Positions 1 to 64,000 of a DNA stretch of 64,000 nucleotides are shown here, in pieces. The DNA is taken from the NCBI RefSeq assembly GCF_040939125.1, contig NZ_CP162495.1, positions 1,612,001-1,676,000 of the forward strand, in the 5' to 3' direction. The DNA comes from Clostridium sp. BJN0013 (lineage in GTDB: Bacteria; Bacillota; Clostridia; Clostridiales; Clostridiaceae). The translations under genes and the position numbers were made by a program. The notes under the pieces were generated by a model. The model searched no databases, was not told the DNA's origin, and saw nothing but the letters and a program-made list of their open reading frames with translations. Position 1 is the stretch's first letter, and each line of letters opens with the position of its first letter.

Positions 1-92
1 GATATATTCACGAAGGGAGTTCAGCACCAGAGGTTTGCCCTGCCTGTGCACATCCTCAAGCATATTTTGAAATACTTACGGAAAAGTATTAA
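1..92 (+). CDS. Rubrerythrin, C-terminal end (partial)
   Basis: Only the last 29 or so codons are inside the window, read from base 3 to the TAA at 90-92. They give a rubredoxin-like tail with HEGSSAPEVCPACAHPQAYFE, where the CPxC pair and the HPQ-Y-FE ending are typical of the iron-binding C-terminal domain of rubrerythrin. Rubrerythrins reduce peroxide in anaerobes. The diiron domain lies upstream of the window. A strong terminator follows directly. Confidence 0.85.
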   Translation, partial: YIHEGSSAPEVCPACAHPQAYFEILTEKY

Positions 93-113
93 TAATTTAT
101 GTTTAGATAAATA

Positions 114-145
114 AAACCTGCACTGTGGTTATGGTGCAGGTTTTT
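114..145 (+). terminator. Rho-independent terminator after rubrerythrin
   Basis: A 10-bp stem, AAACCTGCAC paired with GTGCAGGTTT, with a 10-base loop, runs into a T-rich tail. It sits 22 bases after the rubrerythrin stop. Confidence 0.85.
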
Positions 146-443
146 ACTATATTTAGTATGATTAATATAGTCTTGCAAGTAAATGATATCATTAAAATAA
201 ATTTTATTCAATAATAAGTTTAAGAAATTTGTATTAAATCTAGAAATAGGGAGTTTAAGATAAAAAGACCTTAAAGAGGAGCGTAAGCAGTGCGTATCTC
301 TCGCTTTGAAGAAGTTGGAATGGAAGTATCTAATTGCTGCCTTCGGATAAATAATTAGAAGGAATATAGAATTTTATGTAGAAATAAATATTTATAGTGG
401 AAGAATTCGAAGCATTAAAATATTAAAGTAAGTAGGTGGTACA
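146..443. other. Noncoding leader of lrgAB
   Basis: There is no convincing gene in this stretch. Bases about 272-355 are less A+T-rich than their surroundings and hold short complementary runs such as GGAGCG and CGCT, so a structured 5' leader is possible. I could not match it to a riboswitch class, and no T-box sequence is present. Confidence 0.3.
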
Positions 444-797
444 ATGAAATATTTAAGACAATTAATGATCATTTTATTCATATGCTTTTTAGGGCAGGTA
501 TTAGAGATTATATGTCCTATACCTATTCCGGGAATTGTCATAGGCCTGATTTTGCTTTTTTTAGCATTATGTACAGGTATAATTAAAATTGAAATGATAG
601 AAGATATAAGCAATCTATTATTATCACATATGTCTTTTTTATTCATTCCAGCAGGAGTAGGTCTAATGGTATCATTCAATATATTAAAAGGGAAATGGGT
701 AGCTTTTATGTTTATAATTGTTATTTCTACCATAATAGTGTGGATTGTAACTGCTTATGTAGTTATTCTTTTAAGAAAGGTGCATTTACATGAATAA
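444..797 (+). CDS. lrgA: LrgA/CidA family holin-like membrane protein
   Basis: A 117-residue protein with about four hydrophobic segments. It carries the LrgA/CidA signature near residues 15-35 (GQVLEI, PIPGIVIGLILLF) and a conserved FIPAGVGLM near residue 67. In this family it acts with LrgB in the membrane; CidA/LrgA proteins are described as holin/antiholin-like and LrgAB as a pyruvate uptake system in some Firmicutes. The ATG follows a GTAGGTGG ribosome site. The stop overlaps the lrgB start by 8 bases, so the two are translationally coupled. Confidence 0.9.
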   Translation: MKYLRQLMIILFICFLGQVLEIICPIPIPGIVIGLILLFLALCTGIIKIEMIEDISNLLLSHMSFLFIPAGVGLMVSFNILKGKWVAFMFIIVISTIIVWIVTAYVVILLRKVHLHE

Positions 798-1494
798 TTT
801 AATCAATACAGGTATATTTGGAATATTAATATCATTAATTGCTTATGAAATAGGAATTTACATAAATAAAAAAACCAATATGTCTATATTTAATCCATTA
901 TTAATTGCAATAGTTTTAATAATACTTTTTCTAACAAGCTTCCATATAAAATACGAAAGCTTTAATATAGGAGGGGATATAATATCATTTTTCTTATATC
1001 CTGCTACAGTGGCATTGGCAGTACCTTTATATAAAGAATTTTCCTTATTTAAAAAAAATGTCGTACCCATTTTTACAGGCATATTGTGCGGCTGTATAGT
1101 TGGGATTGTTTGTGTTATTGTATTTTCAAAATTTTTCAAACTATCAGATATACTTATAATATCTTTAATACCTAAATCTATAACCACACCTATTGGAATG
1201 GCTTTATCAAAACAATTAGGAGGAGTACCCTCTATTACAGTTATTGCTATTATTATAACGGGAATATTAGGTTCAATTGTAGGACCATTTTTATTTAAAA
1301 TTTTAAAAATCAAGGATAAGGTTGCTTTTGGAGTTGCCATGGGTACATCTTCTCATGCCATTGGGACAGCTAAGACCATGGAAATAGGAGAAACTGAAGG
1401 GGCTATGAGTGGACTAGCTATGGCCATTTCAGGAATTATTACTGTTTTTTTGGCTCCTGCTTTATGGAAAATAGTTCTTATAATTTTGAAGTGA
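790..1494 (+). CDS. lrgB: LrgB family membrane protein
   Basis: A 234-residue protein made almost entirely of hydrophobic segments, with the LrgB family block SLIPKSITTPIGMALSKQLGG near residues 127-147 and GTSSHAIGTAKTMEIGETEGAMSGL near 185-210. It is the partner of LrgA in murein-hydrolase control or pyruvate transport. The start lies inside the end of lrgA, with AGAAAGG as ribosome site. The length is normal for the family and nothing suggests damage. Confidence 0.92.
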   Translation: MNNLINTGIFGILISLIAYEIGIYINKKTNMSIFNPLLIAIVLIILFLTSFHIKYESFNIGGDIISFFLYPATVALAVPLYKEFSLFKKNVVPIFTGILCGCIVGIVCVIVFSKFFKLSDILIISLIPKSITTPIGMALSKQLGGVPSITVIAIIITGILGSIVGPFLFKILKIKDKVAFGVAMGTSSHAIGTAKTMEIGETEGAMSGLAMAISGIITVFLAPALWKIVLIILK

Positions 1495-1538
1495 TGATTT
1501 TCCATAATTCTTGGAAGTGATAAATAAGATTTTGTTAT

Positions 1539-1583
1539 ATTCAGATGGAGAAAAGCATTTCTGGCGGTAAACTCCATCTGAAT
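1539..1583. repeat. Dispersed hairpin element, copy 1
   Basis: The 12-base arms ATTCAGATGGAG and CTCCATCTGAAT are perfect inverted copies around a 21-base loop containing AAAAGCATTTCT. A second copy with the same arm and loop start lies at 6108-6155. Both lie just downstream of minus-strand genes (1596-2558 and 6183-6632), which fits a terminator or a REP-like element. Confidence 0.6.
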
Positions 1584-1595
1584 ACAAGAAGTGTT

Positions 1596-2558
1596 CTATT
1601 TACAATCTTTTATAGGATTGTTTTTACTTTGGAGATAGTCTATAACATAGGTTCTCATTTCATTCATGGCATTAGAATCTCTCACCATTTCACCATGGGT
1701 ATAGGAAGTGTGTACTACACTAAATCTATTATTTACATGGGCAAATTTATCAGCTTTTGTCTTTAAAAAGTCAACTAAATCCAATATATTATTTTCTGTT
1801 ATATCTGGAAGTAATTCCGCTTCAGCTGGATCTATTCCAAATTCTAATGGATTTTCTTTAATCATCGACACAATCTCTGCTAATGATGGAGTACCTGTTG
1901 AGGGATCTCCTGTGAAATTTTTTGTATCTGCGGAAATTAGCAATACATTTTTAGTTATATTCCAGGTTCTGGTAATATCGCTATCCCAGGACATATTTAT
2001 ATATTGAAGTTGTTCATCTTTTGATAAACCTGATTCTGGATCATATTCTAAAACAGCACTAAGATTTTTTGTCATATTAAATTGCTCAAGATCTTTGAAA
2101 TTATAGTAGGCTCTATCGAGCAACACTATATCTTTTACTCTATCTGGATATTTTTTTGCAAACATCATGGCTGTATCTGCTCCAAAAGAATGACCTACCA
2201 AATGTGCCTTTTTTATACCATATGAATCTAGAACTTCTTTTATTGAATCTAACTGAGTTTTCCAGGATACAACAGGTATATGTCCACTATTACCATGATC
2301 TAGATAATCTAAAGTTATTGTCATGTATGGGTTGCTCTGATTATATAAAAATTTTCCGTGGCTGTGAGTACCTCCCATACCATGTAAAAATATAATTGCT
2401 TCTTTTTTGTTTGGAGAGTAATTATAGGCTTCAGTATATATTTTTACTTTTCTGTACCTTACATATTTTTGTCTAATATCACTATTGGCACTACAAGGTA
2501 TTATTGCAAAACTTAAAATTAATATAGTTATAAAGGTTAGTCTAAAAAATTTTTTCAT
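1596..2558 (-). CDS. Secreted alpha/beta hydrolase
   Basis: A 320-residue protein with a signal peptide at residues 1-25 (KK, hydrophobic stretch, PCSANS). It has an alpha/beta hydrolase core: HGMGG near residue 60 forms the oxyanion loop, GHSFGAD near 122 the nucleophile elbow with Ser as nucleophile, and a late His near residue 288 (SYTHGEM) could complete the triad. Substrate is not evident; lipase, esterase or peptidase activity are all possible. It is probably exported or anchored. It stands alone and ends beside the dispersed hairpin at 1539-1583. Confidence 0.8.
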   Translation of the reverse strand: MKKFFRLTFITILILSFAIIPCSANSDIRQKYVRYRKVKIYTEAYNYSPNKKEAIIFLHGMGGTHSHGKFLYNQSNPYMTITLDYLDHGNSGHIPVVSWKTQLDSIKEVLDSYGIKKAHLVGHSFGADTAMMFAKKYPDRVKDIVLLDRAYYNFKDLEQFNMTKNLSAVLEYDPESGLSKDEQLQYINMSWDSDITRTWNITKNVLLISADTKNFTGDPSTGTPSLAEIVSMIKENPLEFGIDPAEAELLPDITENNILDLVDFLKTKADKFAHVNNRFSVVHTSYTHGEMVRDSNAMNEMRTYVIDYLQSKNNPIKDCK

Positions 2559-2650
2559 AACAAAACTCCTCCTAAAAATAAATTATAGTTAAATATCATT
2601 CCATATAAAATTCTTATTTCCTCCTAATTTTTGTAAAAAACTTCATTATA

Positions 2651-2681
2651 AAAACACACGAATAGTAAAACTATCCGTGTG
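2651..2681 (-). terminator. Terminator downstream of the 2689-2925 gene
   Basis: Stem CACACGGATAG with CTATTCGTGTG (one mismatch) followed on the minus strand by TTTTTAT. It sits 8 bases after the stop of the minus-strand gene. Confidence 0.8.
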
Positions 2682-2688
2682 CTATAAA

Positions 2689-2925
2689 TCATTTTTTAAG
2701 TTCTTTAATCTGCTCTCGGAGATCTTTAATTTGACTCTTTTTTTCTTCTAAAGACGTAAGATTCTCTTGTTGGGATGCAATGTTAAGTATATCGGCTGAA
2801 ACAGCAGTTAAAAAATTTCCCAATACATTATTCTCATCAGCTGATTTTCCTTCTGTAAGTGCAAGCGCAATTAGATTTGCTAAAATGGACAGATCTTTAG
2901 GGGTTATTGAATCAAAAAGTGACAT
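2689..2925 (-). CDS. Small coiled-coil protein of unknown function
   Basis: A 78-residue acidic and helical protein. Residues 1-55 are a mixed hydrophobic helical region (LSILANLIALALTEG) and residues 56-78 a lysine/glutamate-rich coiled coil (LEEKKSQIKDLREQIKELKK). Similar short proteins are common in clostridia without a known role. It has a good ribosome site (AGGTGAAC) and its own terminator, so it is a real single-gene unit. Confidence 0.65.
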   Translation of the reverse strand: MSLFDSITPKDLSILANLIALALTEGKSADENNVLGNFLTAVSADILNIASQQENLTSLEEKKSQIKDLREQIKELKK

Positions 2926-3024
2926 TATAGTTCACCTCAGATTCATTATATTAAGGTGAACTATGTATAGTTACATCTGCTTGATGTATATATAAAATTT
3001 TAATGATTCCATAATATAATTATT

Positions 3025-3939
3025 TTACTCGTATAGGACTTCTTCATTTTTTACATGAGCTAAAATTATAATTGCAACTATAATGCATATTGTTCCTAAC
3101 CATTCTGATAGACTAAAAGGGACATGCAGCCATAATATAGATAAAAAAGCTGCTGATAAAGGTTCAACAGAGGATAATATACTAGTTTCTGTTGGCTGTA
3201 TATATTTTAAACTTTCTAGGTAACAATAGAAAGCAATGAGAGTTCCAAATAACACTACAAATATGATGGCAAATATGGAAGCAATAGACCATTGACCTGT
3301 AAAATTCCAGGGTGGGTGAATGAAACTAAAAGCTAGTCCACCAATTAGCATTCCCCAGCCAACTACAAGTGTAGAATCCCATCTAGTAAGAAGGGAACGA
3401 GGCTGTATTGTATTGAAGGCTGCTGTAAAAGCTGAACAAATTCCCCAAAATAAGGCTAGATTAGAAATAGATAAATTGTGAGCATTGCCTTTTGTAATAA
3501 TAAAAAATGTGCCTAACATTGCCAGTATAACAGATAGCATTTGTTGCAGAGTTGGAATTCTTTTGGTGGAAATGGCTAGATAACAGGTAATTATTATTGG
3601 TGACAAATATTGAAGTATTGTAGCCGTTGCTGCATTTCCATATTTAATGGCAGCAAAATATGTATACTGAACGCCTAACATTCCTATGATACCAAAAAAT
3701 ATAAGTTTTAAGCCATTGTGTTTGAGTTTCCAGATATTCCATATATCTTGATCGTTTTTAGCAAAAGTATATAATAATAAAATTAGCCCTGATACTAATA
3801 GACGAATTACAACAAGCCATTCTGGAGTAACTCCCTTTTCGTGGAATAGATATTGAGCAACAGTACCTGATATTCCCCACAACATAGCCCCTATAATTAC
3901 AAGTATTATTCCTTTTATTCTTGGTTGAAAGTTTACCAT
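3025..3939 (-). CDS. EamA/DMT family transporter
   Basis: About 304 residues from the ATG at 3939, with ten predicted membrane segments in two repeats of five, as in the EamA drug/metabolite transporter family. Typical features are GAMLWGISGTVAQYLF near the start and the second-repeat block PTETSILSSVEPLSAAF near residue 255. The frame extends upstream to 4044, but that extension is Asn/Ile/Lys-rich and hydrophilic, and the ATG at 3939 is preceded by GAGTGAGAG, so I use the shorter form. Substrate unknown. It is divergent from the AraC regulator at 4082, which probably controls it. Confidence 0.88.
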   Translation of the reverse strand: MVNFQPRIKGIILVIIGAMLWGISGTVAQYLFHEKGVTPEWLVVIRLLVSGLILLLYTFAKNDQDIWNIWKLKHNGLKLIFFGIIGMLGVQYTYFAAIKYGNAATATILQYLSPIIITCYLAISTKRIPTLQQMLSVILAMLGTFFIITKGNAHNLSISNLALFWGICSAFTAAFNTIQPRSLLTRWDSTLVVGWGMLIGGLAFSFIHPPWNFTGQWSIASIFAIIFVVLFGTLIAFYCYLESLKYIQPTETSILSSVEPLSAAFLSILWLHVPFSLSEWLGTICIIVAIIILAHVKNEEVLYE

Positions 3940-4081
3940 ACTCTCACTCGCTTTCTTTGTAATTATTTTGTGATTTATTATAAATATATTGATTTGTTTA
4001 AATAAATCTGTAATAATTTTATTATTATTTTTAATTTGTAACAATTAATATATTGTCAATATTTAAAACTATATTAGCGAG

Positions 4082-4999
4082 ATGATAAAGATGCAGGTAG
4101 CAAAAATAGAAGTAGATGATAATTTACAAGAGGTAACAAAACATGGTTCTTACAGCTTTCCAATAGCAATTTATACAGATAGATTTAATTTATTTGAAGA
4201 TGGTCATATTAGGTGGCATTGGCATAAAGAATTGCAGTTTTCATATTCACTTTGTGATAAGATGTATTTTTTTATCGAAAATCAAAAAATAGTCTTGAAA
4301 CCTGGAGAAGGAATTATGGTAAATTCCAATGTACTCCATCAAATTAAGCCTTATGACAATAGTAATTGTATGATGTTTTCTATTGTTTTTCATCCTGTTT
4401 TAATAGGAGGTGCAAAAGAGTCACTTATTGAAAGAAAATATGTGAATCCAATCTTAGAAAACAGTGATTTGAAATTTATCTATTTAAAACCTAATGTTCA
4501 ATGGCAAAAAAATATTTTAAAATATTTAAAACAAGTTTTCCTACTGTCAAAGAAAAAACCATATGGATACGAACTGGAAATAAGAAATTTTTTGAACATC
4601 CTCTGGTTAAACTTATTGAGAGAAGTAAAAAAGGATATTAAAGAATGTGGAACTGTAGTTTCTTATGATGAGGAACGTGTAAAATTAGCGCTACAGTATA
4701 TACATAAATATTATGCAGAGAATATTTTATTGGATAATATTGCAATGGCAGCAAATATTAGTAAAAGTGAGTGCTGTCGTAGTTTTAGAAGGATCTTAAG
4801 AGTGACACCTTTTGAATATTTAATGGAATATAGAATTTCAAAGGCGTCAGAACAGCTTCTGAAAAGTAAAGATTCTATTTCTAATATTGCTTTTCAGGTG
4901 GGTTTTAATGGAACAAGTTATTTTGGGAAGATTTTTAAAAGATATATGAATTGTACTCCTTCTGAATATAGAAAAAAATGCTTTAAATGTTATAAATGA
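4082..4999 (+). CDS. AraC family transcriptional regulator
   Basis: A 305-residue protein. The N-terminal half is a cupin-like sensor (HWHKELQFSYSL, KPGEGIMVNSNVLHQIKP). The C-terminal 100 residues hold two helix-turn-helix motifs, NIAMAANISKSECCRSFRRILRV-type and the signature SISNIAFQVGFNGTSYFGKIFKR, ending TPSEYRKK. It probably binds a small ligand and acts on the divergent EamA transporter gene, whose start is about 140 bases away. The start may instead be the ATG at 4091. Confidence 0.9.
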   Translation: MIKMQVAKIEVDDNLQEVTKHGSYSFPIAIYTDRFNLFEDGHIRWHWHKELQFSYSLCDKMYFFIENQKIVLKPGEGIMVNSNVLHQIKPYDNSNCMMFSIVFHPVLIGGAKESLIERKYVNPILENSDLKFIYLKPNVQWQKNILKYLKQVFLLSKKKPYGYELEIRNFLNILWLNLLREVKKDIKECGTVVSYDEERVKLALQYIHKYYAENILLDNIAMAANISKSECCRSFRRILRVTPFEYLMEYRISKASEQLLKSKDSISNIAFQVGFNGTSYFGKIFKRYMNCTPSEYRKKCFKCYK

Positions 5000-5063
5000 T
5001 TATTAATGGCAAGTAATGATTATTTTTATATTGTTTACAAATAGTTAATTAATATAACATTAA

Positions 5064-5206
5064 ATTGTAACAAATACTATATATAATTATAAGTGTCCTA
5101 AGGAAATACCTTAGAGAAAATAAAAATAATAATTGTCCCCTTGAAATAATAGTTTGCCTAGATAAGTACCTAATAATGTAAGGTGCTTATCTTGTTTGAT
5201 TTTTTG
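5064..5206 (+). ncRNA. Candidate small RNA 1 with shared promoter box
   Basis: An upstream ACAAATAGTTA, the box ATTGTAACAAATACT at 5064-5078 and a TATAAT at 5082-5087 precede a transcript that would start near 5094. It has an early hairpin (CCTAAGG/CCTTAG) and ends in a terminator, GATAAG...CTTATC followed by TTGTTTGATTTTTT. The promoter region and terminator type match RNAs at 5641-5875 and 39363-39556. No open frame of note lies inside. Confidence 0.55.
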
Positions 5207-5483
5207 AAAATTTATTTAAAGTTCATATCTCAAAATAGTAATCGAAGCTGTTATTAAATAATGTGGTATTAACATATATAATATAATTATATGTAATGAT
5301 TGTTTATATTAGAAAAGTATAGAAATGGACTGATATAAGTATAATTAGAAAGACAAGGTTTAAATTAATATTATAAATTATGAATAAAAATATGAATAAA
5401 AAGAGGTATAGGAAACAAGCCATCTTTATTATATCCTGTGCCTTGAGTGAAGTGAAAGGAATGGTTATAAAAATGAAAGTTAA

Positions 5484-5597
5484 TGCTGCATTTATTTTGT
5501 TGCACCAGAATCTGTTGGTGCTGTAAAATTTGATCATCATCCTGGATTTGGCTTTAAAAGTGGGGATGAACTTTTTAAAAGCCAGATGTCTTTTTAA
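5484..5597 (+). pseudogene. Gene remnant, unidentified
   Basis: An open stretch of 37 codons reads APESVGAVKFDHHPGFGFK and then SGDELFKSQMSF before a TAA. The composition (HH, GFGF, balanced charges) is protein-like, unlike the surrounding sequence, but there is no start codon or ribosome site, and the frame is closed upstream. It looks like the 3' end of a decayed gene. I do not recognise the family. A minus-strand frame over the same bases is low-complexity and not credible. Confidence 0.35.
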
Positions 5598-5640
5598 ATA
5601 TTTCATATTATTCATAAATAGTTAATTAATATGCCATTAA

Positions 5641-5875
5641 GTTGTAACAAATACTACATATAATTATAAGTATCCTAAGGAAGCAAGCCTTAGTTTAAAT
5701 AGATAGTTTATAAATTAATGTCCCCAAGTGTAAATTTAAACTGGTGTCTGTAGTTGCAGGGCACTTTAAACTTAAATGCAACTGCCAGAAGTTCGTATAC
5801 TAAATAATAGTCTCCTTTAAAAATAATGTTATTAAAAGTAAGTACCCGTCATCTAGGGTACTTACTTTTGTTTTG
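5641..5875 (+). ncRNA. Candidate small RNA 2 (chromosomal copy)
   Basis: The box GTTGTAACAAATACT at 5641-5655 and TATAAT at 5659-5664 imply a start near 5671. The transcript has the CCTAAGG hairpin, then a structured core (TCCCC, CTGGTGTCTG, a stem GTTGCA/TGCAAC, GCCAGAAG) and a very strong 14-bp terminator stem (AAAAGTAAGTACCC at 5834 with its complement at 5856) followed by TTTTGTTTT. The core is strongly conserved in the prophage RNA at 39363-39556. I could not match it to a known class. Confidence 0.65.
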
Positions 5876-6107
5876 GAGTAGAAAGAGATGGATGCAAACC
5901 TACCTTTTCTGATTTTTAATATTTAATATTAAGTTGATCCTTCAAATCAATTTTCTTTTTTCCAGCTGTCTTTAAGTATTTTGTTTAATGTTCCTGGTCT
6001 TAAATTTTACCTTTTTTAGTTGAATGGATGAAATGTTTATGTGAACTGACTTATCTTCTTCAGAGTGAGAAATAAACACTATTATGTACATGGATAAGTG
6101 ATTCTGA

Positions 6108-6155
6108 GGTTCAGATGGAGAAAAGCATTTCTCATAAGCAAACTCTACCTGAACC
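6108..6155. repeat. Dispersed hairpin element, copy 2
   Basis: The arms GGTTCAGATGGAG and CTCTACCTGAACC pair with one mismatch; the loop starts AAAAGCATTTCT exactly as in the copy at 1539-1583. It lies 28 bases after the stop of the minus-strand DUF2382 gene. Confidence 0.55.
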
Positions 6156-6182
6156 TAAGAATAACTTGATTTTATAAATTAC

Positions 6183-6632
6183 TTAACGGAAGCTATTATC
6201 TGTATTGTTATCCACTATCTTTGCATCACCATTTGAGTTTATACGAGCTTCTTCTCTTTTTAGTTTCTCATCCACTTTCCTTGTTTCTTCGATTTCACGT
6301 TTATGAGCAGATACCTCTCCAGTTACCACGGTGTGTTTATCCACATTGACCTGTTCTTCACTGACTGGAATACGTATAGTTTTTTCATCACTAATAGGTG
6401 TATCACTGGATTTATTATCTATTGCTCTTCTTTCGATAACAACTTCTTCACGAGTAACTGGAACATCAACTGCTTTTTGTTCCTCAACAATTTCTTTGCT
6501 TAGTTCAACTTCACCCTTTGCAACTTTGTTTTTATTTATATCAAGTTCTTCCTTATGAAGTGTAAGTTTTCCATCATCTTCACTTTTCTTATCATTGTCA
6601 TTACCTGAAATATTGTCAAATAGACCCATCAT
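6183..6632 (-). CDS. DUF2382 (YsnF/AvaK-like) stress-type protein
   Basis: A 149-residue, highly charged, soluble protein. The core at residues 25-118 is a DUF2382 domain: LHKEELDINKNKVAKGEVEL, then VPVTREEVVIERRAID, then IRIPVSEEQVNVDKHTVV. Such proteins are known mainly from stress responses and no reaction has been assigned. Two ATGs (6632, 6629) follow a clear AGGAGG, so the start is uncertain by one codon. It is a single gene. Confidence 0.85.
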   Translation of the reverse strand: MMGLFDNISGNDNDKKSEDDGKLTLHKEELDINKNKVAKGEVELSKEIVEEQKAVDVPVTREEVVIERRAIDNKSSDTPISDEKTIRIPVSEEQVNVDKHTVVTGEVSAHKREIEETRKVDEKLKREEARINSNGDAKIVDNNTDNSFR

Positions 6633-6901
6633 ATTACCTCCTATAAGTACATATTTTCAATTCATTAATATTTTATCCCTGCTGGAGTAATATATTCTTT
6701 ATGAAATATGGATCTAGAGTAAATAGTTTACAACAAATAAATGTAATTTTTATTTTGCTTAAGAAGTTTATAATGATAGAGAGAGTATTGCATGAAAAAA
6801 ATTAAAAAAATAACCATGTTTACCTGAAATTAGAATTTATTTCTTTGAATTCGGATTAGGTTAACATAATTTCTTGAAATTTCTTTAGAAGTATTCAATA
6901 T

Positions 6902-6973
6902 AAAAAAACACTCCTTCATATAAATAATTGTAAATTTATCATCTAAAATTATTGCCTTGAAAGAGTGTTTTTT
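6902..6973 (-). terminator. Long hairpin terminator after the split host gene
   Basis: AAAAAACACTC near 6903 pairs with GAGTGTTTTTT near 6963, with further pairing inside (AATAAT/ATTATT). On the minus strand it lies about 45 bases after the host gene stop at 7017. The T-run on both strands suggests bidirectional use. Confidence 0.6.
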
Positions 6974-7016
6974 ATTCAGTTTATACAAGATTTTTGTTTT
7001 TTCAAGTATCTTGCAT

Positions 7017-7515
7017 TTAGGTAAGACTTTTATTGAATATATTTGATAGGCCAAGGGCAGATATTTTATTTTTAATATCTGTTGTATTTATGGTATAGAG
7101 TCCTGTTTTTTTCATTCTTTCAAAATATTCTGAGCCGGCAAAGGTATATCTATTTTTTCGACCTTCTTTAGTTCGTATTTTATAATTTGCGTAGTTTATT
7201 ATATCACCGATAACTGTATCCTTTGGAAGGATTAAAGTAGGCATTTCAAGTGCACATCTTACAGCATTGTGTCCTGCCAGAGATCCTGTACAAATAGCTT
7301 CTGTATGACCCACAAATAATCCACTTTTTTCTCCAGCACAAAATAGATTTTCTACATTGTTTACTTTTAAATCATCAGAAACCGGTGCTACAGATAAATA
7401 TCTTATAGAATTTCCTTTACCACCGGAATAAGGATCTATAAATTTGGCATTTTCTAAACCAGGTATTTTCCTTAGTTTATCTAAAGGATAATAAGAGGTC
7501 ATAAGTTTTACATGT
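7017..7515 (-). pseudogene. FAD-dependent oxidoreductase, C-terminal fragment of a doubly interrupted gene
   Basis: The frame runs from the attachment site near 7515 to a TAA at 7017. It contains VENLFCAGEKSGLFVGHTE and ICTGSLAGHNAVR, the C-terminal flavin-binding motif of GidA/TrmFO-like FAD oxidoreductases, followed by a helical tail. It continues in frame from the fragment at 57743-58285: the junction reads LDTGH then VKLMTSYYPLDK. The host protein would be an FAD-dependent oxidoreductase of unknown substrate. The sequence shows no decay, so excision of element A could restore this junction. An internal ATG at 7502 exists but has no ribosome site. Confidence 0.75.
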
Positions 7516-9216
7516 GCTAGGTGAACAAAACTGCAACTTAGTATTGGAAAAATCTATATCGGGTAATTCGATTTCTTCAAAATCATCTTTATCAGAGCCT
7601 ATAAATTTTATAAATACTTTTCCATTGTTGTTTTTGTCTCCGTACCAGTATATAACATCTATCAATGTATTGATAATTTGTTTTTGTTTGTCACGTGAGA
7701 GCCTGTCTATTACTGCACAGTCACATAATATATTTTCTATTAGATCTAAGTTGATTTTTTCTATTTTATCTTTTTTACTTTCACTGTCAAGAATAGTTAA
7801 CTTCTTTTCAATTTCTATGCATTCATTTTTAATGGTTTTAATTTTATCAATCATTACATCTTCTATATCTTTACTCTTTGAAAGTATATTCAGTAGGTTA
7901 TCAATTTGATTTTTCTTTTCAATTAAAGTTTTATCCAATAGTGCTTTTTCATTTTTATTATCATCTTTTAATCTGGAATCATAATTTTCTTTCAACCTAG
8001 CCATAAATTGTTTTTGTTCATTGCCTAGTTTTTTTAAACTTAACAATACTAAACTTTCAAGCTCTGCAGCTTTAGCATTTTTATTATCGCAAAATTTCTT
8101 GTGAGATTTTCGTTTCAACGAGCACACATAATAAAAGAGTTTTTCTCCGGTAAGTTTAGAAACTCTTCCATGTTGTACTAACATATATTCTTTACACCGG
8201 CCACATTTTAATTTACCAGTTAATAAAGCATTATGGGTTTTACCTAATCTAGGAAAAGTATCTTTATTTTTATCAAATTGACTTTGAACTTTTAACCATA
8301 GTTCAGGTTCCAGTGCTCCTGTTATATTGCTCACAGAAGCAAATCGTTCACTTTCAGGATTTAGGGATTTAGTACGCTTGCCGTTTCTTATTACTTGTCT
8401 AGTTTTATTATATGTGAGTAGAGAATGAATATTATCTGCTTCACCATAAATATTCCATCCATTCGATTCCAAATATTCAATTACTGCTGCATTAGCCTTT
8501 ACATATATGGGATTCTGAAGTATGATTTTTAAAGTGGATTTTTCAAACAAAATATTATTTTTTGATTTTATTTGATTTTCAGTTATATACACTTCCAATT
8601 TATGAAGGCTACCAACTTCTAAATATTTTTCATATAGAAATTTAACGAAGTCCATTTCCTCCTTATTTATTTCAAGAATAGAAAATTCTCTTTCCAATCC
8701 AGATTTATCTCTGTATTTTTTTCTTTTAGAAGTAAACCCTAATGGTATTTTCCCTCCGGTCCATCTACCATTCTTAGCTAACTCAAGCATATTATCTCTT
8801 ACACGTTCTGCAATTGTTTCCCTTTCCAACTGGGCAAAAACACTAGCAATGTATATCATGGCCTTTCCCATTGGAGTGCTTGTGTCAAACTGCTCTTTTA
8901 TACTTATGAAGCTCACATTGTAATTTTGCAATAATTCTAAAGTAGCTGAAAAATCAGATACATTTCTACTGATACGATCTAACCTATAACATACTAAATA
9001 ATTTATTTTTTGAAGTTTTATATCTTGAATCAGTCTTTTGAATTGAGGCCTGTTTATTGTGCTGCCACTAAAGCCTTCATCTTCATAAATTAAAAAATCG
9101 ACATCTCCCTCTAAGTGATTCGCAATATATTGCTTACACATTTCTATTTGGTTCTCTACAGAATCTCCCTTGCCGGTAAATTTTGATTTTCTGCTGTATA
9201 TAGCTACCTTTAGCAT
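7477..9216 (-). CDS. Large serine recombinase, element A integrase
   Basis: About 579 residues from the ATG at 9216, which follows AAGGGGGATAAAAGT. The N-terminal catalytic domain starts VAIYSRKSKFTGKG with the nucleophile Ser in YSRKS, and includes YEDEGFSGSTINRP and YRLDRISRNVSDF. A recombinase domain follows, then a zinc ribbon (CGRCKEYM ... YVCSLKRK ... C) near residues 330-370, a long coiled coil, and a C-terminal tail. It should carry out att-site integration and excision. The last codons (after TCKTYDL) are read from host-gene DNA past the att core, so the C-terminus would differ after excision. It is related to the recombinase at 58266-59960. Confidence 0.93.
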   Translation of the reverse strand: MLKVAIYSRKSKFTGKGDSVENQIEMCKQYIANHLEGDVDFLIYEDEGFSGSTINRPQFKRLIQDIKLQKINYLVCYRLDRISRNVSDFSATLELLQNYNVSFISIKEQFDTSTPMGKAMIYIASVFAQLERETIAERVRDNMLELAKNGRWTGGKIPLGFTSKRKKYRDKSGLEREFSILEINKEEMDFVKFLYEKYLEVGSLHKLEVYITENQIKSKNNILFEKSTLKIILQNPIYVKANAAVIEYLESNGWNIYGEADNIHSLLTYNKTRQVIRNGKRTKSLNPESERFASVSNITGALEPELWLKVQSQFDKNKDTFPRLGKTHNALLTGKLKCGRCKEYMLVQHGRVSKLTGEKLFYYVCSLKRKSHKKFCDNKNAKAAELESLVLLSLKKLGNEQKQFMARLKENYDSRLKDDNKNEKALLDKTLIEKKNQIDNLLNILSKSKDIEDVMIDKIKTIKNECIEIEKKLTILDSESKKDKIEKINLDLIENILCDCAVIDRLSRDKQKQIINTLIDVIYWYGDKNNNGKVFIKFIGSDKDDFEEIELPDIDFSNTKLQFCSPSTCKTYDLLLSFR

Positions 9217-9353
9217 TACTTTTATCCCCCTTTGTAGCATTTATTTTATTATATCATTTTTTACAAACTTAAAATTATTTAGTGTTAAGTAACAATATTG
9301 GTAAATCTAACATAACATAAGATGGATATGTTTTTAATACAGGAGTTGTTTGA

Positions 9354-9515
9354 ATGTATTCAGTTATTATCTCAATTCCAAAAAATAAAGATAAGCTTAG
9401 AAAAAGATATGCAGAACTTCTTGCAGATGCAGTATCAGAAGAGTTAACACACGAAGAACTTGGATACTTGATATCTGAATTTGATAGGAGGCAGGGTATT
9501 AAAAATAATAAGTAA
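9354..9515 (+). CDS. Small phage protein, paralog of 23312-23470
   Basis: A 53-residue protein starting MYSVIISIPKNK and continuing RYAELLADAVSEELTHEELG, YLISEFDRRQG. It has a ribosome site CAGGAG. The protein at 23312-23470 shares the block from LLADAVSEEL to EFDRRQG nearly unchanged, so this is a family member displaced to the recombinase end. No function is known; the helical acidic make-up would fit a small DNA-mimic or regulatory protein, but that is a guess. Confidence 0.65.
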   Translation: MYSVIISIPKNKDKLRKRYAELLADAVSEELTHEELGYLISEFDRRQGIKNNK

Positions 9516-9615
9516 ATTACTTGAAAGATTATAAAATGAGTAACTATAGATACATAAACATCTTATAATTTGATTTTAAAATTAAAGCTAAATAAGTTTA
9601 AATTTAATTTAATTG

Positions 9616-9720
9616 TGGTATAATATATTTAAAAGAAGCCGTTGCGGTTTTGAATAGTTAAGTTAAATTGTTTCTAGTTTAAAATGCACTTATGGGAATG
9701 GGTGCATTTTTACTTTTTTG
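9616..9720 (+). ncRNA. Candidate antisense antitoxin RNA, unit A
   Basis: An extended -10 promoter TGGTATAAT at 9616-9624 would start a short RNA near 9631. It contains GCCGTTGCGGTT and ends at a hairpin (AAAATGCAC with GTGCATTTT, 9681-9710) followed by TACTTTTTT. The RNA runs convergent to, and overlaps the 3' end of, the peptide gene at 9710-9889. An almost identical arrangement lies at 60024-60115. This is the layout of a type I toxin-antitoxin unit. Confidence 0.6.
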
Positions 9721-9889
9721 AGTTTTTATCTTCAGCAGTTATAGAAATTTCATTTTCAGTCAATTTTCCAATTGAAGATTTACCTTTGATTATTAATCTA
9801 TCTTTTAAATATGTTCCTACAATCACCATAGCTGTTATGCATGATGATGTAATACATACTGATATTACTATAATCACAATATCACTCAT
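9710..9889 (-). CDS. Small membrane peptide, candidate type I toxin A
   Basis: 59 residues: MSDIVIIVISVCITSSC is a hydrophobic N-terminal segment that continues through TAMVIVG, and the polar tail is YLKDRLIIKGKSS, KLTENEISITAEDKNSKK. The ATG follows GAGGAGGTGG. A minus-strand promoter (TGGTATAAT reversed, 9992-10000) gives a leader of about 95 bases carrying TTGCGGTT. The paralog at 60112-60291 has the same length, an almost identical tail and a diverged membrane segment. Toxicity is inferred from gene layout only; it could also be a membrane signal peptide. Confidence 0.65.
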   Translation of the reverse strand: MSDIVIIVISVCITSSCITAMVIVGTYLKDRLIIKGKSSIGKLTENEISITAEDKNSKK

Positions 9890-9991
9890 TTTGCCACCTC
9901 CTCTGCTGTCAGATTAACCGCAATGACCTCTTTTGTAAGAGATAAATTCCGGGAAGTGGCTAACTAAAAACACTTTATTCTCTTGGTAAAT

Positions 9992-10000
9992 ATTATACCA
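9992..10000 (-). promoter_or_regulatory. Extended -10 promoter of the candidate toxin A
   Basis: On the minus strand this reads TGGTATAAT, preceded by TA. A transcript would start near 9985, about 95 bases before the peptide start. The same -10 is used by the opposing RNA at 9616. Confidence 0.6.
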
Positions 10001-10037
10001 TATTTTAGTTACTTTTCTACGTAAGAGCTTTATCTAT

Positions 10038-11354
10038 TTACTCCATTTTAAACTTTATCAAAAATTTAGTTTTTTCTGGAATACTTTCTACAGATATAGT
10101 TCCATTATTTTTTTCAACCAATTGTTTGGCAATATACAGTCCGAATCCATGAAGATCATTTTGTTTAACTTTTGTAGAAAAACCTCTATTGAAAATTTTT
10201 TCTATTATATTTTCAGGGATAACATCTCCATTATCGGCTATCTCAATACAAAAGTTTCTGTCTTCCTTAAAAGTGGTAATGGATATTTCCTTATCCCCCA
10301 CATCTGATTTAGTGAATGCTTCAAATGCATTGTCTATAAGATTACTCATAATACTTATCAATTCGTCTTCTCTAATTTTTATTGAACTGAAAGGTTCATC
10401 AATTATAATTTTAAAATCAACATTATTTTTTACTGCATAGTTGTTTTTTATGGATAACATACCATCTATGTAATCATTTCCTGTATTCAAATATCTAAAA
10501 GATGAATGTAATGTACCTGAAATTTTTCGTACATAACTATCTATCTTCTCTACGGTATCAGGCTTGTTTAATAAACACAGTCCTTGTATAATATTTATAT
10601 GGTTGGCAAAATCATGTTTTTCTTGCCTTATGATACTTATTATTTCCTCCATATTTTTAATTTGCTGTTTTTGAATTTTATAATTAATATTTATATTTAC
10701 AGCCAGCTGTTTTTCTTTTAAATTTTTGAATTTTGATATTAGAAATATAAAATAAATAATAAAAATAATAATATTATAGGTTTGAATACTCTTCACATTA
10801 AAAATGCTAAAATTAATGCTATATATAAAGAGAGTAAATATGCCTAACTCAATTATTAAGCTAGCAAAAATAGATCCTTCTTTTTCAAATAAATCAAGTT
10901 CAATAAAATATGAGTTAAATTTAAAAATTATTGATATAATAAGTATTTGCAACACTTTGGAAAGTACTAAAAGAATGTTAAAATATTTATAATTCAAAAA
11001 AATTTGATTTAAATCTATGTTAAATATAAACATTTCAATGATTTCAACAAAAATTTCTGTACATATAAGTGTTGTAAAAAATAAAGAAAATATAACTATA
11101 GAATCAAAAATTTTTATTTTTATAATGAAGGTCAGTAATAAAATATCAACTATTACAAGAAATAGTGTATGATAAACTCTTGATATATAGAATGTACTCC
11201 AATAGGTTATAAAAACATATAGTATAAAAAATAACAATGTTTTAATTTTATTCTGTATTACAAATCTTTTGTCATCATATAATGCTTCGAAAATTCCTAA
11301 AAGAAGTGAAGCTTCTATAATATCTATTATAATTTCACTTATACTACTCTCCAT
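10038..11354 (-). CDS. AgrC-like sensor histidine kinase
   Basis: A 438-residue protein. Residues 1-205 form six or so membrane segments, residues 235-438 the kinase. The phosphoacceptor box is EKHDFANHINIIQGL, as in the HPK10/AgrC group, and the ATP lid shows NLIDNAFEAF (N box), DNGDVIP and GFGLYIAKQLVEKNNG (G2 box). AgrC kinases bind a cyclic peptide outside the cell and phosphorylate AgrA. It lies 105 bases downstream of the AgrD-like gene at 11459-11602 on the same strand. No agrA-like response regulator is in the window, so it would have to act on a host regulator. Ribosome site AAAAGGAG is clear. Confidence 0.88.
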   Translation of the reverse strand: MESSISEIIIDIIEASLLLGIFEALYDDKRFVIQNKIKTLLFFILYVFITYWSTFYISRVYHTLFLVIVDILLLTFIIKIKIFDSIVIFSLFFTTLICTEIFVEIIEMFIFNIDLNQIFLNYKYFNILLVLSKVLQILIISIIFKFNSYFIELDLFEKEGSIFASLIIELGIFTLFIYSINFSIFNVKSIQTYNIIIFIIYFIFLISKFKNLKEKQLAVNININYKIQKQQIKNMEEIISIIRQEKHDFANHINIIQGLCLLNKPDTVEKIDSYVRKISGTLHSSFRYLNTGNDYIDGMLSIKNNYAVKNNVDFKIIIDEPFSSIKIREDELISIMSNLIDNAFEAFTKSDVGDKEISITTFKEDRNFCIEIADNGDVIPENIIEKIFNRGFSTKVKQNDLHGFGLYIAKQLVEKNNGTISVESIPEKTKFLIKFKME

Positions 11355-11458
11355 GTTGTTCTCCTTTTATTTCTGGAGGTTTTTACAAAAGTTATATTTT
11401 GAAATTAGTATTTTCATAAAAATTTTTAATCACACTTTTATAAAACCCCCTTAATTTA

Positions 11459-11602
11459 TTATTTCAAGAGTTCATCAGGACATTTGGGCTGATAAACGCC
11501 ACCCAAACATGTTGGAGTTATGACTATTGCTGCTAAAAGCAAAGATAAAGAACCTACCATTTTCATACTTTTCTTTAATAATTCCTGTTTTAAAAACTTC
11601 AT
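11459..11602 (-). CDS. AgrD-like cyclic autoinducer peptide precursor
   Basis: 47 residues, too short for most gene callers. It has an amphipathic N-terminal leader (MKFLKQELLKKSMKMVGSL), a core TCLGGV, and a C-terminal recognition tail YQPKCPDELLK. The layout matches AgrD precursors, for example the Listeria form in which a Cys-led pentapeptide precedes YEPKSP. A thiolactone ring over Cys-Leu-Gly-Gly-Val is therefore predicted. The ribosome site AAGGAGG is strong. It is directly upstream of the AgrC-like kinase. The processing enzyme AgrB is missing from the window. Confidence 0.82.
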   Translation of the reverse strand: MKFLKQELLKKSMKMVGSLSLLLAAIVITPTCLGGVYQPKCPDELLK

Positions 11603-12096
11603 ATTCCATATACCTCCTTAAACGTTTTAATATATAAATTCTACAAGATATTCAATTTTCCTGCTATATTTTACAAAGAAATAAAATTTAACAGAATTAA
11701 GTTTTATTTCTCGAAAGTTTGATAAATCTTTATAGAAACTTGAGTATAAAAGAATACATGCTGTCTCTGAATTTAGATAATTAAGATAGAAAAATTGTGG
11801 AATAACCTGTAAAAAAGTATATAATTCCCTGCAAAATGCCGTGAAATTCAATTTATGAATAATACAGCATTTCAAAGAGTATTTTGTGCTTAGTAGTTGT
11901 GACGACAAATAAAAATTTTACATATTAAACGAAATAAATTGTTCTTCATTTTCCTTATAGTTTAATAATATATCTTTTGTATAAATATTATGTCCTAAAT
12001 AATTAGATTTTTTATCACTTTTAGGATGATTTTAGAAATATATGTAGAAATACCTAATTGTAAAAATCTATTAAAGGGATAAGGGGGAACTATAAT
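11603..12096. other. Intergenic region with no supported gene
   Basis: A minus-strand frame of 93 codons (11627-11908) exists but lacks a ribosome site and is rich in Phe, Tyr, Ser and Cys as random A+T-rich sequence would be. I see no agrB. The region should hold the agrD promoter (a TATATT-type -10 near 11630 on the minus strand) and that of the nuclease gene. Confidence 0.4.
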
Positions 12097-13239
12097 TTGA
12101 AAGATATATTAAAATATGTACCAGGATTTAGATCCGGTCAAAAACTTAAAATGGTAGTTGCATCAATCTATTATGTAATTTCCTTGTTGATGCTTACTGA
12201 AGGATTTGGATACTTTCTATTTCTTTTGGCAGCACCTTTTGTAATTTTTTACGGTATAGGTGCTTTTAAAAATAGATCTAAGCAATCAGCACTAATTTGT
12301 ATATTAGCTTTTATAATCATGATTGTCGGAGTAGTTAATACACCAGATACTTCTAGTAAACAAACAAATGTAGCATCTAATACACAATCTCAGCAAACAA
12401 GTAAAAAGGTTGAAAATACAAGCCAATCTAGTACGGATACTACTGCGAAGGATGAGGTGAAATCTCCGATACAGCTTGAGAAAGCAGTCGTAACCAAACA
12501 TACGGATGGAGACACTATTGGAGTAACACTGGAAAATGGAAAAGAAGCAAAAGTGAGATTTATTGGAGTGAATACTCCAGAGCCCACTACTGAACACGAA
12601 CAGTATGGAGAAGAAGCAAGCAACTATACTAAAAGCCTTCTGGGTAAAACCATATATATTGAGAAAGATACAGGTGATACAGATACATATGGAAGGCTTT
12701 TGAGGTATGTATGGATTCAACCGCCTACTGAAATAACTGATGATGAAATTAGGAATAAGATGTTTAATGCTATACTAGCTTACAATGGCTATGCACAACA
12801 GATGACAGTACAGCCCAATGCAAAATATGCAGAATATTTCAAGAAATTCTGTGCAGATGCCAGAGAGAATAGCAGGGGATTATGGGCAATAAATATAAAT
12901 GGAACTACAAAGGGGGATACCATAGCTCAAGTAGATAATAGTAGCAGTACTGGAAGTAATATTGGGACAAGTACATCTAGTACCAGTCAAATTAGTGATA
13001 GCAGTAGTGCTGGAAATAGTAGTTCTAGTCAAAGCAGTAGATCTACAACACAGGAAAGTTCTGTACAGCAAAGTGCCTCATCAGATAATCAGGGAACAAC
13101 AGTATATATAACACCCACAGGTCACAAGTACCATAATGCTGGTTGCAGAACAATAAAAAACAGTTCTACGGCTATATCCTTATCAGAAGCAAAAGCAGAA
13201 GGTTATGAACCTTGTAAAGTATGTAATCCACCACAATAA
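12097..13239 (+). CDS. Membrane-anchored staphylococcal-nuclease-type nuclease
   Basis: 380 residues, TTG start after AAGGGGGAAC. Two hydrophobic segments lie at residues 20-75, then a Ser/Thr-rich linker, then an SNase domain near 128-270 with HTDGDTIGV (Ca2+-binding Asp), VRFIGVNTPE (catalytic Arg) and DTYGRLLRYVW. A Ser-rich spacer (about 280-340) leads to a C-terminal metal-type motif, GHKYHNAGCRTI ... YEPCKVCNPP. It should degrade DNA or RNA outside the cell or at the membrane. The CxxC tail module also occurs in other clostridial secreted nucleases. It is cargo of element A. Confidence 0.88.
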   Translation: MKDILKYVPGFRSGQKLKMVVASIYYVISLLMLTEGFGYFLFLLAAPFVIFYGIGAFKNRSKQSALICILAFIIMIVGVVNTPDTSSKQTNVASNTQSQQTSKKVENTSQSSTDTTAKDEVKSPIQLEKAVVTKHTDGDTIGVTLENGKEAKVRFIGVNTPEPTTEHEQYGEEASNYTKSLLGKTIYIEKDTGDTDTYGRLLRYVWIQPPTEITDDEIRNKMFNAILAYNGYAQQMTVQPNAKYAEYFKKFCADARENSRGLWAININGTTKGDTIAQVDNSSSTGSNIGTSTSSTSQISDSSSAGNSSSSQSSRSTTQESSVQQSASSDNQGTTVYITPTGHKYHNAGCRTIKNSSTAISLSEAKAEGYEPCKVCNPPQ

Positions 13240-13300
13240 AGGATGAGTTTTTAAAATGTAAAAAATAGAGTATAATTTATTAATATTAGTAGATCTCTAT

Positions 13301-15070
13301 TAGGCAATTGCGAAACTCACTGATAAAAATGAATTGAGGAGTAGGGGGAATTTCAAAAAAGATAATTAGAAGATTAAAGGTGATTTTCCTGATTTGTAAT
13401 GGCTAAATAGAAAAAAAGGGTGCAAGAAATAGAACCATGATTAATTCTAAAATTTAAAAATAGCTGATATTTATGCAATTAATGGTTTTAGACTTCTGAT
13501 ATATTCATGCTTGTGTATTTTATTGGCTATAACAACTGTTATTAGCTGGGTTATGCCTGAAAGAAGTAAGTCAGCATGAAGAGTTTTTTCATTTTGTGTT
13601 CTACGGTTTGCAATGCAATAGCTGTTTTTAAAATGTCCAATGCTTTTTTCAACAGTAGAACGAATTTTATAAGTATAATTCCAATCTTGGGAACCACGAG
13701 TTGTTCCTGGGTATGCACGCAAATTTTTTTCTGGATAAATGTAGAACATTCTGCCACAAGATGATTTAGTACAAGGATCTTCACAAAGAGTTTTTCGTTT
13801 ACTCTTTTTCGTTTCTTTATTATAAATCCATTTCATTTTAGGGCAAACGAATTTCATTGTTGGAATTTCTGAGCGTAAGTGTGATTTGCTGCCTTCTTGC
13901 TTCATGGGTAGTGAATGATCATGAGGGCAGCATGGAATACCATCTTCATTCAAAGGACAATCGGATTCTTCTGGTGCAAGCTTAGTTTTTAGTGGAATAT
14001 ATGCTTTTTCAAACTTTAGTTCTTGAAAAAGATATTGATAAATTTCAATACTATCAAAAGCAGCGTCACCTAAAAAAGTTTTAGGATTTATCAAAGGATG
14101 TTTTTCAAAAAAATCCTTAAGGACAGGTATAAGTGCTTTAGAATCAGCAAGGGACTTATCTTCATCAGGAGAATTGGATTTTTTCTCAACAACGATATCT
14201 GGATGAGTTTTAAGGAAATCTTGGTTGTAAAATGAAATATCTCTCACAATACCAAGGCCGTTGGTTACAATGCCAAATTTAAAAGCGTAACAAAAATGAC
14301 CGTTAATGTACATCTGCTGGATGGCTGGATTAGCTGCAGCATGAGAAGGCATAGCCCTGTAAGCAGCTTTATAAGGGTCATAAGAATCATCCAGACCATG
14401 TGTCTTCTTAAAAGCTTTAAGTTGTTTTATGATGCGGTTAGCATATTTAGGGTTGTTTTCAGTGACGAAAGCTTCAATACCAGAAGTATCAAAGATAGTC
14501 ATAGAAGCAAGGTTCTTATCAATTTGTTGACATATTGGCTCAGTAATATTAACAAGATTATGGAACATTGATTGTAAGTCCAAAATAAAATCTTGTCTAA
14601 AGCGTGTGAATTTAGAAGCATCAGGAACTTTGGTGAAACCGCAAAAATCCCTCAACTCTTTTGAATATTTAAGAAAAATAATCAAAAGGGAATCTGTAGG
14701 AATAGAAAAAATACGCTGCAAAATCAAAGCACGAAGCATGGCATAAAGTGTATATTTACGAGGTCTTCCAGTAGAAGCATAAAAATGATTTATAAAAGAA
14801 ACTGGAACTAAATCATCCAGATCAATAGTATCTTCAAGTAAAGAAAGAAACTGGGGCTTGTTGTTTTCAAATTTTTCTTTGCAATCAGAAAAAACTTCTG
14901 CCAAAGAAAGCTGTTTATATGGTATCATAAGTATATAACTCCTTTCTGAGGTATATGGTGATTTTGTTTCTTGGCAATTCAATTTTACCATAAATCAGTG
15001 AGGAGTTATTCTATTTTACAACAAAAAATATACCGCATTTATGCGGGTTATAGCGTTTCGCAAACCCTAT
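13301..15070. mobile_element. IS1182-family insertion sequence
   Basis: Imperfect terminal inverted repeats: the left end starts TAGGCAATTGCGAAAC and the inverted right end reads ATAGGGTTTGCGAAAC. Both flanks carry GTAGATCTCTAT (13289-13300 and 15071-15082), a likely 12-base target duplication containing the palindrome AGATCT. One transposase gene fills the element. Confidence 0.8.
13471..14928 (-). CDS. IS1182-family DDE transposase
   Basis: About 485 residues from the ATG at 14928, which follows AAAGGAG with 9-base spacing; the frame stays open to 14991 without a ribosome site. The N-terminal domain (FINHFYASTGRPRKYTLYAML-type) is typical of IS1182/IS1182-like transposases. Catalytic Asp residues are likely in TIFDTSGIEAF and FLGDAAFDS, with the Glu in STVEKSIGHFK. 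Zn-type cysteines occur in CEDPCTKSSCGR. It appears intact. Confidence 0.9.
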   Translation of the reverse strand: MIPYKQLSLAEVFSDCKEKFENNKPQFLSLLEDTIDLDDLVPVSFINHFYASTGRPRKYTLYAMLRALILQRIFSIPTDSLLIIFLKYSKELRDFCGFTKVPDASKFTRFRQDFILDLQSMFHNLVNITEPICQQIDKNLASMTIFDTSGIEAFVTENNPKYANRIIKQLKAFKKTHGLDDSYDPYKAAYRAMPSHAAANPAIQQMYINGHFCYAFKFGIVTNGLGIVRDISFYNQDFLKTHPDIVVEKKSNSPDEDKSLADSKALIPVLKDFFEKHPLINPKTFLGDAAFDSIEIYQYLFQELKFEKAYIPLKTKLAPEESDCPLNEDGIPCCPHDHSLPMKQEGSKSHLRSEIPTMKFVCPKMKWIYNKETKKSKRKTLCEDPCTKSSCGRMFYIYPEKNLRAYPGTTRGSQDWNYTYKIRSTVEKSIGHFKNSYCIANRRTQNEKTLHADLLLSGITQLITVVIANKIHKHEYIRSLKPLIA

Positions 15071-15101
15071 GTAGATCTCTATATATGAAAGGAGGAATTT
15101 T

Positions 15102-15902
15102 ATGGTAAGTAATACATCAATTATGTTTTTAATTATATCTTTAATTATTTCAGTTGGGTTACCTTTAGGGTTAGTAGCTTACTTTTATAAAAAGTATAAA
15201 ATATCAATAAAATGTGTATTTATAGGAGTATTAATATTTATAATATTTTCTCAGATTTTAGAAAAAGCATTACATTATTTTGTATTAACAAAAAACCCTC
15301 ATACCATAGCATTATTAAAGAATTCATGGCTATTTATGATTTATGGAGGACTTGCAGCAGGAATATTTGAAGAAGTGGGTAGATATATTGGTTTTAAGTT
15401 TTTACTTAAAGGCCAAAGAGAATGGAAAGATGGAGTCGCCTATGGTATAGGTCATGGCGGAATAGAGGCTATATTAATAGGCGGAGTTGCAAGTATACAG
15501 AATATAGTATATTCAAATTTAATAAACTCTGGTACTTTTGAAAAAGTTCTTAGTGCCAAGCTTCCTGTTAGTATGTTAGCATCAATAAAAAATAGCTTAG
15601 AGAACACTCCGTCTTACATGTTTGGATTTATAGGTATAGAAAGAATGCTGGTACTGCCATTACATATAGCGCTATCTCTTGTGGTGTTATATGGAATTAA
15701 AAAAGGGAAAAAAATATATCTTTTATATGCTATAATAATCCATGCTATAATTGATTTTCCTGCTGCTTTGTATCAAGCAGGAAAGATCAAAAGTATATTT
15801 TTGATAGAGGGTGTAGTTTTAGTAGTCGCTATTATATCTTTAATTTTCATTATTAAATCAAAGGGTTTATTTGACAAAACTTCTTCTGAAAAGGTGTATT
15901 AA
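15102..15902 (+). CDS. YhfC-family intramembrane protease-like protein
   Basis: A 266-residue protein with about seven membrane segments. Residues 90-130 carry GIFEEVGRYIGFKFLL and GIGHGGIEAILIGG, the EExxR and HGGxE motifs of the YhfC group, related to CPBP/CAAX-type glutamic intramembrane proteases. A later HAIIDFPAALYQ adds a third motif. Substrate unknown; related proteins have been linked to bacteriocin self-protection or peptide maturation. Start ATG after GAAAGGAGG. The IS1182 element ends 31 bases upstream and has probably replaced or altered its promoter. Confidence 0.85.
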   Translation: MVSNTSIMFLIISLIISVGLPLGLVAYFYKKYKISIKCVFIGVLIFIIFSQILEKALHYFVLTKNPHTIALLKNSWLFMIYGGLAAGIFEEVGRYIGFKFLLKGQREWKDGVAYGIGHGGIEAILIGGVASIQNIVYSNLINSGTFEKVLSAKLPVSMLASIKNSLENTPSYMFGFIGIERMLVLPLHIALSLVVLYGIKKGKKIYLLYAIIIHAIIDFPAALYQAGKIKSIFLIEGVVLVVAIISLIFIIKSKGLFDKTSSEKVY

Positions 15903-16240
15903 AACGGCATGAATAACTAAAAAATATGGATGTAATATTATTGTAAATAAACTTTGAATTAGATATATAAAATGAAGCTGTAGCTTATATAGTTCCATTT
16001 TGTTTATAGTTCTTAATTAATTCATTTTTGCAATAATTTTTTCGGAAAAAATCTTAAAAAAATATATATTCTGAGCTCAATGAAAATTGCAGTTAATTGT
16101 AGAGATGAATATATTAAATCTACAATAAAACTGTAAAATTCAAAAAATTAGCTTACCAGAATATGATCCATAAGAGATATTTTAGAAGAATAAGGGTACA
16201 ATGGATAATTAGAAGGATATTTTATGGAAGGAGGAATACA
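15903..16240. other. Intergenic region without supported gene
   Basis: I see only A+T-rich sequence. An imperfect hairpin at 15970-16012 (AAATGAAGC...TCCATTTTG) may end yhfC transcription. A frame running in at 16163 belongs to the next gene, but its ribosome site supports the start at 16241. Confidence 0.35.
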
Positions 16241-16519
16241 ATGAATAATTATGGGGAAATGCTAAAGAATATTAGAAAAGGAGACATACCAATGGTTGAT
16301 GAAAAGAGTGTTAAAGACATTGGTAAATATGAAGGTGAGTGCATTTGTGAGAGAGAACCAAAAGAGTTATTTTTTGTTATGGGTAAAAAGTATCTTTTTA
16401 GACAAGAAGGTATTGACGTAATCATTGTACAAGATGGGTCAGAAAAAGAAGTTACCTTTAGTAATGACAATGATGAAAAATCATCAAGCTACTTTGGAGA
16501 TTATTTTGAAGTGTATTAG
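16241..16519 (+). CDS. Hypothetical protein
   Basis: 92 residues starting at the ATG behind GGAAGGAGG, although the frame is open from 16163. It is hydrophilic, with a central beta-rich part (FFVMGKKYLFRQEG, DVIIVQDGSEKEVTF) that could be a small SH3-like or cystatin-like fold, and an aromatic end (YFGDYFEVY). I do not recognise a family. A hairpin at 16559-16597 follows. It is part of the element A cargo between the protease and lysS. Confidence 0.6.
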   Translation: MNNYGEMLKNIRKGDIPMVDEKSVKDIGKYEGECICEREPKELFFVMGKKYLFRQEGIDVIIVQDGSEKEVTFSNDNDEKSSSYFGDYFEVY

Positions 16520-16558
16520 TTAAAATTATTAAATTAATGCGAATTACTCTTAGCATAT

Positions 16559-16597
16559 GATCACTACTATTTATTCACATAAATAGTAGTGATTTGA
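16559..16597 (+). terminator. Hairpin after the 16241 gene
   Basis: ATCACTACTATTTA pairs perfectly with TAAATAGTAGTGAT around a short loop, but only a weak T-run follows. It probably separates the hypothetical gene from the lysS leader. Confidence 0.55.
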
Positions 16598-16637
16598 AGT
16601 AAGGACATATGTAATTTTTTTATGTTATAATCTTTTA

Positions 16638-16920
16638 AAGACTATGAAGAGAAGAGTAGATAAATATATGAATTTACAGAGAGCTCTACAAGGTGAGAAT
16701 GAGCAAGGATTTTTTTATTGAAGAAGGTCTCAGAGTTGCACACCGAGTCTGGCTTTAGAGGTAGGCTGTGACGGTATAACCCGTTATAAGTTATAGAGTA
16801 TACAATTAATTATGTACTTGAAGAGGTCTATGTGGCAACATATGGATAAACTGAGGTGGTACCACGAATATATAACTTTCGTCCTCAAGATTAAAATCTT
16901 GGAGGTGAAGTTTTTTTTAT
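16638..16920 (+). promoter_or_regulatory. T-box riboswitch leader of lysS
   Basis: An extended -10 (TGTTATAAT, TATAAT at 16626-16631) would start transcription near 16638. The leader has the stem I elements AGAGAAGAGTA and ACAGAGAGCTC, GGTGAGAATGAG, a candidate specifier region with two AAG triplets at 16721-16726 (Lys), the T-box TGAGGTGGTACCACG at 16852-16866 and a terminator at 16875-16917 (CCTCAAGAT/ATCTTGGAGG, then TTTTTTTT). Uncharged tRNA should bind the T-box and prevent termination. The Lys specifier is inferred from position and from the downstream gene. Confidence 0.92.
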
Positions 16921-16974
16921 TTGTCTAAAAATCTATTAAATCATAAATAAATATTTAAAGGTGGTATAGCTAAA

Positions 16975-18495
16975 ATGTATAAGGAATTTGAAAGTATAGA
17001 AAACTTAGAAAAGATAATGCCAGATTCAAATGAATTTGTAGCAGAAAGAGTTAAAAAGTTAAATAAGCTTTATGAATTGGGAGTTAATCCATATCCTTAT
17101 AGCTACAAAAATATAACTCATACTAAGGATATTTTTGATAACTTTGAAAATATAAAAGAAGAACAAGAATTCACATTAGCAGGAAGAGTTATGCTAATAA
17201 GAAGGATGGGAAATGCCACATTTGCCAATATTGTAGATGAAAAAGGAAATATACAAATATTCTTAAGTAAAAAGCTAATAGGTGCTAAAAGTTATAAAAT
17301 CTTAAAATTAATTGATGTAGGAGATATTATTGGAGTTGATGGAGCTGTATTTAAGACACAGACAGGTGAAATCACTATTAGAGTAAATCAGTTTGAATTA
17401 TTGTCAAAGTCCATTAGAACACTTCCAGAAAAATATCACGGTATACAAGATGCTGACTTAAGGCAAAGACATCGTTCATTAGATATGATAATGAATGAGG
17501 GTGTTAAAGAACGATTTATTAAACGTTCAAAAGCCATAACAGCTATCAGGGAATATTTAAACAATTTAAACTTTATTGAGGCAGATACTCCTATTCTGGA
17601 TACTAAATACGGTGGAGGAGAAGCAAAGCCATTTACAACATTTGTTAACGCATTGGATTGTAATGTATATATGAATGTTTCTCCAGAATTATATTTAAAA
17701 AGACTCATAGTTGGAGGAATTGAAAGAGTTTATACCTTTGCAAGAGCTTTTAGAAATGAGGGAATTGATAGAACACATTATCCAGAATTTAGCTTGTTTG
17801 AATGTTATATGTCTTATGCTGACTATAATGACATGATGAAACTTATGGAGAATATATATGAATATGTATTTAATAAGGTTAATGGAACAACAAAGATTCA
17901 GTATGGAGACGTAGAAATTGATTTTAAAGCTCCGTGGAAGAGAGCGAAGATGTGTGACCTTGTAAAAAAGGATACAGGAATTGATGTTGAGACACTTACC
18001 ATGGAAGAAATTATTAAAAGTATTAAGGACAATGAGCTCTTAATAGAAAGTCAAAATGAGGGGTTAGTTATTGATGAATGTTCAAAGGGAGAATTAATAA
18101 TTAATTTGTTTGAAGTGTATTCTGAAAAGAAACTAATTCAACCAACCTTTGTTATAGACTTTCCTGAAGAATCTTCTCCGTTATGTAAGATTCATAGACA
18201 TAACTCGGATTTAATTGAAAGGTTTGAACCTTATGCTTATGGTGTTGAGCTTGGGAACGCTTATTCAGAACTTAATGACCCATTGAAGCAAAGAATACTT
18301 TTGCATGAACAAGCGTCAAAACTAAGAGCTGGGCTTGAAACAGCAAGTCCAATGGATGAGGAATTCGCTGTTGCTATCGATACTGCAATGCCACCAACTG
18401 GAGGATTAGGAATAGGTATTGATAGAATGATAATGTTTCTTACTGGTTCTTATACCATAAAAGATATTATAGCATTTCCTCTAATTAAAAGATAA
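16975..18495 (+). CDS. lysS: Lysyl-tRNA synthetase, class II
   Basis: 506 residues, the usual LysRS length. The N-terminal anticodon-binding OB fold covers about residues 60-160 (LAGRVMLIRRMGNATFANI). The class II core shows motif 2 as FRNEGIDRTHYPEFSLFE and motif 3 as GGLGIGIDRMIMFLTG. It should charge tRNA-Lys. Compared with the housekeeping form, motif 2 has THYPEFSLFECY in place of the usual HNPEFTM and the block before it reads VYTFARAFRNEG instead of VFEINRNFRNEG, so it looks like a diverged second copy. It is alone behind the T-box and has its own terminator, in element A cargo. Confidence 0.93.
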   Translation: MYKEFESIENLEKIMPDSNEFVAERVKKLNKLYELGVNPYPYSYKNITHTKDIFDNFENIKEEQEFTLAGRVMLIRRMGNATFANIVDEKGNIQIFLSKKLIGAKSYKILKLIDVGDIIGVDGAVFKTQTGEITIRVNQFELLSKSIRTLPEKYHGIQDADLRQRHRSLDMIMNEGVKERFIKRSKAITAIREYLNNLNFIEADTPILDTKYGGGEAKPFTTFVNALDCNVYMNVSPELYLKRLIVGGIERVYTFARAFRNEGIDRTHYPEFSLFECYMSYADYNDMMKLMENIYEYVFNKVNGTTKIQYGDVEIDFKAPWKRAKMCDLVKKDTGIDVETLTMEEIIKSIKDNELLIESQNEGLVIDECSKGELIINLFEVYSEKKLIQPTFVIDFPEESSPLCKIHRHNSDLIERFEPYAYGVELGNAYSELNDPLKQRILLHEQASKLRAGLETASPMDEEFAVAIDTAMPPTGGLGIGIDRMIMFLTGSYTIKDIIAFPLIKR

Positions 18496-18524
18496 TAATA
18501 AAATAATATATACAATATAAGAAA

Positions 18525-18568
18525 AAGGACTCATATCACTGATAAAAAGTGTTGATATGAGTCCTTCT
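18525..18568 (+). terminator. Terminator of lysS
   Basis: AAGGACTCATATCA pairs with TTGATATGAGTCCTT, a stem of about 14 bp, followed by CTGTTGTT. It lies 30 bases after the lysS stop. Confidence 0.8.
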
Positions 18569-18921
18569 GTTGTTATATGTTATTTAATTTTTTATATGTA
18601 TTTTTAGTTACAAAAAATTTTAATAATGATATATTCTTAGTTGATGGAAGGTTTTCTTTAACTTAATTGACTCAAGTTTAATTAATTCGCATTAATTCAC
18701 TTTTGTGATATTTTATATATTCAGTAAGTTATGTTAACTTAAAATTTATACTAAATATTTAATAATAAACAAATACTAAAGTTAGAATTACAATATTTTC
18801 TCTAACGAGTAAAAATAAAACTCAAATTATAAAATTTGAGTAATATTATTACAAAAAGAATTATATTCATTTACCAATCCTAAATCTTCTCAAGTTCTTC
18901 TATATTTATTCTTCAGTCCAT
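18569..18921. other. Noncoding stretch before the repressor 3' end
   Basis: No gene is evident. A small hairpin at 18819-18842 (ACTCAAATT/AATTTGAGT) resembles the one at 62030-62050 in element B and probably ends leftward transcription from the repressor operon. Confidence 0.4.
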
Positions 18922-19716
18922 TCAACAAATGTCTTGATCCAAAATGGCTGAGCTTTCGTCTTTACCAGCATCCATACTTTGCTTAAGTTTAAGCAATTCA
19001 ATATATTTTTCAGCTTCCTTTTTTAAATCATCATCCAAAGAAGATATATCATCTAATATTTTTTTATCTTTATCTGAGTATTTTTTTGGAATGTTGCTTT
19101 CAATTTCCGGTTCTTTTTTATCTGTATTACCTAGTAGATAATCTACTGAAACAGTAAAATATTTAGCTAATTTTAATAGCATTTCGGGATCTGGCATACT
19201 TCTCCCTTGTTCATAATATCCATAACCACTTTTAGATATTCCTATGGCTTTAGCAACATCTTCTTGCTTTACATTTTTAGCATATCTTAGTTTTTTTAAA
19301 GCAGTGGAAATTTTTACATCCATCTTAGCTGGTTCTGAAACTTGTTCTATATTACTATGAGTATTTTTATTATTTAGCATTAATTGTATTAGTTTTAATC
19401 TCTCTGGATCTTTCTTGATTTCCTCTAATAGTTCATTATAACTCATCTTAGTTAATTTATCAGGGTATAATTCTGATAATGCTTTATGTAAAAATGCACT
19501 AGAACCACATTCCGGATCAATAATAGAACCTGCTAATTGATCCAATGTAACATTAAAAAATTTAGCAAGCATTTTTAACGTTTCTAAATCTGGTTCTCTC
19601 CTACCAGTTTCATAATGAGCATAAGTAGCTCTATTTATATTTAATAGTTTACTCAATTCATCTTGTGTTAATCCTTTTCTAGTTCTAAGTTCTTTTAAAT
19701 TATGTGCTATATTCAT
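18922..19716 (-). CDS. Prophage repressor with two XRE helix-turn-helix domains
   Basis: 264 residues. Two complete HTH_3 domains are visible: residues 5-60 (LKELRTRKGLTQDELSKLL, NRATYAHYETGRREPD) and 143-197 (LRYAKNVKQEDVAKAI, KSGYGYYEQGRSMPDPEMLLKL, then YFTVSVDYLLGN). The C-terminus is an acidic/basic helix (LDDDLKKEAEKYIELLKLKQ). Tandem HTH repressors are rare. It is divergent from the Cro-like gene at 19879 and the shared region holds repeated GATACAAAA sites. The C-terminal 60 residues are copied in the truncated gene at 60670-60885. Confidence 0.88.
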   Translation of the reverse strand: MNIAHNLKELRTRKGLTQDELSKLLNINRATYAHYETGRREPDLETLKMLAKFFNVTLDQLAGSIIDPECGSSAFLHKALSELYPDKLTKMSYNELLEEIKKDPERLKLIQLMLNNKNTHSNIEQVSEPAKMDVKISTALKKLRYAKNVKQEDVAKAIGISKSGYGYYEQGRSMPDPEMLLKLAKYFTVSVDYLLGNTDKKEPEIESNIPKKYSDKDKKILDDISSLDDDLKKEAEKYIELLKLKQSMDAGKDESSAILDQDIC

Positions 19717-19737
19717 AAATTACACCTCACTTTATAT

Positions 19738-19852
19738 TATCAAAAAATGATACAAAAACAAACACATGATACAAAAAGTATATTTTTTTGTAAAGCATAT
19801 TGACAACGATACAAAAAGCAACTATAATCTAAACATAGATACAAAATGTATC
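19738..19852. promoter_or_regulatory. Divergent control region with GATACAAAA operators
   Basis: GATACAAAA occurs at 19749, 19768, 19808 and 19838. The last is nearly palindromic (GATACAAAATGTATC). A textbook promoter, TTGACA (19800-19805), 17-base spacer, TATAAT (19823-19828), drives the gene at 19879 and has an operator inside its spacer. The repressor at 18922 is the likely ligand protein. Confidence 0.75.
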
Positions 19853-19878
19853 AAAAAATATTTAGAAAGGAGAAACGT

Positions 19879-20118
19879 ATGAAGAAGTATAGTCTAAAAG
19901 AACTCAGAGTTAAAAAGAATAAAACTCAAAAAGAGATTTCAAAAGCTATAGAAATAAATCGTGCTACATACTCGCATTATGAAAATGGATTAAGAATTCC
20001 TAAAATTGATATAGCAGGTAAACTTGCATCATATTTTGGTGTCATGGTAGAAAATATTAATTTTTTACCCCAAAATGATACAATAAGCCACAATAAGCAA
20101 AAGGAGATAGCGAGCTAA
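19879..20118 (+). CDS. XRE family regulator (Cro-like)
   Basis: 79 residues, ATG after AAAGGAGAAACGT. One HTH_3 domain covers residues 4-58 (LKELRVKKNKTQKEISKAIEI, NRATYSHYENGLRIPK). It is the divergent partner of the tandem-HTH repressor and the first gene of the rightward early transcript, as Cro is in lambdoid phages. Its TAA overlaps the next ATG (TAATG). Confidence 0.85.
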   Translation: MKKYSLKELRVKKNKTQKEISKAIEINRATYSHYENGLRIPKIDIAGKLASYFGVMVENINFLPQNDTISHNKQKEIAS

Positions 20119-20234
20119 TGATTAAATTAGTATTCCTAGAGCCTAACAAAATTGATGCTGTTCCTTTTACAACTTCAAAAGTAATTGCTGATAACGGTAA
20201 AGTAAAACACGACACAGTTCAAGTAAAAAATTAA
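20118..20234 (+). pseudogene. Rha-like antirepressor, N-terminal remnant
   Basis: 38 codons reading EPNKIDAVPFTTSKVIAD and KVKHDTVQ. The PFTTSKVIAD...KHDTVQ block resembles the start of Rha/AntA-type antirepressor DNA-binding domains (TTSxxIAE...H). The frame ends before the second helix, so this is either a truncated antirepressor or a tiny derived protein. It starts by TAATG coupling with the Cro-like gene. Confidence 0.5.
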
Positions 20235-20407
20235 TTTTCTTTAATTTTAATATTTCCATTTTCTTCTTCAAAATTTCTAATACATTCTTCAACTAAATAT
20301 TCTATCTGCATGGAAATGGAACGCTTATTTCTATCTGAAATATATTTTATTTTTTCAAAATTTTCTTCTTGTAATCTCAAAGTGAAAACTCTTTTATTTG
20401 TAGCCAT
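20231..20407 (-). CDS. Ribbon-helix-helix protein
   Basis: 58 residues beginning MATNKRVFTLRLQEENFEKI and continuing SDRNKRSISMQIEYLVEECI. This is an Arc/MetJ-like fold: a beta strand (RVFTLRL) and two helices, the second starting with RSIS. It is divergent from a second such gene at 20538. It probably binds DNA and regulates its own promoter. The 3' end overlaps the remnant at 20118 by four bases. Confidence 0.75.
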   Translation of the reverse strand: MATNKRVFTLRLQEENFEKIKYISDRNKRSISMQIEYLVEECIRNFEEENGNIKIKEN

Positions 20408-20537
20408 ATATAATACACCTCTTTGATGATTTTAAAATGATATCACTATAGTATCATTTTTAGAAAATATTTCATACTGCCATATTGACATTTAAGTGAC
20501 ATCACTATATAATGAGGATAAAGGTGGTGATAGTAAA

Positions 20538-20744
20538 GTGATAGCACCTAACAAAAAACAAACTACTTTAAGAATACCTAAAGAACTTGATGAAACACTA
20601 ACAAACAAAGCTAAGGAATTAGGAATATCTAAAAATGCGTATATATTAATGATTATAACGAATTTTTGTGATAAGCCTTTATTTAGCAAAGGGGCAACAA
20701 TATTAAAAGAAACAATAACTCAGAAGGAGGCAGTAAACCAATGA
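20538..20744 (+). CDS. Ribbon-helix-helix protein
   Basis: 68 residues from a GTG at 20538, placed 9 bases after AAGGTGG; the frame is open from 20496 but lacks a ribosome site there. KKQTTLRIPKELDETLTNKA is the beta strand and first helix, KELGISKNAYILMII the second. It overlaps the GIY-YIG gene by four bases and is probably co-transcribed with it. Confidence 0.75.
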   Translation: MIAPNKKQTTLRIPKELDETLTNKAKELGISKNAYILMIITNFCDKPLFSKGATILKETITQKEAVNQ

Positions 20745-21325
20745 ATAAACTAGGTCATGTATATATTGTGGACAATGGTTTAGGAAACGTTAAAATAGGC
20801 AGAACTATAAATCCACAAAAACGGTTAAGAGACATAGAAACTCAATCTGGTATAGTTGCAAGAAACAGTTATTTGTCTCCCATGTGTTCCAATTATAGAG
20901 AGTTAGAAACAATAGCTCATGATAAATTTAGAAATTATTGGTTAATAGGAGAATGGTTTAAAATCGACTTTGTAACAGCTAAAAATTTCTTATCAACTTG
21001 CAATTTTCAAATTAATAACGAGATTTCAGAAGTTGAACCTGAGTTTAATATATTTAGCAAGGAAATTGCTATATTAAAAATCGGCAATTACATCACAGAT
21101 TTAATTAATGCAAAAATGGATTCGTTGATTCTTGAAATAAACATATACAAAGGTATACATGGTGCTATCCCAAATGAATTAAAGCAAAAAGCTCTTAATA
21201 TCATAAAAACAAGTGAACATTGTGAAACTCACGTTGAAAATCAAATATCAGTCCTTATTGATTTTGGCAATGACTATAAAGCCATAAAAGCAATACTTGA
21301 GAAAAAATATTTGATGTCAGCTTAA
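20741..21325 (+). CDS. GIY-YIG-type protein (T5orf172/MUG113-like)
   Basis: 194 residues. The N-terminal 90 residues contain GHVYIVDNGLGNVKIGRT and later ELETIAHDKFRNYWLIGEWFKI, the pattern of T5orf172 domains of the GIY-YIG nuclease superfamily. The remainder is helical with no motif I recognise. Phages carry such proteins near their antirepressors. Activity is not certain, as the family includes inactive forms. Confidence 0.75.
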   Translation: MNKLGHVYIVDNGLGNVKIGRTINPQKRLRDIETQSGIVARNSYLSPMCSNYRELETIAHDKFRNYWLIGEWFKIDFVTAKNFLSTCNFQINNEISEVEPEFNIFSKEIAILKIGNYITDLINAKMDSLILEINIYKGIHGAIPNELKQKALNIIKTSEHCETHVENQISVLIDFGNDYKAIKAILEKKYLMSA

Positions 21326-21621
21326 TTCTCAGATGTAGAAAACTTGTTAAAGTTTTCAAGAAAATTATAAGCTTTTTCGCCTTTAGTTACAGCAGCTTTA
21401 ATCGATTTTACATCACCGGATAATTCAGCAACAGCATGGGTTAAATTATCTATTTCAGCCTTATGTACCTGTGAATTATGTTCAAGAGCTTTGAGTATTA
21501 GGGTATTTTCTTGAACTTGAGATTGAAGGCCATTAAATTTTGATTCAATACCATCAAGGCGTTCATTAGTCTTATTTTGAGAGTCAAGTATTTGTTGTAA
21601 TAGTTTCTCGGTAGAAGGCAT
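21322..21621 (-). CDS. Coiled-coil phage protein, family copy 1
   Basis: 99 residues, heptad-like throughout (ILDSQNKTNERLDGIESKF, ENTLILKALEHNSQVHKAEI). It ends in KGEKAYNFLENF. Related proteins lie at 62417-62788 (KGEKAYDFIKEL end) and 63669-63977 (LESKFDGLQSQTSENTQILKALEH), each next to an XRE gene. Function unknown; the repeated link with XRE genes suggests a regulatory partner. Overlaps the GIY-YIG gene end by four bases in convergent orientation. Confidence 0.65.
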   Translation of the reverse strand: MPSTEKLLQQILDSQNKTNERLDGIESKFNGLQSQVQENTLILKALEHNSQVHKAEIDNLTHAVAELSGDVKSIKAAVTKGEKAYNFLENFNKFSTSEN

Positions 21622-21643
21622 TTATATCATATCCTTTCAGAAT

Positions 21644-21955
21644 TTATTTTAGGGATTGTATAAATTTAGATAACAACTCCAATTGTTCTGGAGTTAAATC
21701 TTTAGCACTATTTAAAAGTTCCTTGAGTTCAGAGGTAAGAACTATAGGGTCTGAATTATCATCATTGAAAAACTCAGAAAGAGTAATAGAGAAAACCTCG
21801 CATATTTTCATAATGGTATCAAATTGAGCAGTATTAACGTTATTTTCTATTCTGCTTAATTGAGCCTGAGATATACCAATTTTATTTGATAATTCTGTAG
21901 TAGTTATATTATTAAATTTTCGTAACTCTCTAATTCTATTACCGATATTAAACAT
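21644..21955 (-). CDS. XRE family regulator
   Basis: 103 residues with an HTH at residues 5-60 (IRELRKFNNITTTELSNKIGIS, QAQLSRIENNVNTAQ). The C-terminus LTSELKELLNSAKDLTPEQLELLSKFIQSLK is a short oligomerisation helix pair also present in the neighbour at 21964-22266, so the two arose by duplication. They are separated by 8 bases and form an operon. Confidence 0.85.
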   Translation of the reverse strand: MFNIGNRIRELRKFNNITTTELSNKIGISQAQLSRIENNVNTAQFDTIMKICEVFSITLSEFFNDDNSDPIVLTSELKELLNSAKDLTPEQLELLSKFIQSLK

Positions 21956-21963
21956 TTTATCAC

Positions 21964-22266
21964 CTATTTCATATTTTTGACGAGTTGAGATAACAATTGA
22001 ATCTGTTCAGGTGATAGATTTTTAATATCTTTTAAAAGTTCTTTAAATTCACGAGGTAATACAATATTTTCATCCTCAGTAAAAAATTCAGCTAGTGAAA
22101 TATTAAAGACATCTAATATCTTTGAAAGTTTCTCTATAGTAGGATTGCTTTTGCCGGATTCAATATCACTTAAATATGATTGAGCAATACCAGCCTCTTT
22201 GGAAAGTTTGGTCGTAGAGTAATTATTTAATAATCTTAGTGATTTAATTTTTTTACCAATGTTCAT
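21964..22266 (-). CDS. XRE family regulator (duplicate of 21644-21955)
   Basis: 100 residues from the ATG at 22266 (TTG at 22275 is possible). The HTH covers residues 3-58 (IKSLRLLNNYSTTKLSKEAGIA, QSYLSDIESGKSNPT), and the tail REFKELLKDIKNLSPEQIQLLSQLVKNMK is shared with its neighbour. It is divergent from the XRE gene at 22453. The intergenic region carries ATCGAT-centred palindromes that are its likely operators. Confidence 0.85.
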   Translation of the reverse strand: MNIGKKIKSLRLLNNYSTTKLSKEAGIAQSYLSDIESGKSNPTIEKLSKILDVFNISLAEFFTEDENIVLPREFKELLKDIKNLSPEQIQLLSQLVKNMK

Positions 22267-22282
22267 ATTAATCAATCCTTTT

Positions 22283-22440
22283 ATCGATATATCTATAATT
22301 ATTATATGATTGCTTAAACTTTAAATCAATAAAAAATAAAGAAATTTAAAGCCTAAGAGAGATAATATCAAACGATCAATCTATATATCGATTATATTAT
22401 TTTACATTTAATCGATATAACGATAAAATTAAAACATAGG
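22283..22440. promoter_or_regulatory. Operator region between divergent XRE genes
   Basis: Repeated ATCGAT-centred A+T palindromes occur: TATCGATATATCTATA near 22281, CTATATATCGATTATATT near 22381 and AATCGATATAACGATAAA near 22410. They lie between the starts at 22266 (minus) and 22453 (plus), as expected for a repressor/Cro switch. Confidence 0.55.
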
Positions 22441-22452
22441 AGGTATCTCAAA

Positions 22453-22671
22453 GTGAAAATTATAAAATTATTACGGCAAGAAAAAAACATCAGTCAAAAT
22501 AAACTGGCTAGGATTGCAGGAATCTCACAATCTTTATTGAGTGATATTGAATCTGATAAAGTAAGTCCTACAATCGATAAATTAAAAAGCATATCTCAAG
22601 CTTTACAAGTACCAGTAAGTAAGCTACTAGAGCTAGACGAAACAGATTCAACTCAAAAGGAAGTAGTATAG
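22453..22671 (+). CDS. XRE family regulator
   Basis: 72 residues, GTG start after GGAGG. One HTH spans residues 3-58 (IKLLRQEKNISQNKLARIAGIS, QSLLSDIESDKVSPT). The recognition helix and DIES block are close to the divergent gene at 21964, so they probably share operators. It begins a rightward group. Confidence 0.85.
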   Translation: MKIIKLLRQEKNISQNKLARIAGISQSLLSDIESDKVSPTIDKLKSISQALQVPVSKLLELDETDSTQKEVV

Positions 22672-22784
22672 CCAACTCATTTAATTAAATATAGCAAATT
22701 TAAAGGTAGATATAAATATGGTAAAATCTACATTTCAAAAAATATCTATCAGAGATTCTACAGCGAAGGGAGGTGACAGAAAGA

Positions 22785-23300
22785 ATGATAGGAACTGCGA
22801 TAAAGGAAGCTAGGGAAGAAAGGGGGATGACACAGGAGCAGTTGGGTCAGATGAGTTTTTTATCAGACAAGACAATTTCAGCAATAGAAACAGGCGGAAG
22901 AAATCTTACAAAAGATAATTTGAGGATTATATGCAAGGAGTTGGACAATCCCTTTATATATTTTCAAGCCGTTAGTGAAGTAACAGGAGATGTATTTAAT
23001 ATTAATTGGCTGGATGGAGAAGCTGCCGACTTGCACAGGGCAGCAGTAAGAGAAAAAGCGATAGAAGAACTTGATGAAGCAATACAGGCTATATCTTTGG
23101 TCAAAACTTCTAAAAATCCAAAGACATGCACTATGGAAGATGTTCAAAACATAGTTGAAAGCATTCAAGAAACCATAGATGTATATAATGCAAGTGCAAT
23201 TTATATAGCAGTTATGTGTAAGGAATTTAATTTAAACATTCAGGAGATGTTTAAAGTTCAGAAAGAAAAGCTCATTAGTAGAAAATACATCAAAAGATAG
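22785..23300 (+). CDS. XRE family regulator with helical C-terminal domain
   Basis: 171 residues from the ATG at 22785, 11 bases after GGGAGG (the GTG at 22773 overlaps that site). The HTH is at residues 3-58 (IKEAREERGMTQEQLGQMSFLS, DKTISAIETGGRNLT). The remainder is a helical domain (REKAIEELDEAIQAI, MEDVQNIVESIQETIDVYNAS) seen in other clostridial phage regulators. It leads the operon of small early genes that runs to 25075. Confidence 0.83.
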   Translation: MIGTAIKEAREERGMTQEQLGQMSFLSDKTISAIETGGRNLTKDNLRIICKELDNPFIYFQAVSEVTGDVFNINWLDGEAADLHRAAVREKAIEELDEAIQAISLVKTSKNPKTCTMEDVQNIVESIQETIDVYNASAIYIAVMCKEFNLNIQEMFKVQKEKLISRKYIKR

Positions 23301-23311
23301 GAGGTACTTAT

Positions 23312-23470
23312 ATGTATTCAGCAATTGTATCACTACCGAAGGACAGGACAGAACTTGTTAAGAAGTTTTCTATACTTCTTGCAGATGCAGTATCAGAAGA
23401 GTTAACACACGACGAACTTGGGTATCTGATATCTGAATTTGATAGGAGACAGGGAAGTAAAGAAAGGTAG
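23312..23470 (+). CDS. Small phage protein, paralog of 9354-9515
   Basis: 52 residues, MYSAIVSLPKDRTELVKKF then LLADAVSEELTHDELG and EFDRRQG. The ribosome site is AGGAGG. It differs from the copy beside the recombinase mainly in residues 10-22 and the last residues. Function unknown. Confidence 0.7.
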   Translation: MYSAIVSLPKDRTELVKKFSILLADAVSEELTHDELGYLISEFDRRQGSKER

Positions 23471-23478
23471 GCGACAAA

Positions 23479-23634
23479 ATGACAAACCTAAGAAAACTGT
23501 CCAAAAGGCAGGAGGAAGTACTAAGAGATATGGGTAAAAACCCAAAGGACTACTTAAGGTTTTCACAGGATATGGAGAGCTTCACACCAGTGGATGTCAA
23601 GACTAAAAAGGTACTTAAGGCGATTAGGTATTAG
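23479..23634 (+). CDS. Small phage protein
   Basis: 51 residues, basic: LRKLSKRQEEVLRDMGKNP followed by DYLRFSQDMESF and a terminal KKVLKAIRY. This resembles the short DUF6906-type proteins common in clostridial phages, with the GKNPKDYL core. No function is known. It is spaced 8 bases from its neighbour and in the same operon. Confidence 0.65.
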   Translation: MTNLRKLSKRQEEVLRDMGKNPKDYLRFSQDMESFTPVDVKTKKVLKAIRY

Positions 23635-23649
23635 GGAGGGAGGAATAAA

Positions 23650-23850
23650 ATGTTCAATCAACGATATAGAGCTTATCTCAAGGCTACAGGTACAGACCCA
23701 AGTAAGGTAAGAGGATATCAATATATACTTTGGGTGAATGATATGTGGTATGAGTTTATGAAGGAGAAAGGCATTAAGGATGACTATAACTTAAACGGAA
23801 GATTTGGGTCTGAATTTGATAATTGGTTGGAAAGGAGAATAGGTGCATGA
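23650..23850 (+). CDS. Small phage protein
   Basis: 66 residues rich in aromatic amino acids (QRYRAYLKATG, YQYILWVNDMWYEF, EFDNWLERRIG). Ribosome site GGGAGGGAGG. Its stop overlaps the next start (ATGA). I do not recognise a family; many Firmicute phages carry similar ORFs between the regulator and recombination genes. Confidence 0.65.
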   Translation: MFNQRYRAYLKATGTDPSKVRGYQYILWVNDMWYEFMKEKGIKDDYNLNGRFGSEFDNWLERRIGA

Positions 23851-24026
23851 TAAGAAAATTATTCCAAGATTCCGGCATTCAAGTGACTGACCAAGAGTTC
23901 AAAGAAATAATGCAAATTACCACAGACGACATAAGGGAAAACAGGGTTAAGTTCGGTAAAAAGACAAGCTTGCAGCAGATGTTTACTATTGCGAAAAGAA
24001 GTTTAAAAGTGCTGATGAGTGCTTGA
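23847..24026 (+). CDS. Small phage protein
   Basis: 59 residues, MIRKLFQDSGIQVTDQEFK, then TTDDIRENRVKFGKKTS. It is helical and charged. It starts inside the stop of the gene before it (ATGA) with GAAAGGAG upstream. Function unknown. Confidence 0.6.
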   Translation: MIRKLFQDSGIQVTDQEFKEIMQITTDDIRENRVKFGKKTSLQQMFTIAKRSLKVLMSA

Positions 24027-24039
24027 AGGAGGCCAATAG

Positions 24040-24189
24040 ATGAGAGATAAGAAGTTTGTAAAGCTGCAGAAGGAAAACAAAAATCTAAAAGCACTTTTAG
24101 AAGAAAGCTTTGATTTTATAGAATTCTACAGAGAAAGAGCAAGGTACTTGGAAGGCGTGTACAAGCAGTTGGATATTAAGAAGGATTAG
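24040..24189 (+). CDS. Small coiled-coil phage protein
   Basis: 49 residues, predicted as one long helix (FVKLQKENKNLKALLEES, FYRERARYLEGVYKQL). Ribosome site AAGGAGG with 6-base spacing. Too short for most gene callers. Function unknown. Confidence 0.6.
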   Translation: MRDKKFVKLQKENKNLKALLEESFDFIEFYRERARYLEGVYKQLDIKKD

Positions 24190-24201
24190 GAGGCGTAGCA
24201 G

Positions 24202-24633
24202 ATGCAAAGAGAAATTAAATTCAGAGGAATTGTCATAGACAATGGGAAGCATGTTGTTGAAAAAAATGAATTTAGGAAGCTATTAAAAAATGGCGAGTGG
24301 GCAACAGGCCAAATGTTTTCAAATAAAGGACAATTCTTTATTGGATGGTTTGGAATTTGGTATGAGGTTAATCACGAAACAATAGGTCAGTATACAGGCT
24401 TGAAGGACAAGAACAACAGGGAGATATATGAGGGCGATATATTGCAAGTCTTTTATGGAAAAGAAAATACACCACTTACAACAACCAAAGTGTATTTTGA
24501 TGAAGAAGGATATTGGGATTCAAAAAATTTATCAGAGAAGAATCCTTTTAAGGTATGCTATGCCGGATTTGATAAATGTGAGGTTATAGGCAACATTTAT
24601 TCTAATCCAGAACTTTTAAAAGAAGGTGAGTAA
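24202..24633 (+). CDS. YopX family phage protein
   Basis: 143 residues with the YopX pattern: MQREIKFRGIVIDNGK at the start, then a WATGQM turn, ETIGQYTGLKDKNNREIYEGDIL near residues 60-85 and VIGNIYSNPELL at the end. YopX proteins are known from SPbeta and many Firmicute prophages as small beta-rich proteins without a proven role. Start after TTAGGAGGCG. Confidence 0.9.
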   Translation: MQREIKFRGIVIDNGKHVVEKNEFRKLLKNGEWATGQMFSNKGQFFIGWFGIWYEVNHETIGQYTGLKDKNNREIYEGDILQVFYGKENTPLTTTKVYFDEEGYWDSKNLSEKNPFKVCYAGFDKCEVIGNIYSNPELLKEGE

Positions 24634-24634
24634 T

Positions 24635-24775
24635 ATGGATGCACTTACAGTAAAGAAACTTAGAGAGTGCGAACTGGATAACAATGGAGAACTTTATGAT
24701 CCGGTATCTGGGGAGACCTTTAAGGATATTGATGCGCTTACAGATGAAGAAGTAAAAATATTTGTGGAGGGATAG
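24635..24775 (+). CDS. Small acidic phage protein
   Basis: 46 residues with a DNNGELYDPVSGETF motif and an acidic end (ALTDEEVKIFVEG). Ribosome site AAGGTGAG overlaps the yopX stop. Such acidic mini-proteins are frequent early phage genes; no role is assigned. Confidence 0.6.
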   Translation: MDALTVKKLRECELDNNGELYDPVSGETFKDIDALTDEEVKIFVEG

Positions 24776-24778
24776 AAT

Positions 24779-25075
24779 ATGTGGATTAGATCACAAGACA
24801 AGAAAGCTATGGTCAAAATACAGGCGACGAATATCAATTACAATCAGCCAGGGCAAATACTAGGATGGATTCCACCCTTTGATACATTGGATTCATGCTT
24901 TATATTAGGGGATTATGGCACTGACAAAAGAGCTATTGAGGTATTGGATGAAATACAAAATGAAATTTCAAATTGTGTAGAATTTACACACACAACAAAG
25001 TTTTTATCTAAATCAGAAGGTAATGTTAGTAACACATCTACCTCATATATTGTTTATCAAATGCCAGAGAAATAA
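24779..25075 (+). CDS. Hypothetical phage protein
   Basis: 98 residues, starting MWIRSQDKKAMVKIQATNI, with DYGTDKRAIEVLDEIQNEI in the centre. The 'MWIRSQD...GTYxxxERALEVLDEI' pattern recurs in short prophage and conjugative proteins of Firmicutes without known function. It is coupled to the preceding gene (stop at 24775) and ends the small-gene operon. Confidence 0.65.
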   Translation: MWIRSQDKKAMVKIQATNINYNQPGQILGWIPPFDTLDSCFILGDYGTDKRAIEVLDEIQNEISNCVEFTHTTKFLSKSEGNVSNTSTSYIVYQMPEK

Positions 25076-25117
25076 AAAAGGCCCTCGCCAAAGGGCACAA
25101 AATTAAATTTATATCAT

Positions 25118-25140
25118 CCCCATTCTACCGCAGAATGGGG
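25118..25140 (+). terminator. Perfect hairpin before yqaJ
   Basis: CCCCATTCT and AGAATGGGG form a 9-bp stem with loop ACCGC, followed by GAAAAA. A weaker hairpin (GCCCT/AGGGC) lies at 25081-25096. They separate the small-gene operon from yqaJ, but the T-run is missing, so a leader or pausing role is possible. Confidence 0.5.
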
Positions 25141-25262
25141 GAAAAATCAAATATGGGAGAGAATGATATATGATTTCTTTATATATTATGTAGTAGTGCG
25201 ATTTATGTGAGTAGTATTTATTACTTCTATAGAAAAAAGTAAATATGTAGGAGGTGCAAAAG

Positions 25263-25430
25263 TTGTACAAGGTGTTGACCAAAACTAAAGATATGACAGA
25301 AATAGAATGGCTAAAGAGCAGACAGCAAGGGATTGGAGGCTCTGATGCAGGGGCAATCCTTGGAGTGAATAATTATAAAACGCCCTTTGATGTATATATT
25401 GATAAAACTCAAGACATAGTTGAACCAAAC
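25263..25430 (+). pseudogene. YqaJ-type recombinase exonuclease, 5' fragment
   Basis: 56 codons from a TTG start after AGGAGG. WLKSRQQGIGGSDAGAILG is the characteristic start of the YqaJ viral recombinase family (lambda exonuclease fold). The frame is cut at 25430 by a transposon and continues at 28625. Removing the transposon and one CCAAAC copy rebuilds VEPN-EQSEAAYWG in frame, giving a 314-residue protein. Confidence 0.85.
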
Positions 25431-25661
25431 TGTTGATTTACACTTTGTTTTCTCCTACTTTTTTCAAACTATTTTATCCTGGCCCAATATAGATTTTCAC
25501 AATAGAATATCCTTTAATCACAATAAATTAACCAACTTTTGCAAGCAAATTTAACCTATATAAGAAAAAGAGCAGATAACTGCTCTAATAAATTGTGTAT
25601 TTCTTCAAAGTTTAATATATCTATTATGGAAACAAAGGTACTTTATTTACGAATTCCTCAA

Positions 25662-26480
25662 TTAAATAAGATTTATCTCATTTTGCGCTAACATTACTGT
25701 TTCTGTATCAATAACTTTTAAGTTTTTTTGATAGCCTATCATTAAACATTTTTCAATAAGAAAATTTAGTATTCTTGTAGAACCATTACAACAAGAATTT
25801 ACAGCTTCTAAAGCGTTATCGTTAAATATTTCAGTGAACACTCCACAAAGCTTTAGCCTTGAAGAAATATACTCAATAACTTCTTCTTTGGATATTCCTT
25901 CATAGTTATAGTTAATTACAATTCTTTGTTTTAAGGCTTCATGGATTTGTTTTGAAAGTATGTTGTTTAAAAGAGGTTGTCCGCAAAGTATTAGCACAGC
26001 ATAATTTCTAGAGTCCATATCAAAATTTAATAGTAATTTAAGGTCATTTAAAACCTCTGTTTTCAAGTATTGTGCCTCATCTACAATAATTACAGGTGTG
26101 ATTTTTTTATCCCTACATAATGAAATAATTCTTTCCTGGATTGCTTTAAACAGATCTATTTTCTTTGAATAGATTTCTACACCTAAGCCGTAGGCGAGGG
26201 ATTTATAAAATTCCAATACTGTAACAGTAGATAGTGTTAGATAAATAACTTTGTATAAATTTGAGTTCAATGAATTTGTAAAACATCGTAAAGTATAGGT
26301 CTTTCCTATGCCTGACTGACCTGTAAATAGTCCTATTCCTTTAATATTTTTAAGATGCTCTAATCGTGACATTGCCTGTGAAAAATCTTGAGATTGAAAA
26401 AAGTTTTTTTCGCTTAAGCCTTTCTCAAAGGGATTAAACTCCATTCCCCAATAAGCTTTATACATTTTATTCTCCTCCAT
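25662..26480 (-). CDS. ExeA/TniB-like AAA ATPase of the transposon
   Basis: 272 residues. Walker A is GQSGIGKTYTLR near residue 53 and Walker B PVIIVDEAQYL near 127; a sensor-like LILCGQPLLNNIL follows. It belongs to the ExeA/TniB/MuB-like group that binds target DNA and activates the transposase. Its start overlaps the transposase stop by 14 bases, so the two are coupled. Confidence 0.88.
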   Translation of the reverse strand: MEENKMYKAYWGMEFNPFEKGLSEKNFFQSQDFSQAMSRLEHLKNIKGIGLFTGQSGIGKTYTLRCFTNSLNSNLYKVIYLTLSTVTVLEFYKSLAYGLGVEIYSKKIDLFKAIQERIISLCRDKKITPVIIVDEAQYLKTEVLNDLKLLLNFDMDSRNYAVLILCGQPLLNNILSKQIHEALKQRIVINYNYEGISKEEVIEYISSRLKLCGVFTEIFNDNALEAVNSCCNGSTRILNFLIEKCLMIGYQKNLKVIDTETVMLAQNEINLI

Positions 26481-27720
26481 TGACTTTAGAATAATCTATA
26501 ACATTTCTCTTAATCTTTGAATTATCAACCTTTTTTAATGGATAAACTGTATCGCATATATTATTGTCTTTGTCAAAAATGAATGCCTTATTTAAATCTA
26601 TAGGTGAGTACCTTAAATTAATTCTTTGCCCTATATACTTTGCAGGAACTTCAAATTGAAGACAATTTAATTTAATTGTAGCGTCATTACTAACCTTTCT
26701 ACTTACTCGATGTAGAAAATGGTTATCTAATTCTTCATGTGGTATAAATTTCATTTTATCCATATCTTGAATATATCTTTCTCTAGGGGTTATACTTAAA
26801 GAGGAGTGAATACAATTGATATATTTCTCATTTAAGTATTTATTGAAATCTATATTTAAGGCTTCTAACGAAGTGTAATCATTCCAATTGATGCCATTCA
26901 TCCAGTTATCTTTTATAGTTCTAAAGGACCTTTCTATTTTACCTTTTGACTCTGGACTGTAAGCCTTTGTATGAATTAACTCAATTCCTAAAGAAGCACA
27001 AATTAGCTGTAACTGATCATTTTTATAGGTTCCTCCATTATCTACAAATAGTCTTTTAGGAATTCCATATTTTGAAACAGCTTTTTTAAATACAGTCTGC
27101 ATATTCACCGCATTGTCTTGAAAAAAAAATTCACCATGAAGTATTAGCCGGGAGGCATCATCGATAAAGCTTATCAAGAAAGTTTTCTTCTTTTGTTGTC
27201 CAGTAACCTTAATAATAGGGCCATAGGAAGTGTCTGACTGCCAACAATCGTTTGCAAACTCCATTTCATAAGCTTTTCTATCTACAGGAGCTAATTGGCT
27301 TCTTTTCAAGTTATTTTCCCTTATGTATCTTAAAACTGTTGCTAAAGAAGTTTTACTCTCTTTAACATATCCTTCTTCAATAAGCTTTTGATAAACTAAG
27401 CTTCCTGTTATATAGGGTAATCTTTCTTTTAATTCATGAATTTTTGCAATAGCATTAGCATCAATATTTCTAGGTTGTCCTACATCGGCTCTCGCCTTAG
27501 GTATAAGTGCATCAAAACCACCATGTTTATAATTTAGAAACCACTTTTTTATGGTTCCAGAGGAAATTTTAATGTTATGTCCATTTGGTAAAGTATGTTC
27601 TTTAGACGCAATATCTCTAAAAAATTGATTTTTAGAAGCAGCTTCATAAGTTTCATTTACTAAAGGAGCTATTAAAGAGAATCTAAAAAGAGCTATGGCT
27701 TGTTTTCCTTTATCTTTCAC
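26467..27720 (-). CDS. DDE transposase (rve, TniA/Mu-like)
   Basis: 417 residues. N-terminal helix-turn-helix regions (HNIKISSGTIKKWFLNYK, GFDALIPKARAD) are followed by an rve integrase core: the first Asp in CWQSDTSYGP, the second in LFVDNGGTYKND and the Glu in PESKGKIERSFRTIK. A beta-barrel Mu-C-like region (VPAKYIGQRINLRYSP) ends the protein. It appears intact, so the transposon may be active. Confidence 0.9.
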   Translation of the reverse strand: MKDKGKQAIALFRFSLIAPLVNETYEAASKNQFFRDIASKEHTLPNGHNIKISSGTIKKWFLNYKHGGFDALIPKARADVGQPRNIDANAIAKIHELKERLPYITGSLVYQKLIEEGYVKESKTSLATVLRYIRENNLKRSQLAPVDRKAYEMEFANDCWQSDTSYGPIIKVTGQQKKKTFLISFIDDASRLILHGEFFFQDNAVNMQTVFKKAVSKYGIPKRLFVDNGGTYKNDQLQLICASLGIELIHTKAYSPESKGKIERSFRTIKDNWMNGINWNDYTSLEALNIDFNKYLNEKYINCIHSSLSITPRERYIQDMDKMKFIPHEELDNHFLHRVSRKVSNDATIKLNCLQFEVPAKYIGQRINLRYSPIDLNKAFIFDKDNNICDTVYPLKKVDNSKIKRNVIDYSKVNGGE

Positions 27721-27812
27721 AATGAAAAACCTCCTTAAAATATATTTGATTTGATATTACCAGGACAAGCTATCAAATTCTATTCAAGAGTTATGTGGGT
27801 TGGAAAAAGTAC

Positions 27813-28478
27813 TCAGTAGAAGCCCCCAATATAAATTGGACGAGGTAAAACATTTTGAAACTTAAGCATTAGAAATATCCACTGAGAGTTAAAGAAATAT
27901 TGGTATAAAAAGTTCCCATTCAATTGATAGTTGGCAATTGCGGGTACTATCGCATCTAGAGTAGAAGCCATGGAGGAGCTTAGGCTTCTTAAAACAGATT
28001 TACAAGAATTAAGAAATGATGAAAGTTTTGATATAAACACATAAATGACTTGAAAAGAAATAGAGAAATTCGAACTTATTTCCTTAACTTTATGCTGCTT
28101 AGAATAATATGCTGTTAGAACCTTTAAAATAAATGAAAAAGAATAAATACAATAAGGTATAATATCATTGGGCAAAATAGCGTGAGTGCTCCTACATGAA
28201 GAGCATTTAACCCTTAAAATAAGCATCTTTCTATCTTGTATATTGTCAAATTCATCAATAAGGAAGACATTTCTTTCGTAGCAGCCATGTCTAGTTAAGG
28301 AATGTTTTGCGCCACACTTTGGACAAGTATAAATAATAATTGAATAATTTTTTAAAATCCTATCATCATAATTATTGAAATTTACTGTAAAATCTATTAT
28401 CATAATATTATTGGTTTGAACTATCTTTATAGTTCTATTCAGATTTGGAGAAGTAACTTTGATCGGTGGCTTCTCCAT
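27813..28478 (-). CDS. DUF6431-type zinc-finger protein of the transposon
   Basis: 221 residues. The N-terminal half has two CxxC pairs, YTCPKCGAKHSLTRHGCYER and KCSSCRST, with HxxR elements as in a zinc ribbon. A helical part follows (KVLTAYYSKQHKVKEISSNFSISFQ). Proteins of this kind accompany rve/ExeA gene pairs in clostridial transposons. Role unknown; DNA-end or target recognition similar to TniQ is an inference. Confidence 0.65.
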   Translation of the reverse strand: MEKPPIKVTSPNLNRTIKIVQTNNIMIIDFTVNFNNYDDRILKNYSIIIYTCPKCGAKHSLTRHGCYERNVFLIDEFDNIQDRKMLILRVKCSSCRSTHAILPNDIIPYCIYSFSFILKVLTAYYSKQHKVKEISSNFSISFQVIYVFISKLSSFLNSCKSVLRSLSSSMASTLDAIVPAIANYQLNGNFLYQYFFNSQWIFLMLKFQNVLPRPIYIGGFY

Positions 28479-28624
28479 TTCTTATTTTATATCAAAAACA
28501 AAGGATAAAAGAATGTTAGATATATTTCTCATATTCTTTTATCCTTTTTTCATTCTAGTGGTTAAATTAATTTGAAATAATAACTGATATTTGAGAGCGT
28601 GTAAAATACAAATCTACACCAAAC

Positions 28625-29401
28625 GAACAAAGTGAAGCTGCTTATTGGGGGATAGTGCTTGAACCTATGGTAGCAAAAAGATTTTCAAAAGAAACTGGTA
28701 AAAAAGTAAGGAAGAGAAATGCAATACTTCAAAGTATAAAATATCCTTTTATGACTGCAAATTTAGATAGAGAAATAGTTGGAGAGAAATCATTGCTAGA
28801 ATGTAAAACTACAAATGCATATCTGGTTAAGGGCTGGGAAAGTGAAGAAATACCAGTAAGCTATCTGGCACAGGTTATGCACTATCTGGCTGTTACAGGG
28901 GATGAAAAGGCATATATAGCCGTGCTTATAGGCGGACAAAAGTTTATATACAAGGAAGTCCAAAGAGATGAGGAACTTATAAACATAATTGTGGCCAAAG
29001 AAAAAGACTTCTGGGAAAACAATGTACTTAAAAGAGTGCCGCCTAAGTTGGATGGTTCTGATGCGGCAGAAAGATATTTAAAAGAAAGATTCAAGGACTC
29101 AGCTCCGGGGACGGTTGTAAATTTAAAATCTGAATATAAGGACAAGATTAGAGATTACCTTGAACTTAAAAATACAATAAAAACCCTTGAGCTGCAGGCA
29201 AAAGAAATTGAAAACAATATAAAACTTGAGCTAGGCGAGGCAGAGATTGGGTATGCACATAAATATGAAATTGACTGGAAGAGTATAACTGCTAATAAAT
29301 TTGACAATAAAAGATTTAAGAAGGACCATCCGGAACTATTTAAGCAATATTTGAATACCAGTTCCTATAGAAAATTCAGTATCAAGGAGGTACAAGCATA
29401 A
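28625..29401 (+). pseudogene. YqaJ-type recombinase exonuclease, 3' fragment
   Basis: The frame continues the fragment at 25263-25430. It contains TANLDREIVGEKSLLECKTTNAYL with the catalytic D...ExK motif and YLAQVMHYLAVTGDEKAYIAVL, both conserved in YqaJ exonucleases. A GTG at 28655 could serve as start but lacks a proper ribosome site. In its whole form it would act with RecT as a single-strand annealing pair. Its stop overlaps the next ATG. Confidence 0.85.
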
Positions 29402-29598
29402 TGGGAAATCCAGCATTTAGAACGCTTATAAATAGCTTTAATGCTCAATTGAAGACTATGAATAATGAAGATTTTAAATTATATGATCCAAGCGATTGTG
29501 AGTATTTTATAGATTCTATATATTATGACAGTGATAAAGATAAAATAATGTGCAAGTTTAAGGAGGATAAAGAACAATGGCAACAACAGAGAGTTTAA
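29401..29598 (+). CDS. Small phage protein between yqaJ and recT
   Basis: 65 residues, MGNPAFRTLINSFNAQLK then LYDPSDCEYFIDSIYYDSDK. Acidic. ATG after AAGGAGG. It overlaps the recT start by 22 bases in another frame, so the three genes form a coupled unit. No family recognised. Confidence 0.65.
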   Translation: MGNPAFRTLINSFNAQLKTMNNEDFKLYDPSDCEYFIDSIYYDSDKDKIMCKFKEDKEQWQQQRV

Positions 29599-30440
29599 AA
29601 AAGCAGCTTATAAAAAAAGAGTCTAAACCACCAAAAGATCCTTTTAAAGCACTTGTCTATTCGGCGGGGATAAAGAAAAGGTTTGAGGATATGCTGGATA
29701 AACAGGCAAATGGATTTATAACAAGTTTACTTAATTTAAAGCAGGATAAATTAAAAGGCTGTGATGACATGACAGTCTTGGGAAGTGCCTTAAAGGCAGC
29801 TTCCTTGAAATTACCCATAGATCCTAATCTGGGCTTTGCATGGATAATACCTTTTAAAAACCATGGAAAATTAGAAGCACAGTTTCAGATAGGATACAGA
29901 GGGTTTATACAGATGGCCCAGAGGTCTGCACGATATGAAAAGCTAAATGTAATAGAAATTTATGAAGGACAACTTAAGAGTTTTAATCCACTTACAGAAG
30001 AAATAAAACTTGATTTTGATGATAAACAATCAGATGCAGTTATAGGGTATGCGGGATTCTTTAGGCTGCTAAATGGATTTGAAAAAATAGTGTACTGGAA
30101 TAAAGAAAAGGTAACAGCTCATGCGAGGAGATTCAGCAAGAGTTTTGAAAAAGGACCATGGCAGACAGATTTTGATACAATGGCCAAGAAAACAGTACTT
30201 AAAAACATGCTTTCAACTTGGGGGATTTTAAGTATTGATATGCAGGAAGCAATTACAAGCGACAGTAAAATAATTAGAACTAATGAGGACAATTATGAGG
30301 TACCTGAAGAGTGGCAGGAAGATGAACAAGAGTTGGATGCCACAGACGTCGAGTATACGGAAGCAGAAGAAGAAAATAAGCAACAGGATGAGAAGGATAT
30401 ATACAAAGGCACACCATTTGCCGAAGATATGGAAATTTAG
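29577..30440 (+). CDS. recT: RecT single-strand annealing protein
   Basis: 287 residues. The RecT core shows ALKAASLKLPIDPNLGFAWI-type sequence near residue 63-85, then FQIGYRGFIQMAQRSARYEKL and GPWQTDFDTMAKKTVLKNMLS, all hallmarks of the family. It binds ssDNA ends produced by the YqaJ exonuclease and pairs them with homologous strands. The C-terminus is an acidic tail (about residues 235-287). It looks intact, although its exonuclease partner is interrupted. Confidence 0.95.
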   Translation: MATTESLKKQLIKKESKPPKDPFKALVYSAGIKKRFEDMLDKQANGFITSLLNLKQDKLKGCDDMTVLGSALKAASLKLPIDPNLGFAWIIPFKNHGKLEAQFQIGYRGFIQMAQRSARYEKLNVIEIYEGQLKSFNPLTEEIKLDFDDKQSDAVIGYAGFFRLLNGFEKIVYWNKEKVTAHARRFSKSFEKGPWQTDFDTMAKKTVLKNMLSTWGILSIDMQEAITSDSKIIRTNEDNYEVPEEWQEDEQELDATDVEYTEAEEENKQQDEKDIYKGTPFAEDMEI

Positions 30441-30542
30441 AATACTTTAGAGATTACAAAGCAGGACTGCCGGTACCGATCTGGCAGGCTGCTTAAAATT
30501 CCAATATGTCCAGTAATTTATTTTAGTAGAAAAGGTGAGATT

Positions 30543-31436
30543 ATGGCAGAGATTAAGTGGATTAAGATAACAACAACAATGTTTGATGATGAAAAAATTA
30601 AATTAATAGATGCAATGCCTGAACGTGACACTATATTTTACATATGGATGCGTCTTTTAGTGCAGGCAGGCAAGACAAATGCAGGAGGGTATATATTCCT
30701 TACAGAGGATATGCCTTACACTGATGAAATGCTATCAACAATCTTCAATAGGCCTCTTAATACTGTTAGGCTTGCCTTGGATACTCTAAAGAATTTTGGA
30801 ATGATTGAAAGATCTGAAAACAATGATTTAAAAATAACTAATTGGGATAAACATCAAAATGTAGAAAGTATGGACAAAATCAGGGAAGGAAATAGGCTTA
30901 GAAAACAAAGGCAAAGGGAAAAAGAAAAACAGCAAAAGCTACTGGAAGAATCAAAATCTAGTGAAAAGGATGTGACAGAAAAAACGGAACATGAACCGTC
31001 ACAAAATAGTCACGCAATGTCACGTGACAGTCACGTTATAGAAAGAGAGAGAGAAGAAGAAAGAGATCTAGATAAAGATAATAAGAGAGAGAGTAGAGAG
31101 AAAAGAGATCTCTCTCTTGATAATAAAGCACTAGAACTTTGTAAATATTACGAGACATTAAAACCAGGTGAAAATATAACTGCACACTTAGCAGCTTTAA
31201 AGATTTTTATAAACAAATATGGCTATGACTGGTGCAAAGAAGCACTACAGGTTATAGTCAAGAATAAAAATAAGTTTATTTTAGGCTACATGGAGAAGAT
31301 TTTAAAAAATTGGCTTGTGGAAGGGAAAAGTGAAGTTAAGAAAAGTGCCCCTAACAACTTCAAGGGCAGAAATTATAGCAAAGACCAGATAAAAGACCTG
31401 GAGAATAAACTTCTAGGATTGGAGGACGGTGGATAG
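30543..31436 (+). CDS. Phage replisome organizer (DnaD-like)
   Basis: 297 residues. Residues 1-110 form the N-terminal winged-helix region of phage replisome organizers (IKWIKITTTMFDDEKIKLI, IFYIWMRLLVQAGKTNAGG, MIERSENNDLKITNWDKHQN). A highly charged linker (KQRQREKEKQQK...REREEERDLDKD) connects to a helical C-terminal part (FINKYGYDWCKEALQVIVKN). It would open the phage origin and load host helicase. The linker DNA (AGAGAGAG runs near 31040-31110) may contain an origin, as is usual. Confidence 0.85.
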   Translation: MAEIKWIKITTTMFDDEKIKLIDAMPERDTIFYIWMRLLVQAGKTNAGGYIFLTEDMPYTDEMLSTIFNRPLNTVRLALDTLKNFGMIERSENNDLKITNWDKHQNVESMDKIREGNRLRKQRQREKEKQQKLLEESKSSEKDVTEKTEHEPSQNSHAMSRDSHVIEREREEERDLDKDNKRESREKRDLSLDNKALELCKYYETLKPGENITAHLAALKIFINKYGYDWCKEALQVIVKNKNKFILGYMEKILKNWLVEGKSEVKKSAPNNFKGRNYSKDQIKDLENKLLGLEDGG

Positions 31437-32263
31437 TGAAACTTAAGAATTTAAGCAACATAAAGTGGATTGGCGGCAAACATGGCAAGGAAGAACGGTA
31501 CTTGGAGCTTATGCCTAAGCATAAAATATTTGCGGATTGTACTTTTGGGAGTGGAGCTGTGACTTTTTACAAGAGTGTCAAGTCTCCGGCCAAAATAACG
31601 GTTGTCAATGATAAAAATGATGAGCTTATAAACTACATGCTTGTTTTACGAGATAGACCGGAAGAATTATTCCATGCATGTGATGGGCTGCCATATAGCG
31701 AAGCTCTTTATAAAAAATACAAATGGGACCCCCTACCTGAGGACAGTTTAGAAAGAGCTGTCAGGTTTTTCTACAAGATGCGACTAACATTTTCAGGAGG
31801 AGGACACAAGTATAGAAATGGGTTGGGGCTTTCAAAGACCTGTGATAAGGCTAAGCAACTAAGGTCTGCAGTTAACTTAATACCTAAGATGGCCCAAATA
31901 ATCAAAACATGGAATATACTGTGCAGGGATTTTGAAGAGGTAATTGATTTCTACGATACGGAAGAAACACTGTTCTTCCTGGATCCTCCCTATGTGGGAT
32001 ATGAAAATATTTATGCAGGTGGATTCCAGCCAGAGGACCATGTAAGGCTTAGAAAAGTGATTGAAGGAATAAAGGGAAAAGCTATGGTTTGTTATTATCC
32101 GGATCCATTGATTGATGAATTATATTCTGGGTGGTACAGGGTTGAATACAATACAGCTTCACAGATTGAGGTTAGAAGTGATGGAGATAAGTGTCCGATC
32201 CGGACCGAATTAATTCTCATGAACTATAGACCTCAGGTAGAGGAACAAATGAAAATTGTTTGA
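31436..32263 (+). CDS. DNA adenine methyltransferase, D12 class (copy 1)
   Basis: 275 residues, GTG start coupled to the replisome organizer stop. Motif I is ADCTFGSGAVTF preceded by IKWIGGKHGK, and the catalytic motif IV is FLDPPYVG near residue 181. D12-class enzymes methylate adenine N6, often in GATC. It probably guards phage DNA from restriction or marks replicated DNA. A second, diverged D12 gene lies at 53477-54232. Confidence 0.9.
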   Translation: MKLKNLSNIKWIGGKHGKEERYLELMPKHKIFADCTFGSGAVTFYKSVKSPAKITVVNDKNDELINYMLVLRDRPEELFHACDGLPYSEALYKKYKWDPLPEDSLERAVRFFYKMRLTFSGGGHKYRNGLGLSKTCDKAKQLRSAVNLIPKMAQIIKTWNILCRDFEEVIDFYDTEETLFFLDPPYVGYENIYAGGFQPEDHVRLRKVIEGIKGKAMVCYYPDPLIDELYSGWYRVEYNTASQIEVRSDGDKCPIRTELILMNYRPQVEEQMKIV

Positions 32264-32277
32264 TTGAGGTGATAAAA

Positions 32278-32412
32278 ATGGCAGTTGCATTCGAAAAAAC
32301 GAAAGAAACCCTTGACTTTGTAAGAGATAACTGGGAAATTATGCCCAAAAAGGATATGGCAAAGAAATTAGGGTGCAGTACTTCTCTTGTGAGTGTGATA
32401 GGTCTGAATTAG
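32278..32412 (+). pseudogene. HTH protein, 5' half, probably frameshifted into 32373-32681
   Basis: 44 codons, ATG after TTGAGGTGAT. NWEIMPKKDMAKKLGCSTSLVS is a small helix-turn-helix. The frame closes at a TAG, whereas the adjacent frame continues with SELGLPIQRKLPTLSRDSF, which is the natural continuation. A one-base indel near 32398-32402 would join them. Confidence 0.55.
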
Positions 32413-32681
32413 GTTTACCCATCCAGCGTAAGCTACCCACGCTTTCTAGGGATTCATTCTATACCACAGATAGTATTCGGAGGATGAGAAAGAATTTTAG
32501 AATAGAGGAGAAGATAACTCTAAAGGTGCAACGCAGTCGTGGAAAATATAAACTCATAAAAGGGGTTGTGGCCGACAAGACGGACTATTTGGTATTGGTC
32601 AAGTGGAAAAAGTATGAAGAAGACCGGCGGGAAAGTTTTAGGTATGCGGAGTTCTGCGTGGGAGAGGTGCAGGTTGTGTAA
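32373..32681 (+). pseudogene. Continuation of the frameshifted HTH protein, with SH3-like end
   Basis: The frame holds ELGLPIQRKLPTLSRDSFYT and then ITLKVQRSRGKYKLIKGVVADKTDYLVLVKW, ending CVGEVQVV. It could be expressed on its own from the ATG at 32484 (the GGAGG directly abuts it), but the upstream half matches the HTH piece at 32278, so I consider the pair one broken gene. The second half is beta-rich and similar to small phage proteins found downstream of methylases. Confidence 0.5.
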
Positions 32682-32833
32682 TTGTATAAATAATAGCCAA
32701 TTTAAGCCATAAACATAGCAAATCCCAAAGAAAAGGGGACGAGCAGAATTAATCATTTGGAAATCAGGATAGGTTTAAAAGGGCTGTATGAGAGTTTTAG
32801 AGTAATAGTATTTTAGTAAAGTAGGTGGATGAT

Positions 32834-33340
32834 ATGGGTAATAAAGAAAAATGTTTTAAGTATTTTGGCGAGCATAAGGAACTATCTAAGAAAGAGTTGA
32901 TTAATAGAGTAGCTAAGGAATTTAAAATAACTCATATGACAGCCGAGAGTTATTACTACAAGTGGAAAGGTGAAAATTTAAGCTCTCTTGATGAAGTGGC
33001 AGAGAAAGCAGTGGAACAGATATGGGGAGAAAGTGAGAAAAAAGAGGAAAAAGATTTATGCAAAGCAATTAAGCCTTTACCAGTTGAAAATGTAGAAAAA
33101 GAAAAGAAGCCGATTGTGGGAACCAAGAAATCAGATGATAAGCCAGTGAAGAATCCAGAGGTTAAGGAGAAGGCTAGAAGATTAAAAATTACTGAAATAA
33201 AAGGCGTAGCTATGAATTACACCATAGACCAAGGTAAAATAACCATGCATAAATCCCAAGGCGATTCTGGAACTATAAGGGCGGAAGAACTGGAAGATTT
33301 GATACTGGATTTGCAGGAGCTTAAGGAAGTGGTTATGTGA
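32834..33340 (+). CDS. Hypothetical phage protein
   Basis: 168 residues, ATG after GTAGGTGG. The N-terminal 55 residues form a possible HTH (FGEHKELSKKELINRVAKEF, MTAESYYYKWKG). A lysine-rich linker follows (residues 70-115) and then a small beta part (GVAMNYTIDQGKITMHKSQGD). Its start domain resembles small terminase or transcription-factor-like HTH segments. It overlaps the next gene by four bases. Function unknown. Confidence 0.65.
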   Translation: MGNKEKCFKYFGEHKELSKKELINRVAKEFKITHMTAESYYYKWKGENLSSLDEVAEKAVEQIWGESEKKEEKDLCKAIKPLPVENVEKEKKPIVGTKKSDDKPVKNPEVKEKARRLKITEIKGVAMNYTIDQGKITMHKSQGDSGTIRAEELEDLILDLQELKEVVM

Positions 33341-33753
33341 GAAGTAAATACAATGCTAAAAAAATAACGGTTGATGGCATAACCTTTGATTCAAAAGATG
33401 AAGCCAGGTATTATGAATATCTGAAAAAACTTAAGGCCAAGGGTGAAATAGAAAATTTTGAGTTGCAGCCTAAGTTTACTCTTATACCGGCTTTTGAATA
33501 TAAGGGTAAAAAGGAAAGACCGGCCACATATACTTTGGATTTTTTAATATACAACCTTGATGGTACGGAAACTTATGTTGATGTTAAAGGTGACAGTACA
33601 CCACAAGGAGAGCTTAAATTTAAAATGCTTAAATATCTTCATCCAACTATGGATTTCAAGTGGATTTCAAGAAGCCTAAAGTACAGTGAAAGTGGCTGGA
33701 TAGATTTCAAGGAACTCCAGAAAAAAAGAAGGGAGAGTAAGAAGGATGCCTAG
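33337..33753 (+). CDS. DUF1064 family protein (PD-(D/E)XK nuclease-like)
   Basis: 138 residues, GTG start within the preceding stop (ATGTGA). The DUF1064 pattern is clear: SKYNAKKITVDGITFDSKDEARYYEYL, FELQPKFTLIP, TYTLDFLIYNLDG and TYVDVKGDSTP. The YTLDF...DVKG strand pair fits a PD-(D/E)XK core, as in phage-encoded Holliday-junction resolvase-like proteins. Confidence 0.9.
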   Translation: MRSKYNAKKITVDGITFDSKDEARYYEYLKKLKAKGEIENFELQPKFTLIPAFEYKGKKERPATYTLDFLIYNLDGTETYVDVKGDSTPQGELKFKMLKYLHPTMDFKWISRSLKYSESGWIDFKELQKKRRESKKDA

Positions 33754-34372
33754 AATAAAGATAATTGACGACCGCACTGGTAATGTAAAAGAAATAGAAT
33801 GTTTGGGATTTAATCTTCAGTATGTTCAATCCACTGGGAATGGAATAATACAAAAGATAAGAGAGCTAAATAACGGAAAATATGATTCTAGACATTGGAT
33901 AAAGAATGAATTCTATGCTCCTCTGGCTCAAAAAATAAAAGACAAGTTCAAAGAGAAGGTACCTGAATTTACAAGTATAAATATAAATAAGATTTTATTC
34001 ATTGAGGATACAGACTATATGGGAGATGAATTAAAGCGTGATGATGATGTAATGTGGATTAAGAAAGCTCCAAAGCAGCTAACACTGCTTACAGGATATG
34101 AATTCATCATTGAGAGCAGGGAATTCTGGACGGAGAGAATCTCTAAAGAACAGATAATTGCATTGATTTATAGTTGCCTAAAGCAAATAGATGGGGACAA
34201 ACTAAGGACACCTGATGTAAAAGGATGGAAAGAGATAATAGGGACCATGGGTTATGGATGGGAAACTACCATGAGCCCGATACCCAATATACTTGATGGG
34301 TTTGATGATAGTGATTTCAGTATACTTAAAAAGGCAGATAGGCAAGTGAGTATATTTGATAAAGCTAATTGA
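33746..34372 (+). CDS. Hypothetical phage protein, perhaps a degenerate phage metallopeptidase
   Basis: 208 residues. The central part resembles the phage_metallopep family: KILFIEDTDYM...KKAPKQLTLLTGYEFIIESREFW, then ISKEQIIALIYSCLKQIDGD-KLRTPDVKGWKEII. In active relatives the last block is an IxYHELxHI...HDVxxW pattern. Here the HExxH positions are replaced (YSCLKQ) and the third His is Pro, so no zinc site remains. The assignment rests on pattern memory. Confidence 0.5.
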   Translation: MPRIKIIDDRTGNVKEIECLGFNLQYVQSTGNGIIQKIRELNNGKYDSRHWIKNEFYAPLAQKIKDKFKEKVPEFTSININKILFIEDTDYMGDELKRDDDVMWIKKAPKQLTLLTGYEFIIESREFWTERISKEQIIALIYSCLKQIDGDKLRTPDVKGWKEIIGTMGYGWETTMSPIPNILDGFDDSDFSILKKADRQVSIFDKAN

Positions 34373-34388
34373 TTGGAGGTGTGAGGCC

Positions 34389-34634
34389 ATGACACCAAAT
34401 GAAGTAATTCATAGACTGACAATTAGATTTAATCTTGATTTGAAACAAAGGTCAGAACTCAGGGAAGTCATAAAAGATATTGCCAGGGTTAAATCTTGTG
34501 ACACTAAAAATGCTGCAGAGGAAGTAAGGACGTTAATGGAAAATAAGCATAAAAGTATTGCTGAGATAAGAGAAATTTATGGTATTCAAAAGTTATGTTT
34601 TTTAAAAGAGTTTTCGCCGGATGATGCGAGTTGA
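34389..34634 (+). CDS. Hypothetical phage protein
   Basis: 81 residues, ATG after TTGGAGGTGTGAGG; the frame is open from 34356. It is helical: PNEVIHRLTIRFNLDLKQR, REVIKDIARVKSCD. Function unknown. Next to it, the ORF at 34654 starts 19 bases after its stop. Confidence 0.6.
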   Translation: MTPNEVIHRLTIRFNLDLKQRSELREVIKDIARVKSCDTKNAAEEVRTLMENKHKSIAEIREIYGIQKLCFLKEFSPDDAS

Positions 34635-34653
34635 AGATATGGAGGAGAGTATT

Positions 34654-34926
34654 ATGCTTGATACTGCAACGGTAACATTGTCATATAAGGAATTTAAGGA
34701 ATTAGTGGACAAGGCTAATAGAGCAGAAAAACAGGAAAAGGAAATTTTGAAGTTAGAGGAAGAAATTGAAAATAGAGACGAAAGAAAAGCGTTAGATAGT
34801 ATAGTGGATATCTTATTTAAGGCCAATGATAGTAAAACAGCAAAGGAAAAACAAGCCTACATCAGAGAATGTTTGGAAATATATTGCAAGACGTTTGATA
34901 TATCCTTAGAGGAATTACTTAGATAA
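34654..34926 (+). CDS. Coiled-coil phage protein
   Basis: 90 residues from the ATG behind GGAGGAGAG. Residues 10-50 are a coiled coil (EFKELVDKANRAEKQEKEIL, EEEIENRDERK); the C-terminal part is helical with a DISLEELLR end. Function unknown. Confidence 0.6.
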   Translation: MLDTATVTLSYKEFKELVDKANRAEKQEKEILKLEEEIENRDERKALDSIVDILFKANDSKTAKEKQAYIRECLEIYCKTFDISLEELLR

Positions 34927-34939
34927 GGAGATGAAAGTA

Positions 34940-35260
34940 TTGAAACTAAAGCTAATGGTGCTTAGAAAATTGGTAAACCATAAAGGTGAAAAGATAGATA
35001 ATAGGACAATGACCTGGGATAAATGGAAAGAGACATTATTAGGAGAGGTGAAGGAGCTGTGTGAAGCTCTCTCCTCTGGAAATAAGAAAGACATAATGGA
35101 AGAGGTTTTAGATGTTATTCAGGTGTGTATTGGAATGTTGGCCAAGCTTTTCAGAGAAGGGATGGTAATAGAGCAGGGCATATATAGGCATAATAAAAAG
35201 CTTATAGATAGGGGCTGTGAAGCTTCTGGGGAGATTAGGTTTAATGTTAGTAGGAGGTAG
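34940..35260 (+). CDS. MazG-like nucleotide pyrophosphohydrolase
   Basis: About 106 residues from the TTG at 34940, 9 bases after AAGGAG (the ATG at 34931 abuts that site). The helical MazG-type motif is present: LLGEVKELCEAL followed by KDIMEEVLDVIQVCIGML, matching ExxE...ExxD metal ligands. Phage members remove non-canonical or signalling nucleotides such as (p)ppGpp-related pools. It is shorter than full MazG, as is usual for phage forms. Confidence 0.75.
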   Translation: MKLKLMVLRKLVNHKGEKIDNRTMTWDKWKETLLGEVKELCEALSSGNKKDIMEEVLDVIQVCIGMLAKLFREGMVIEQGIYRHNKKLIDRGCEASGEIRFNVSRR

Positions 35261-35267
35261 GGGGAAA

Positions 35268-35966
35268 ATGAAATTATTAATTGGCAAAATTAAGAATGAT
35301 TGCAGTGAAGACTTGCAGGAACTAAGAGGAATTAAGCTAGTGGGATTTACAATAGACGAGGAAGATAAGAAATTACATGGAATCCATCCTATAAATTTAG
35401 GTGATATGGAAAAATTTTATAAGTTTAGTTTTGAAGGGCTTAAAAATGATATATCAGAGGATTATGACTACTGTATATGGTATTTGCTTGGGGAAGATTG
35501 TGAATTTGTATCCAGTATAAATCTAAATGAATTAGAAGATATAAGAGAATTTACCAAGGAAGATGATGAACTGTATGGAAAGAATCTTGAAGAGTTTAAG
35601 AAAATACACCACTTTTATGATATGGAGCAGCGAATCAAAGATGAAGAAAAAGCTGAAAATAAAGCCAACGAAGAGTTCCTGAAAGAAAAGAAACAGAAAA
35701 TTGAGGTGCGTGTTCGTGGTGAGACTGAAACAATAGATGCTGTGATATATAGGGGTTTTGGCATACACAATCCATTGGATATAGAAGATAGTTCTTTCAA
35801 AACCATAACAATTTTGGAAGGTGATAATAAAGGATTAGCTATGATACATTATTGCAAAACCTCAAAGTGTAAAACTTTAATTAACGAGATGAGAGAATCT
35901 ATAGGAGATAAGGCTGTTGCAAATGAAGATAGGGTTAAGTTAGCTGAAATAGTGAAGAAATATTAG
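35268..35966 (+). CDS. Hypothetical phage protein
   Basis: 232 residues from the ATG at 35268 behind GGTAGGGGG; the open frame from 35217 is not supported. The N-terminal half is acidic (FTIDEEDKKLHGIHPIN, YDYCIWYLLGEDCEF), a coiled segment lies at about 110-145 and the C-terminal third is beta-rich (VRVRGETETIDAVIYRGFGIHNP). I do not recognise a family. Confidence 0.65.
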   Translation: MKLLIGKIKNDCSEDLQELRGIKLVGFTIDEEDKKLHGIHPINLGDMEKFYKFSFEGLKNDISEDYDYCIWYLLGEDCEFVSSINLNELEDIREFTKEDDELYGKNLEEFKKIHHFYDMEQRIKDEEKAENKANEEFLKEKKQKIEVRVRGETETIDAVIYRGFGIHNPLDIEDSSFKTITILEGDNKGLAMIHYCKTSKCKTLINEMRESIGDKAVANEDRVKLAEIVKKY

Positions 35967-36000
35967 AAGTTGATACGTAATTCAAATATTATATGATAAA

Positions 36001-36286
36001 CCCAAACACCGGGGATTTGAGCATCCCCGGCATAAGGATTAATTATGTTATACAATGGAACACAAAAATAGTATATGCAAAATTGGATTTATTATACAGG
36101 GAATTTAATATAGATTAGTTGAAATTTCAAGTAAAATTAAACACCGGGGATTATCCATCCCCGGCATGGTGAAAAAGCAATGGTTATGTTTAGAAAGTAA
36201 ATAAAAAATGTAAAAGTTTTTATCGAAGAAGGGTTTACACAAATATAGGATATGTAAGATTAGGTTTATTATACTGGAAATAGGAG
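36001..36286 (+). repeat. Tandem duplicated hairpin/promoter unit
   Basis: Two copies, about 135 bases apart, each hold a perfect stem CCGGGGAT/ATCCCCGG (36009-36030 and 36144-36164, preceded by ACA) and, some 65 to 110 bases later, GGTTTATTATAC-like sequence (GGATTTATTATACAGG near 36085; AGGTTTATTATACTGG near 36260). The second lies just ahead of the gene at 36294. There are no T-runs after the hairpins, so a duplicated regulatory site is more likely than terminators. Confidence 0.6.
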
Positions 36287-36293
36287 GGATTCC

Positions 36294-36911
36294 ATGGAAG
36301 CATTGATAGCAGAACGTAAACATATAGATTTAAGCAAGCACTGTAAAATGAGATACGTGGAAAGGGTAAAGGGTATAACAGGTGACTTTGCTGTTCAAGA
36401 ATATATGGTAGCCAATGATGAACGAATAACACAAGATGTAAACAAGATATTTACTTATTCTGATTTCGTGATAGAGGGTAAGATTGGTGAGGATAAGGTA
36501 GTCAGAAGATTTTACGTGAAGGATGATATACTCCTTGTTTTAAGTAAAGACGAGTCTGTAATTGTTACACTTATTAAAGTAGACTTTGGGTTCCCTGGAA
36601 AAACCAATAGAAATATTGTTAAGGACCTTCTGGAGGAAATAAATTTGTTAAGAGAGGATTTAGAGGAAGATGAAAAATCCATAATTGATTATGTAAATGC
36701 TAGAAGTTTGGAAAGAGAAAGATACTTTGATAGAATCCAGTTATTGCAGGAAGAGATTAATTCTCTTGATTTAAATATAAAACAAATTGATGTAGATATA
36801 GAAAAGAAGAGGGAGAGTACCAAGGTTCTGAAGCTTAAGTTGAAGGAGTATGTTAACATGATATGTAATTCTAGGGCTTTTAAGGATGATTTGAAACAGA
36901 TGGGTAAGTAG
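36294..36911 (+). CDS. Hypothetical phage protein with coiled coil
   Basis: 205 residues, ATG after AGGAGGGATTCC. Residues 10-100 form a compact domain (LSKHCKMRYVERVKGITGD, VVRRFYVKDDILLVLSKDESVIVTL) reminiscent of DUF4258/RelE-like beta folds. Residues 105-190 are a long coiled coil (LLEEINLLREDLEEDEKS, LQEEINSLDLNIKQIDVDIE). It heads the group that contains the late regulator. Confidence 0.6.
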   Translation: MEALIAERKHIDLSKHCKMRYVERVKGITGDFAVQEYMVANDERITQDVNKIFTYSDFVIEGKIGEDKVVRRFYVKDDILLVLSKDESVIVTLIKVDFGFPGKTNRNIVKDLLEEINLLREDLEEDEKSIIDYVNARSLERERYFDRIQLLQEEINSLDLNIKQIDVDIEKKRESTKVLKLKLKEYVNMICNSRAFKDDLKQMGK

Positions 36912-36955
36912 AGGTATTGTAGCTTAAATAACATTTTAGGGGAGGAATTAAAATA

Positions 36956-37480
36956 ATGGATGAAATAAAATTCATTGAGATGGAAGAGAAACTCCGAAAT
37001 TATTTTAACAAGGATAAGAAAATTAGTGTACTTAATAAGAAGTTGGAAGTTCTAAGAAACCAGATAGATGTTATAGAGTACAAGCTTAAGAATGTTGCAG
37101 TAGACCTCCCTGAAGAATCCAGAGCAATGACATATGAAGAAAGAGTTCAGACAAGTCCTACAGGTGAAAGTTATGCCGAGAGGACTTTACTGCGTATAAC
37201 GGATAAGTTACTCAAGGAGCAGTCATGGAAGAGGGAACAGGTGGCAGATATAGAGGAAACACTTAGAAATATGGAAGCTGATAATTCTGTTATTGAGGCT
37301 AATATTAAAGATTTAAGGATTGAGGACCAGGAGCTTTTGAAAGAGAAATATAAGTATAAAAAAACAGATTGGCAGGTGGGGATGAAATTTAATATGTCTC
37401 AAGGGGCAGTTACAAAGAGGCGGCATAGGTTGATTGAGAATATAGTTAATTGGGATATGTGGATTAGTGCCGTGAATTAG
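36956..37480 (+). CDS. Late-operon transcription regulator (ArpU/sigma-70 region 4-like)
   Basis: 174 residues. A coiled N-terminal part (KKISVLNKKLEVLRNQIDVIE) contains AVDLPEESRAMTYEERVQTS, and the C-terminal 45 residues form a sigma-70-region-4-like HTH: LKEKYKYKKTDWQVGMKFN, MSQGAVTKRRHRLIENI. Proteins of this sort (DUF1492, ArpU, RinA-like) activate late genes in Gram-positive phages. Its place just before the packaging genes fits this role. Confidence 0.8.
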   Translation: MDEIKFIEMEEKLRNYFNKDKKISVLNKKLEVLRNQIDVIEYKLKNVAVDLPEESRAMTYEERVQTSPTGESYAERTLLRITDKLLKEQSWKREQVADIEETLRNMEADNSVIEANIKDLRIEDQELLKEKYKYKKTDWQVGMKFNMSQGAVTKRRHRLIENIVNWDMWISAVN

Positions 37481-37570
37481 TATGGATGTGTTTATTTAAT
37501 AGTAACGGTTTATTCATAAAATTAATATAATAATTGCAGTAAGTAATTGTTATATTAAGGAAGGTAAACT

Positions 37571-38500
37571 ATGTTATCTAGTACTGAATTTATACAACAA
37601 TCTTTGGGATTACATCTTTTTTTTGCAAGGATTATGAAAGAACATTCATTTTTTTTGGAAGTAAGTTTTACACAAAAGAACTCAAATCTTATACTTAAAG
37701 CAGATACGCTTAGGATGGAATTTGATAGACTTTTAGCAGATACAATAGCTCTTTCTAATGGTGTTGTTAGTTGTAGTGTATTACAGTCTGATGAAGTAAT
37801 AACCCCATTTACTTTAAAAGCTGAAATGGCTTCAGCATATTTTACAGGAGTAAACATTTTAACTGATTTGACGAAGACAGAAGCAACATTGATGTGTAAT
37901 GACTTAATGATAGTTAACCCCATCCTTGAACAAAGGGTATTTATGCTTAATCAAAGAGCTATGGAGCTGATTTCAACTTTAGTACAGTTTAAGTCCAGGA
38001 TATTATCAGCAGTCATATCATGTAAGATATTCACAAGTAATTATCCTTTACTTATAGACCACATTTTAAGAGAAGCGAAGTTTTATCATAAGTTGATTCA
38101 AAAACTTCAAAATTGTGAAAATATGAACTTGGAAATGGAGGCTTATAAGCAAGAAGCTTTCTGGAACAGAATTATGGCCGAACATTCAAAATTTATTCGT
38201 GGACTTCTCGATCCAAGCGAAAATGAACTTATAAATACGGCAAATAATTTTGGAAATGAGTTTGATAAATTGACAAAAGAAGCGAAAGAAGCTATGGAAA
38301 AGACAATGCCAATTTCAAAAGTAACAGATGACAGCCTTAAAGCAACTATAGAAATTAGCAAATTTAAAGCACAAGGTACACAAGGATTGGTAAATTGTGA
38401 AATCAAATCCATAATAATACCGTTATTGGGTGATCATGTCTTACGAGAAGCAAATCACTATTTACGATTATTAAAAATATTTAAGAAAGCAAAAGTATAA
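37571..38500 (+). CDS. DUF2935 family helical protein (moron)
   Basis: 309 residues, ATG after GGAAGG. Two similar four-helix units are visible, with paired His/Glu motifs such as LHLFFARIMKEHSFFLE and FWNRIMAEHSKFIRGLLDPSENEL, HILREAKFYHKLI and HVLREANHYLRLL. This is the DUF2935 pattern, hemerythrin-like in its E/H spacing, so a metal site is possible. The family is normally chromosomal in clostridia. Its place between the late regulator and terminase marks it as acquired cargo. Confidence 0.88.
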   Translation: MLSSTEFIQQSLGLHLFFARIMKEHSFFLEVSFTQKNSNLILKADTLRMEFDRLLADTIALSNGVVSCSVLQSDEVITPFTLKAEMASAYFTGVNILTDLTKTEATLMCNDLMIVNPILEQRVFMLNQRAMELISTLVQFKSRILSAVISCKIFTSNYPLLIDHILREAKFYHKLIQKLQNCENMNLEMEAYKQEAFWNRIMAEHSKFIRGLLDPSENELINTANNFGNEFDKLTKEAKEAMEKTMPISKVTDDSLKATIEISKFKAQGTQGLVNCEIKSIIIPLLGDHVLREANHYLRLLKIFKKAKV

Positions 38501-38529
38501 TAAAATATTGTTATGTAACAAAAATATTA

Positions 38530-38573
38530 GGAATTAAACAGGAATTAAACAGGAATTAAAGTGGAATTAAAAT
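38530..38573 (+). repeat. Four tandem 11-bp repeats GGAATTAAAnn
   Basis: GGAATTAAACA (38530), GGAATTAAACA (38541), GGAATTAAAGT (38552) and GGAATTAAAAT (38563) follow each other with an exact 11-base period, close to one DNA turn. The sites would lie on one face of the helix, as for protein-binding iterons. Confidence 0.8.
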
Positions 38574-38900
38574 ATTGCCAAAATGTATTATAATAGTTAT
38601 TGTGAGAACATCAGGGACTACACTGGTAGTAACTCATATACAAATTTCTCCCTTAAAATATACCTGTGGCTCCAGGGTTAAATGGAGCTCCAATTAATAT
38701 GAAAATATGGCTAACGTAAGAAAAATTAGAGGAATTGAGCTTGTATAAATCTGTTATTTGTTTAAATATTGTTTTGATTGAAAGAGAAAATTTTGTATAA
38801 CGTTGGCTACATTTGGTGTTTAAGGGGTCAAAAAAAGAAAAAATTAAACGAAAATTTAGATATGCGTATAAAAAGAAATTTGATGTAAGAGGGTGGTTAG
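38574..38900. other. Noncoding stretch with structured sequence
   Basis: No gene. ATTGCCAAAATGTATTATAAT at 38574 on gives a -10 (TATAAT near 38589). Downstream sequence has short stems (ACTACACTGGTAGT at about 38619, GGCTCCA...TGGAGCTCC near 38669-38692). A short RNA or a leader for the 38901 gene is possible. Confidence 0.4.
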
Positions 38901-39083
38901 ATGAAAGATTTTATAAAACATATTCCAATATTTTTAGGATTGTGGCTTGGGTTAAGTATAATTTGTACTGTGATATTTTGTGTGATTGTTAATAAACTAA
39001 AGAAAAAACATGATAGAACAGATGATGAGCTTAATGAAAGGCGTAAAGAATTTAAAGGAAGATGGAATAAACATGGGAGATGA
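38901..39083 (+). CDS. Small membrane protein
   Basis: 60 residues. One membrane segment (residues 9-30, IFLGLWLGLSIICTVIFCVIV) is followed by a basic/acidic tail (KLKKKHDRTDDELNERRKEF). Ribosome site GAGGGTGG. Position before the packaging genes and the single segment are compatible with a holin-like or phage membrane protein, but this is not demonstrable. Confidence 0.65.
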   Translation: MKDFIKHIPIFLGLWLGLSIICTVIFCVIVNKLKKKHDRTDDELNERRKEFKGRWNKHGR

Positions 39084-39088
39084 AATGC

Positions 39089-39194
39089 ATGGAAGATAAA
39101 AACATAGAGAAAAATAACTTGTCTCCGGAAGTAATAAAAAGGCTAAAATCGATTTGAAGAGATAAATAGGAAGGTTGAACAACTGACAGGGTAA
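39089..39194 (+). pseudogene. Small coiled-coil gene with frameshift
   Basis: The frame MEDKNIEKNNLSPEVIKRLKS closes at 39157 with a TGA, but the neighbouring frame continues RFEEINRKVEQLTG to a TAA at 39192-39194. A one-base deletion near 39149 explains this. The joined form would be about 35 residues, a single helix. Confidence 0.5.
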
Positions 39195-39362
39195 GGGGCA
39201 ATATGCAGGATATTATTGAATTAAGATATTTTCAAGGGTATGGCAGGGAGAAGGCACTTAGTAAGTCTGAGTATCTTATTTTTATGTGTATATAGAAAAT
39301 AGACCTGTTAAATCAGTGCTTATTTTATATTATTTACAAATAGTTATTACATAGGACATTGG

Positions 39363-39556
39363 ATTGTAACAAATACCGTATATAATAAATATCGTAACAG
39401 ATTATAAATTAGTTCCCCACATAAAATTTAAGCCTGTGTCTGTGGTTGCAGGGCACTTAAAACTCAAATGCAACCGCCAGAAGCTAGTATATTAAAATTG
39501 TATCCCTTCAAAATAATATTGTTAAAAGTAAGTACCCGTCACCTGGGTGCTTATTT
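39363..39556 (+). ncRNA. Candidate small RNA 3 (prophage copy)
   Basis: The box ATTGTAACAAATACC (39363-39377) and TATAAT (39381-39386), with ACAAATAGTTA upstream near 39347, give a start near 39393. The core TCCCC, CTGTGTCTGTGGTTGCAGGG, GCAACCGCCAGAAG matches the chromosomal RNA at 5641-5875 almost base for base around the stem GGTTGC/GCAACC. The terminator AAGTACCC/GGGTGCTT with ATTTTTAT ends it. The CCTAAGG hairpin of copies 1 and 2 is lost. Confidence 0.65.
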
Positions 39557-39729
39557 TTATATCTTTTAACATATGCGTAATGATATCATAACAATTGGTG
39601 AATATAATATATTTAAAGGCAATACCCATAATTAAACATAGATAATTATTAATTATACTCATCAACTAAAACTTTTAATATCACACAAAGTACCAATATT
39701 ATTTTGGTACTTATTTTTTTGTCTATATG

Positions 39730-40405
39730 AAAACCACCTGCTATGCAGGTGTGTTCAGAATAGCTTAAGCGGTGAACAAAAAACCTCACTTTGATAAAAT
39801 AGAAGAGGTCTCGTCAACCAAATCTATAATCAAAGGAGGTTTGCCCTAAATGGACAGTAATAGTTTATCACATACTAAATGGAGATGTAAATATCATGTA
39901 GTATTTTCACCCAAATATAGAAGAAAAGAAATATATGGAGAAAAAAGAAAAGAGATAGGAAAAATATTAAGGAAACTTTGTGAATGGAAAGGTGTAGAAA
40001 TAATAGAGGCGAATGCATGTGAAGATCATATACATATGCTTTTATCGATACCACCAAAGACAAGTGTTTCAAGTTTTATGGGATTCTTGAAGGGAAAAAG
40101 TAGTCTAATGATATTTGAGAGATTTTCAAATTTAAAATATAAATATGGAAATAGGCACTTTTGGTGCAGAGGATTCTATGTAGACACAGTTGGAAAAAAT
40201 AAAAAAGCAATAGAAGAATATATAAGAAATCAACAGAAAGAAGATATGATCGCCGACCAAGTAAGTATGAAGGAATACATGGACCCTTTTAAGGGTAGCA
40301 AGTAACATAAATTGCGGCTGGCGAGATCTTTAAGATGCCTTGAGGCATAATGCTGGTAATGTGCCCTTATAGGGCTTAGGAAAAACCACCAGCTAAGCTG
40401 GTGGA
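39730..40405. mobile_element. IS200-type insertion sequence
   Basis: Single tnpA flanked by subterminal hairpins: left CACCTGC/GCAGGTG (39735-39751), right CCACCAGCT/AGCTGGTGG (40386-40404). No terminal inverted repeats or target duplication are expected in this class. The exact ends are uncertain by a few bases. Confidence 0.8.
39850..40305 (+). CDS. tnpA: IS200/IS605 TnpA, Y1 HUH transposase
   Basis: 151 residues, ATG after AAAGGAGGTTTGCCC. HUH histidines are in CEDHIHMLLSIPPK (residues 58-71) and the catalytic Tyr is in RGFYVDTVGKNKK (near 119). Start KWRCKYHVVFSPKYRRK is typical. It catalyses single-strand excision and insertion. There is no tnpB. Bases 40312-40382 after the gene are G+C-richer with stems (GCCTTGAGGC, GCCCTTATAGGGC), perhaps a leftover of a guide-RNA-like end. 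Confidence 0.95.
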   Translation: MDSNSLSHTKWRCKYHVVFSPKYRRKEIYGEKRKEIGKILRKLCEWKGVEIIEANACEDHIHMLLSIPPKTSVSSFMGFLKGKSSLMIFERFSNLKYKYGNRHFWCRGFYVDTVGKNKKAIEEYIRNQQKEDMIADQVSMKEYMDPFKGSK

Positions 40406-40435
40406 TATTTATTATTTCAAGGAGTTAATGGAATA

Positions 40436-40624
40436 TTGTGGACTAATAGGGAAGTGAGAGGTATGAAGATAAGAGAAATCCTGAAAGAAAAGCTTGATCA
40501 AGATAAAAAATCAAATAAAGATAAACTAGGGAGAGGCGAATACCTCTCCTTTTCTGATATAGAAAGATTGATGAGGCATGAATGTTACAGGAGGGTCAAG
40601 GGTGCTGTTAGGAGGGCGAGGTAG
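40436..40624 (+). CDS. Small basic phage protein
   Basis: 62 residues from a TTG at 40436 (AAGGAG 10 bases ahead) or 53 from the ATG at 40463. KIREILKEKLDQDKKSNKD is followed by GEYLSFSDIERLMRHECYRR and a basic end. The GEYLSFSDxExLMRHxxYRR block recurs in small clostridial phage proteins next to terminases. Role unknown. It follows the IS200 element directly. Confidence 0.65.
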   Translation: MWTNREVRGMKIREILKEKLDQDKKSNKDKLGRGEYLSFSDIERLMRHECYRRVKGAVRRAR

Positions 40625-40642
40625 AATAATTAAAATACAGCA

Positions 40643-40675
40643 GAGCTGTATGAATATTTAACAGCTCTACTTTTT
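40643..40675. terminator. Convergent terminator
   Basis: AGAGCTGT and ACAGCTCT form the stem, followed on the plus strand by ACTTTTT. It lies between the 40436 gene and the convergent YmaF gene. Confidence 0.7.
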
Positions 40676-40679
40676 AAGA

Positions 40680-41015
40680 TTAGGCTTCTTCTGAAATAGG
40701 ATTTTCAATAAGTGTAGCAAAAATTAAATTATGAGTGTGACCATCGTTTTCTGTAGTTGTTGCTCGCACAAAATGAACATGCCTTCCATTTCCAACATCT
40801 ATTTGAAGTCCTGAGGTTGCTTCGAGTTCATGGAAATGATTTTCATAAAAATCTGTTCTTGCTTTAACTACATGAACATGTCCGCGTGTAACTCTAAGTG
40901 CCGGACCAGATACTCCGGCAAATCTATGATTATGAGGATCTTCCTCTAATTCAGCTAACATAGTGCTTCCTAAAAATTCATGGTCATGTGTTTGAATTCT
41001 ATTACAACAAGACAT
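40680..41015 (-). CDS. YmaF family protein (moron)
   Basis: 111 residues rich in His: RIQTHDHEFLGST, PHNHRFAGVSG, RGHVHVVKARTDF, NHFHELEA, RHVHFVRA, GHTHNLIFAT. This regular HxH pattern is the YmaF family signature. The function is unproven, though repeated His pairs suggest metal binding. It is on the minus strand between early and packaging genes, with its own terminator, so it is expressed separately from the lytic genes, as for a lysogenic conversion gene. Confidence 0.88.
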   Translation of the reverse strand: MSCCNRIQTHDHEFLGSTMLAELEEDPHNHRFAGVSGPALRVTRGHVHVVKARTDFYENHFHELEATSGLQIDVGNGRHVHFVRATTTENDGHTHNLIFATLIENPISEEA

Positions 41016-41163
41016 AAGTCTTACCTCCTTAGCATTATAGTATGGTTGACGAATTTATTATGATACTTATAATTAATGAAATTTAGTAAAGGGATGAAAC
41101 TATAATAAAGCTCTTTCTTCATCCCCAAAACAAAACGAATAGGCAGGTGGTGACAATGTAGAG

Positions 41164-41931
41164 ATGCCGAGACAGAGAAGTCCGAACAGGGATAAAGCTA
41201 AACAAATGTACTTAGAATCGGGTAAAACACTATTATGTAAGAACATAGCAAAGATTTTAAATGTTTCTGAAAGTCAGGCTAGAAATTGGAAAGCCCAGGA
41301 TAATTGGGACAATAAAAATAAAATTGCGCAATCAAACGGGAATAGTTGCGCAACTAAACGTAAAAAAGGCGGCCAACCCCAAAATAAGAATTCAAAAGGT
41401 CATGTGAGCAGCGTACCAAAAGGAAACAAAAATGCTGAATCCCATGGCTTTTTTTCTAAGATTTTTCCGCCCGAAACAATGGAGGTGGTGCAGGATATTA
41501 TGGTTAAAGATCCATTGGATATGCTCTGGGAAAATATAATAATTCAGTATACGGCCATAGCAAGATCCCAGAGAATTATGGATGTTAAGAGTAAGGAAGA
41601 AATGATTAAGGAACTTAAAAAATCCAAGGTTAAGACTAAAGGTAGAAGTACAGAGAAAACTTTCACCAATGAATCAGAGAAAGAATTGGAATATGAGTTT
41701 CAATTTGCATGGGACAGGCAAGCCACATTTCTTAAAGCTCAATCAAGGGCAATGTCAGAATTAAGGAGTTTGATTAAGCAGCATGACGAGATGGTTCATA
41801 ACAACCCAGATATGGCAACAGAAGAACAAAGGTTGAGGATGGAAAAACTTAGGACTGAGATAGAGAAGGTTAAAAATCCTGACGATAACAAGCCTATAGA
41901 AATAATGATAAAAAGAAAAAGTGTTGAATAA
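41164..41931 (+). CDS. Terminase small subunit (PBSX XtmA-like)
   Basis: 255 residues. The N-terminal HTH reads [37 protein letters not shown]-like sequence, then KAQDNWDN, followed by a [18 protein letters not shown] loop as in phage small terminases of the Clostridium/Bacillus PBSX group. It recognises packaging sites and recruits the large subunit. The next ATG overlaps its stop. Confidence 0.88.
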
Positions 41932-43283
41932 TGCTTATAGAAAAAGAGGTAAATCCTAGTTTTGAAGACTTTATTTTTGATTGGAACCATAAATTCTATT
42001 TTTTAGTTGGAGGGTATGGAAGTTCTAAGAGTTATCATGTGGCATTGAAATTAATTCTAAAGTTGCTTAAAGAAAAAAGAACTGCATTAGTAGTAAGAGA
42101 GGTATTTGATACAATAAGAGACAGCTGCTATTCTCTTCTTGAGGAAATAGTAACAGACATGGGGCTTGATGATAGAATCAAATTTACAGCTTCACCAATG
42201 CAGGTTAGATTTCCTAATGGTTCTAAAATAATATTTAAAGGTATGGATAAACCTTCAAAGCTAAAGTCTATAAACAATGTTTCTATAGTATGGATTGAAG
42301 AATGTTCAGAGGTCAAATATGAGGGATTCAAAGAACTTCTAGGACGTCTAAGGCATCCAAGCTTATCATTGCATATGATACTTTCGACTAATCCTGTAAG
42401 CAAGGATAACTGGACATACAAGCACTTCTTTAAAAATGAAAAGAAGAAAATATTCATACTTGATGATGAGGAGCTTTACAAAAAAAGAATAGTTGTAAGA
42501 AATAACACTTATTATCATCACTCACTGGCAGATGATAATTTATTTTTACCTAAGAGTTATATAGAGCAGCTAGAAGAATTAAAAACTTATGATATTGATT
42601 TATACAGGATAGCCAGAAAAGGCAGATTCGGTATAAATGGTAGAAGGGTACTCCCACAATTTGAAGTTAGGCCACACTATGAAGTGCTTCAAGCTATAGG
42701 GAATATAAAAAATCCGATTAGGAGGGTTGGCTTTGACTTTGCGTTTGAAGATTCTTACAATGCTTTATTAAGGTTAGCTGTGGACGATAAAGAAAAGATA
42801 CTTTATATTTACTGGGAATACTACAAAAATCAAATGACAGATGATAGAACTGCCATTGAAATAGCTGAATTTAAAGATACACAGGAACAAATCAATGCAG
42901 ATTCAGCCGAACCCAAGACAATCAAATATTATAGACAGCAAGGTTTTAATATTAGAGGAGCTAAAAAGTTTCCAGGGTCCAGGCTGCAGAATACCAAGAA
43001 GGTTAAAAGATTTAAGAAAATTATATGTTCAGAGAATTGTACTAATACCGTAGATGAATTAAAGGACTTGACTTATGCTGTAGATAAAAATGGTGAAATT
43101 ATAGAAGATGAATTTAACATAGATCCTCATACATTTAGTGCTATATGGTACGGATTAGATGGTTATGAGGTTGCTGATATTAAAGAACAAAAGTATGCAG
43201 ATAGTGTTTATGAAAAAGGAAAAGGTGTAATTAAAAATACATCTGAAGATCCTTACAATAGGAGAGGAGGTGCAGTATTCTAG
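41931..43283 (+). CDS. Terminase large subunit (PBSX family)
   Basis: 450 residues. Walker A is [15 protein letters not shown] near residue 25, Walker [13 protein letters not shown] near 118, coupling motif [13 protein letters not shown] near 144, and the nuclease domain begins [21 protein letters not shown] near 262. It is the ATP-driven packaging motor and headful nuclease. Length is typical and the gene looks intact. The portal gene begins at its stop. Confidence 0.95.
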
Positions 43284-44806
43284 TGGAAAGTAGTGAAGAA
43301 AGACAAGTAAGGACAATAAGAGATACATTGTTAAATCTACCTGACAATGAGATAGTTGAGAGAAGAAAAGTAAGAAGGAATTATATCTTTTATAAGGGAA
43401 AATCCGTAGATTTTGAGAGAGCTAAAAATGATCCCATGTTATATGGTCAAAACTGGCCGACAGATGATAACTGTGATTATAAACCTACGCAGGATATAAG
43501 AAATAAGGTAAAGCCTCTTCTCAGGAAGCAGGCAAGATGGATGTTTGGGAAGGAACCTACCATAATATTTAAACCAGATGACTTTAAAGACAAAGACAAG
43601 TGTGAAGATCTAAGAAAATTCGTAGAGGATATTTTTGAAAATAATAACTTCTGGAATAATACAAGAAAGGCTTTTTTAGAATCTACGGTAAAAAAGAGGG
43701 TACTGCTTAGGGTAGAAGCTAATCCAGGACAACCTTTAGTGCTGAAGTATGAAACTATAGAAAATTTTTATTATAAAGAAAAGAATGGAGTTCTGTTAAA
43801 GGTTGTGTTCTTTGAAGAGGATGAACTTAATGTATACAGGGAAGCTGATACAGATAAAATTTATTACCTTCACACCTATTACTATAAAGTCAATGAGAAT
43901 TCAAAAGAAAGGCAGGCGTGGTATAAGAAAGAAACCTATAAAAATACAGACCTGCAGGAAGGACTTACAATAGATATTGACACTGGATTTACTACTATAC
44001 CCTGCTGGCTTATTAAAAATGGTGGGGAACTTAATGATTCTTTCGGAGAATCTGATGTTACTGAACTAGAAGATGCTCAAAACCAATATAACAGAAGAAT
44101 ATCGGATTTTGCAGATGCATTGAGGTTTCAACTATTTGGCTCAGAAGTTGTGATTGATGGTGATGAAGATGATGTAAATAAATTCACTATAGCTCCTAAT
44201 GCACTACATGCAGTAAAAACCAGAGGTGAACTTGTAGAAAATGGGGGACAAGCTGCAGTTCAAAGAATGGAATACAATATAGGAAATTCTGATGCAATAG
44301 AATCTTACCTGGACAGGACAGAAAGGGATATGAATTTTGCACTGGATATGCCTAAGTTATCAGACTTGAATAATATACCCTCTGCTAAAGCTATGATTTA
44401 TCTTTATAATGATTTGATAGCTAGGTGTGAGGAAAAGTGGAATGACTGGGAAAGGCCCTTATTAGCATTAATCAATTTTATTATTGAAGTGGCTCCAGTA
44501 TGCTATAAAGGTATATTTAACTCTCAATGGTTGGGTATAAAGTATACGACCATCTTCAAGCATAATTACCCTCTCCCTTCTGATGATGATGAAAAGAAAA
44601 AGACTGCCATTTCAGAAGTTGAAGCTGATGTAAGGTCAAGAAAATCGTATATTAAAGAATTTAGTGACGAGGAAGATGATGAAAAAGCTTTCAATGAAAT
44701 ACTTGAGGAGAAAACACAATTGAGTAATGCAGAAGATTCATTTACTGAAGGATTGAATAGTGAATTAAACAATAATGTTGATAATAATTTGAGAACTGGT
44801 GAATAG
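43283..44806 (+). CDS. Portal protein (SPP1 Gp6-like)
   Basis: 507 residues. Features of the SPP1 portal group: an N-terminal YKGKSVDFERAKNDPMLYGQNW-like stretch, RNKVKPLLRKQARWMFGKEP near 70, and the stem/crown core SFGESDVTELEDAQNQYNRR and SDFADALRFQLFG near 255. The C-terminus is acidic. It forms the dodecameric ring for DNA passage at one capsid vertex. GTG start, overlapping the terminase stop. Confidence 0.93.
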   Translation: MESSEERQVRTIRDTLLNLPDNEIVERRKVRRNYIFYKGKSVDFERAKNDPMLYGQNWPTDDNCDYKPTQDIRNKVKPLLRKQARWMFGKEPTIIFKPDDFKDKDKCEDLRKFVEDIFENNNFWNNTRKAFLESTVKKRVLLRVEANPGQPLVLKYETIENFYYKEKNGVLLKVVFFEEDELNVYREADTDKIYYLHTYYYKVNENSKERQAWYKKETYKNTDLQEGLTIDIDTGFTTIPCWLIKNGGELNDSFGESDVTELEDAQNQYNRRISDFADALRFQLFGSEVVIDGDEDDVNKFTIAPNALHAVKTRGELVENGGQAAVQRMEYNIGNSDAIESYLDRTERDMNFALDMPKLSDLNNIPSAKAMIYLYNDLIARCEEKWNDWERPLLALINFIIEVAPVCYKGIFNSQWLGIKYTTIFKHNYPLPSDDDEKKKTAISEVEADVRSRKSYIKEFSDEEDDEKAFNEILEEKTQLSNAEDSFTEGLNSELNNNVDNNLRTGE

Positions 44807-44808
44807 TT

Positions 44809-46227
44809 ATGAATGAATATGAAAAAAGAGTTCTCCAGGCAAGAAAAGAATTTATTGACCTGAATTTTCAGCAGGAAAAAGAACTTTTTAATATTTACAA
44901 GTATGCAGGGGATAAACTTATAGATGAAATTTTAAGTATGCCAGATTCCAGAACCAGGTATCATAAAATAGAACAATATAAAATAATCAATGAGTACAGA
45001 ACAGAACTTTATTATAATCTCAATAAAACCATTGAAAATAATGTCCGGAAAAGTTCTGATATACAAAAAGGTGTACAGCTTAGCTTTGTAGACATGATTT
45101 CACCTGATGAAGCCACAAATAAAACTTTAAAGAGGACTATAACCAAGGTATCAAGTGATACTGTAAAGCAGCTTATAGCAGGTAATTATTATAAAGATGG
45201 AAAGACATTAAGTAAAAGATTATGGAACATAACTGGTGATAATGGCAGTAAAATTGACATGATTATAAAAGCCAATATAGCCAAAGGTGCCAATGTTAAA
45301 GAACTTGCTGCAGAGCTGGATAAATATATTAACCTTAAAAATCGTATTACTCCTAAGACCTTTGCTGATGGACTAGGCGGAGACAATATATCGTATCAAG
45401 CTAGAAGGTTAGCGAGGACCAGTATAACTCATGCACAGACTGAAACATTGATTCAAAATGCAATAAGGAATCCTTTCTGCAAGGAGCTTAAGTGGAATTT
45501 AAGTGCCAGTCATTTTTCACGTATGCATGGGAAAAGTGATATATGTGATTTTTATGATGGCAAGGTATTTAAACCTGAAAATTTACCACTGCAGCACCCA
45601 AATTGCCTATGTTATATGACAGAAGTTATTGAAGAACTTAATAAGTGCATTGAAACCATGAAAGACTGGGGTAAAGGTAAAGTTAGTCCTGAAATTAAAT
45701 CTAATATAGATGAATGGGTTGATAGCAAAAAGTATCCCGGTATTCAAACTAAGAGTAATTATGATACTGATACCGGAACAATTGATATAAAAGTTCGTGG
45801 AGGGGAACCTACTACTAATTCTGACGAATTGGAGAAAATACAAAAGTATAAACCTCCACTAGCTAAAAGGCACAGGCTTCAATCCATAGGTAGAAATTCT
45901 AATCCAAAGGATAAGACCACAATAATACTTCCATATGTTGATTACAATAAAGATATTGAAGATATAAAGAAAGGATTGTATAATAAAGTAAATGATACCT
46001 TTAAAGTTAACGGAAGAGTATATGGTTATCATGGTGATAGATTTTATCCTATAAGTGGTGATGGTTTCATAACATTAGATAGGAATGAATATAAAATATT
46101 AATTAAGATGAAAACTGAAAGTAAAAACCCGAGACTTAGAGAATTTTTAATGAGAATGGGAGCTACAGAAGAAATAATCCAAAAAATATCAAACATTTTG
46201 AAGGCAGGTGAAGGGGATAATGGATAG
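44809..46227 (+). CDS. Minor head protein (SPP1 gp7/Mu F-like) with extra C-terminal domain
   Basis: 472 residues. Residues about 185-275 hold the gp7/Mu F motif, YQARRLARTSITHAQTETLI then SDICDFYDGKVF and PLQHPNCLCYMTEV. Classical gp7 proteins end soon after. Here a distinct domain of about 130 residues follows a linker: KPPLAKRHRLQSIGRNS, TTIILPYVDYNKDIEDI, VNGRVYGYHGDRFYPISGDG. This may be an enzyme or toxin-like module packaged in the head. The small gene at 46220 overlaps its end. Confidence 0.88.
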   Translation: MNEYEKRVLQARKEFIDLNFQQEKELFNIYKYAGDKLIDEILSMPDSRTRYHKIEQYKIINEYRTELYYNLNKTIENNVRKSSDIQKGVQLSFVDMISPDEATNKTLKRTITKVSSDTVKQLIAGNYYKDGKTLSKRLWNITGDNGSKIDMIIKANIAKGANVKELAAELDKYINLKNRITPKTFADGLGGDNISYQARRLARTSITHAQTETLIQNAIRNPFCKELKWNLSASHFSRMHGKSDICDFYDGKVFKPENLPLQHPNCLCYMTEVIEELNKCIETMKDWGKGKVSPEIKSNIDEWVDSKKYPGIQTKSNYDTDTGTIDIKVRGGEPTTNSDELEKIQKYKPPLAKRHRLQSIGRNSNPKDKTTIILPYVDYNKDIEDIKKGLYNKVNDTFKVNGRVYGYHGDRFYPISGDGFITLDRNEYKILIKMKTESKNPRLREFLMRMGATEEIIQKISNILKAGEGDNG

Positions 46228-46519
46228 TAGAGAACTTTTTAGTAAAAGAAAATTAGCAGATGATGAATTGATAAGAGCAGCAGTGAAAATATTAAAAGTT
46301 GAAACCAAAGATGTGTTAATAGTTAATGAAGTCAACGACTGGTTAAAAAGAGATAAGCAATCCATTGTTTTCGAGTATACCGGACTTCTTGATGAAGAAG
46401 ATACAGATGATTATATTGGCTATTATTATTACAGCATATATTTTTATAAAGACGAATTTCTAAGTAGGTTAAAACAATTGGAAAAAGAATTTAATACAGA
46501 AATAATTGTTACGATTTAA
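46220..46519 (+). CDS. Small acidic protein, possible immunity partner
   Basis: 99 residues from the ATG at 46220 behind AGGTGAAGGGG. Acidic (LDEEDTDDYIGYYYY) with helices at both ends. It overlaps the stop of the minor head gene by eight bases and is followed by a terminator. The arrangement of an extra head-protein domain plus a small acidic gene looks like an effector-immunity pair, which is inference only. Confidence 0.6.
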   Translation: MDSRELFSKRKLADDELIRAAVKILKVETKDVLIVNEVNDWLKRDKQSIVFEYTGLLDEEDTDDYIGYYYYSIYFYKDEFLSRLKQLEKEFNTEIIVTI

Positions 46520-46520
46520 T

Positions 46521-46559
46521 AAGCACTTGCTAATTTAGAATAGTAGGTGCTTTTATTTT
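46521..46559 (+). terminator. Terminator inside the structural operon
   Basis: AAGCAC and GTGCTT close a long loop (with partial inner pairing), followed by TTATTTT. It probably lowers expression past the head-protein pair rather than stopping it. Confidence 0.55.
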
Positions 46560-46581
46560 GCAAAAAGTGAGGAGGGAAAAA

Positions 46582-46698
46582 ATGCATCACTACATTACAA
46601 AATATGAGGAAAATGGGAAAAGATATGCAGAGGCATGGATACAAATTAATATATTTAATTTATGTCTATGTATGTGGAAAAAGAAAATAGAGGTTTAA
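46582..46698 (+). CDS. Very small phage protein
   Basis: 38 residues, MHHYITKYEENGKRYAEAW, then IQINIFNLCLCMWKKKIEV. ATG after GGAGGG. The YITKYxENGKRYAEAWIQIN pattern recurs in small ORFs in clostridial head operons. Function unknown. Confidence 0.6.
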   Translation: MHHYITKYEENGKRYAEAWIQINIFNLCLCMWKKKIEV

Positions 46699-46730
46699 TT
46701 ACTTTGTAAAAAGTTAAGGAGTGGGAGCTA

Positions 46731-46910
46731 ATGGATAAAGATAAAATAAATACCGAGTTAGACCAACAAATTGAAAATCTAGCATATTTAAAATCATTAG
46801 CAGATGAATATTTAGATAATCAAGAGATAAAGCCAATTGAGTATTTAAATATAGTTGCTGAACTGTATAAATTGAAATTTGATTTACTAAAAATTAAGTG
46901 GAAAGTTTAA
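46731..46910 (+). CDS. Small helical phage protein
   Basis: 59 residues (DKINTELDQQIENLAYLKSL, IEYLNIVAELYKLKFDLL), two helices, acidic. ATG after AAGGAGTGGGAG. Function unknown; the position before the scaffold gene suggests a structural accessory. Confidence 0.6.
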   Translation: MDKDKINTELDQQIENLAYLKSLADEYLDNQEIKPIEYLNIVAELYKLKFDLLKIKWKV

Positions 46911-46959
46911 AGGGATAAAGTTAATCATTTAATAGAGAAAAACAAGGAGGATTAAAATA

Positions 46960-47568
46960 ATGCCAAAATTAAGTGAAATATTAGGAGAAGAAACTTTTAA
47001 AACTCTTCCAGAAGAGATTAAAAGTAAGTATAAGGATACTGATTTTGTAAATAGTTCTGACTATGTACCAAAATCTAAATTTGACCAGGTGGATAGTCAG
47101 GCTAAAGAATATAAGAAGCAGGTAGGGGACAGAGATAAGCAAATTTCTGATTTGAAAGAACAGTACAAGGACGTTGATGGCTTGAAAGAAAAGGTTACTG
47201 AACTAGAAACTGCCAATAAGACTCAAAAGGAAGAATATGAAAAGCAGCTAGGGGATATAGCTTTTAACAATGCTTTAGAAAAAGGCTTAGGAGCTTATAG
47301 TGTTAAGGATAAGAAGTTAGTTATGGCACTTATTGATAAGGATAAACTTAAGGTTGATGGGGATAACATCATAGGACTTAAGGAACAGATAGAACCACTT
47401 CAAAAATCCCATGAATATCTCTTTGAAAAAGAAATTAAGGGAACAGGTGCTTTTAGTACAGGTGGTGGAGATCCAAAACCGGGGGATGTAACTAATTTTG
47501 CAACAGAGTTAGGTAAGAAAAAAGCAGAGGTTTTAAAAGCAAAAGGATTACAAGATTTTGCTAAATAA
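46960..47568 (+). CDS. Scaffold protein (phage GP20-like)
   Basis: 202 residues. Start MPKLSEILGEETFKTLPEEIK, then SDYVPKSKFDQVDSQAKEYKKQVGD and a long coiled coil (LKEQYKDVDGLKEKVTELE), ending FSTGGGDPKPGDVTNFATEL. This is the GP20 minor structural/scaffold family that guides capsid assembly. Clear AAGGAGG site. Confidence 0.93.
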   Translation: MPKLSEILGEETFKTLPEEIKSKYKDTDFVNSSDYVPKSKFDQVDSQAKEYKKQVGDRDKQISDLKEQYKDVDGLKEKVTELETANKTQKEEYEKQLGDIAFNNALEKGLGAYSVKDKKLVMALIDKDKLKVDGDNIIGLKEQIEPLQKSHEYLFEKEIKGTGAFSTGGGDPKPGDVTNFATELGKKKAEVLKAKGLQDFAK

Positions 47569-47590
47569 TAAAAAGGAGATGTGAAATATA

Positions 47591-47983
47591 ATGAGGCAAT
47601 CAAGTTATACATTAGGAGCAAAACAAAATAAATTGAGATTAATTGCAGGGGATCATTTTATATCGCTTCCATTAAAAATAAGAAAAGGTGACGTGAAAAC
47701 ACTCTTGGATTCCAATGAGGTACTATTAGCTGGAACTTTAATAACCGAAGATGGAAAGCTGGTAACTTCAACTACCACAACTACAGATGTATGGGGAGTG
47801 GTATACCAGGATGTGAGTTTCAAAGGGTCTATGTCACCCACAGCTAACGCAGATGATGCAACAGAAGTAGTACCGATATTTGTGCATGGAGCTCTATATG
47901 AATCAGCAGTCAAATTTAATGCAGATGATGCCATTAAGGCTGTAGAAAAAGCTGCACTAAAACTAATTATATTTGGAGAATAG
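47591..47983 (+). CDS. Head decoration or head-fiber-type protein
   Basis: 130 residues between scaffold and capsid genes. Beta-rich: VLLAGTLITEDGKLVTSTTTT, DVWGVVYQDVSF, VVPIFVHGALYESAV. The 'GTLITEDGK...WGVVYQDV...GxVYE' pattern and position match DUF2190/lambda gpD-like decoration proteins. Confidence 0.75.
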   Translation: MRQSSYTLGAKQNKLRLIAGDHFISLPLKIRKGDVKTLLDSNEVLLAGTLITEDGKLVTSTTTTTDVWGVVYQDVSFKGSMSPTANADDATEVVPIFVHGALYESAVKFNADDAIKAVEKAALKLIIFGE

Positions 47984-48000
47984 AAGGAGGAATTTAGGAC

Positions 48001-49050
48001 ATGAACTTAAGTGATTATATAAACTCAAAAAACATTGCCCTTTATGTTAAAGAACTGCCTGCAGAAGCTACAGTTGATAAAGTATTGTTTCCGGCAAAGA
48101 AAGTTACTGGAACTAAACTTGAAATGGCCAAAGGTGCTAAGAAAAAAGCAGTTGCTTTAAGGATGAGTACTTTTGATGCTGCTACGAAAATGAGGGCATT
48201 AAGTGCAGACTTGACAGTAAAGTCAAGAGAAATACCTTTCTTTAAAGAGGGTATGGGAATTGACGAGACAACAAGGAGAGACTTACAGAATGCAATTGGT
48301 GCCAATAACGAAAACTTTGTAAATGCTTTGTTAGACCAGGTATTTGAAAACTATGCTAACTTAGTGGATGGAGCAAATATAAATGCCAAGAAAATGAGAG
48401 CCAGCGTGATTCAAAATGGAGTATTGAATTTTATCTCTAAAAATGGTGATATTGTAGTTGACTATGGAGTTCCTGAAAATCATAGAGAAGTATTAACTGC
48501 TGATGATAAATGGACAAATCCTGATGCTGATATAGTAGGAGATGTGAGAAGATTTCAAAAGGCCATAACGGATGATCATTATGCAAAACCAACAGTACTT
48601 TTGTTAACTGAAAAGACATTTGATAGTACATTTTTGGTTAATAATGTAATTACTAATCATATTAAGAATAGCAACTTAAATACTTCTTTGATTTTATCTC
48701 AGCAAGATTATATTAATTTTGCTAAAGAGAGACTGGGATTGACAGTGATTTTCTTGGAAGACACTACCTACATTCCAGAAGAAGGGGCGGAGGCAATCCC
48801 ATACTATACAGACGGTAAAATTACCCTCATGAGTGGTACAACTCTTGGAAATACTGTCTACGGTACAACACCAGAGGAATTTGACAAGCAAAGTGGATCG
48901 TCTAAATTAGATACTTATATAGTTGATACAGGAATTGCAGTTACTACAATGGTTAAAGAAGACCCGGTAACTGTAGATACCAAGGTATCTGTAATGCCCA
49001 TAGTTAGTTTTGACAGGGCAGATGAAGTATTCTTTGCAACAGTATATTAA
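48001..49050 (+). CDS. Major capsid protein (E-like)
   Basis: 349 residues. The order of motifs fits the major capsid protein E family: LPAEATVDKVLFPAKKVTG at the N-terminus, AVALRMSTFDAATKMR, IPFFKEGMGIDETTRRDLQ, a central ...KPTVLLLTEKTFDSTFLVN, and a C-terminal end VSVMPIVSFDRADEVFFATVY. HK97-type fold expected. It is followed by a terminator. Confidence 0.93.
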   Translation: MNLSDYINSKNIALYVKELPAEATVDKVLFPAKKVTGTKLEMAKGAKKKAVALRMSTFDAATKMRALSADLTVKSREIPFFKEGMGIDETTRRDLQNAIGANNENFVNALLDQVFENYANLVDGANINAKKMRASVIQNGVLNFISKNGDIVVDYGVPENHREVLTADDKWTNPDADIVGDVRRFQKAITDDHYAKPTVLLLTEKTFDSTFLVNNVITNHIKNSNLNTSLILSQQDYINFAKERLGLTVIFLEDTTYIPEEGAEAIPYYTDGKITLMSGTTLGNTVYGTTPEEFDKQSGSSKLDTYIVDTGIAVTTMVKEDPVTVDTKVSVMPIVSFDRADEVFFATVY

Positions 49051-49052
49051 TT

Positions 49053-49089
49053 GGAGTAGTCCAAATAGGACTGCTCTTTAATTTTTATT
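49053..49089 (+). terminator. Terminator after the capsid gene
   Basis: GAGTAGTCC and GGACTGCTC, loop about 5 bases, followed by TTTAATTTTT. Typical attenuating terminator that keeps capsid message high. Confidence 0.75.
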
Positions 49090-49108
49090 AAGAAAGGATG
49101 GTCAAGAG

Positions 49109-49342
49109 ATGGCTAAGAAAGATGCAAATACAACAGAAAGAACATTTAAGGCGAAAGCAAGGCAGTTCATTAAATATGGTGGGGAACATTTAAAAGAAGG
49201 AGAAGAATTTGAAGTAAAGGAATCAGACATAGAGGAACTAAGCAAATATGCAGATATAGAAATTCCGAAAGAAGCTGAAACGCCTCCAGTTACTCCGCCT
49301 AATGGAGAAGGGGAAAATGCAGGGACAGAGGCAGGTGTATAA
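49109..49342 (+). CDS. Small head-operon protein
   Basis: 77 residues: FKAKARQFIKYGGEHLKEGE then EFEVKESDIEELSKYADIE and a Pro/Gly-rich acidic tail (PPVTPPNGEGENAG). Small proteins with this plan occur after the capsid gene in many siphophages and myophages. Function unknown. Confidence 0.75.
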   Translation: MAKKDANTTERTFKAKARQFIKYGGEHLKEGEEFEVKESDIEELSKYADIEIPKEAETPPVTPPNGEGENAGTEAGV

Positions 49343-49344
49343 TT

Positions 49345-49665
49345 ATGGCTTTTGTTCCTTTAGACATATTGAAAGTAAATCTTAATGAAAGTCAGTATCC
49401 AGTGTTTACGGATGAAGAACTGCAAAATTTACTTGAAGTAAATGACAATAATGTCCTTAAGGCCAGCTGGAGGGGCTGTTTAATGAAAGCAAATATGGAA
49501 AGTAAAATAGTGGTGGGACCTGTAACAATAGAAAATGCAGATCCCGACTATTGGAATAACCTAGCTTCCATATATCAGGCTGATTATTTAGAAGAACAAT
49601 CTAAGCTTAATCCAATTGTAAATACAGGATATAAAACTTCAATGAGAAGGGCAGATGGCTGCTGA
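49345..49665 (+). CDS. Head-tail connector protein
   Basis: 106 residues. Start FVPLDILKVNLNESQYPVF, then DEELQNLLEVNDNNVLKASW and DYWNNLASIYQADYLEEQS. The layout, size and position match adaptor (gp6/gp15-like) proteins that join the portal to the neck. Its stop overlaps the next start. Confidence 0.75.
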   Translation: MAFVPLDILKVNLNESQYPVFTDEELQNLLEVNDNNVLKASWRGCLMKANMESKIVVGPVTIENADPDYWNNLASIYQADYLEEQSKLNPIVNTGYKTSMRRADGC

Positions 49666-50057
49666 TGACTAGGATAAATCCTAATAAAATTATAAATGCA
49701 ATCAATAAGGCCATAGCAGTAAATCCAACTGTTATAACTTATACTAAGACTAGCAATGAAGAAGTTGACGGTGCTTTTGTAGATGATGAGCCGGTTGAGA
49801 AAACCATAACAGTGCTAATTTATATTGGCACTACAAGTAATTCGGTAAATATCAATATAAATTCAGGAATCCAGGGAACTTCTTATATAAGCAGATACAA
49901 AATGATTGCTGACAAGGATGCAGAATTGGATGTTACGCCTAAACAATCCATTGAATTTACAAGTAATGGCGATAAATTCAAGGTAAAGGCTGCATATCCT
50001 ATAATAATCAGTGATACAATCTGCGGTTATGAGTGTGATTTGGAACGTATAGATTAA
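49665..50057 (+). CDS. Head closure protein-like
   Basis: 130 residues, beta-rich (PTVITYTKTSNEEVDGAFVDD, ISRYKMIADKDAELDVTP, NGDKFKVKAAYPI). Position directly after the adaptor and the small beta fold suggest an SPP1 gp16-like head closure protein. Confidence 0.7.
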   Translation: MTRINPNKIINAINKAIAVNPTVITYTKTSNEEVDGAFVDDEPVEKTITVLIYIGTTSNSVNININSGIQGTSYISRYKMIADKDAELDVTPKQSIEFTSNGDKFKVKAAYPIIISDTICGYECDLERID

Positions 50058-50078
50058 AATATCTTAAGGTGTGATTAT

Positions 50079-50504
50079 ATGGGATTCAAAGTGAATGATT
50101 TTATAGAACATAAATTAAATGGGATGTATGGGCTGATTGACAATAAAATAAAACCCATGCTGGTTAATGAGGTCAAGTCGAACGCCTACTGGAAAGACAG
50201 AAGTGGAGATGCAAGAAGGGGTATAAGAGGTAGTGTGGAAGGCTCAGGGAGAAAATATACTTTATCTTTGATTCCAAGTGAAGAATATGGAGAATGGTTG
50301 GAAGAAGGTACTGGAATATATGGACCTACAGGAAAGCCTATAGTGCCTGTAAATAAGAAAATATTAAGTTGGGTTGATGAAGATGGAAACAGACATTTCG
50401 CTAAGCTTGTAAAGGGAATAAAACCTATGCCTGTTTTAGAGGATACCCTTAAAAACAATAAAGACAATATAGCAAATAAAATAATTAAATACTGGAGTGA
50501 ATAG
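50079..50504 (+). CDS. HK97 gp10-like neck protein
   Basis: 141 residues with the gp10 pattern WKDRSGDARRGIRGSVEG...YGEWLEEGTGIYGPTGKPIVP...FAKLVKGIKPMPVLEDTL. The WLExG...ILP-type block is diagnostic of HK97 gp10 tail-completion/neck proteins. Confidence 0.85.
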   Translation: MGFKVNDFIEHKLNGMYGLIDNKIKPMLVNEVKSNAYWKDRSGDARRGIRGSVEGSGRKYTLSLIPSEEYGEWLEEGTGIYGPTGKPIVPVNKKILSWVDEDGNRHFAKLVKGIKPMPVLEDTLKNNKDNIANKIIKYWSE

Positions 50505-50524
50505 ATTATGGGAGGATTGATTGT

Positions 50525-50767
50525 ATGCGTGAAAGTCCAGTTAAAAATCAGGAAGAGCTAAAACTGGCTGATATAGAAATAGAATATGACATTGATAAGT
50601 GGTCAGGGAAAATAGTTATAGACGGTGTTGATTACTCAAAAAAAGTAAAAAGTATTGAAGTTTTAATGAATGCACGAGATATACCCATGGTGAAAGTTGA
50701 ATTCTATGCAGAGAATTTGAAAATAAAAACTAAAGCAAAGGTAGAAAAGCAATGCGTGACGGAATAA
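50525..50767 (+). CDS. Small neck/tail-operon protein
   Basis: 80 residues, mostly beta strands (ADIEIEYDIDKWSGKIVIDG, YSKKVKSIEVLMNARDIPMV, KVEFYAENLKIKTKAKVE). The fold may be a tail hub-like or phage-regulatory beta domain. It overlaps the next gene by 16 bases. Family unknown. Confidence 0.65.
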   Translation: MRESPVKNQEELKLADIEIEYDIDKWSGKIVIDGVDYSKKVKSIEVLMNARDIPMVKVEFYAENLKIKTKAKVEKQCVTE

Positions 50768-51582
50768 GAAAAAAACTTACTGATAGTATCCCGGAACTTA
50801 AGAAATGCTGTGAACCCAATGTTCCGACAAAAGATACTCCAAAACCTTATGCAGTAGTATTACAGGGTGATGATACCGACAATGGAGAGGTAGTTGGATT
50901 CAAAAGAACCATAGAAGTATGGTTGTATGAAGAGAGGACTACTTTTAAGAATCTGGATTCATTAAGTGACAAAGTGATAAAAGCATTGGACATGCAGGTT
51001 ATAGAGGATTCCAAGACAAATGAAACATTTACTTGCATCTTTGATGGTACTATAGGGCAGGATACTGTGGATTTAGAGTGGGATGCTATTGCAAGAGGTC
51101 TTAGGTTTAATGTTATAGCTCTTCATGAGGAAAGTGAATCTTATATAGATCCATGGATTGAAGCTGTATCTAATTATATAAACACTATTATAGATTTCCC
51201 AGTATATCCGAATTACTGGATAAAAAATTTTGCGGTACCTTCTGTATTATGCAGGGTACTTAAAAGTGATTTATCCCCTGCTACACTTGGAGCTAACAGG
51301 GTTATGAAGACTATAAGATGCCATTTTGTGAGCAGAGATAAAAGTATGGCCAATAAATTTATTGATGCTGTAGAAAGTCAATTAATCCAGGACACTAAGA
51401 TACCTTTGGATATAGCAGACAGAAGATACTTAACCATAAGTAGCATAAGAGAAGACAGAGAAGCAGACCCATTTACAATGGGTCAACTCAGTGTGGATCT
51501 TTTCAGGTTAGAAAATATTAAGAAAAAAAATATTCCTGTCATGAATAAAATTTATGGCAGGGGTTCGATAAAGACCAGCTAG
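50752..51582 (+). CDS. Tail terminator/completion-type protein
   Basis: 276 residues. Two halves: KPYAVVLQGDDTDNGEVVGF, KRTIEVWLYEERTTFKNLDSL, then a second domain, PWIEAVSNYINTIIDFPVYPNYWI and KTIRCHFVSRDKSMANKFIDAV. Both fit small alpha/beta tail-completion folds, so this may be a fused pair. It is the last structural gene: tail sheath, tape measure, baseplate and lysis genes do not follow. Confidence 0.65.
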   Translation: MRDGIRKKLTDSIPELKKCCEPNVPTKDTPKPYAVVLQGDDTDNGEVVGFKRTIEVWLYEERTTFKNLDSLSDKVIKALDMQVIEDSKTNETFTCIFDGTIGQDTVDLEWDAIARGLRFNVIALHEESESYIDPWIEAVSNYINTIIDFPVYPNYWIKNFAVPSVLCRVLKSDLSPATLGANRVMKTIRCHFVSRDKSMANKFIDAVESQLIQDTKIPLDIADRRYLTISSIREDREADPFTMGQLSVDLFRLENIKKKNIPVMNKIYGRGSIKTS

Positions 51583-51744
51583 TAAAAGTCAATAGTTAAT
51601 TTAAAAAATTTATTTACTAAATTTAAGAGCAAAAAAGAGCATGGCAAACAAACCATAAAAAAATACGAACTATGGCAAATTTTTACTAAAACTAAATTGG
51701 AAATAATTTATCCAATTTGGACCATAATTAATTTGTCTAAGTGG

Positions 51745-53043
51745 TTAAGAAACTGATCTTGAAAAATTAGTAACATACATTTGGTTGTGCAGTTTTGGTT
51801 CACGAATTTCATAAGGCTTTTGATCTCTAAGAACTGCAAATATGTACTTTACAAGTTTGTGCATAATTGCACAAAGAGCAACTTTCTTCTTCTTACCATT
51901 TAAGTTTTTATTGCGATACTGGTAAAGAACACTGTTAATTGGTTTACCAGTTTTGGATTTTCTTATTGATGCAAGAGCAGCAGCATAAAGTGCTCTTCTA
52001 CCAAAGCGTGTACCACGCTTGGACATTTTATTTTGGTCACTATTAAATTTCCCGGATTGACTAACTGAAGGGTCAATTCCAAAGAAAGCAACCATTTCTT
52101 TTGGATGCTTGAACCTTGTAGGATCGCCTATTTCACTCATTATGGTTACAGCTGTAATAAAGCCTATACCTTTGAAAGAAAGAAGCAATGCTATGTTGTT
52201 CTTAAATGAAGCAGGTGTTGAGTCATTTTTAACTGCTGATTCTATTTCATTTACTAGAGTTTCAATTTGTTCATTAATGATGTTTAAAAGCTTTATATTT
52301 ATGCCTATAGTTACTTTAAAGGAATTATTGGTTATTCCTATTTGTACAGCACTTAGTGCAGCGTTTAAAAGTTTGTTATATGTGTTTGTACACCAGTCAA
52401 TTGATTTACAAGAATTTTCCTTTAGTAAAGCAATTAAATCATCTTTTGGTGCATCAACAATTGCTTTAGGGGATGAAAATTTACTTAAAACTGCTAATGA
52501 AGTAACACCAGCTACGTCAGAAAAAACATTATGATATCCAGGAAAAAACGTTCTAAGATCAGAAGATAACTTTTTCTTGAACTGGGAACGGTTATCTATA
52601 AGGCTGTAGTAATCACGACAAAGTGATCTTACAGCAAATATTGGGATATCTAAATAATCAGACATTTTTATATTTTGAAATTTTGCTATGTTTGCAATAG
52701 TTAAGGCATCCATTTTATCATTTTTCACTTTTCTTATTCCTAAATTTTTGTTACTATTAGTAATAAGAGGATTTATAACGAAAGTTTCTAATTCGTTATT
52801 CTTTAGGAAGTGGAAAAGAGTTAAATGGTAAACACCAGTTGATTCCATGAAAAGTGATGGTTTCATGGAGAACTCTTTTTCCACTTTTCTCATTTCTTTG
52901 AGAAGATAAGAGAAACCATCAGAAGTGTGCATTATCTTGAAAGCCTTTCTATAAACTGCTCCATCAGGGGCTAGTATTGCAACCATAGAATAATCAGCAG
53001 AAACATCGATACCTACTACAGGTAAATTAAAAAATTTTGACAT
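51745..53043 (-). CDS. IS110-family transposase (recombinase)
   Basis: 432 residues. The N-terminal RuvC-like domain starts VVGIDVSADYSMVAIL and continues with FMESTGVYH and VKNDKMDALTIANIA, supplying the DEDD residues. The C-terminal Tnp_20 domain reads LLSFKGIGFITAVTIMSEIGD then FFGIDPSVSQSGKF with the conserved Ser, and SKRGTRFGRRALY. IS110 enzymes use a structured bridge RNA from the element end. Coding region seems intact. Confidence 0.95.
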   Translation of the reverse strand: MSKFFNLPVVGIDVSADYSMVAILAPDGAVYRKAFKIMHTSDGFSYLLKEMRKVEKEFSMKPSLFMESTGVYHLTLFHFLKNNELETFVINPLITNSNKNLGIRKVKNDKMDALTIANIAKFQNIKMSDYLDIPIFAVRSLCRDYYSLIDNRSQFKKKLSSDLRTFFPGYHNVFSDVAGVTSLAVLSKFSSPKAIVDAPKDDLIALLKENSCKSIDWCTNTYNKLLNAALSAVQIGITNNSFKVTIGINIKLLNIINEQIETLVNEIESAVKNDSTPASFKNNIALLLSFKGIGFITAVTIMSEIGDPTRFKHPKEMVAFFGIDPSVSQSGKFNSDQNKMSKRGTRFGRRALYAAALASIRKSKTGKPINSVLYQYRNKNLNGKKKKVALCAIMHKLVKYIFAVLRDQKPYEIREPKLHNQMYVTNFSRSVS

Positions 53044-53049
53044 TGTAAA

Positions 53050-53278
53050 TATCTCCTTTTCATATATTTTTGAAGATAGAACAGAGTATCCATACCTAAC
53101 AGTGAGCTAACAACCTCGTTTGTGACACGAGTAATTCTTCCGCAAGGGAAGAAACTCAACCAGCTAAACATCTAATCTCACTGATGGAATGATACGCTTT
53201 TTCACGGGTATAGGAACTCCGAAGGAGTCCTCCCAGGAGGAATACATCTAACCTCTATTCAGAAGATATTATACAATG
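53050..53278. ncRNA. Candidate IS110 bridge RNA region
   Basis: The 230 noncoding bases upstream of the transposase are folded and G+C-richer than the surroundings. Hairpins: CTCGTTTGTGACACGAG (53115-53131), TTCTTCCGCAAGGGAAGAA (near 53135-53153), GGAACTCCGAAGGAGTCC (near 53213-53230), CCTCCCAGGAGG. An outer stem may join AGTGAG (53101) with CTCACT (53177). In known IS110 elements the bridge RNA is encoded in an end flanking the recombinase. Strand is not fixed here. Confidence 0.55.
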
Positions 53279-53280
53279 AT

Positions 53281-53388
53281 TTAACTATTAATCAAGTTAC
53301 CCTTGTGGAAGATACACTCTTATTATTTTTAGACTTACTAAAGGATATTGCAATTTCCAGAACGGAACTTGAGATGTACGAACAATAA
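53281..53388 (+). pseudogene. C-terminal remnant of an unidentified phage gene
   Basis: An open frame without start reads INQVTLVEDTLLLFLDLLKD and IAISRTELEMYEQ before a TAA. It begins at the IS110 right side and is protein-like. It probably marks the right breakpoint of the missing tail/lysis region. Confidence 0.4.
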
Positions 53389-53476
53389 TTAATTTATATT
53401 TATAAATATCCGTTAGTAGAGATGATCTAATCTCTATTGATTGGTACAACTATATTATACGAGGAGGAAATTATTG

Positions 53477-54232
53477 ATGAACAGTTTTATAGGATGGATA
53501 GGTGGAAAGAAGTTATTAAGGAAAGAAATCTTAAAGAAGTTTCCTGAAAATTTCAATAGATATATAGAAGTCTTTGGAGGAGCTGCATGGGTTTTATTTT
53601 CAAAAGATAAACTTGCGAATATGGAAGTATATAATGATGTAAACGGAGACTTGGTGAATCTATTCAGGTGTGTAAAGTATCATTGTGGAGAGCTGCAGAA
53701 AGAATTATCATTTATGTTGAACTCAAGAGAATTGTTTTATGACTTTGCCAGTCAGTACAATACCAGGGGAATGACCGATATTCAAAGGGCAGCTAGATTT
53801 TTTATGCTAATCAAGACAAGCTATGGAAGTGAGTATAGATCCTATGGTTGTGTTAAGAGAAATGTAAATGTAATGATTCAATATCTTACAGATATTCAAG
53901 GAAGGCTTTCGGGCGTAGTAATTGAAAATAAGGATTTTGAGGATTTATTTAAAGTATATGATAGGGAGGAAGGTCTTATGTATATGGACCCTCCATATTA
54001 TGGTACCGAAAGATACTATCAGGTACAGTTTTCACAAGAGGACCATATAAGGTTATTTGAGTGTCTTAAAAGTGTAAAAGGCAAGTTCATTCTTTCTTAC
54101 AATGACTGCGAATTTGTAAGAGAGCTTTACAAAGATTTCAATGTAGATGAGGTTGAAAGAAATCACAATCTGGTGGGGAAGTACAAGGATAAGGAGCATA
54201 GGTATGGCGAGTTGATTATTAGGAATTATTAG
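53477..54232 (+). CDS. DNA adenine methyltransferase, D12 class (copy 2)
   Basis: About 251 residues from the ATG at 53477 behind GAGGAGG; the frame is open from 53441. Motif I is FIGWIGGKKLLRKEIL with EVFGGAAWVLF, catalytic motif IV MYMDPPYYGTERYY near residue 174. The two phage D12 enzymes are only distantly similar. This copy shares the DPPYYG...YQ form typical of Dam homologs carried late in Firmicute phages. Confidence 0.9.
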   Translation: MNSFIGWIGGKKLLRKEILKKFPENFNRYIEVFGGAAWVLFSKDKLANMEVYNDVNGDLVNLFRCVKYHCGELQKELSFMLNSRELFYDFASQYNTRGMTDIQRAARFFMLIKTSYGSEYRSYGCVKRNVNVMIQYLTDIQGRLSGVVIENKDFEDLFKVYDREEGLMYMDPPYYGTERYYQVQFSQEDHIRLFECLKSVKGKFILSYNDCEFVRELYKDFNVDEVERNHNLVGKYKDKEHRYGELIIRNY

Positions 54233-54323
54233 GGAAAGAGTAAGTCCTAGAATAGTTTTACACTACTTTAGGACTTCTATGTATGAAAGAAATACAGATT
54301 TGATGATAGTATAAACATAAATG

Positions 54324-54878
54324 TTAATTTGCTTTTTGGTTATATTCTATGATATTAGGAATATCGTAAAGTTTTTTAATTTCATTTTTTATACTATCAT
54401 CAATACGTGCACTTGTATAAACACCATATTTATTAAATGCCGTTACAAAATCATTCCACTTGATAATGTTACTTTCATACCCTGCACATAAGATTCCAAG
54501 AGTTCCAATAACATCTGTTCCTAACTCTTTGCAAGCATTTCGTGCTCTTTTATCATTTGTACAACATATAAATTTGTTTTCATAGGCAATACATATTACT
54601 ATTTTATCAGATGTAGATAATTTTTTATGAGTATCATTCAAGTATGAGTATTTTTCAAAACCTAAATTCTTCTTTAAGTTTATTTCAATGTAATTCATGT
54701 TGAGTAATTCTTCAACAAGAGGATCATCTATTTCTTCTATGAGAATGTTATCGGGGATAAATACTTTAGAAAAAATTTTCGGAGGAATATCCAGCAAATC
54801 TAATTCTTGCAAATCAAGAATTGAATTTGTATCAATTACAATTTTAGTATTATATAAAGCTTTGTAATTTTTCCTCAT
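54324..54878 (-). CDS. PIN-like nuclease domain protein
   Basis: 184 residues from the ATG at 54878; the upstream overlap with the XRE-ImmA gene is 29 bases. It starts KIVIDTNSILDLQELDLLD (first Asp of a PIN fold), has FIPDNILIEEIDDPLVEELL, then KLSTSDKIVICIAYENKFIC (acidic residue) and CTNDKRARNACKELG (D near the end), so four acidic positions are in place. PIN proteins cut RNA and act as toxins in VapC-type pairs. The XRE-ImmA gene directly upstream would be its regulator. Confidence 0.7.
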   Translation of the reverse strand: MRKNYKALYNTKIVIDTNSILDLQELDLLDIPPKIFSKVFIPDNILIEEIDDPLVEELLNMNYIEINLKKNLGFEKYSYLNDTHKKLSTSDKIVICIAYENKFICCTNDKRARNACKELGTDVIGTLGILCAGYESNIIKWNDFVTAFNKYGVYTSARIDDSIKNEIKKLYDIPNIIEYNQKAN

Positions 54879-56001
54879 CCGAAACCCATTTAGCTGTGAT
54901 TCTTCTGGCATCAATATTTTTAATGCCCAGAAGTTCAGCTGTTTTATTTATCCCAATTTCATCTCTTATATATAAATTTTTAACCATATTATAAATCTTA
55001 GTATTTTTTTGAATATAGTTCATTGGCTCAGGTTCTTTTAATTTATACCCGGATAAATATAATTTTTTAAAAGCAGTATTTTTTTCAGTTGAGTTAATAT
55101 ACTTATATTTATGCAAGGCCATAATTAACGATTGAATACTTACTTTTAATTCGTTTTTTATTTCAAATAATATTTTCCATGGTATAGGAGGTTTAAGAAA
55201 ATAATCATACTTTTTTAAAGAATCACATGTAATTAAAAAGTAACCTGCGAAAGAATTTGCTATTTTTTCATTTATATCAGTTTTGTAATTACTATATTGA
55301 GTGCATACAGTGCTATTAGAATATAAACTTCTATTAAATAGTAAATGTGCATATTCGTGAACTATACTAAAAATTTTCCTTTCCTCAGATATTGATTTAT
55401 TATCATTAATAAAAATAAAACAACCATCTTCTTCGTTAAAAGCAGACACTCCAAATATTTGATTATTATCCATATCATCAAATATAATTCTAATACCTTT
55501 GTTCTCAAAACATTTTATTAAATCAGTACCAACACATTCACCTATAGATAGATATTCTCTTTCTTTAATTGCAATAGATTCAAGAGTTTTTTCAATATTA
55601 TCGTTTAATGATTTGATATCATGTTGTTTAAGATTTAAATTATACTGAACTGGTATAAAGGAAATATTTTCATCTACAAGTTTGTAAATTTCAGAAACTT
55701 TTTTCATTTTACTTTCAATAAAATTTTTATCATAGTTATTGCAGTTTTCCTTAGGATTATTTGCCCTAAATAAAAAAGATAAGCCATCATGTTCTTCTTC
55801 AAGAAAATATTCAAATGGTTTGTTAAAGTATTTGGATATTATTAATAACTTCCCACTGTCAATAATAGTCGAGCCTTCAATTATCTTTTTTATCGTTGGT
55901 CTTGATAAACCTATTATCTTAGAAAGTTGAAGTACAGAGCAATTGTTTTCACTTAATAGATTTTTTATATTTTTACCAATAATTTTTGAAATATTCGACA
56001 T
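54850..56001 (-). CDS. XRE-ImmA/IrrE fusion (HTH plus zinc peptidase)
   Basis: 383 residues from the ATG at 56001 behind AAAGGAGGGC. Residues 1-55 are an HTH (IGKNIKNLLSENNCSVLQLSK, SRPTIKKIIEGS). Residues about 130-300 are an ImmA/IrrE (COG2856) domain with FSIVHEYAHLLFNRS, where HExxH binds zinc. Such proteins cleave repressors or antitoxins; fused to XRE they form two-gene units with toxins. It overlaps the PIN gene, which supports joint function. Confidence 0.85.
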   Translation of the reverse strand: MSNISKIIGKNIKNLLSENNCSVLQLSKIIGLSRPTIKKIIEGSTIIDSGKLLIISKYFNKPFEYFLEEEHDGLSFLFRANNPKENCNNYDKNFIESKMKKVSEIYKLVDENISFIPVQYNLNLKQHDIKSLNDNIEKTLESIAIKEREYLSIGECVGTDLIKCFENKGIRIIFDDMDNNQIFGVSAFNEEDGCFIFINDNKSISEERKIFSIVHEYAHLLFNRSLYSNSTVCTQYSNYKTDINEKIANSFAGYFLITCDSLKKYDYFLKPPIPWKILFEIKNELKVSIQSLIMALHKYKYINSTEKNTAFKKLYLSGYKLKEPEPMNYIQKNTKIYNMVKNLYIRDEIGINKTAELLGIKNIDARRITAKWVSDEEKLQSFI

Positions 56002-56205
56002 ACTCAAGCCCTCCTTTGTTAATATATTATACAATTAAATAAAAAAATATACAACAATATTGTAAAAATATTTTACAATATTATAAAACAAGAATAATAA
56101 ATCACGAAATGGATTTTCATGTATTGAAATTATATAGAATATGGGAATTAATATAAGTATAAATCTAAGATACTTAAGGCTTATTAATAAAACTGAAAGA
56201 ACATA

Positions 56206-56238
56206 AAAGCCCCAGGTCAACCCCAGGGCTTTTATCAA
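56206..56238. terminator. Bidirectional terminator
   Basis: AAAAGCCC and GGGCTTTT form the outer stem, with CAGG...CC pairing inside. It ends plus-strand reading into the region or marks the start of the XRE-ImmA unit. T and A tails are on both sides. Confidence 0.6.
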
Positions 56239-56324
56239 TGATAAAACTAATTTAATGAGATAAGTATTCTTATGATATTAACTATTATACCCAACTCCAA
56301 ACATTTTATATTTATTTTAGAAAT

Positions 56325-56786
56325 TTAGTTTGATTTTAAATTATTTTTTACGCCCTTAACTAAATTAACTATACTCATGTAAGCTTGCTGTGTTCCTTTT
56401 GTTACAATAGGTCTGCCAAAGCTTACCCAATGTAATTTCCTTGAAGTATATCCGCCTATATTCATAAGTAGATTAACAACTGGTTTAGTATTCACAATAA
56501 AAAGTCCATTATTACTACCATGTAAAACTGAGTACATATCCTCAATGGCACGTACAACTAAATTTGCATTGTATTTTCTAGCTAAAGTATAGACTTTTGT
56601 ATTAAATTCGTCTTCTCCAATATACATTAACCGTCCAATTTGATCTTTTTCAATTTTATCAAAGGTTGGCAAACTAAGGAGTTCCTCTTTATTTGGTATT
56701 CTATCCATTGGTAATTTATTAATATGTATATTAGCTGCTACTGACGTAGAATGAGTTCCTCCTACATCATGGTATATAACTATCAT
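56325..56786 (-). CDS. DUF3189 family protein
   Basis: 153 residues, starting MIVIYHDVGGTHSTSVAANIH, with GRLMYIGEDEFNTKVYTLARKYN in the middle and LHWVSFGRPIVTKGTQQAYMSI at the end. This pattern (YHDVGGTHSS, PIVxxGT) defines DUF3189, a clostridial/Bacillus family often near sporulation or phage genes, with no known reaction. Its own ribosome site lies at 56795-56800. Close to the right end of element A. Confidence 0.85.
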   Translation of the reverse strand: MIVIYHDVGGTHSTSVAANIHINKLPMDRIPNKEELLSLPTFDKIEKDQIGRLMYIGEDEFNTKVYTLARKYNANLVVRAIEDMYSVLHGSNNGLFIVNTKPVVNLLMNIGGYTSRKLHWVSFGRPIVTKGTQQAYMSIVNLVKGVKNNLKSN

Positions 56787-57107
56787 ATTATTACACCTAC
56801 TTCCACGATGAATTTTATAATTATGTATAGTGTGCTTATATTTTTAAAAAATATTATATTTATAGGAATTTTTATTCATATCTAGCTACATTAATTTACA
56901 ATCTGTAAACTTAACCAATTCGTTAAAATCTCTATATTTTCTACAATTTCTATGTAAGAACATATGGATATTTAGTGCATACATTGTATATTACAAATTG
57001 CTATTAGATTATTTATTGAAAAATCCTAATATAATAATGAAATAGATTAATGTTTGTTTGGTAAATCTGGTGGTGAACTTACATCATAGTAAGGGGGAAT
57101 CGATTAT
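56787..57107. other. Intergenic stretch
   Basis: Holds no supported gene. It must contain divergent promoters of DUF3189 (minus) and the 57108 gene (plus); GGTGGTGAAC and AAGGGGGAATCG near 57070-57100 supply the ribosome site of the latter. Confidence 0.4.
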
Positions 57108-57386
57108 ATGTCATTTCTTGATAACTTAAATAAGACAGTCGGGAGTGCAGCGTCAGCGGCTGCTAAAAAATCAGGGGAACTCGTCGAAATAACTAAAATC
57201 AATATGAGCATCAACAAAGAGGAAGATAGTATCAATAAGGTTTATGCAAAAATCGGAAAGAAGTTCTATGAAGTCAATGTGGATTCAATGGAAAATGATG
57301 AATATGCTAAGCTTTTTAAACAGATAAAAAAACATCAACAAACAATTAATGAACTAAAGAAAAAGCTGAACCAGATAGGAGGATAA
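57108..57386 (+). CDS. Small coiled-coil protein, zinc-ribbon-family N-terminus
   Basis: 92 residues. MSFLDNLNKTVGSAASAAAKKSGELVEITKIN-like start, then a coiled coil (INKVYAKIGKKFYEVN, IKKHQQTINELKKKLNQ). The same pattern begins many clostridial proteins that end in a zinc ribbon; here the ribbon is absent, so it is a short form. Function unknown. Start after AAGGGGGAATCG. Confidence 0.65.
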   Translation: MSFLDNLNKTVGSAASAAAKKSGELVEITKINMSINKEEDSINKVYAKIGKKFYEVNVDSMENDEYAKLFKQIKKHQQTINELKKKLNQIGG

Positions 57387-57443
57387 ACTCCTAATGTGGT
57401 TTTGTTGGATAAGGATTTATTGCATAAAATAAACAAGATAACA

Positions 57444-57470
57444 AAGAGGGGATTTCAATATTCCCCTTGT
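57444..57470. terminator. Convergent terminator at the right end of element A
   Basis: AAGAGGGGA and TTCCCCTT pair around a 7-base loop; T-rich on both strands. It separates the 57108 gene from the XRE gene at 57477. Confidence 0.6.
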
Positions 57471-57476
57471 TGTACT

Positions 57477-57746
57477 CTATAAAAAATAATCAATAGACAT
57501 ATTAAAAATTTGACATATCTTTTTCAAATTGACACGATTAGGTTTTGATGTTCCTATTTCATATTTACATAAAGAAGAATAGCCTATAGAACAAACTTTA
57601 GCAAATTCACGTTGGGTATATCCTTTGATCATTCTTAATTTATAAATTTTTTGTGCAATTGTTTTTTCAGGAAGTGTATAATATATTGTAGAAGTAGAGT
57701 TTTCAATATCTTTAAATACATTTCTATATGTTGCAGTTTTGTTCAT
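57477..57746 (-). CDS. XRE family regulator at the attachment site
   Basis: 89 residues with the HTH at about residues 35-89 (IYKLRMIKGYTQREFAKVCSIG, YSSLCKYEIGTSKPN) and a ~30-residue N-terminal extension. Its ATG lies five bases from the CATGT core and its first codons overlap the stop of the host-gene middle fragment (GTATGA). In the integrated state it can therefore be read from host transcription, which would change after excision. It may control element A excision. Confidence 0.8.
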   Translation of the reverse strand: MNKTATYRNVFKDIENSTSTIYYTLPEKTIAQKIYKLRMIKGYTQREFAKVCSIGYSSLCKYEIGTSKPNRVNLKKICQIFNMSIDYFL

Positions 57747-58285
57747 ACTGCATGTCCAGTGTCAAGAAGTACTATATTTTCTGCAAATTCTTTTAAGGCA
57801 TACTGTTGGCAAACTTTATTTTTTAGTTTATCCAAATTTATATCTTCTTTTGGAACTTTAAGAACAACCGCACCATCTTCTTCTAATTTATTTACAAGAT
57901 CTTTAGATAAAGTTTCCTTAGCAAGTTTACAAGAACCACTGAAAGCTCCATAATTTCCATCAGTCCTTTCTCCATGAAAATCTTCAACTCCTGCACAGTT
58001 GCTTATGCTTATTCTTGGACCAAAAGTTGGACACCTTAATATACACATAGAGCATCCATTTCCGTATTTCATACAATTTCCCATAGGACCTGTAGAACCT
58101 GTGGTTTCAATAAATACATCACCTTCTTCATACTCTCCATTAGAGGTATAAATACCTTTGATTTTATTTCCTTTCATTTCAACATCTACTACCCGTGATA
58201 TTAAGTTTAGTTTTATTCCTTTATCTAGAATGTATTTCCTCACAATTGGTTCGATTTTATTTACATCATACAACCAGGCGTGAGC
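57743..58285 (-). pseudogene. FAD-dependent oxidoreductase, middle fragment
   Basis: Frame from the element B junction to a TGA created at the element A junction. It includes HAWLYDVNKIEPIVRKYILD, the flavoprotein segment EGDVFIETTGSTGPMG and a cysteine cluster YGNGCSMCILRCPTFG. It precedes, in the host order, the C-terminal part at 7017-7515. The N-terminal part with the FAD-binding GxGxxG must be beyond 64000. No stop codons interrupt the fragment, so it is conserved in frame. Confidence 0.75.
57751..57755. other. attR of element A (candidate core)
   Basis: CATGT is shared with 7511-7515. Joining the outer flanks at this core gives a continuous host frame (LDTGH-VKLMTS). The nearby TAC at 57746-57748 is an alternative core. 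Confidence 0.55.
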
Positions 58286-59960
58286 ATGATGTATTGTATT
58301 GCGACATATTTAGCGAACTATAGGACGAAGCGTGTGTTTTTTTTTTACTTCCCCATAACTGAATATCAACATCACCGGTATTGCCATTCCAGTAAACTTT
58401 ATCGATTATATTCTCAAGTATAAGTCTTTTCTTAGAAGTGTCTTTTATCATATCAAAAGATGAATTAAATTCATGTAATGATTTTTCTATTATTTCAAAG
58501 TTTAATTTCTTCTGTATGTTTTCTTGTTTAGTATCTTTAGACTTCTCTAGTTTTAGATTTAATTTTTTTATTTCATTTCCTAAGGATTCAATTTTATCTT
58601 TTATAAATTCAGATGCAATAGAATTATTTGCATTTGTATGAGATAGCTGTTCCAATAATGTATTTATTTGATCGCTTTTATCTTTAATTTCTTTAGTTAT
58701 TGTTTCAGTAAAATTATTTTCAATAGACGCTGCAGCTTCGTTCTTGGCAACTTGTAATTCTTTTAGTATCTTGGTTGTATTTAGTTGTTTAATATTTTCG
58801 ATAATGGCCTTTTCAAGCTCTGGACCTTTTACATTAGGATTATTGCATCTATTTTTGGCTGAATGAGCTTTCATTGTACACATATAATAATAGATTCTTT
58901 CACTTCCATCTTTTTTAGGTCTGCCATAGCTTACGCGCATAGGAGCACCACACAAAGCACATTTTAAAACCCCGGATAATAAAGATTTTTTAGAAGTTCC
59001 TTGTCTTGGATTGGCTTTCTTTTTATTTTTATTTAAACGAAATTGAACCTCTAGCCAGGTACTGCTATCTATAACTCCTTCGTGTTTTCCTACTGCAGCA
59101 ATCCATTCAGTCTTTTTTTTAAGAACATACTTTGAATTACGTTTATTATAGGTCATAATACCATTACCATTAGGAGTGCCGCATGTAATTATGCCCGAAT
59201 CTGATAAATATTTAAAAACTCCATCATCTGACTTAACATACACAGGATTTCTTAAAATATCATTTATAGACATAGATGCAAAATCTCCTCCGTTTTTACC
59301 CCTTATATTATTAGATAATAAGTATTTAAGAACTAAGGATATAGAGCCAAATTCTATATATTTATTGTAAATTAATTTAACTTTTTTAAGTTCTTCTTTT
59401 ACAGGGGAAAGTTTATACATAGATTTTTCTTTCATTTCAGAGTTGTAATAAAGTATTTTTTCAGAGTTAAATCCTAGAGGAGTTTGCCCCCCAAGCCATC
59501 TTCCTGTTTTGGCAAGTTGAATCATATTATCTCTAATTCTCTCTGCTATGGTCTCCCTTTCTAGTTGGGCAAATACAGAGGCTATATATACCATAGCTTT
59601 ACCCATAGGAGTAGAAGTGTCGAATTGCTCTTTTATACTTACAAAAGATATGTTATGTTGTTGTAGCAATTCTAATGTAGTTGAGAAGTCAGCGACATTT
59701 CTGCTTATTCTATCAAGTCTGTAACACATTAGGACGTCAAATTTTTTCTTTTTTACGTCTTTCAATAGTTCTTGAAACTTAGGCCTGTTTGTATTTCCAC
59801 CTGAAAAGCCCTCATCCTCATATATTATAAAATTGTCATCTTTTAAATTTAAATTTTTTTCTCCATATTCTTTGCAGAGCTGAATCTGATTTTCAATAGA
59901 TTCACCTTTGCCTGTGAATAATGATTTTCTACTATATATGGCTGCTTTTATGATAATCAC
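58266..59960 (-). CDS. Large serine recombinase, element B integrase
   Basis: 564 residues, GTG start behind AGGGAT. The catalytic domain starts AAIYSRKSLFTGKGESIENQ with Ser in YSRKS, then YEDEGFSGGNTNRP and CYRLDRISRNVADFSTTLELL. A zinc ribbon (CALCGAPMR ... YMCTMKAH ... C) and a coiled coil follow. It is clearly related to the element A enzyme but diverged in the C-terminal half, as expected for enzymes with different att sites. Its last codons (CSRLVV) run into host-gene DNA. Confidence 0.93.
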   Translation of the reverse strand: MIIIKAAIYSRKSLFTGKGESIENQIQLCKEYGEKNLNLKDDNFIIYEDEGFSGGNTNRPKFQELLKDVKKKKFDVLMCYRLDRISRNVADFSTTLELLQQHNISFVSIKEQFDTSTPMGKAMVYIASVFAQLERETIAERIRDNMIQLAKTGRWLGGQTPLGFNSEKILYYNSEMKEKSMYKLSPVKEELKKVKLIYNKYIEFGSISLVLKYLLSNNIRGKNGGDFASMSINDILRNPVYVKSDDGVFKYLSDSGIITCGTPNGNGIMTYNKRNSKYVLKKKTEWIAAVGKHEGVIDSSTWLEVQFRLNKNKKKANPRQGTSKKSLLSGVLKCALCGAPMRVSYGRPKKDGSERIYYYMCTMKAHSAKNRCNNPNVKGPELEKAIIENIKQLNTTKILKELQVAKNEAAASIENNFTETITKEIKDKSDQINTLLEQLSHTNANNSIASEFIKDKIESLGNEIKKLNLKLEKSKDTKQENIQKKLNFEIIEKSLHEFNSSFDMIKDTSKKRLILENIIDKVYWNGNTGDVDIQLWGSKKKTHASSYSSLNMSQYNTSCSRLVV

Positions 59961-60023
59961 ATCCCTAAAAAATACTATAATTTATAAAAATAAATTTAAA
60001 TGAGTTTAAATTTAATATAATTG

Positions 60024-60115
60024 TGGTATAATATATTTAAAAGAAGCCGTTGCGGTTTTAAGCAGTTTGTTTTTAGTTATTAAAGATGCACTTTGTAGGA
60101 AGGGTGCATTTTTAA
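60024..60115 (+). ncRNA. Candidate antisense antitoxin RNA, unit B
   Basis: Extended -10 TGGTATAAT at 60024-60032, predicted start near 60039, GCCGTTGCGGTTTT in the 5' part and a terminator hairpin GATGCAC/GTGCATT with TTTAATTTTT. Nearly the same as the RNA at 9616-9720. Confidence 0.6.
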
Positions 60116-60291
60116 TTTTTTGAGTTTTTATCTTCAGCAGTTATAGAAATTTCATTTTCAGTTAACTTATGAACCGAAGACTTACCTTTAATTTCAAGTC
60201 TATCTTTTAAATATGTTCCTACAATCACCATAGCTGTTAAGCCAAGTGATGTAGCACATATAAATCCTAATGCAATGATAGTTTCACTCAA
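60112..60291 (-). CDS. Small membrane peptide, candidate type I toxin B
   Basis: 59 residues from the TTG behind GAGGAGGTGG (the GTG at 60300 lies inside that site). The membrane segment is LSETIIALGFICATSLGLTA; the tail YLKDRLEIKGKSS and LTENEISITAEDKNSKN nearly equals that of copy A. The leader carries GTCGTTGCGGTT, as in A. Role as toxin is inferred from layout. Confidence 0.65.
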   Translation of the reverse strand: MSETIIALGFICATSLGLTAMVIVGTYLKDRLEIKGKSSVHKLTENEISITAEDKNSKN

Positions 60292-60429
60292 ATTTGCCAC
60301 CTCCTCTGTTGTCAGATTAACCGCAACGACCTCTTTTGTAAGAGATAAAACACTGGGAGGTGACTAACTAAAAACATTTTTATTCTCTTGGTAAATATTA
60401 TAACATATTTTAGCTATAGCTTAATAATA

Positions 60430-60669
60430 TATTTTTGTATAAATTAGATAAGATATAATGGATAATTCAACATATTTAGATAAAATATATATATTTTTTT
60501 ATCTAAATATGGACAAATAGTTAACTATTTGTTACAATGTAATAGAAAATACATAATTTAAATAAAGGAACATTTGCAGTTCCTTCATTTAAATTAATCT
60601 TTTATTTATTAAATTTATATCAAATAGGTTTATAGCTGTAAGTTTTTTAATATCTTTTCTTTAAATCAT
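60430..60669. promoter_or_regulatory. Palindrome-rich noncoding region
   Basis: CATATTTAGATAAAA and TTTTATCTAAATATG form a long inverted repeat near 60470-60511. The perfect palindrome ACAAATAGTTAACTATTTGT follows at about 60513-60532. Its reverse strand includes ATTGTAACAAATAGT, nearly the promoter box of the three small RNAs. No gene is seen. Regulatory use is likely. Confidence 0.5.
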
Positions 60670-60885
60670 TTAACAAACGCCTTGATCCAAGGTGGCTGAT
60701 TGTTCGTCTTTATTCTTATCCAGGCTCTGTTTAAGTTTAAGTAGTTCAATATATTTTTCAGCTTCCTTTTTTAAATCATCATCTAAAGAAGTTATATCAT
60801 CTATTAGTTTTTTATCTATTTCGGAAATTTTAGATTCATCAATGTTTCTATTATTTGAATTACCTAGTAGATAATCTATGTACAC
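60670..60885 (-). pseudogene. Truncated prophage repressor, C-terminal piece
   Basis: 71 codons corresponding to the end of the tandem-HTH repressor at 18922: IDYLLGNS then DDLKKEAEKYIELLKLKQSL. Upstream of it, at 60893, the HsdR-like gene stops, so the DNA-binding part has been replaced. A GTG at 60885 with no ribosome site is the only start. The read upstream (KFNV) still matches the parent repressor for a few codons. Confidence 0.75.
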
Positions 60886-60892
60886 GTTAAAT

Positions 60893-61963
60893 TTAATTAA
60901 TATATCTATTTAATACTTCAATCAATCTATCTGAATATGAGTATAAATCATCTAAAGAATTTAATTCGTATTTTGTATGAGTTTTATCTTCATTGGGTAA
61001 TGTCAGTATTTTTTTTACGTTAAGAGATAACCTGCAGATCCACTTTCTTGTATTACCATCAAATAAGACTCCAAAATATGATTCAGTATCTTTATATGTA
61101 ATATGTGATAAATCGATAGTATTTCTAAGAATTGATTTTATTATTGCGTATGCTTCAAGTTCTTCTACTGTAGTGAGAACTTTATACTTATTTTCCACGA
61201 TATCATCTGTAACAGCAATTTCTTCTTTTGATTTATCATTAACTTCTGGATCTGTTCCTTTTAGTGTTTCTCTAAATTTATCGCTCATAGTTTCATTAAT
61301 AAATTGATTGAGTGATTTTTTTACTATAGGGATAAATTTTTCTATAATGGAAGATGTTCTTCTACCTTCGTATATTTCTCCTAATATATAATTAGCAAAA
61401 TCCTCAGATGGTTTCTCTATTTGTTTTTTTAGAAAATCTTTTATAAGGCTTGTATATTTCAACTCTGATGCAGAATTAACGATGGCATCTATATCCAGTT
61501 CATCTTTAGAAAAGCGTTTTAAATATTCAATAGAACTGTCTTTTAAATCAAATAGATTAATTTCAAAGAATGGTTTTTCATCCATTTTATTTGGTTCATC
61601 TAAATCTGCGTAAAATCTATATTTTATACCATTAGTTAAAATTCTGAATTTAGCTGGTGACGTGGTATAATATCTAAAAAGTTGAGAGCCATGTTTATCA
61701 AGATTATCATTGCAGTCTTTTGCCTCCACAAGAATTATAGGAGCCCCATTTATAAGGATTGCATAATCAACCTTTTCACCTTTTTTTACACCATAATCAG
61801 CATCAAATTCAGGACAAAATTCTAGTGGATTAAAAACATCATAACCTAGCATTTGAAAAAATGGTAATATTAATGACTGCTTGGTTGCCTCCTCTGTTTT
61901 AATCTGAGTTACTAACATTTCAGCTCTATCTGATAATGCCTGTATTTTTTCTTTGATTTCCAT
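60893..61963 (-). CDS. HsdR N-terminal-like nuclease domain protein
   Basis: 356 residues. Residues 10-150 are an HSDR_N domain: KTEEATKQSLILPFFQMLGYDVFNP, VDYAILINGAPIILVEAKDCND (the D...ExK nuclease motif), FRILTNGIKYRFYADLD. The helicase parts of HsdR are absent. The second half is helical with a small C-terminal strand domain (YFGVLFDGNTRKWICRLSL). Stand-alone proteins of this type are found in phages and defence regions. It lies inside a damaged repressor gene, so it was probably acquired after the element formed. Confidence 0.82.
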   Translation of the reverse strand: MEIKEKIQALSDRAEMLVTQIKTEEATKQSLILPFFQMLGYDVFNPLEFCPEFDADYGVKKGEKVDYAILINGAPIILVEAKDCNDNLDKHGSQLFRYYTTSPAKFRILTNGIKYRFYADLDEPNKMDEKPFFEINLFDLKDSSIEYLKRFSKDELDIDAIVNSASELKYTSLIKDFLKKQIEKPSEDFANYILGEIYEGRRTSSIIEKFIPIVKKSLNQFINETMSDKFRETLKGTDPEVNDKSKEEIAVTDDIVENKYKVLTTVEELEAYAIIKSILRNTIDLSHITYKDTESYFGVLFDGNTRKWICRLSLNVKKILTLPNEDKTHTKYELNSLDDLYSYSDRLIEVLNRYIN

Positions 61964-62054
61964 TCAACTTCATCCTTTCTCATATGTTACATATAATTAC
62001 AAAATTTTCTCAAAAGTGTAAAAATAAAAACTCAAAATTATAAACTTGAGTAAG

Positions 62055-62390
62055 TTACTTAATGCTATACAATTTATTAGCTATATTATCGGCAGAGAGC
62101 TCCATACACGTATACTGCATGTCCAATCCTATTATGTATCCGATACTAGGCATATCTTCAGCTATATGTTTTACTTCATGCAAGAAAACATGGCATTGAG
62201 TTTCATAATTTACATTGCCATTTAGTATGAGATGATAATTTTCACGTCTGCTTAAATAAACAAAACCTAATGTATTTGCTGGAATGCTGAAGGCTATGGT
62301 GGTCTTTATATCAAATTCATTCATAACTTCATAGAAAGGAATGTCTTCGTTTAAAAGTGCCCTTAACAAAGGCTTATCCAATATGTCCAT
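62055..62390 (-). CDS. ImmA/IrrE family metallopeptidase
   Basis: 111 residues from the ATG at 62390 behind GGGGGATGAT. FLHEVKHIAEDMPS supplies the HExxH zinc motif, and the end MELSADNIANKLY supplies the third ligand Glu. This is the short phage form that cleaves the adjacent XRE repressor on SOS-like signals (ImmR/ImmA type). The XRE repressor at 62832 is the likely substrate. Confidence 0.85.
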   Translation of the reverse strand: MDILDKPLLRALLNEDIPFYEVMNEFDIKTTIAFSIPANTLGFVYLSRRENYHLILNGNVNYETQCHVFLHEVKHIAEDMPSIGYIIGLDMQYTCMELSADNIANKLYSIK

Positions 62391-62416
62391 AATATCATCC
62401 CCCATAACATTACAAT

Positions 62417-62788
62417 TTAGTCTCTGAAATTTTTATTGGATAATTCTTTTATAAAATCGTAGGCTTTTTCACCTTTAGTTGATGTTTTAGAAATATTTTT
62501 AATAGCTCTATCATGCAAAGTGTAGTTTCTTTCTATTGTTTCATTTACTTCTGCAAATTTATGATCCATTTGCTCAGATAAATTTTTGTGACCTTCAGCC
62601 AGTAATTTTATATCTTTGCCTTGTTTTTCAAGCAGTACTGAATTCTTTTTAACTTCCGATTCTACAGAATTTATTCTCTCATTTACATTTTTAAATCCGT
62701 TTTGCATTTCAGTATGTATGCTTTTAAGATTCTGTTGCATTTCAGAATACATTTTAGTCATAAGATCAAAAGTTTTATCTTCTTCCAC
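62417..62788 (-). CDS. Coiled-coil phage protein, family copy 2
   Basis: 123 residues from a GTG at 62788 behind AAAGGGGGAAGTAAT. Heptads throughout (MQQNLKSIHTEMQNGFKNVNE, INSVESEVKKNSVLLEKQGK), ending TSTKGEKAYDFIKEL as in the copy at 21322. It lies between ImmA and the XRE repressor, in one operon. Confidence 0.65.
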   Translation of the reverse strand: MEEDKTFDLMTKMYSEMQQNLKSIHTEMQNGFKNVNERINSVESEVKKNSVLLEKQGKDIKLLAEGHKNLSEQMDHKFAEVNETIERNYTLHDRAIKNISKTSTKGEKAYDFIKELSNKNFRD

Positions 62789-62831
62789 ATTACTTCCCCC
62801 TTTCAATATATTTTATAGATGTGATATATGT

Positions 62832-63245
62832 TTATCCGTCATTTCTATCTTCTTCATCTTCAATTGCTTTTATAATTCTTATTATTTTTTTTATATCATT
62901 AGGAGGCATAGCCCTAGTTTGCTTAAATAGTAGTTTTAAATCTTCTCTATCTTTTAATGAATCCCAAAACTGAGCCAATTCAGGATCGTCATTTAAAGAT
63001 TCAGTTATTTTATCGGCGGAGTCATATGAATTTTTAACATCCGTTCTTCCAAGTAAATAATCTATAGAAACGTTAAAATAATCAGCTATTTTTTTCTTTA
63101 TAGAATCACTAGGAATTCTTTTGCCTGATTCGTATTGAGACAATGTTGTATTAGCTATGTTAAGTATTTTAGCCAATTCCAATTGGCTTATAGATTTTTC
63201 TTCACGTAAAATTCGTATTCTATTTCCTAATATATTATTTTCCAT
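62832..63245 (-). CDS. XRE prophage repressor of element B
   Basis: 137 residues. HTH at residues 5-62 (IRILREEKSISQLELAKILNIA, NTTLSQYESGKRIPSD) then YFNVSIDYLLGRTDV, and a C-terminal helical region (DPELAQFWDSLKDREDLKLLF, PPNDIKKIIRIIKAIE), the ImmR-type layout. It is divergent from the gene at 63424 with the operator region between. Confidence 0.9.
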   Translation of the reverse strand: MENNILGNRIRILREEKSISQLELAKILNIANTTLSQYESGKRIPSDSIKKKIADYFNVSIDYLLGRTDVKNSYDSADKITESLNDDPELAQFWDSLKDREDLKLLFKQTRAMPPNDIKKIIRIIKAIEDEEDRNDG

Positions 63246-63316
63246 CTATTATTTTCCTTTCACAATTAGTGAATTTAAACTTATTATAGCAGATAGTTTA
63301 TTAAAATATAATATTT

Positions 63317-63390
63317 TTCACAAAATGAGAATAAAGCATTGACTTTCTCATAATGTGAAAGTATAATAAAGATAAAGACTTTGCTTATTG
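63317..63390 (+). promoter_or_regulatory. Promoter/operator of the element B switch
   Basis: TTGACT (63339-63344), 17-base spacer, TATAAT (63362-63367). The spacer holds TTTCTCATAATGTGAAA, an imperfect palindrome; TTTCACAAAATGAGAA and CTTATTGTGAAAC nearby are further sites. Together they form a three-operator switch for the XRE pair. Confidence 0.75.
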
Positions 63391-63423
63391 TGAAACAAGG
63401 AGGTGATTGGAACGAACAATAAA

Positions 63424-63651
63424 ATGAAATTTTATAGGCAAAAAAATAATCTAACTCAAGAAGAAACAGCTAAAAAGTTAGGTATCTCAGTTAGTGCCTA
63501 TAATATGATAGAAAACGGTAATAGAGGAATATCTCTATTAAGGGCAAAGGAGTTAGAAAAAATATTTAAAGCTACAATGGATGAAATTTTTTTTAATAAT
63601 AGCTTTCACAATAAGCAAAATATACAAGAATTCCAAAAGGAGGTCGTGTGA
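63424..63651 (+). CDS. XRE family regulator (Cro-like) of element B
   Basis: 75 residues from the ATG at 63424; an in-frame GTG at 63403 lies in the AAGGAGGTG site, so the true start is uncertain. The HTH is MKFYRQKNNLTQEETAKKLG, SVSAYNMIENGNRGIS. Early gene of the rightward transcript, paired with the repressor at 62832. Confidence 0.8.
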   Translation: MKFYRQKNNLTQEETAKKLGISVSAYNMIENGNRGISLLRAKELEKIFKATMDEIFFNNSFHNKQNIQEFQKEVV

Positions 63652-63668
63652 TGGATGCAAAGCTCCAT

Positions 63669-63977
63669 CTACCTAGCAGATTTAAGGTAAGCTATATCCA
63701 TGATATTCTTACCAGTGGCACTTTCAATAAAAGCTACATCTTTTGACAGTATATCAACATCTTTTTTTATTGATTGTATATCACCGAAAATATTAGCTAA
63801 ATCATGCTTCATATTTTCCTGTTCAGCTTTTATGACATCTACTTTATGTTCAAGAGCTTTAAGAATTTGAGTATTTTCAGATGTTTGAGATTGAAGTCCA
63901 TCAAATTTGGATTCAAGCCCGTTAAGTTGAGATTGCATTGATTCGAGGACTTTTAATATTTTTTCTTCATTGTTCAT
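63669..63977 (-). CDS. Coiled-coil phage protein, family copy 3
   Basis: 102 residues, KVLESMQSQLNGLESKFDGL, ENTQILKALEHKVDVIKAEQ; very similar in its middle to the copy at 21322-21621. Minus strand behind the Cro-like gene, as copy 1 is placed among XRE genes. Role unknown. Confidence 0.65.
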   Translation of the reverse strand: MNNEEKILKVLESMQSQLNGLESKFDGLQSQTSENTQILKALEHKVDVIKAEQENMKHDLANIFGDIQSIKKDVDILSKDVAFIESATGKNIMDIAYLKSAR

Positions 63978-64000
63978 GGAATCATTCCTTTCGATTTATT

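Follow-up and report, generated by a model that had tools for sequence, protein, structure and literature searches.

Within a 64,000-nucleotide stretch of the Clostridium sp. BJN0013 genome (the window) lies a pair of minus-strand signalling genes, agrD and agrC (Table 1), and our check of its open reading frames bore out the preliminary description of a 47-residue AgrD-like precursor accompanied by an AgrC-like kinase, as both ORFs are found where they had been placed and the TIGR04223, SPOB_a and HATPase_c profiles all score above their cut-offs. AgrD passes the curated TIGR04223 cut-off (a Pfam search of the 47 residues gave no match) and carries a predicted ring, CLGGV, with a Cys for thiolactone closure, followed by a conserved proline-rich tail, YQPKCPDELLK; the ring length (Cys or Ser plus four residues) is adopted from the published family. 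The agrD ribosome site, AGGAGG, is located at 11613-11618. AgrC has the make-up of an AgrC receptor kinase, a multi-pass membrane sensor joined to a histidine kinase domain with agrD adjacent: hydrophobic stretches fall between residues 3 and 213, the sensor occupies about residues 1-215 and the kinase residues 216-438, with H247 as the putative phospho-acceptor. Its Pfam matches are SPOB_a (39.7 bits, cut-off 28.1) and HATPase_c (71 bits, cut-off 26.4), with HATPase_c_5 also above cut-off. Its sequence relation to the host AgrC that is paired with a LytTR regulator (28% identity over residues 31-435, E 3e-21) places it among the AgrC proteins, and its kinase half is 80% identical to that of the AgrC in the host's agrD-agrC-agrB (D-C-B) operon.

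Table 1. Features of the agrDC locus and of the prophage that carries it (window coordinates).
Feature	Position	Strand	Description and evidence
att core ACATG	7511..7515		integrase-side prophage end; junction against uninterrupted attP in L081
large serine integrase of the agrDC-carrying prophage	7477..9240	-	Resolvase, Recombinase, Zn_ribbon_recom
59-aa ORF between agrC and integrase	9710..9889	-	occurs with and without agr
agrC	10038..11354	-	438-aa membrane sensor kinase; uninterrupted; Pfam SPOB_a and HATPase_c; alignment
agrD	11459..11602	-	47-aa precursor; TIGR04223 39.6 bits against cut-off 19; alignment
sigma-H-type promoter GCAGGAAAA-N11-GTAGAATTT	11636..11664	-	directly upstream of agrD; exact match, 11-nt spacer
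att core ACATG	57751..57755		far prophage end; junction against uninterrupted attP in L081

Both genes are located inside a 50-kb prophage, recognised as such by its phage families, by the host gene that it splits and by the agreement of its att half-sites with the uninterrupted attP of a relative. The family scan found terminase, portal, major head and neck families; since no tail genes were recognised among the part of its ORFs that was scanned, the prophage may be defective, and three families of transposase genes also lie within it. The interrupted host gene is FAD/TrmFO-like, with pieces at 7017-7502 and 57743-58273. At locus L081 of the congener G004 the same integrase end is joined to the far prophage end of the window through an uninterrupted palindromic attP, and comparison with L081 sets the break points at 7511 and 57755 around a shared core. 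The agr pair begins 0.8 kb from the serine integrase gene, with only the 59-aa ORF (no match in Pfam, NCBIfam or PHROG) in between. We first thought this ORF to be part of the agr unit and then dropped the idea, as it has 12 matches in the host and, of the eight places examined, four lie beside a serine integrase and three occur with agrC; it is probably a phage gene outside the signalling unit. A similar small ORF of about 59 aa is also present at 60118-60291 of the window. Elsewhere inside the prophage, positions 16975-18495 hold a putative lysyl-tRNA-synthetase-like gene.

The clostridial system resembles agrBDCA of Staphylococcus aureus in its AgrD precursor, AgrB protease and AgrC sensor kinase, and in a putative specificity block covering agrD and the sensor part of AgrC. 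Unlike that system, the clostridial genes have no linked agrA or agrB, follow the order D-C-(B) and are preceded by a sigma-H-type promoter instead of an AgrA-driven one. The prophage locus is thus not a complete agrBDCA locus, and neither of the two genes that had been called missing from the window was found in it: two host AgrB types found no match in the window by tblastn at 1e-4, the host AgrB of the matching subfamily found none even at E 1, and the only LytTR matches in the host, at 561 and 3656 kb, both lie outside. A residual agrB was also considered and rejected, as tblastn found no match and blastn gave only short ones, the best being 18 bases at 46.9 kb, away from agrC.

The search of the host genome (4.10 Mb, one contig) that the preliminary description had suggested uncovered, apart from these LytTR genes, six AgrDs above cut-off and three AgrB matches (637-639 kb, 2251 kb and 819 kb). 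A single uninterrupted agrB of the matching subfamily resides in the D-C-B operon at 637-639 kb, whose AgrD ring is SSGGY as against CLGGV in the prophage; the agrB at 2251 kb has two in-frame stops, and that at 819 kb is uninterrupted, belongs to another subfamily and has its own agrD. The earlier idea that the prophage peptide matures through the host AgrB is plausible because an uninterrupted agrB of the same subfamily is on hand. The 819-821 kb region (L013 4701-6970) represents a second agr type, in which agrB-agrD follows three similar membrane proteins of ~157 aa. Including the one in the window, the host has five AgrCs of the close family, the others (at 694, 637, 2250 and 918 kb) being 71-82% identical to it. 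The 694-kb pair likewise lies upstream of a serine integrase. A transposase gene interrupts the 918-kb agrC (of the 921-kb locus), and at 2250 kb the homology to agrC reaches further 5' than the ORF does. A stop-containing AgrC fragment of 25-30 residues that stands by itself (host 2121088-2121177; L102 2595-2669) is probably the relic of another copy. A further relic, suspected at 2142 kb from a promoter match, turned out to be a hydrolase-like gene (labelled by eye).

The prophage pair belongs to a multi-copy agrDC family. The AgrD profile retrieved 27 AgrDs in ten of 13 genus genomes, and when agrB neighbours were assigned by position relative to PF04647 matches, 13 AgrDs had an uninterrupted agrB 1.4-1.5 kb away, one had a stop-bearing agrB and 13 had no agrB within the 3-kb limit. 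All six genomes with agrB-less pairs (G000, the host, and G003, G004, G006, G007 and G009) also hold an uninterrupted D-C-B operon, in line with maturation by AgrB in trans. Five of the 13 agrB-less pairs, from three genomes, lie directly upstream of a full-length serine integrase ORF (the window, host 694 kb, G004 3761 kb, G004 3814 kb and G003 3360 kb). A scan of genome contigs gave 16 loci; 13 of them (L032-L044) align with almost the full length of the query, at 50-73% identity. Every AgrC match in the phage and plasmid collections is below 60% identity and none covers 80% of the query, in collections from which records very near the window's genome are possibly absent; IMG/VR holds two loci on one contig, both arranged agrD-agrC-62-aa ORF-serine integrase, which look the same as G004 L081 and L082. 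At L082 (the 3814-kb copy), agrD and agrC are separated by a Spo0E-like fragment and a repeat of the agrD-upstream sequence (positions 6915-7430), an arrangement that would fit replacement of agrD by recombination.

The distribution of these copies bears on the possibility that a chromosomal agrDC cassette was picked up by phages, confers no benefit and is heading to decay. Several agr copies are indeed broken (the G003 3360-kb agrC has an early stop at residue 10, and the host 921-kb and G004 3453-kb agrDs have no ATG in register at position 1), the prophage holds transposase genes, and eight of the 13 agrB-less genus pairs are not next to a recognised serine integrase. Against such a passenger stand the same integrase-adjacent arrangement at five loci in three genomes, the promoter retained in the prophage copies and the purifying selection on the kinase (see below), and we regard it as rather unlikely.

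The promoter upstream of agrD matches the pattern RNAGGAWWW-N11-RNNGAATWW, the boxes RNAGGAWWW and RNNGAATWW being quoted for sigma-H in PMC8510167, with similar C. difficile SigH promoters in PMC7438776. The full pattern occurs once in the window, where 0.20 occurrences are expected (at least one in 19 of 100 shuffles). When the upstream sequences of 30 agrD genes, that of the window included, were scored, 22 reached 13/13, six 12/13, one 11 and one 10, and the spacer is 11 in 29 of the 30. By comparison, random 200-bp stretches of the window reached 13/13 in 9 of 2000 cases and at least 12 in 104 of 2000, and the upstreams of window ORFs of at least 100 aa did so in 1/63 and 7/63, respectively. 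Genome-wide, the host has 44 matches to the pattern versus 10 for the reversed control; these take in three of the five agrD copies of the close family (694, 921 and 1623 kb), the strict pattern being missed by the copies at 637 and 2250 kb, as well as a pair of sites in the agr locus at 819-821 kb and a single one roughly 60 bp upstream of spo0A (2525931-2526734). The host also has a sigH gene above cut-off. Conservation of the promoter among close paralogues is in part shared descent. Among the matches listed by a literature search, no paper links sigma-H to these agr genes.

For a comparison of ring, sensor and kinase, we used the same 30 loci, comprising 26 of the 27 genus AgrDs (that of G010 was left out) and L032, L039, L042 and L044. 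All except one give 47 residues in register, corresponding to 28 unique AgrDs. Ring positions 33-36 of these average 2.4 bits of entropy, compared with 1.24 for residues 1-14, 1.45 for residues 15-30 and 0.47 for the tail; several positions outside the ring (6, 7, 15, 18, 25 and 29), at 2.3-2.9 bits, vary as much as the ring does. Among 29 rings, 27 are distinct, and the host alone encodes CLGGV, CTLGY, SSGGY, CIGCG and CTFSG. Rings that start with Cys occur, in raw counts, at one of 15 loci with an uninterrupted agrB and at seven of 14 without agrB, plus the locus with the broken agrB, so lactone and thiolactone closure may differ by locus type.

The two halves of AgrC have evolved differently. 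The window's AgrC was compared with 27 other rows, and in seven comparisons chosen from these dN/dS (NG86) is 0.06-0.15 for the kinase half and 0.33-0.50 for the sensor half, and DNA identity to the related G004 prophage is 92.3% for the integrase, 94.5% for the kinase, 76.9% for the sensor and 73.6% for agrD. The four integrase-linked copies with an uninterrupted agrC form one kinase clade (97/93; the fifth copy, that of G003 with its early stop, was dropped before the trees were built), which the sensor data reject (p-AU 0.00048), as they do the grouping of the window with the 694-kb copy alone (p 0.043). The sensor tree groups host 694 kb, G004 2099 kb and L040 (99/94), with rings CTLGY, CTMGL and CFMGF, and the kinase data reject this group, which was picked after the tree had been seen (p-AU 0.00018), while the 694/2099 pair alone is not rejected by them (p 0.152). 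Conservation thus marks the kinase halves, whereas the sensor halves diverge and are swapped between copies. Statistically, ring and sensor are weakly coupled: ring identity shows no rank correlation with sensor identity (0.08, p 0.11) and one of 0.13 with kinase identity (p 0.011). Mantel tests on substitution scores gave r 0.162 (p 0.017) for ring and sensor and r 0.125 (p 0.043) for ring and kinase, with partial values of r 0.105 (p 0.049) for ring and sensor given the kinase and r 0.01 (p 0.41) for ring and kinase given the sensor, and a nearest-neighbour Wilcoxon test of ring and sensor gave p 0.11 over 19 differing rows.

Staphylococcal AIPs cross-inhibit, and a prophage peptide might in the same manner compete with or antagonise the host AIP at the chromosomal AgrCs, and the added AgrD load might titrate the host AgrB, so that host agr is muted. 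In addition to the staphylococcal precedent, such interference would fit the tail shared by host and prophage AgrDs and the single uninterrupted host AgrB of the matching subfamily. Yet a private agrC is kept beside agrD, which would be superfluous for pure jamming, and its conserved kinase half, with the low dN/dS given above, argues against a pure decoy; moreover, the prophage rings are unlike the SSGGY of the host D-C-B operon and unlike each other. We consider interference unlikely.

Where the signal of the prophage AgrC goes after the kinase is the next point. Output through a host AgrA, as envisaged in the preliminary description, is not favoured by the genome comparison: in the host, a receiver domain was found in just one LytTR protein, the regulator at 561 kb, which already adjoins an AgrC of its own, the distant one with 28% identity to the prophage AgrC. 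Matches to this regulator at E <= 1e-20 occur in six of 13 genus genomes and are missing from four of the ten genomes with this AgrD type (G001, G007, G009 and G012, all draft assemblies). That the prophage channel ends at this AgrA-like protein is suggested by its being the only such protein in the host, and we judge it improbable. A regulator shared by the AgrCs of this genome is likely, because the phospho-acceptor stretch (residues 228-275) of the window's AgrC is identical at 46, 43 and 42 of 48 positions to those of three other AgrCs of the same genome (43/48 for the AgrC of the D-C-B operon). The leading, unproven candidate for the target of the prophage AgrC is Spo0A, for three reasons: according to the review PMC8102284, clostridial orphan kinases signal into the sporulation network and to Spo0A; the phospho-acceptor stretch is shared; and Spo0E-like genes are neighbours of agr copies. 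Among the 14 Spo0E-like matches above cut-off in the host, two precede agrD copies, by 138 and 164 bp, and one follows the uninterrupted agrB at a distance of 1.7 kb.

AgrB-less agrDC pairs are already known from chromosomes of this clade. PMC8748961 describes, in C. autoethanogenum and relatives, an agrD2-agrC2 pair ('System 2') that lacks both agrB and agrA, and proposes that AgrB1 processes its peptide in trans. As reported there, double deletion of agrD1 and agrD2 altered ethanol, acetate and CO2, single agrD deletions had no clear phenotype, and complementation with agrD2 failed to rescue the double mutant. The prophage pair resembles System 2 in its agrD-agrC composition, in a five-residue ring, in the chromosomal AgrB1 proposed for processing there and in the spo0E-like gene that follows the D-C-B operon. 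It differs in lying inside an integrase-bounded prophage, whereas agrD2-agrC2 is described as genomic operons in a main text without the words prophage or phage, and in having integrase-linked relatives with other rings. The Clostridioides difficile phage phiCDHM1 likewise has a phage-borne agr locus (agr3) without agrA, upstream of an integrase gene (PMC3901668); this phage, described as carrying agrD, agrB and agrC, encodes its own agrB and an AgrD of 45 aa, and the contrast that the preliminary description drew with it holds. Among the matches listed by a literature search, with most subscription journals outside it, no title or abstract opening showed an agrB-less prophage agr pair. What is new here is that five integrase-linked agrB-less copies, in three genomes, have differing rings, together with the sigma-H-type promoter at agrD and the contrast between conserved kinase halves and divergent, exchanged sensor halves.

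The sequences show which genes are present, where they lie in the prophage, the AgrB of the host, the match to the promoter, the pattern of selection and the conflict between sensor and kinase. On this footing we propose that the prophage carries a sender-receiver unit minus the maturation enzyme. The conserved promoter suggests that sigma-H RNA polymerase would transcribe agrD and agrC at the transition to stationary phase. The host's chromosomal AgrB, which is of the matching subfamily and presumably binds AgrD at its conserved tail, would then cut the precursor, cyclise it to the CLGGV thiolactone and export it. The prophage's own AgrC, with a sensor half presumably tuned to the CLGGV ring, would read the peptide, and its kinase half would signal to a host response regulator common to the chromosomal AgrCs, likeliest Spo0A or a regulator of the same network, which is the weakest step. 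The stationary-phase and sporulation control of the host would thereby gain a density channel specific to the lysogen, which swapping agrD and the sensor half would re-specify. From these sequence comparisons we give an even chance to such a private, lysogen-borne channel, in which the host AgrB matures the peptide and the signal passes to a shared regulator of the host, perhaps Spo0A.

A bolder view, possible in our estimation while leaning towards doubtful, is that agrD and the sensor half act as 'address cards' of temperate phages in this Clostridium group, exchangeable on a conserved kinase half, borrowing the host AgrB and plugging into the sporulation or stationary-phase regulator, such that each lysogen population would hear only its own kind and a phage census would steer host development or prophage fate. 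If the proposed channel exists, one maturation enzyme would serve several private channels of peptide signalling, viral ones among them, and by swapping a short DNA block phages could change which cells a bacterium hears. The convergence of a multi-channel peptide system on one regulator would become testable, and there would be a concrete route for prophage influence on sporulation and fermentation in industrial clostridia.

Finally, two prophages seem to sit in tandem within the one FAD/TrmFO-like gene, because a second serine integrase (58266-59960) starts at the end of the gene's middle piece (57743-58273); inspection by eye of the ORFs in the following 16 kb did not reveal the N-terminal piece. 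In this second prophage, a type I restriction HSDR_N-like gene (window 60893-61963) occupies the position that agrDC has in the first, so the region upstream of the integrase module may be a site for variable cargo.
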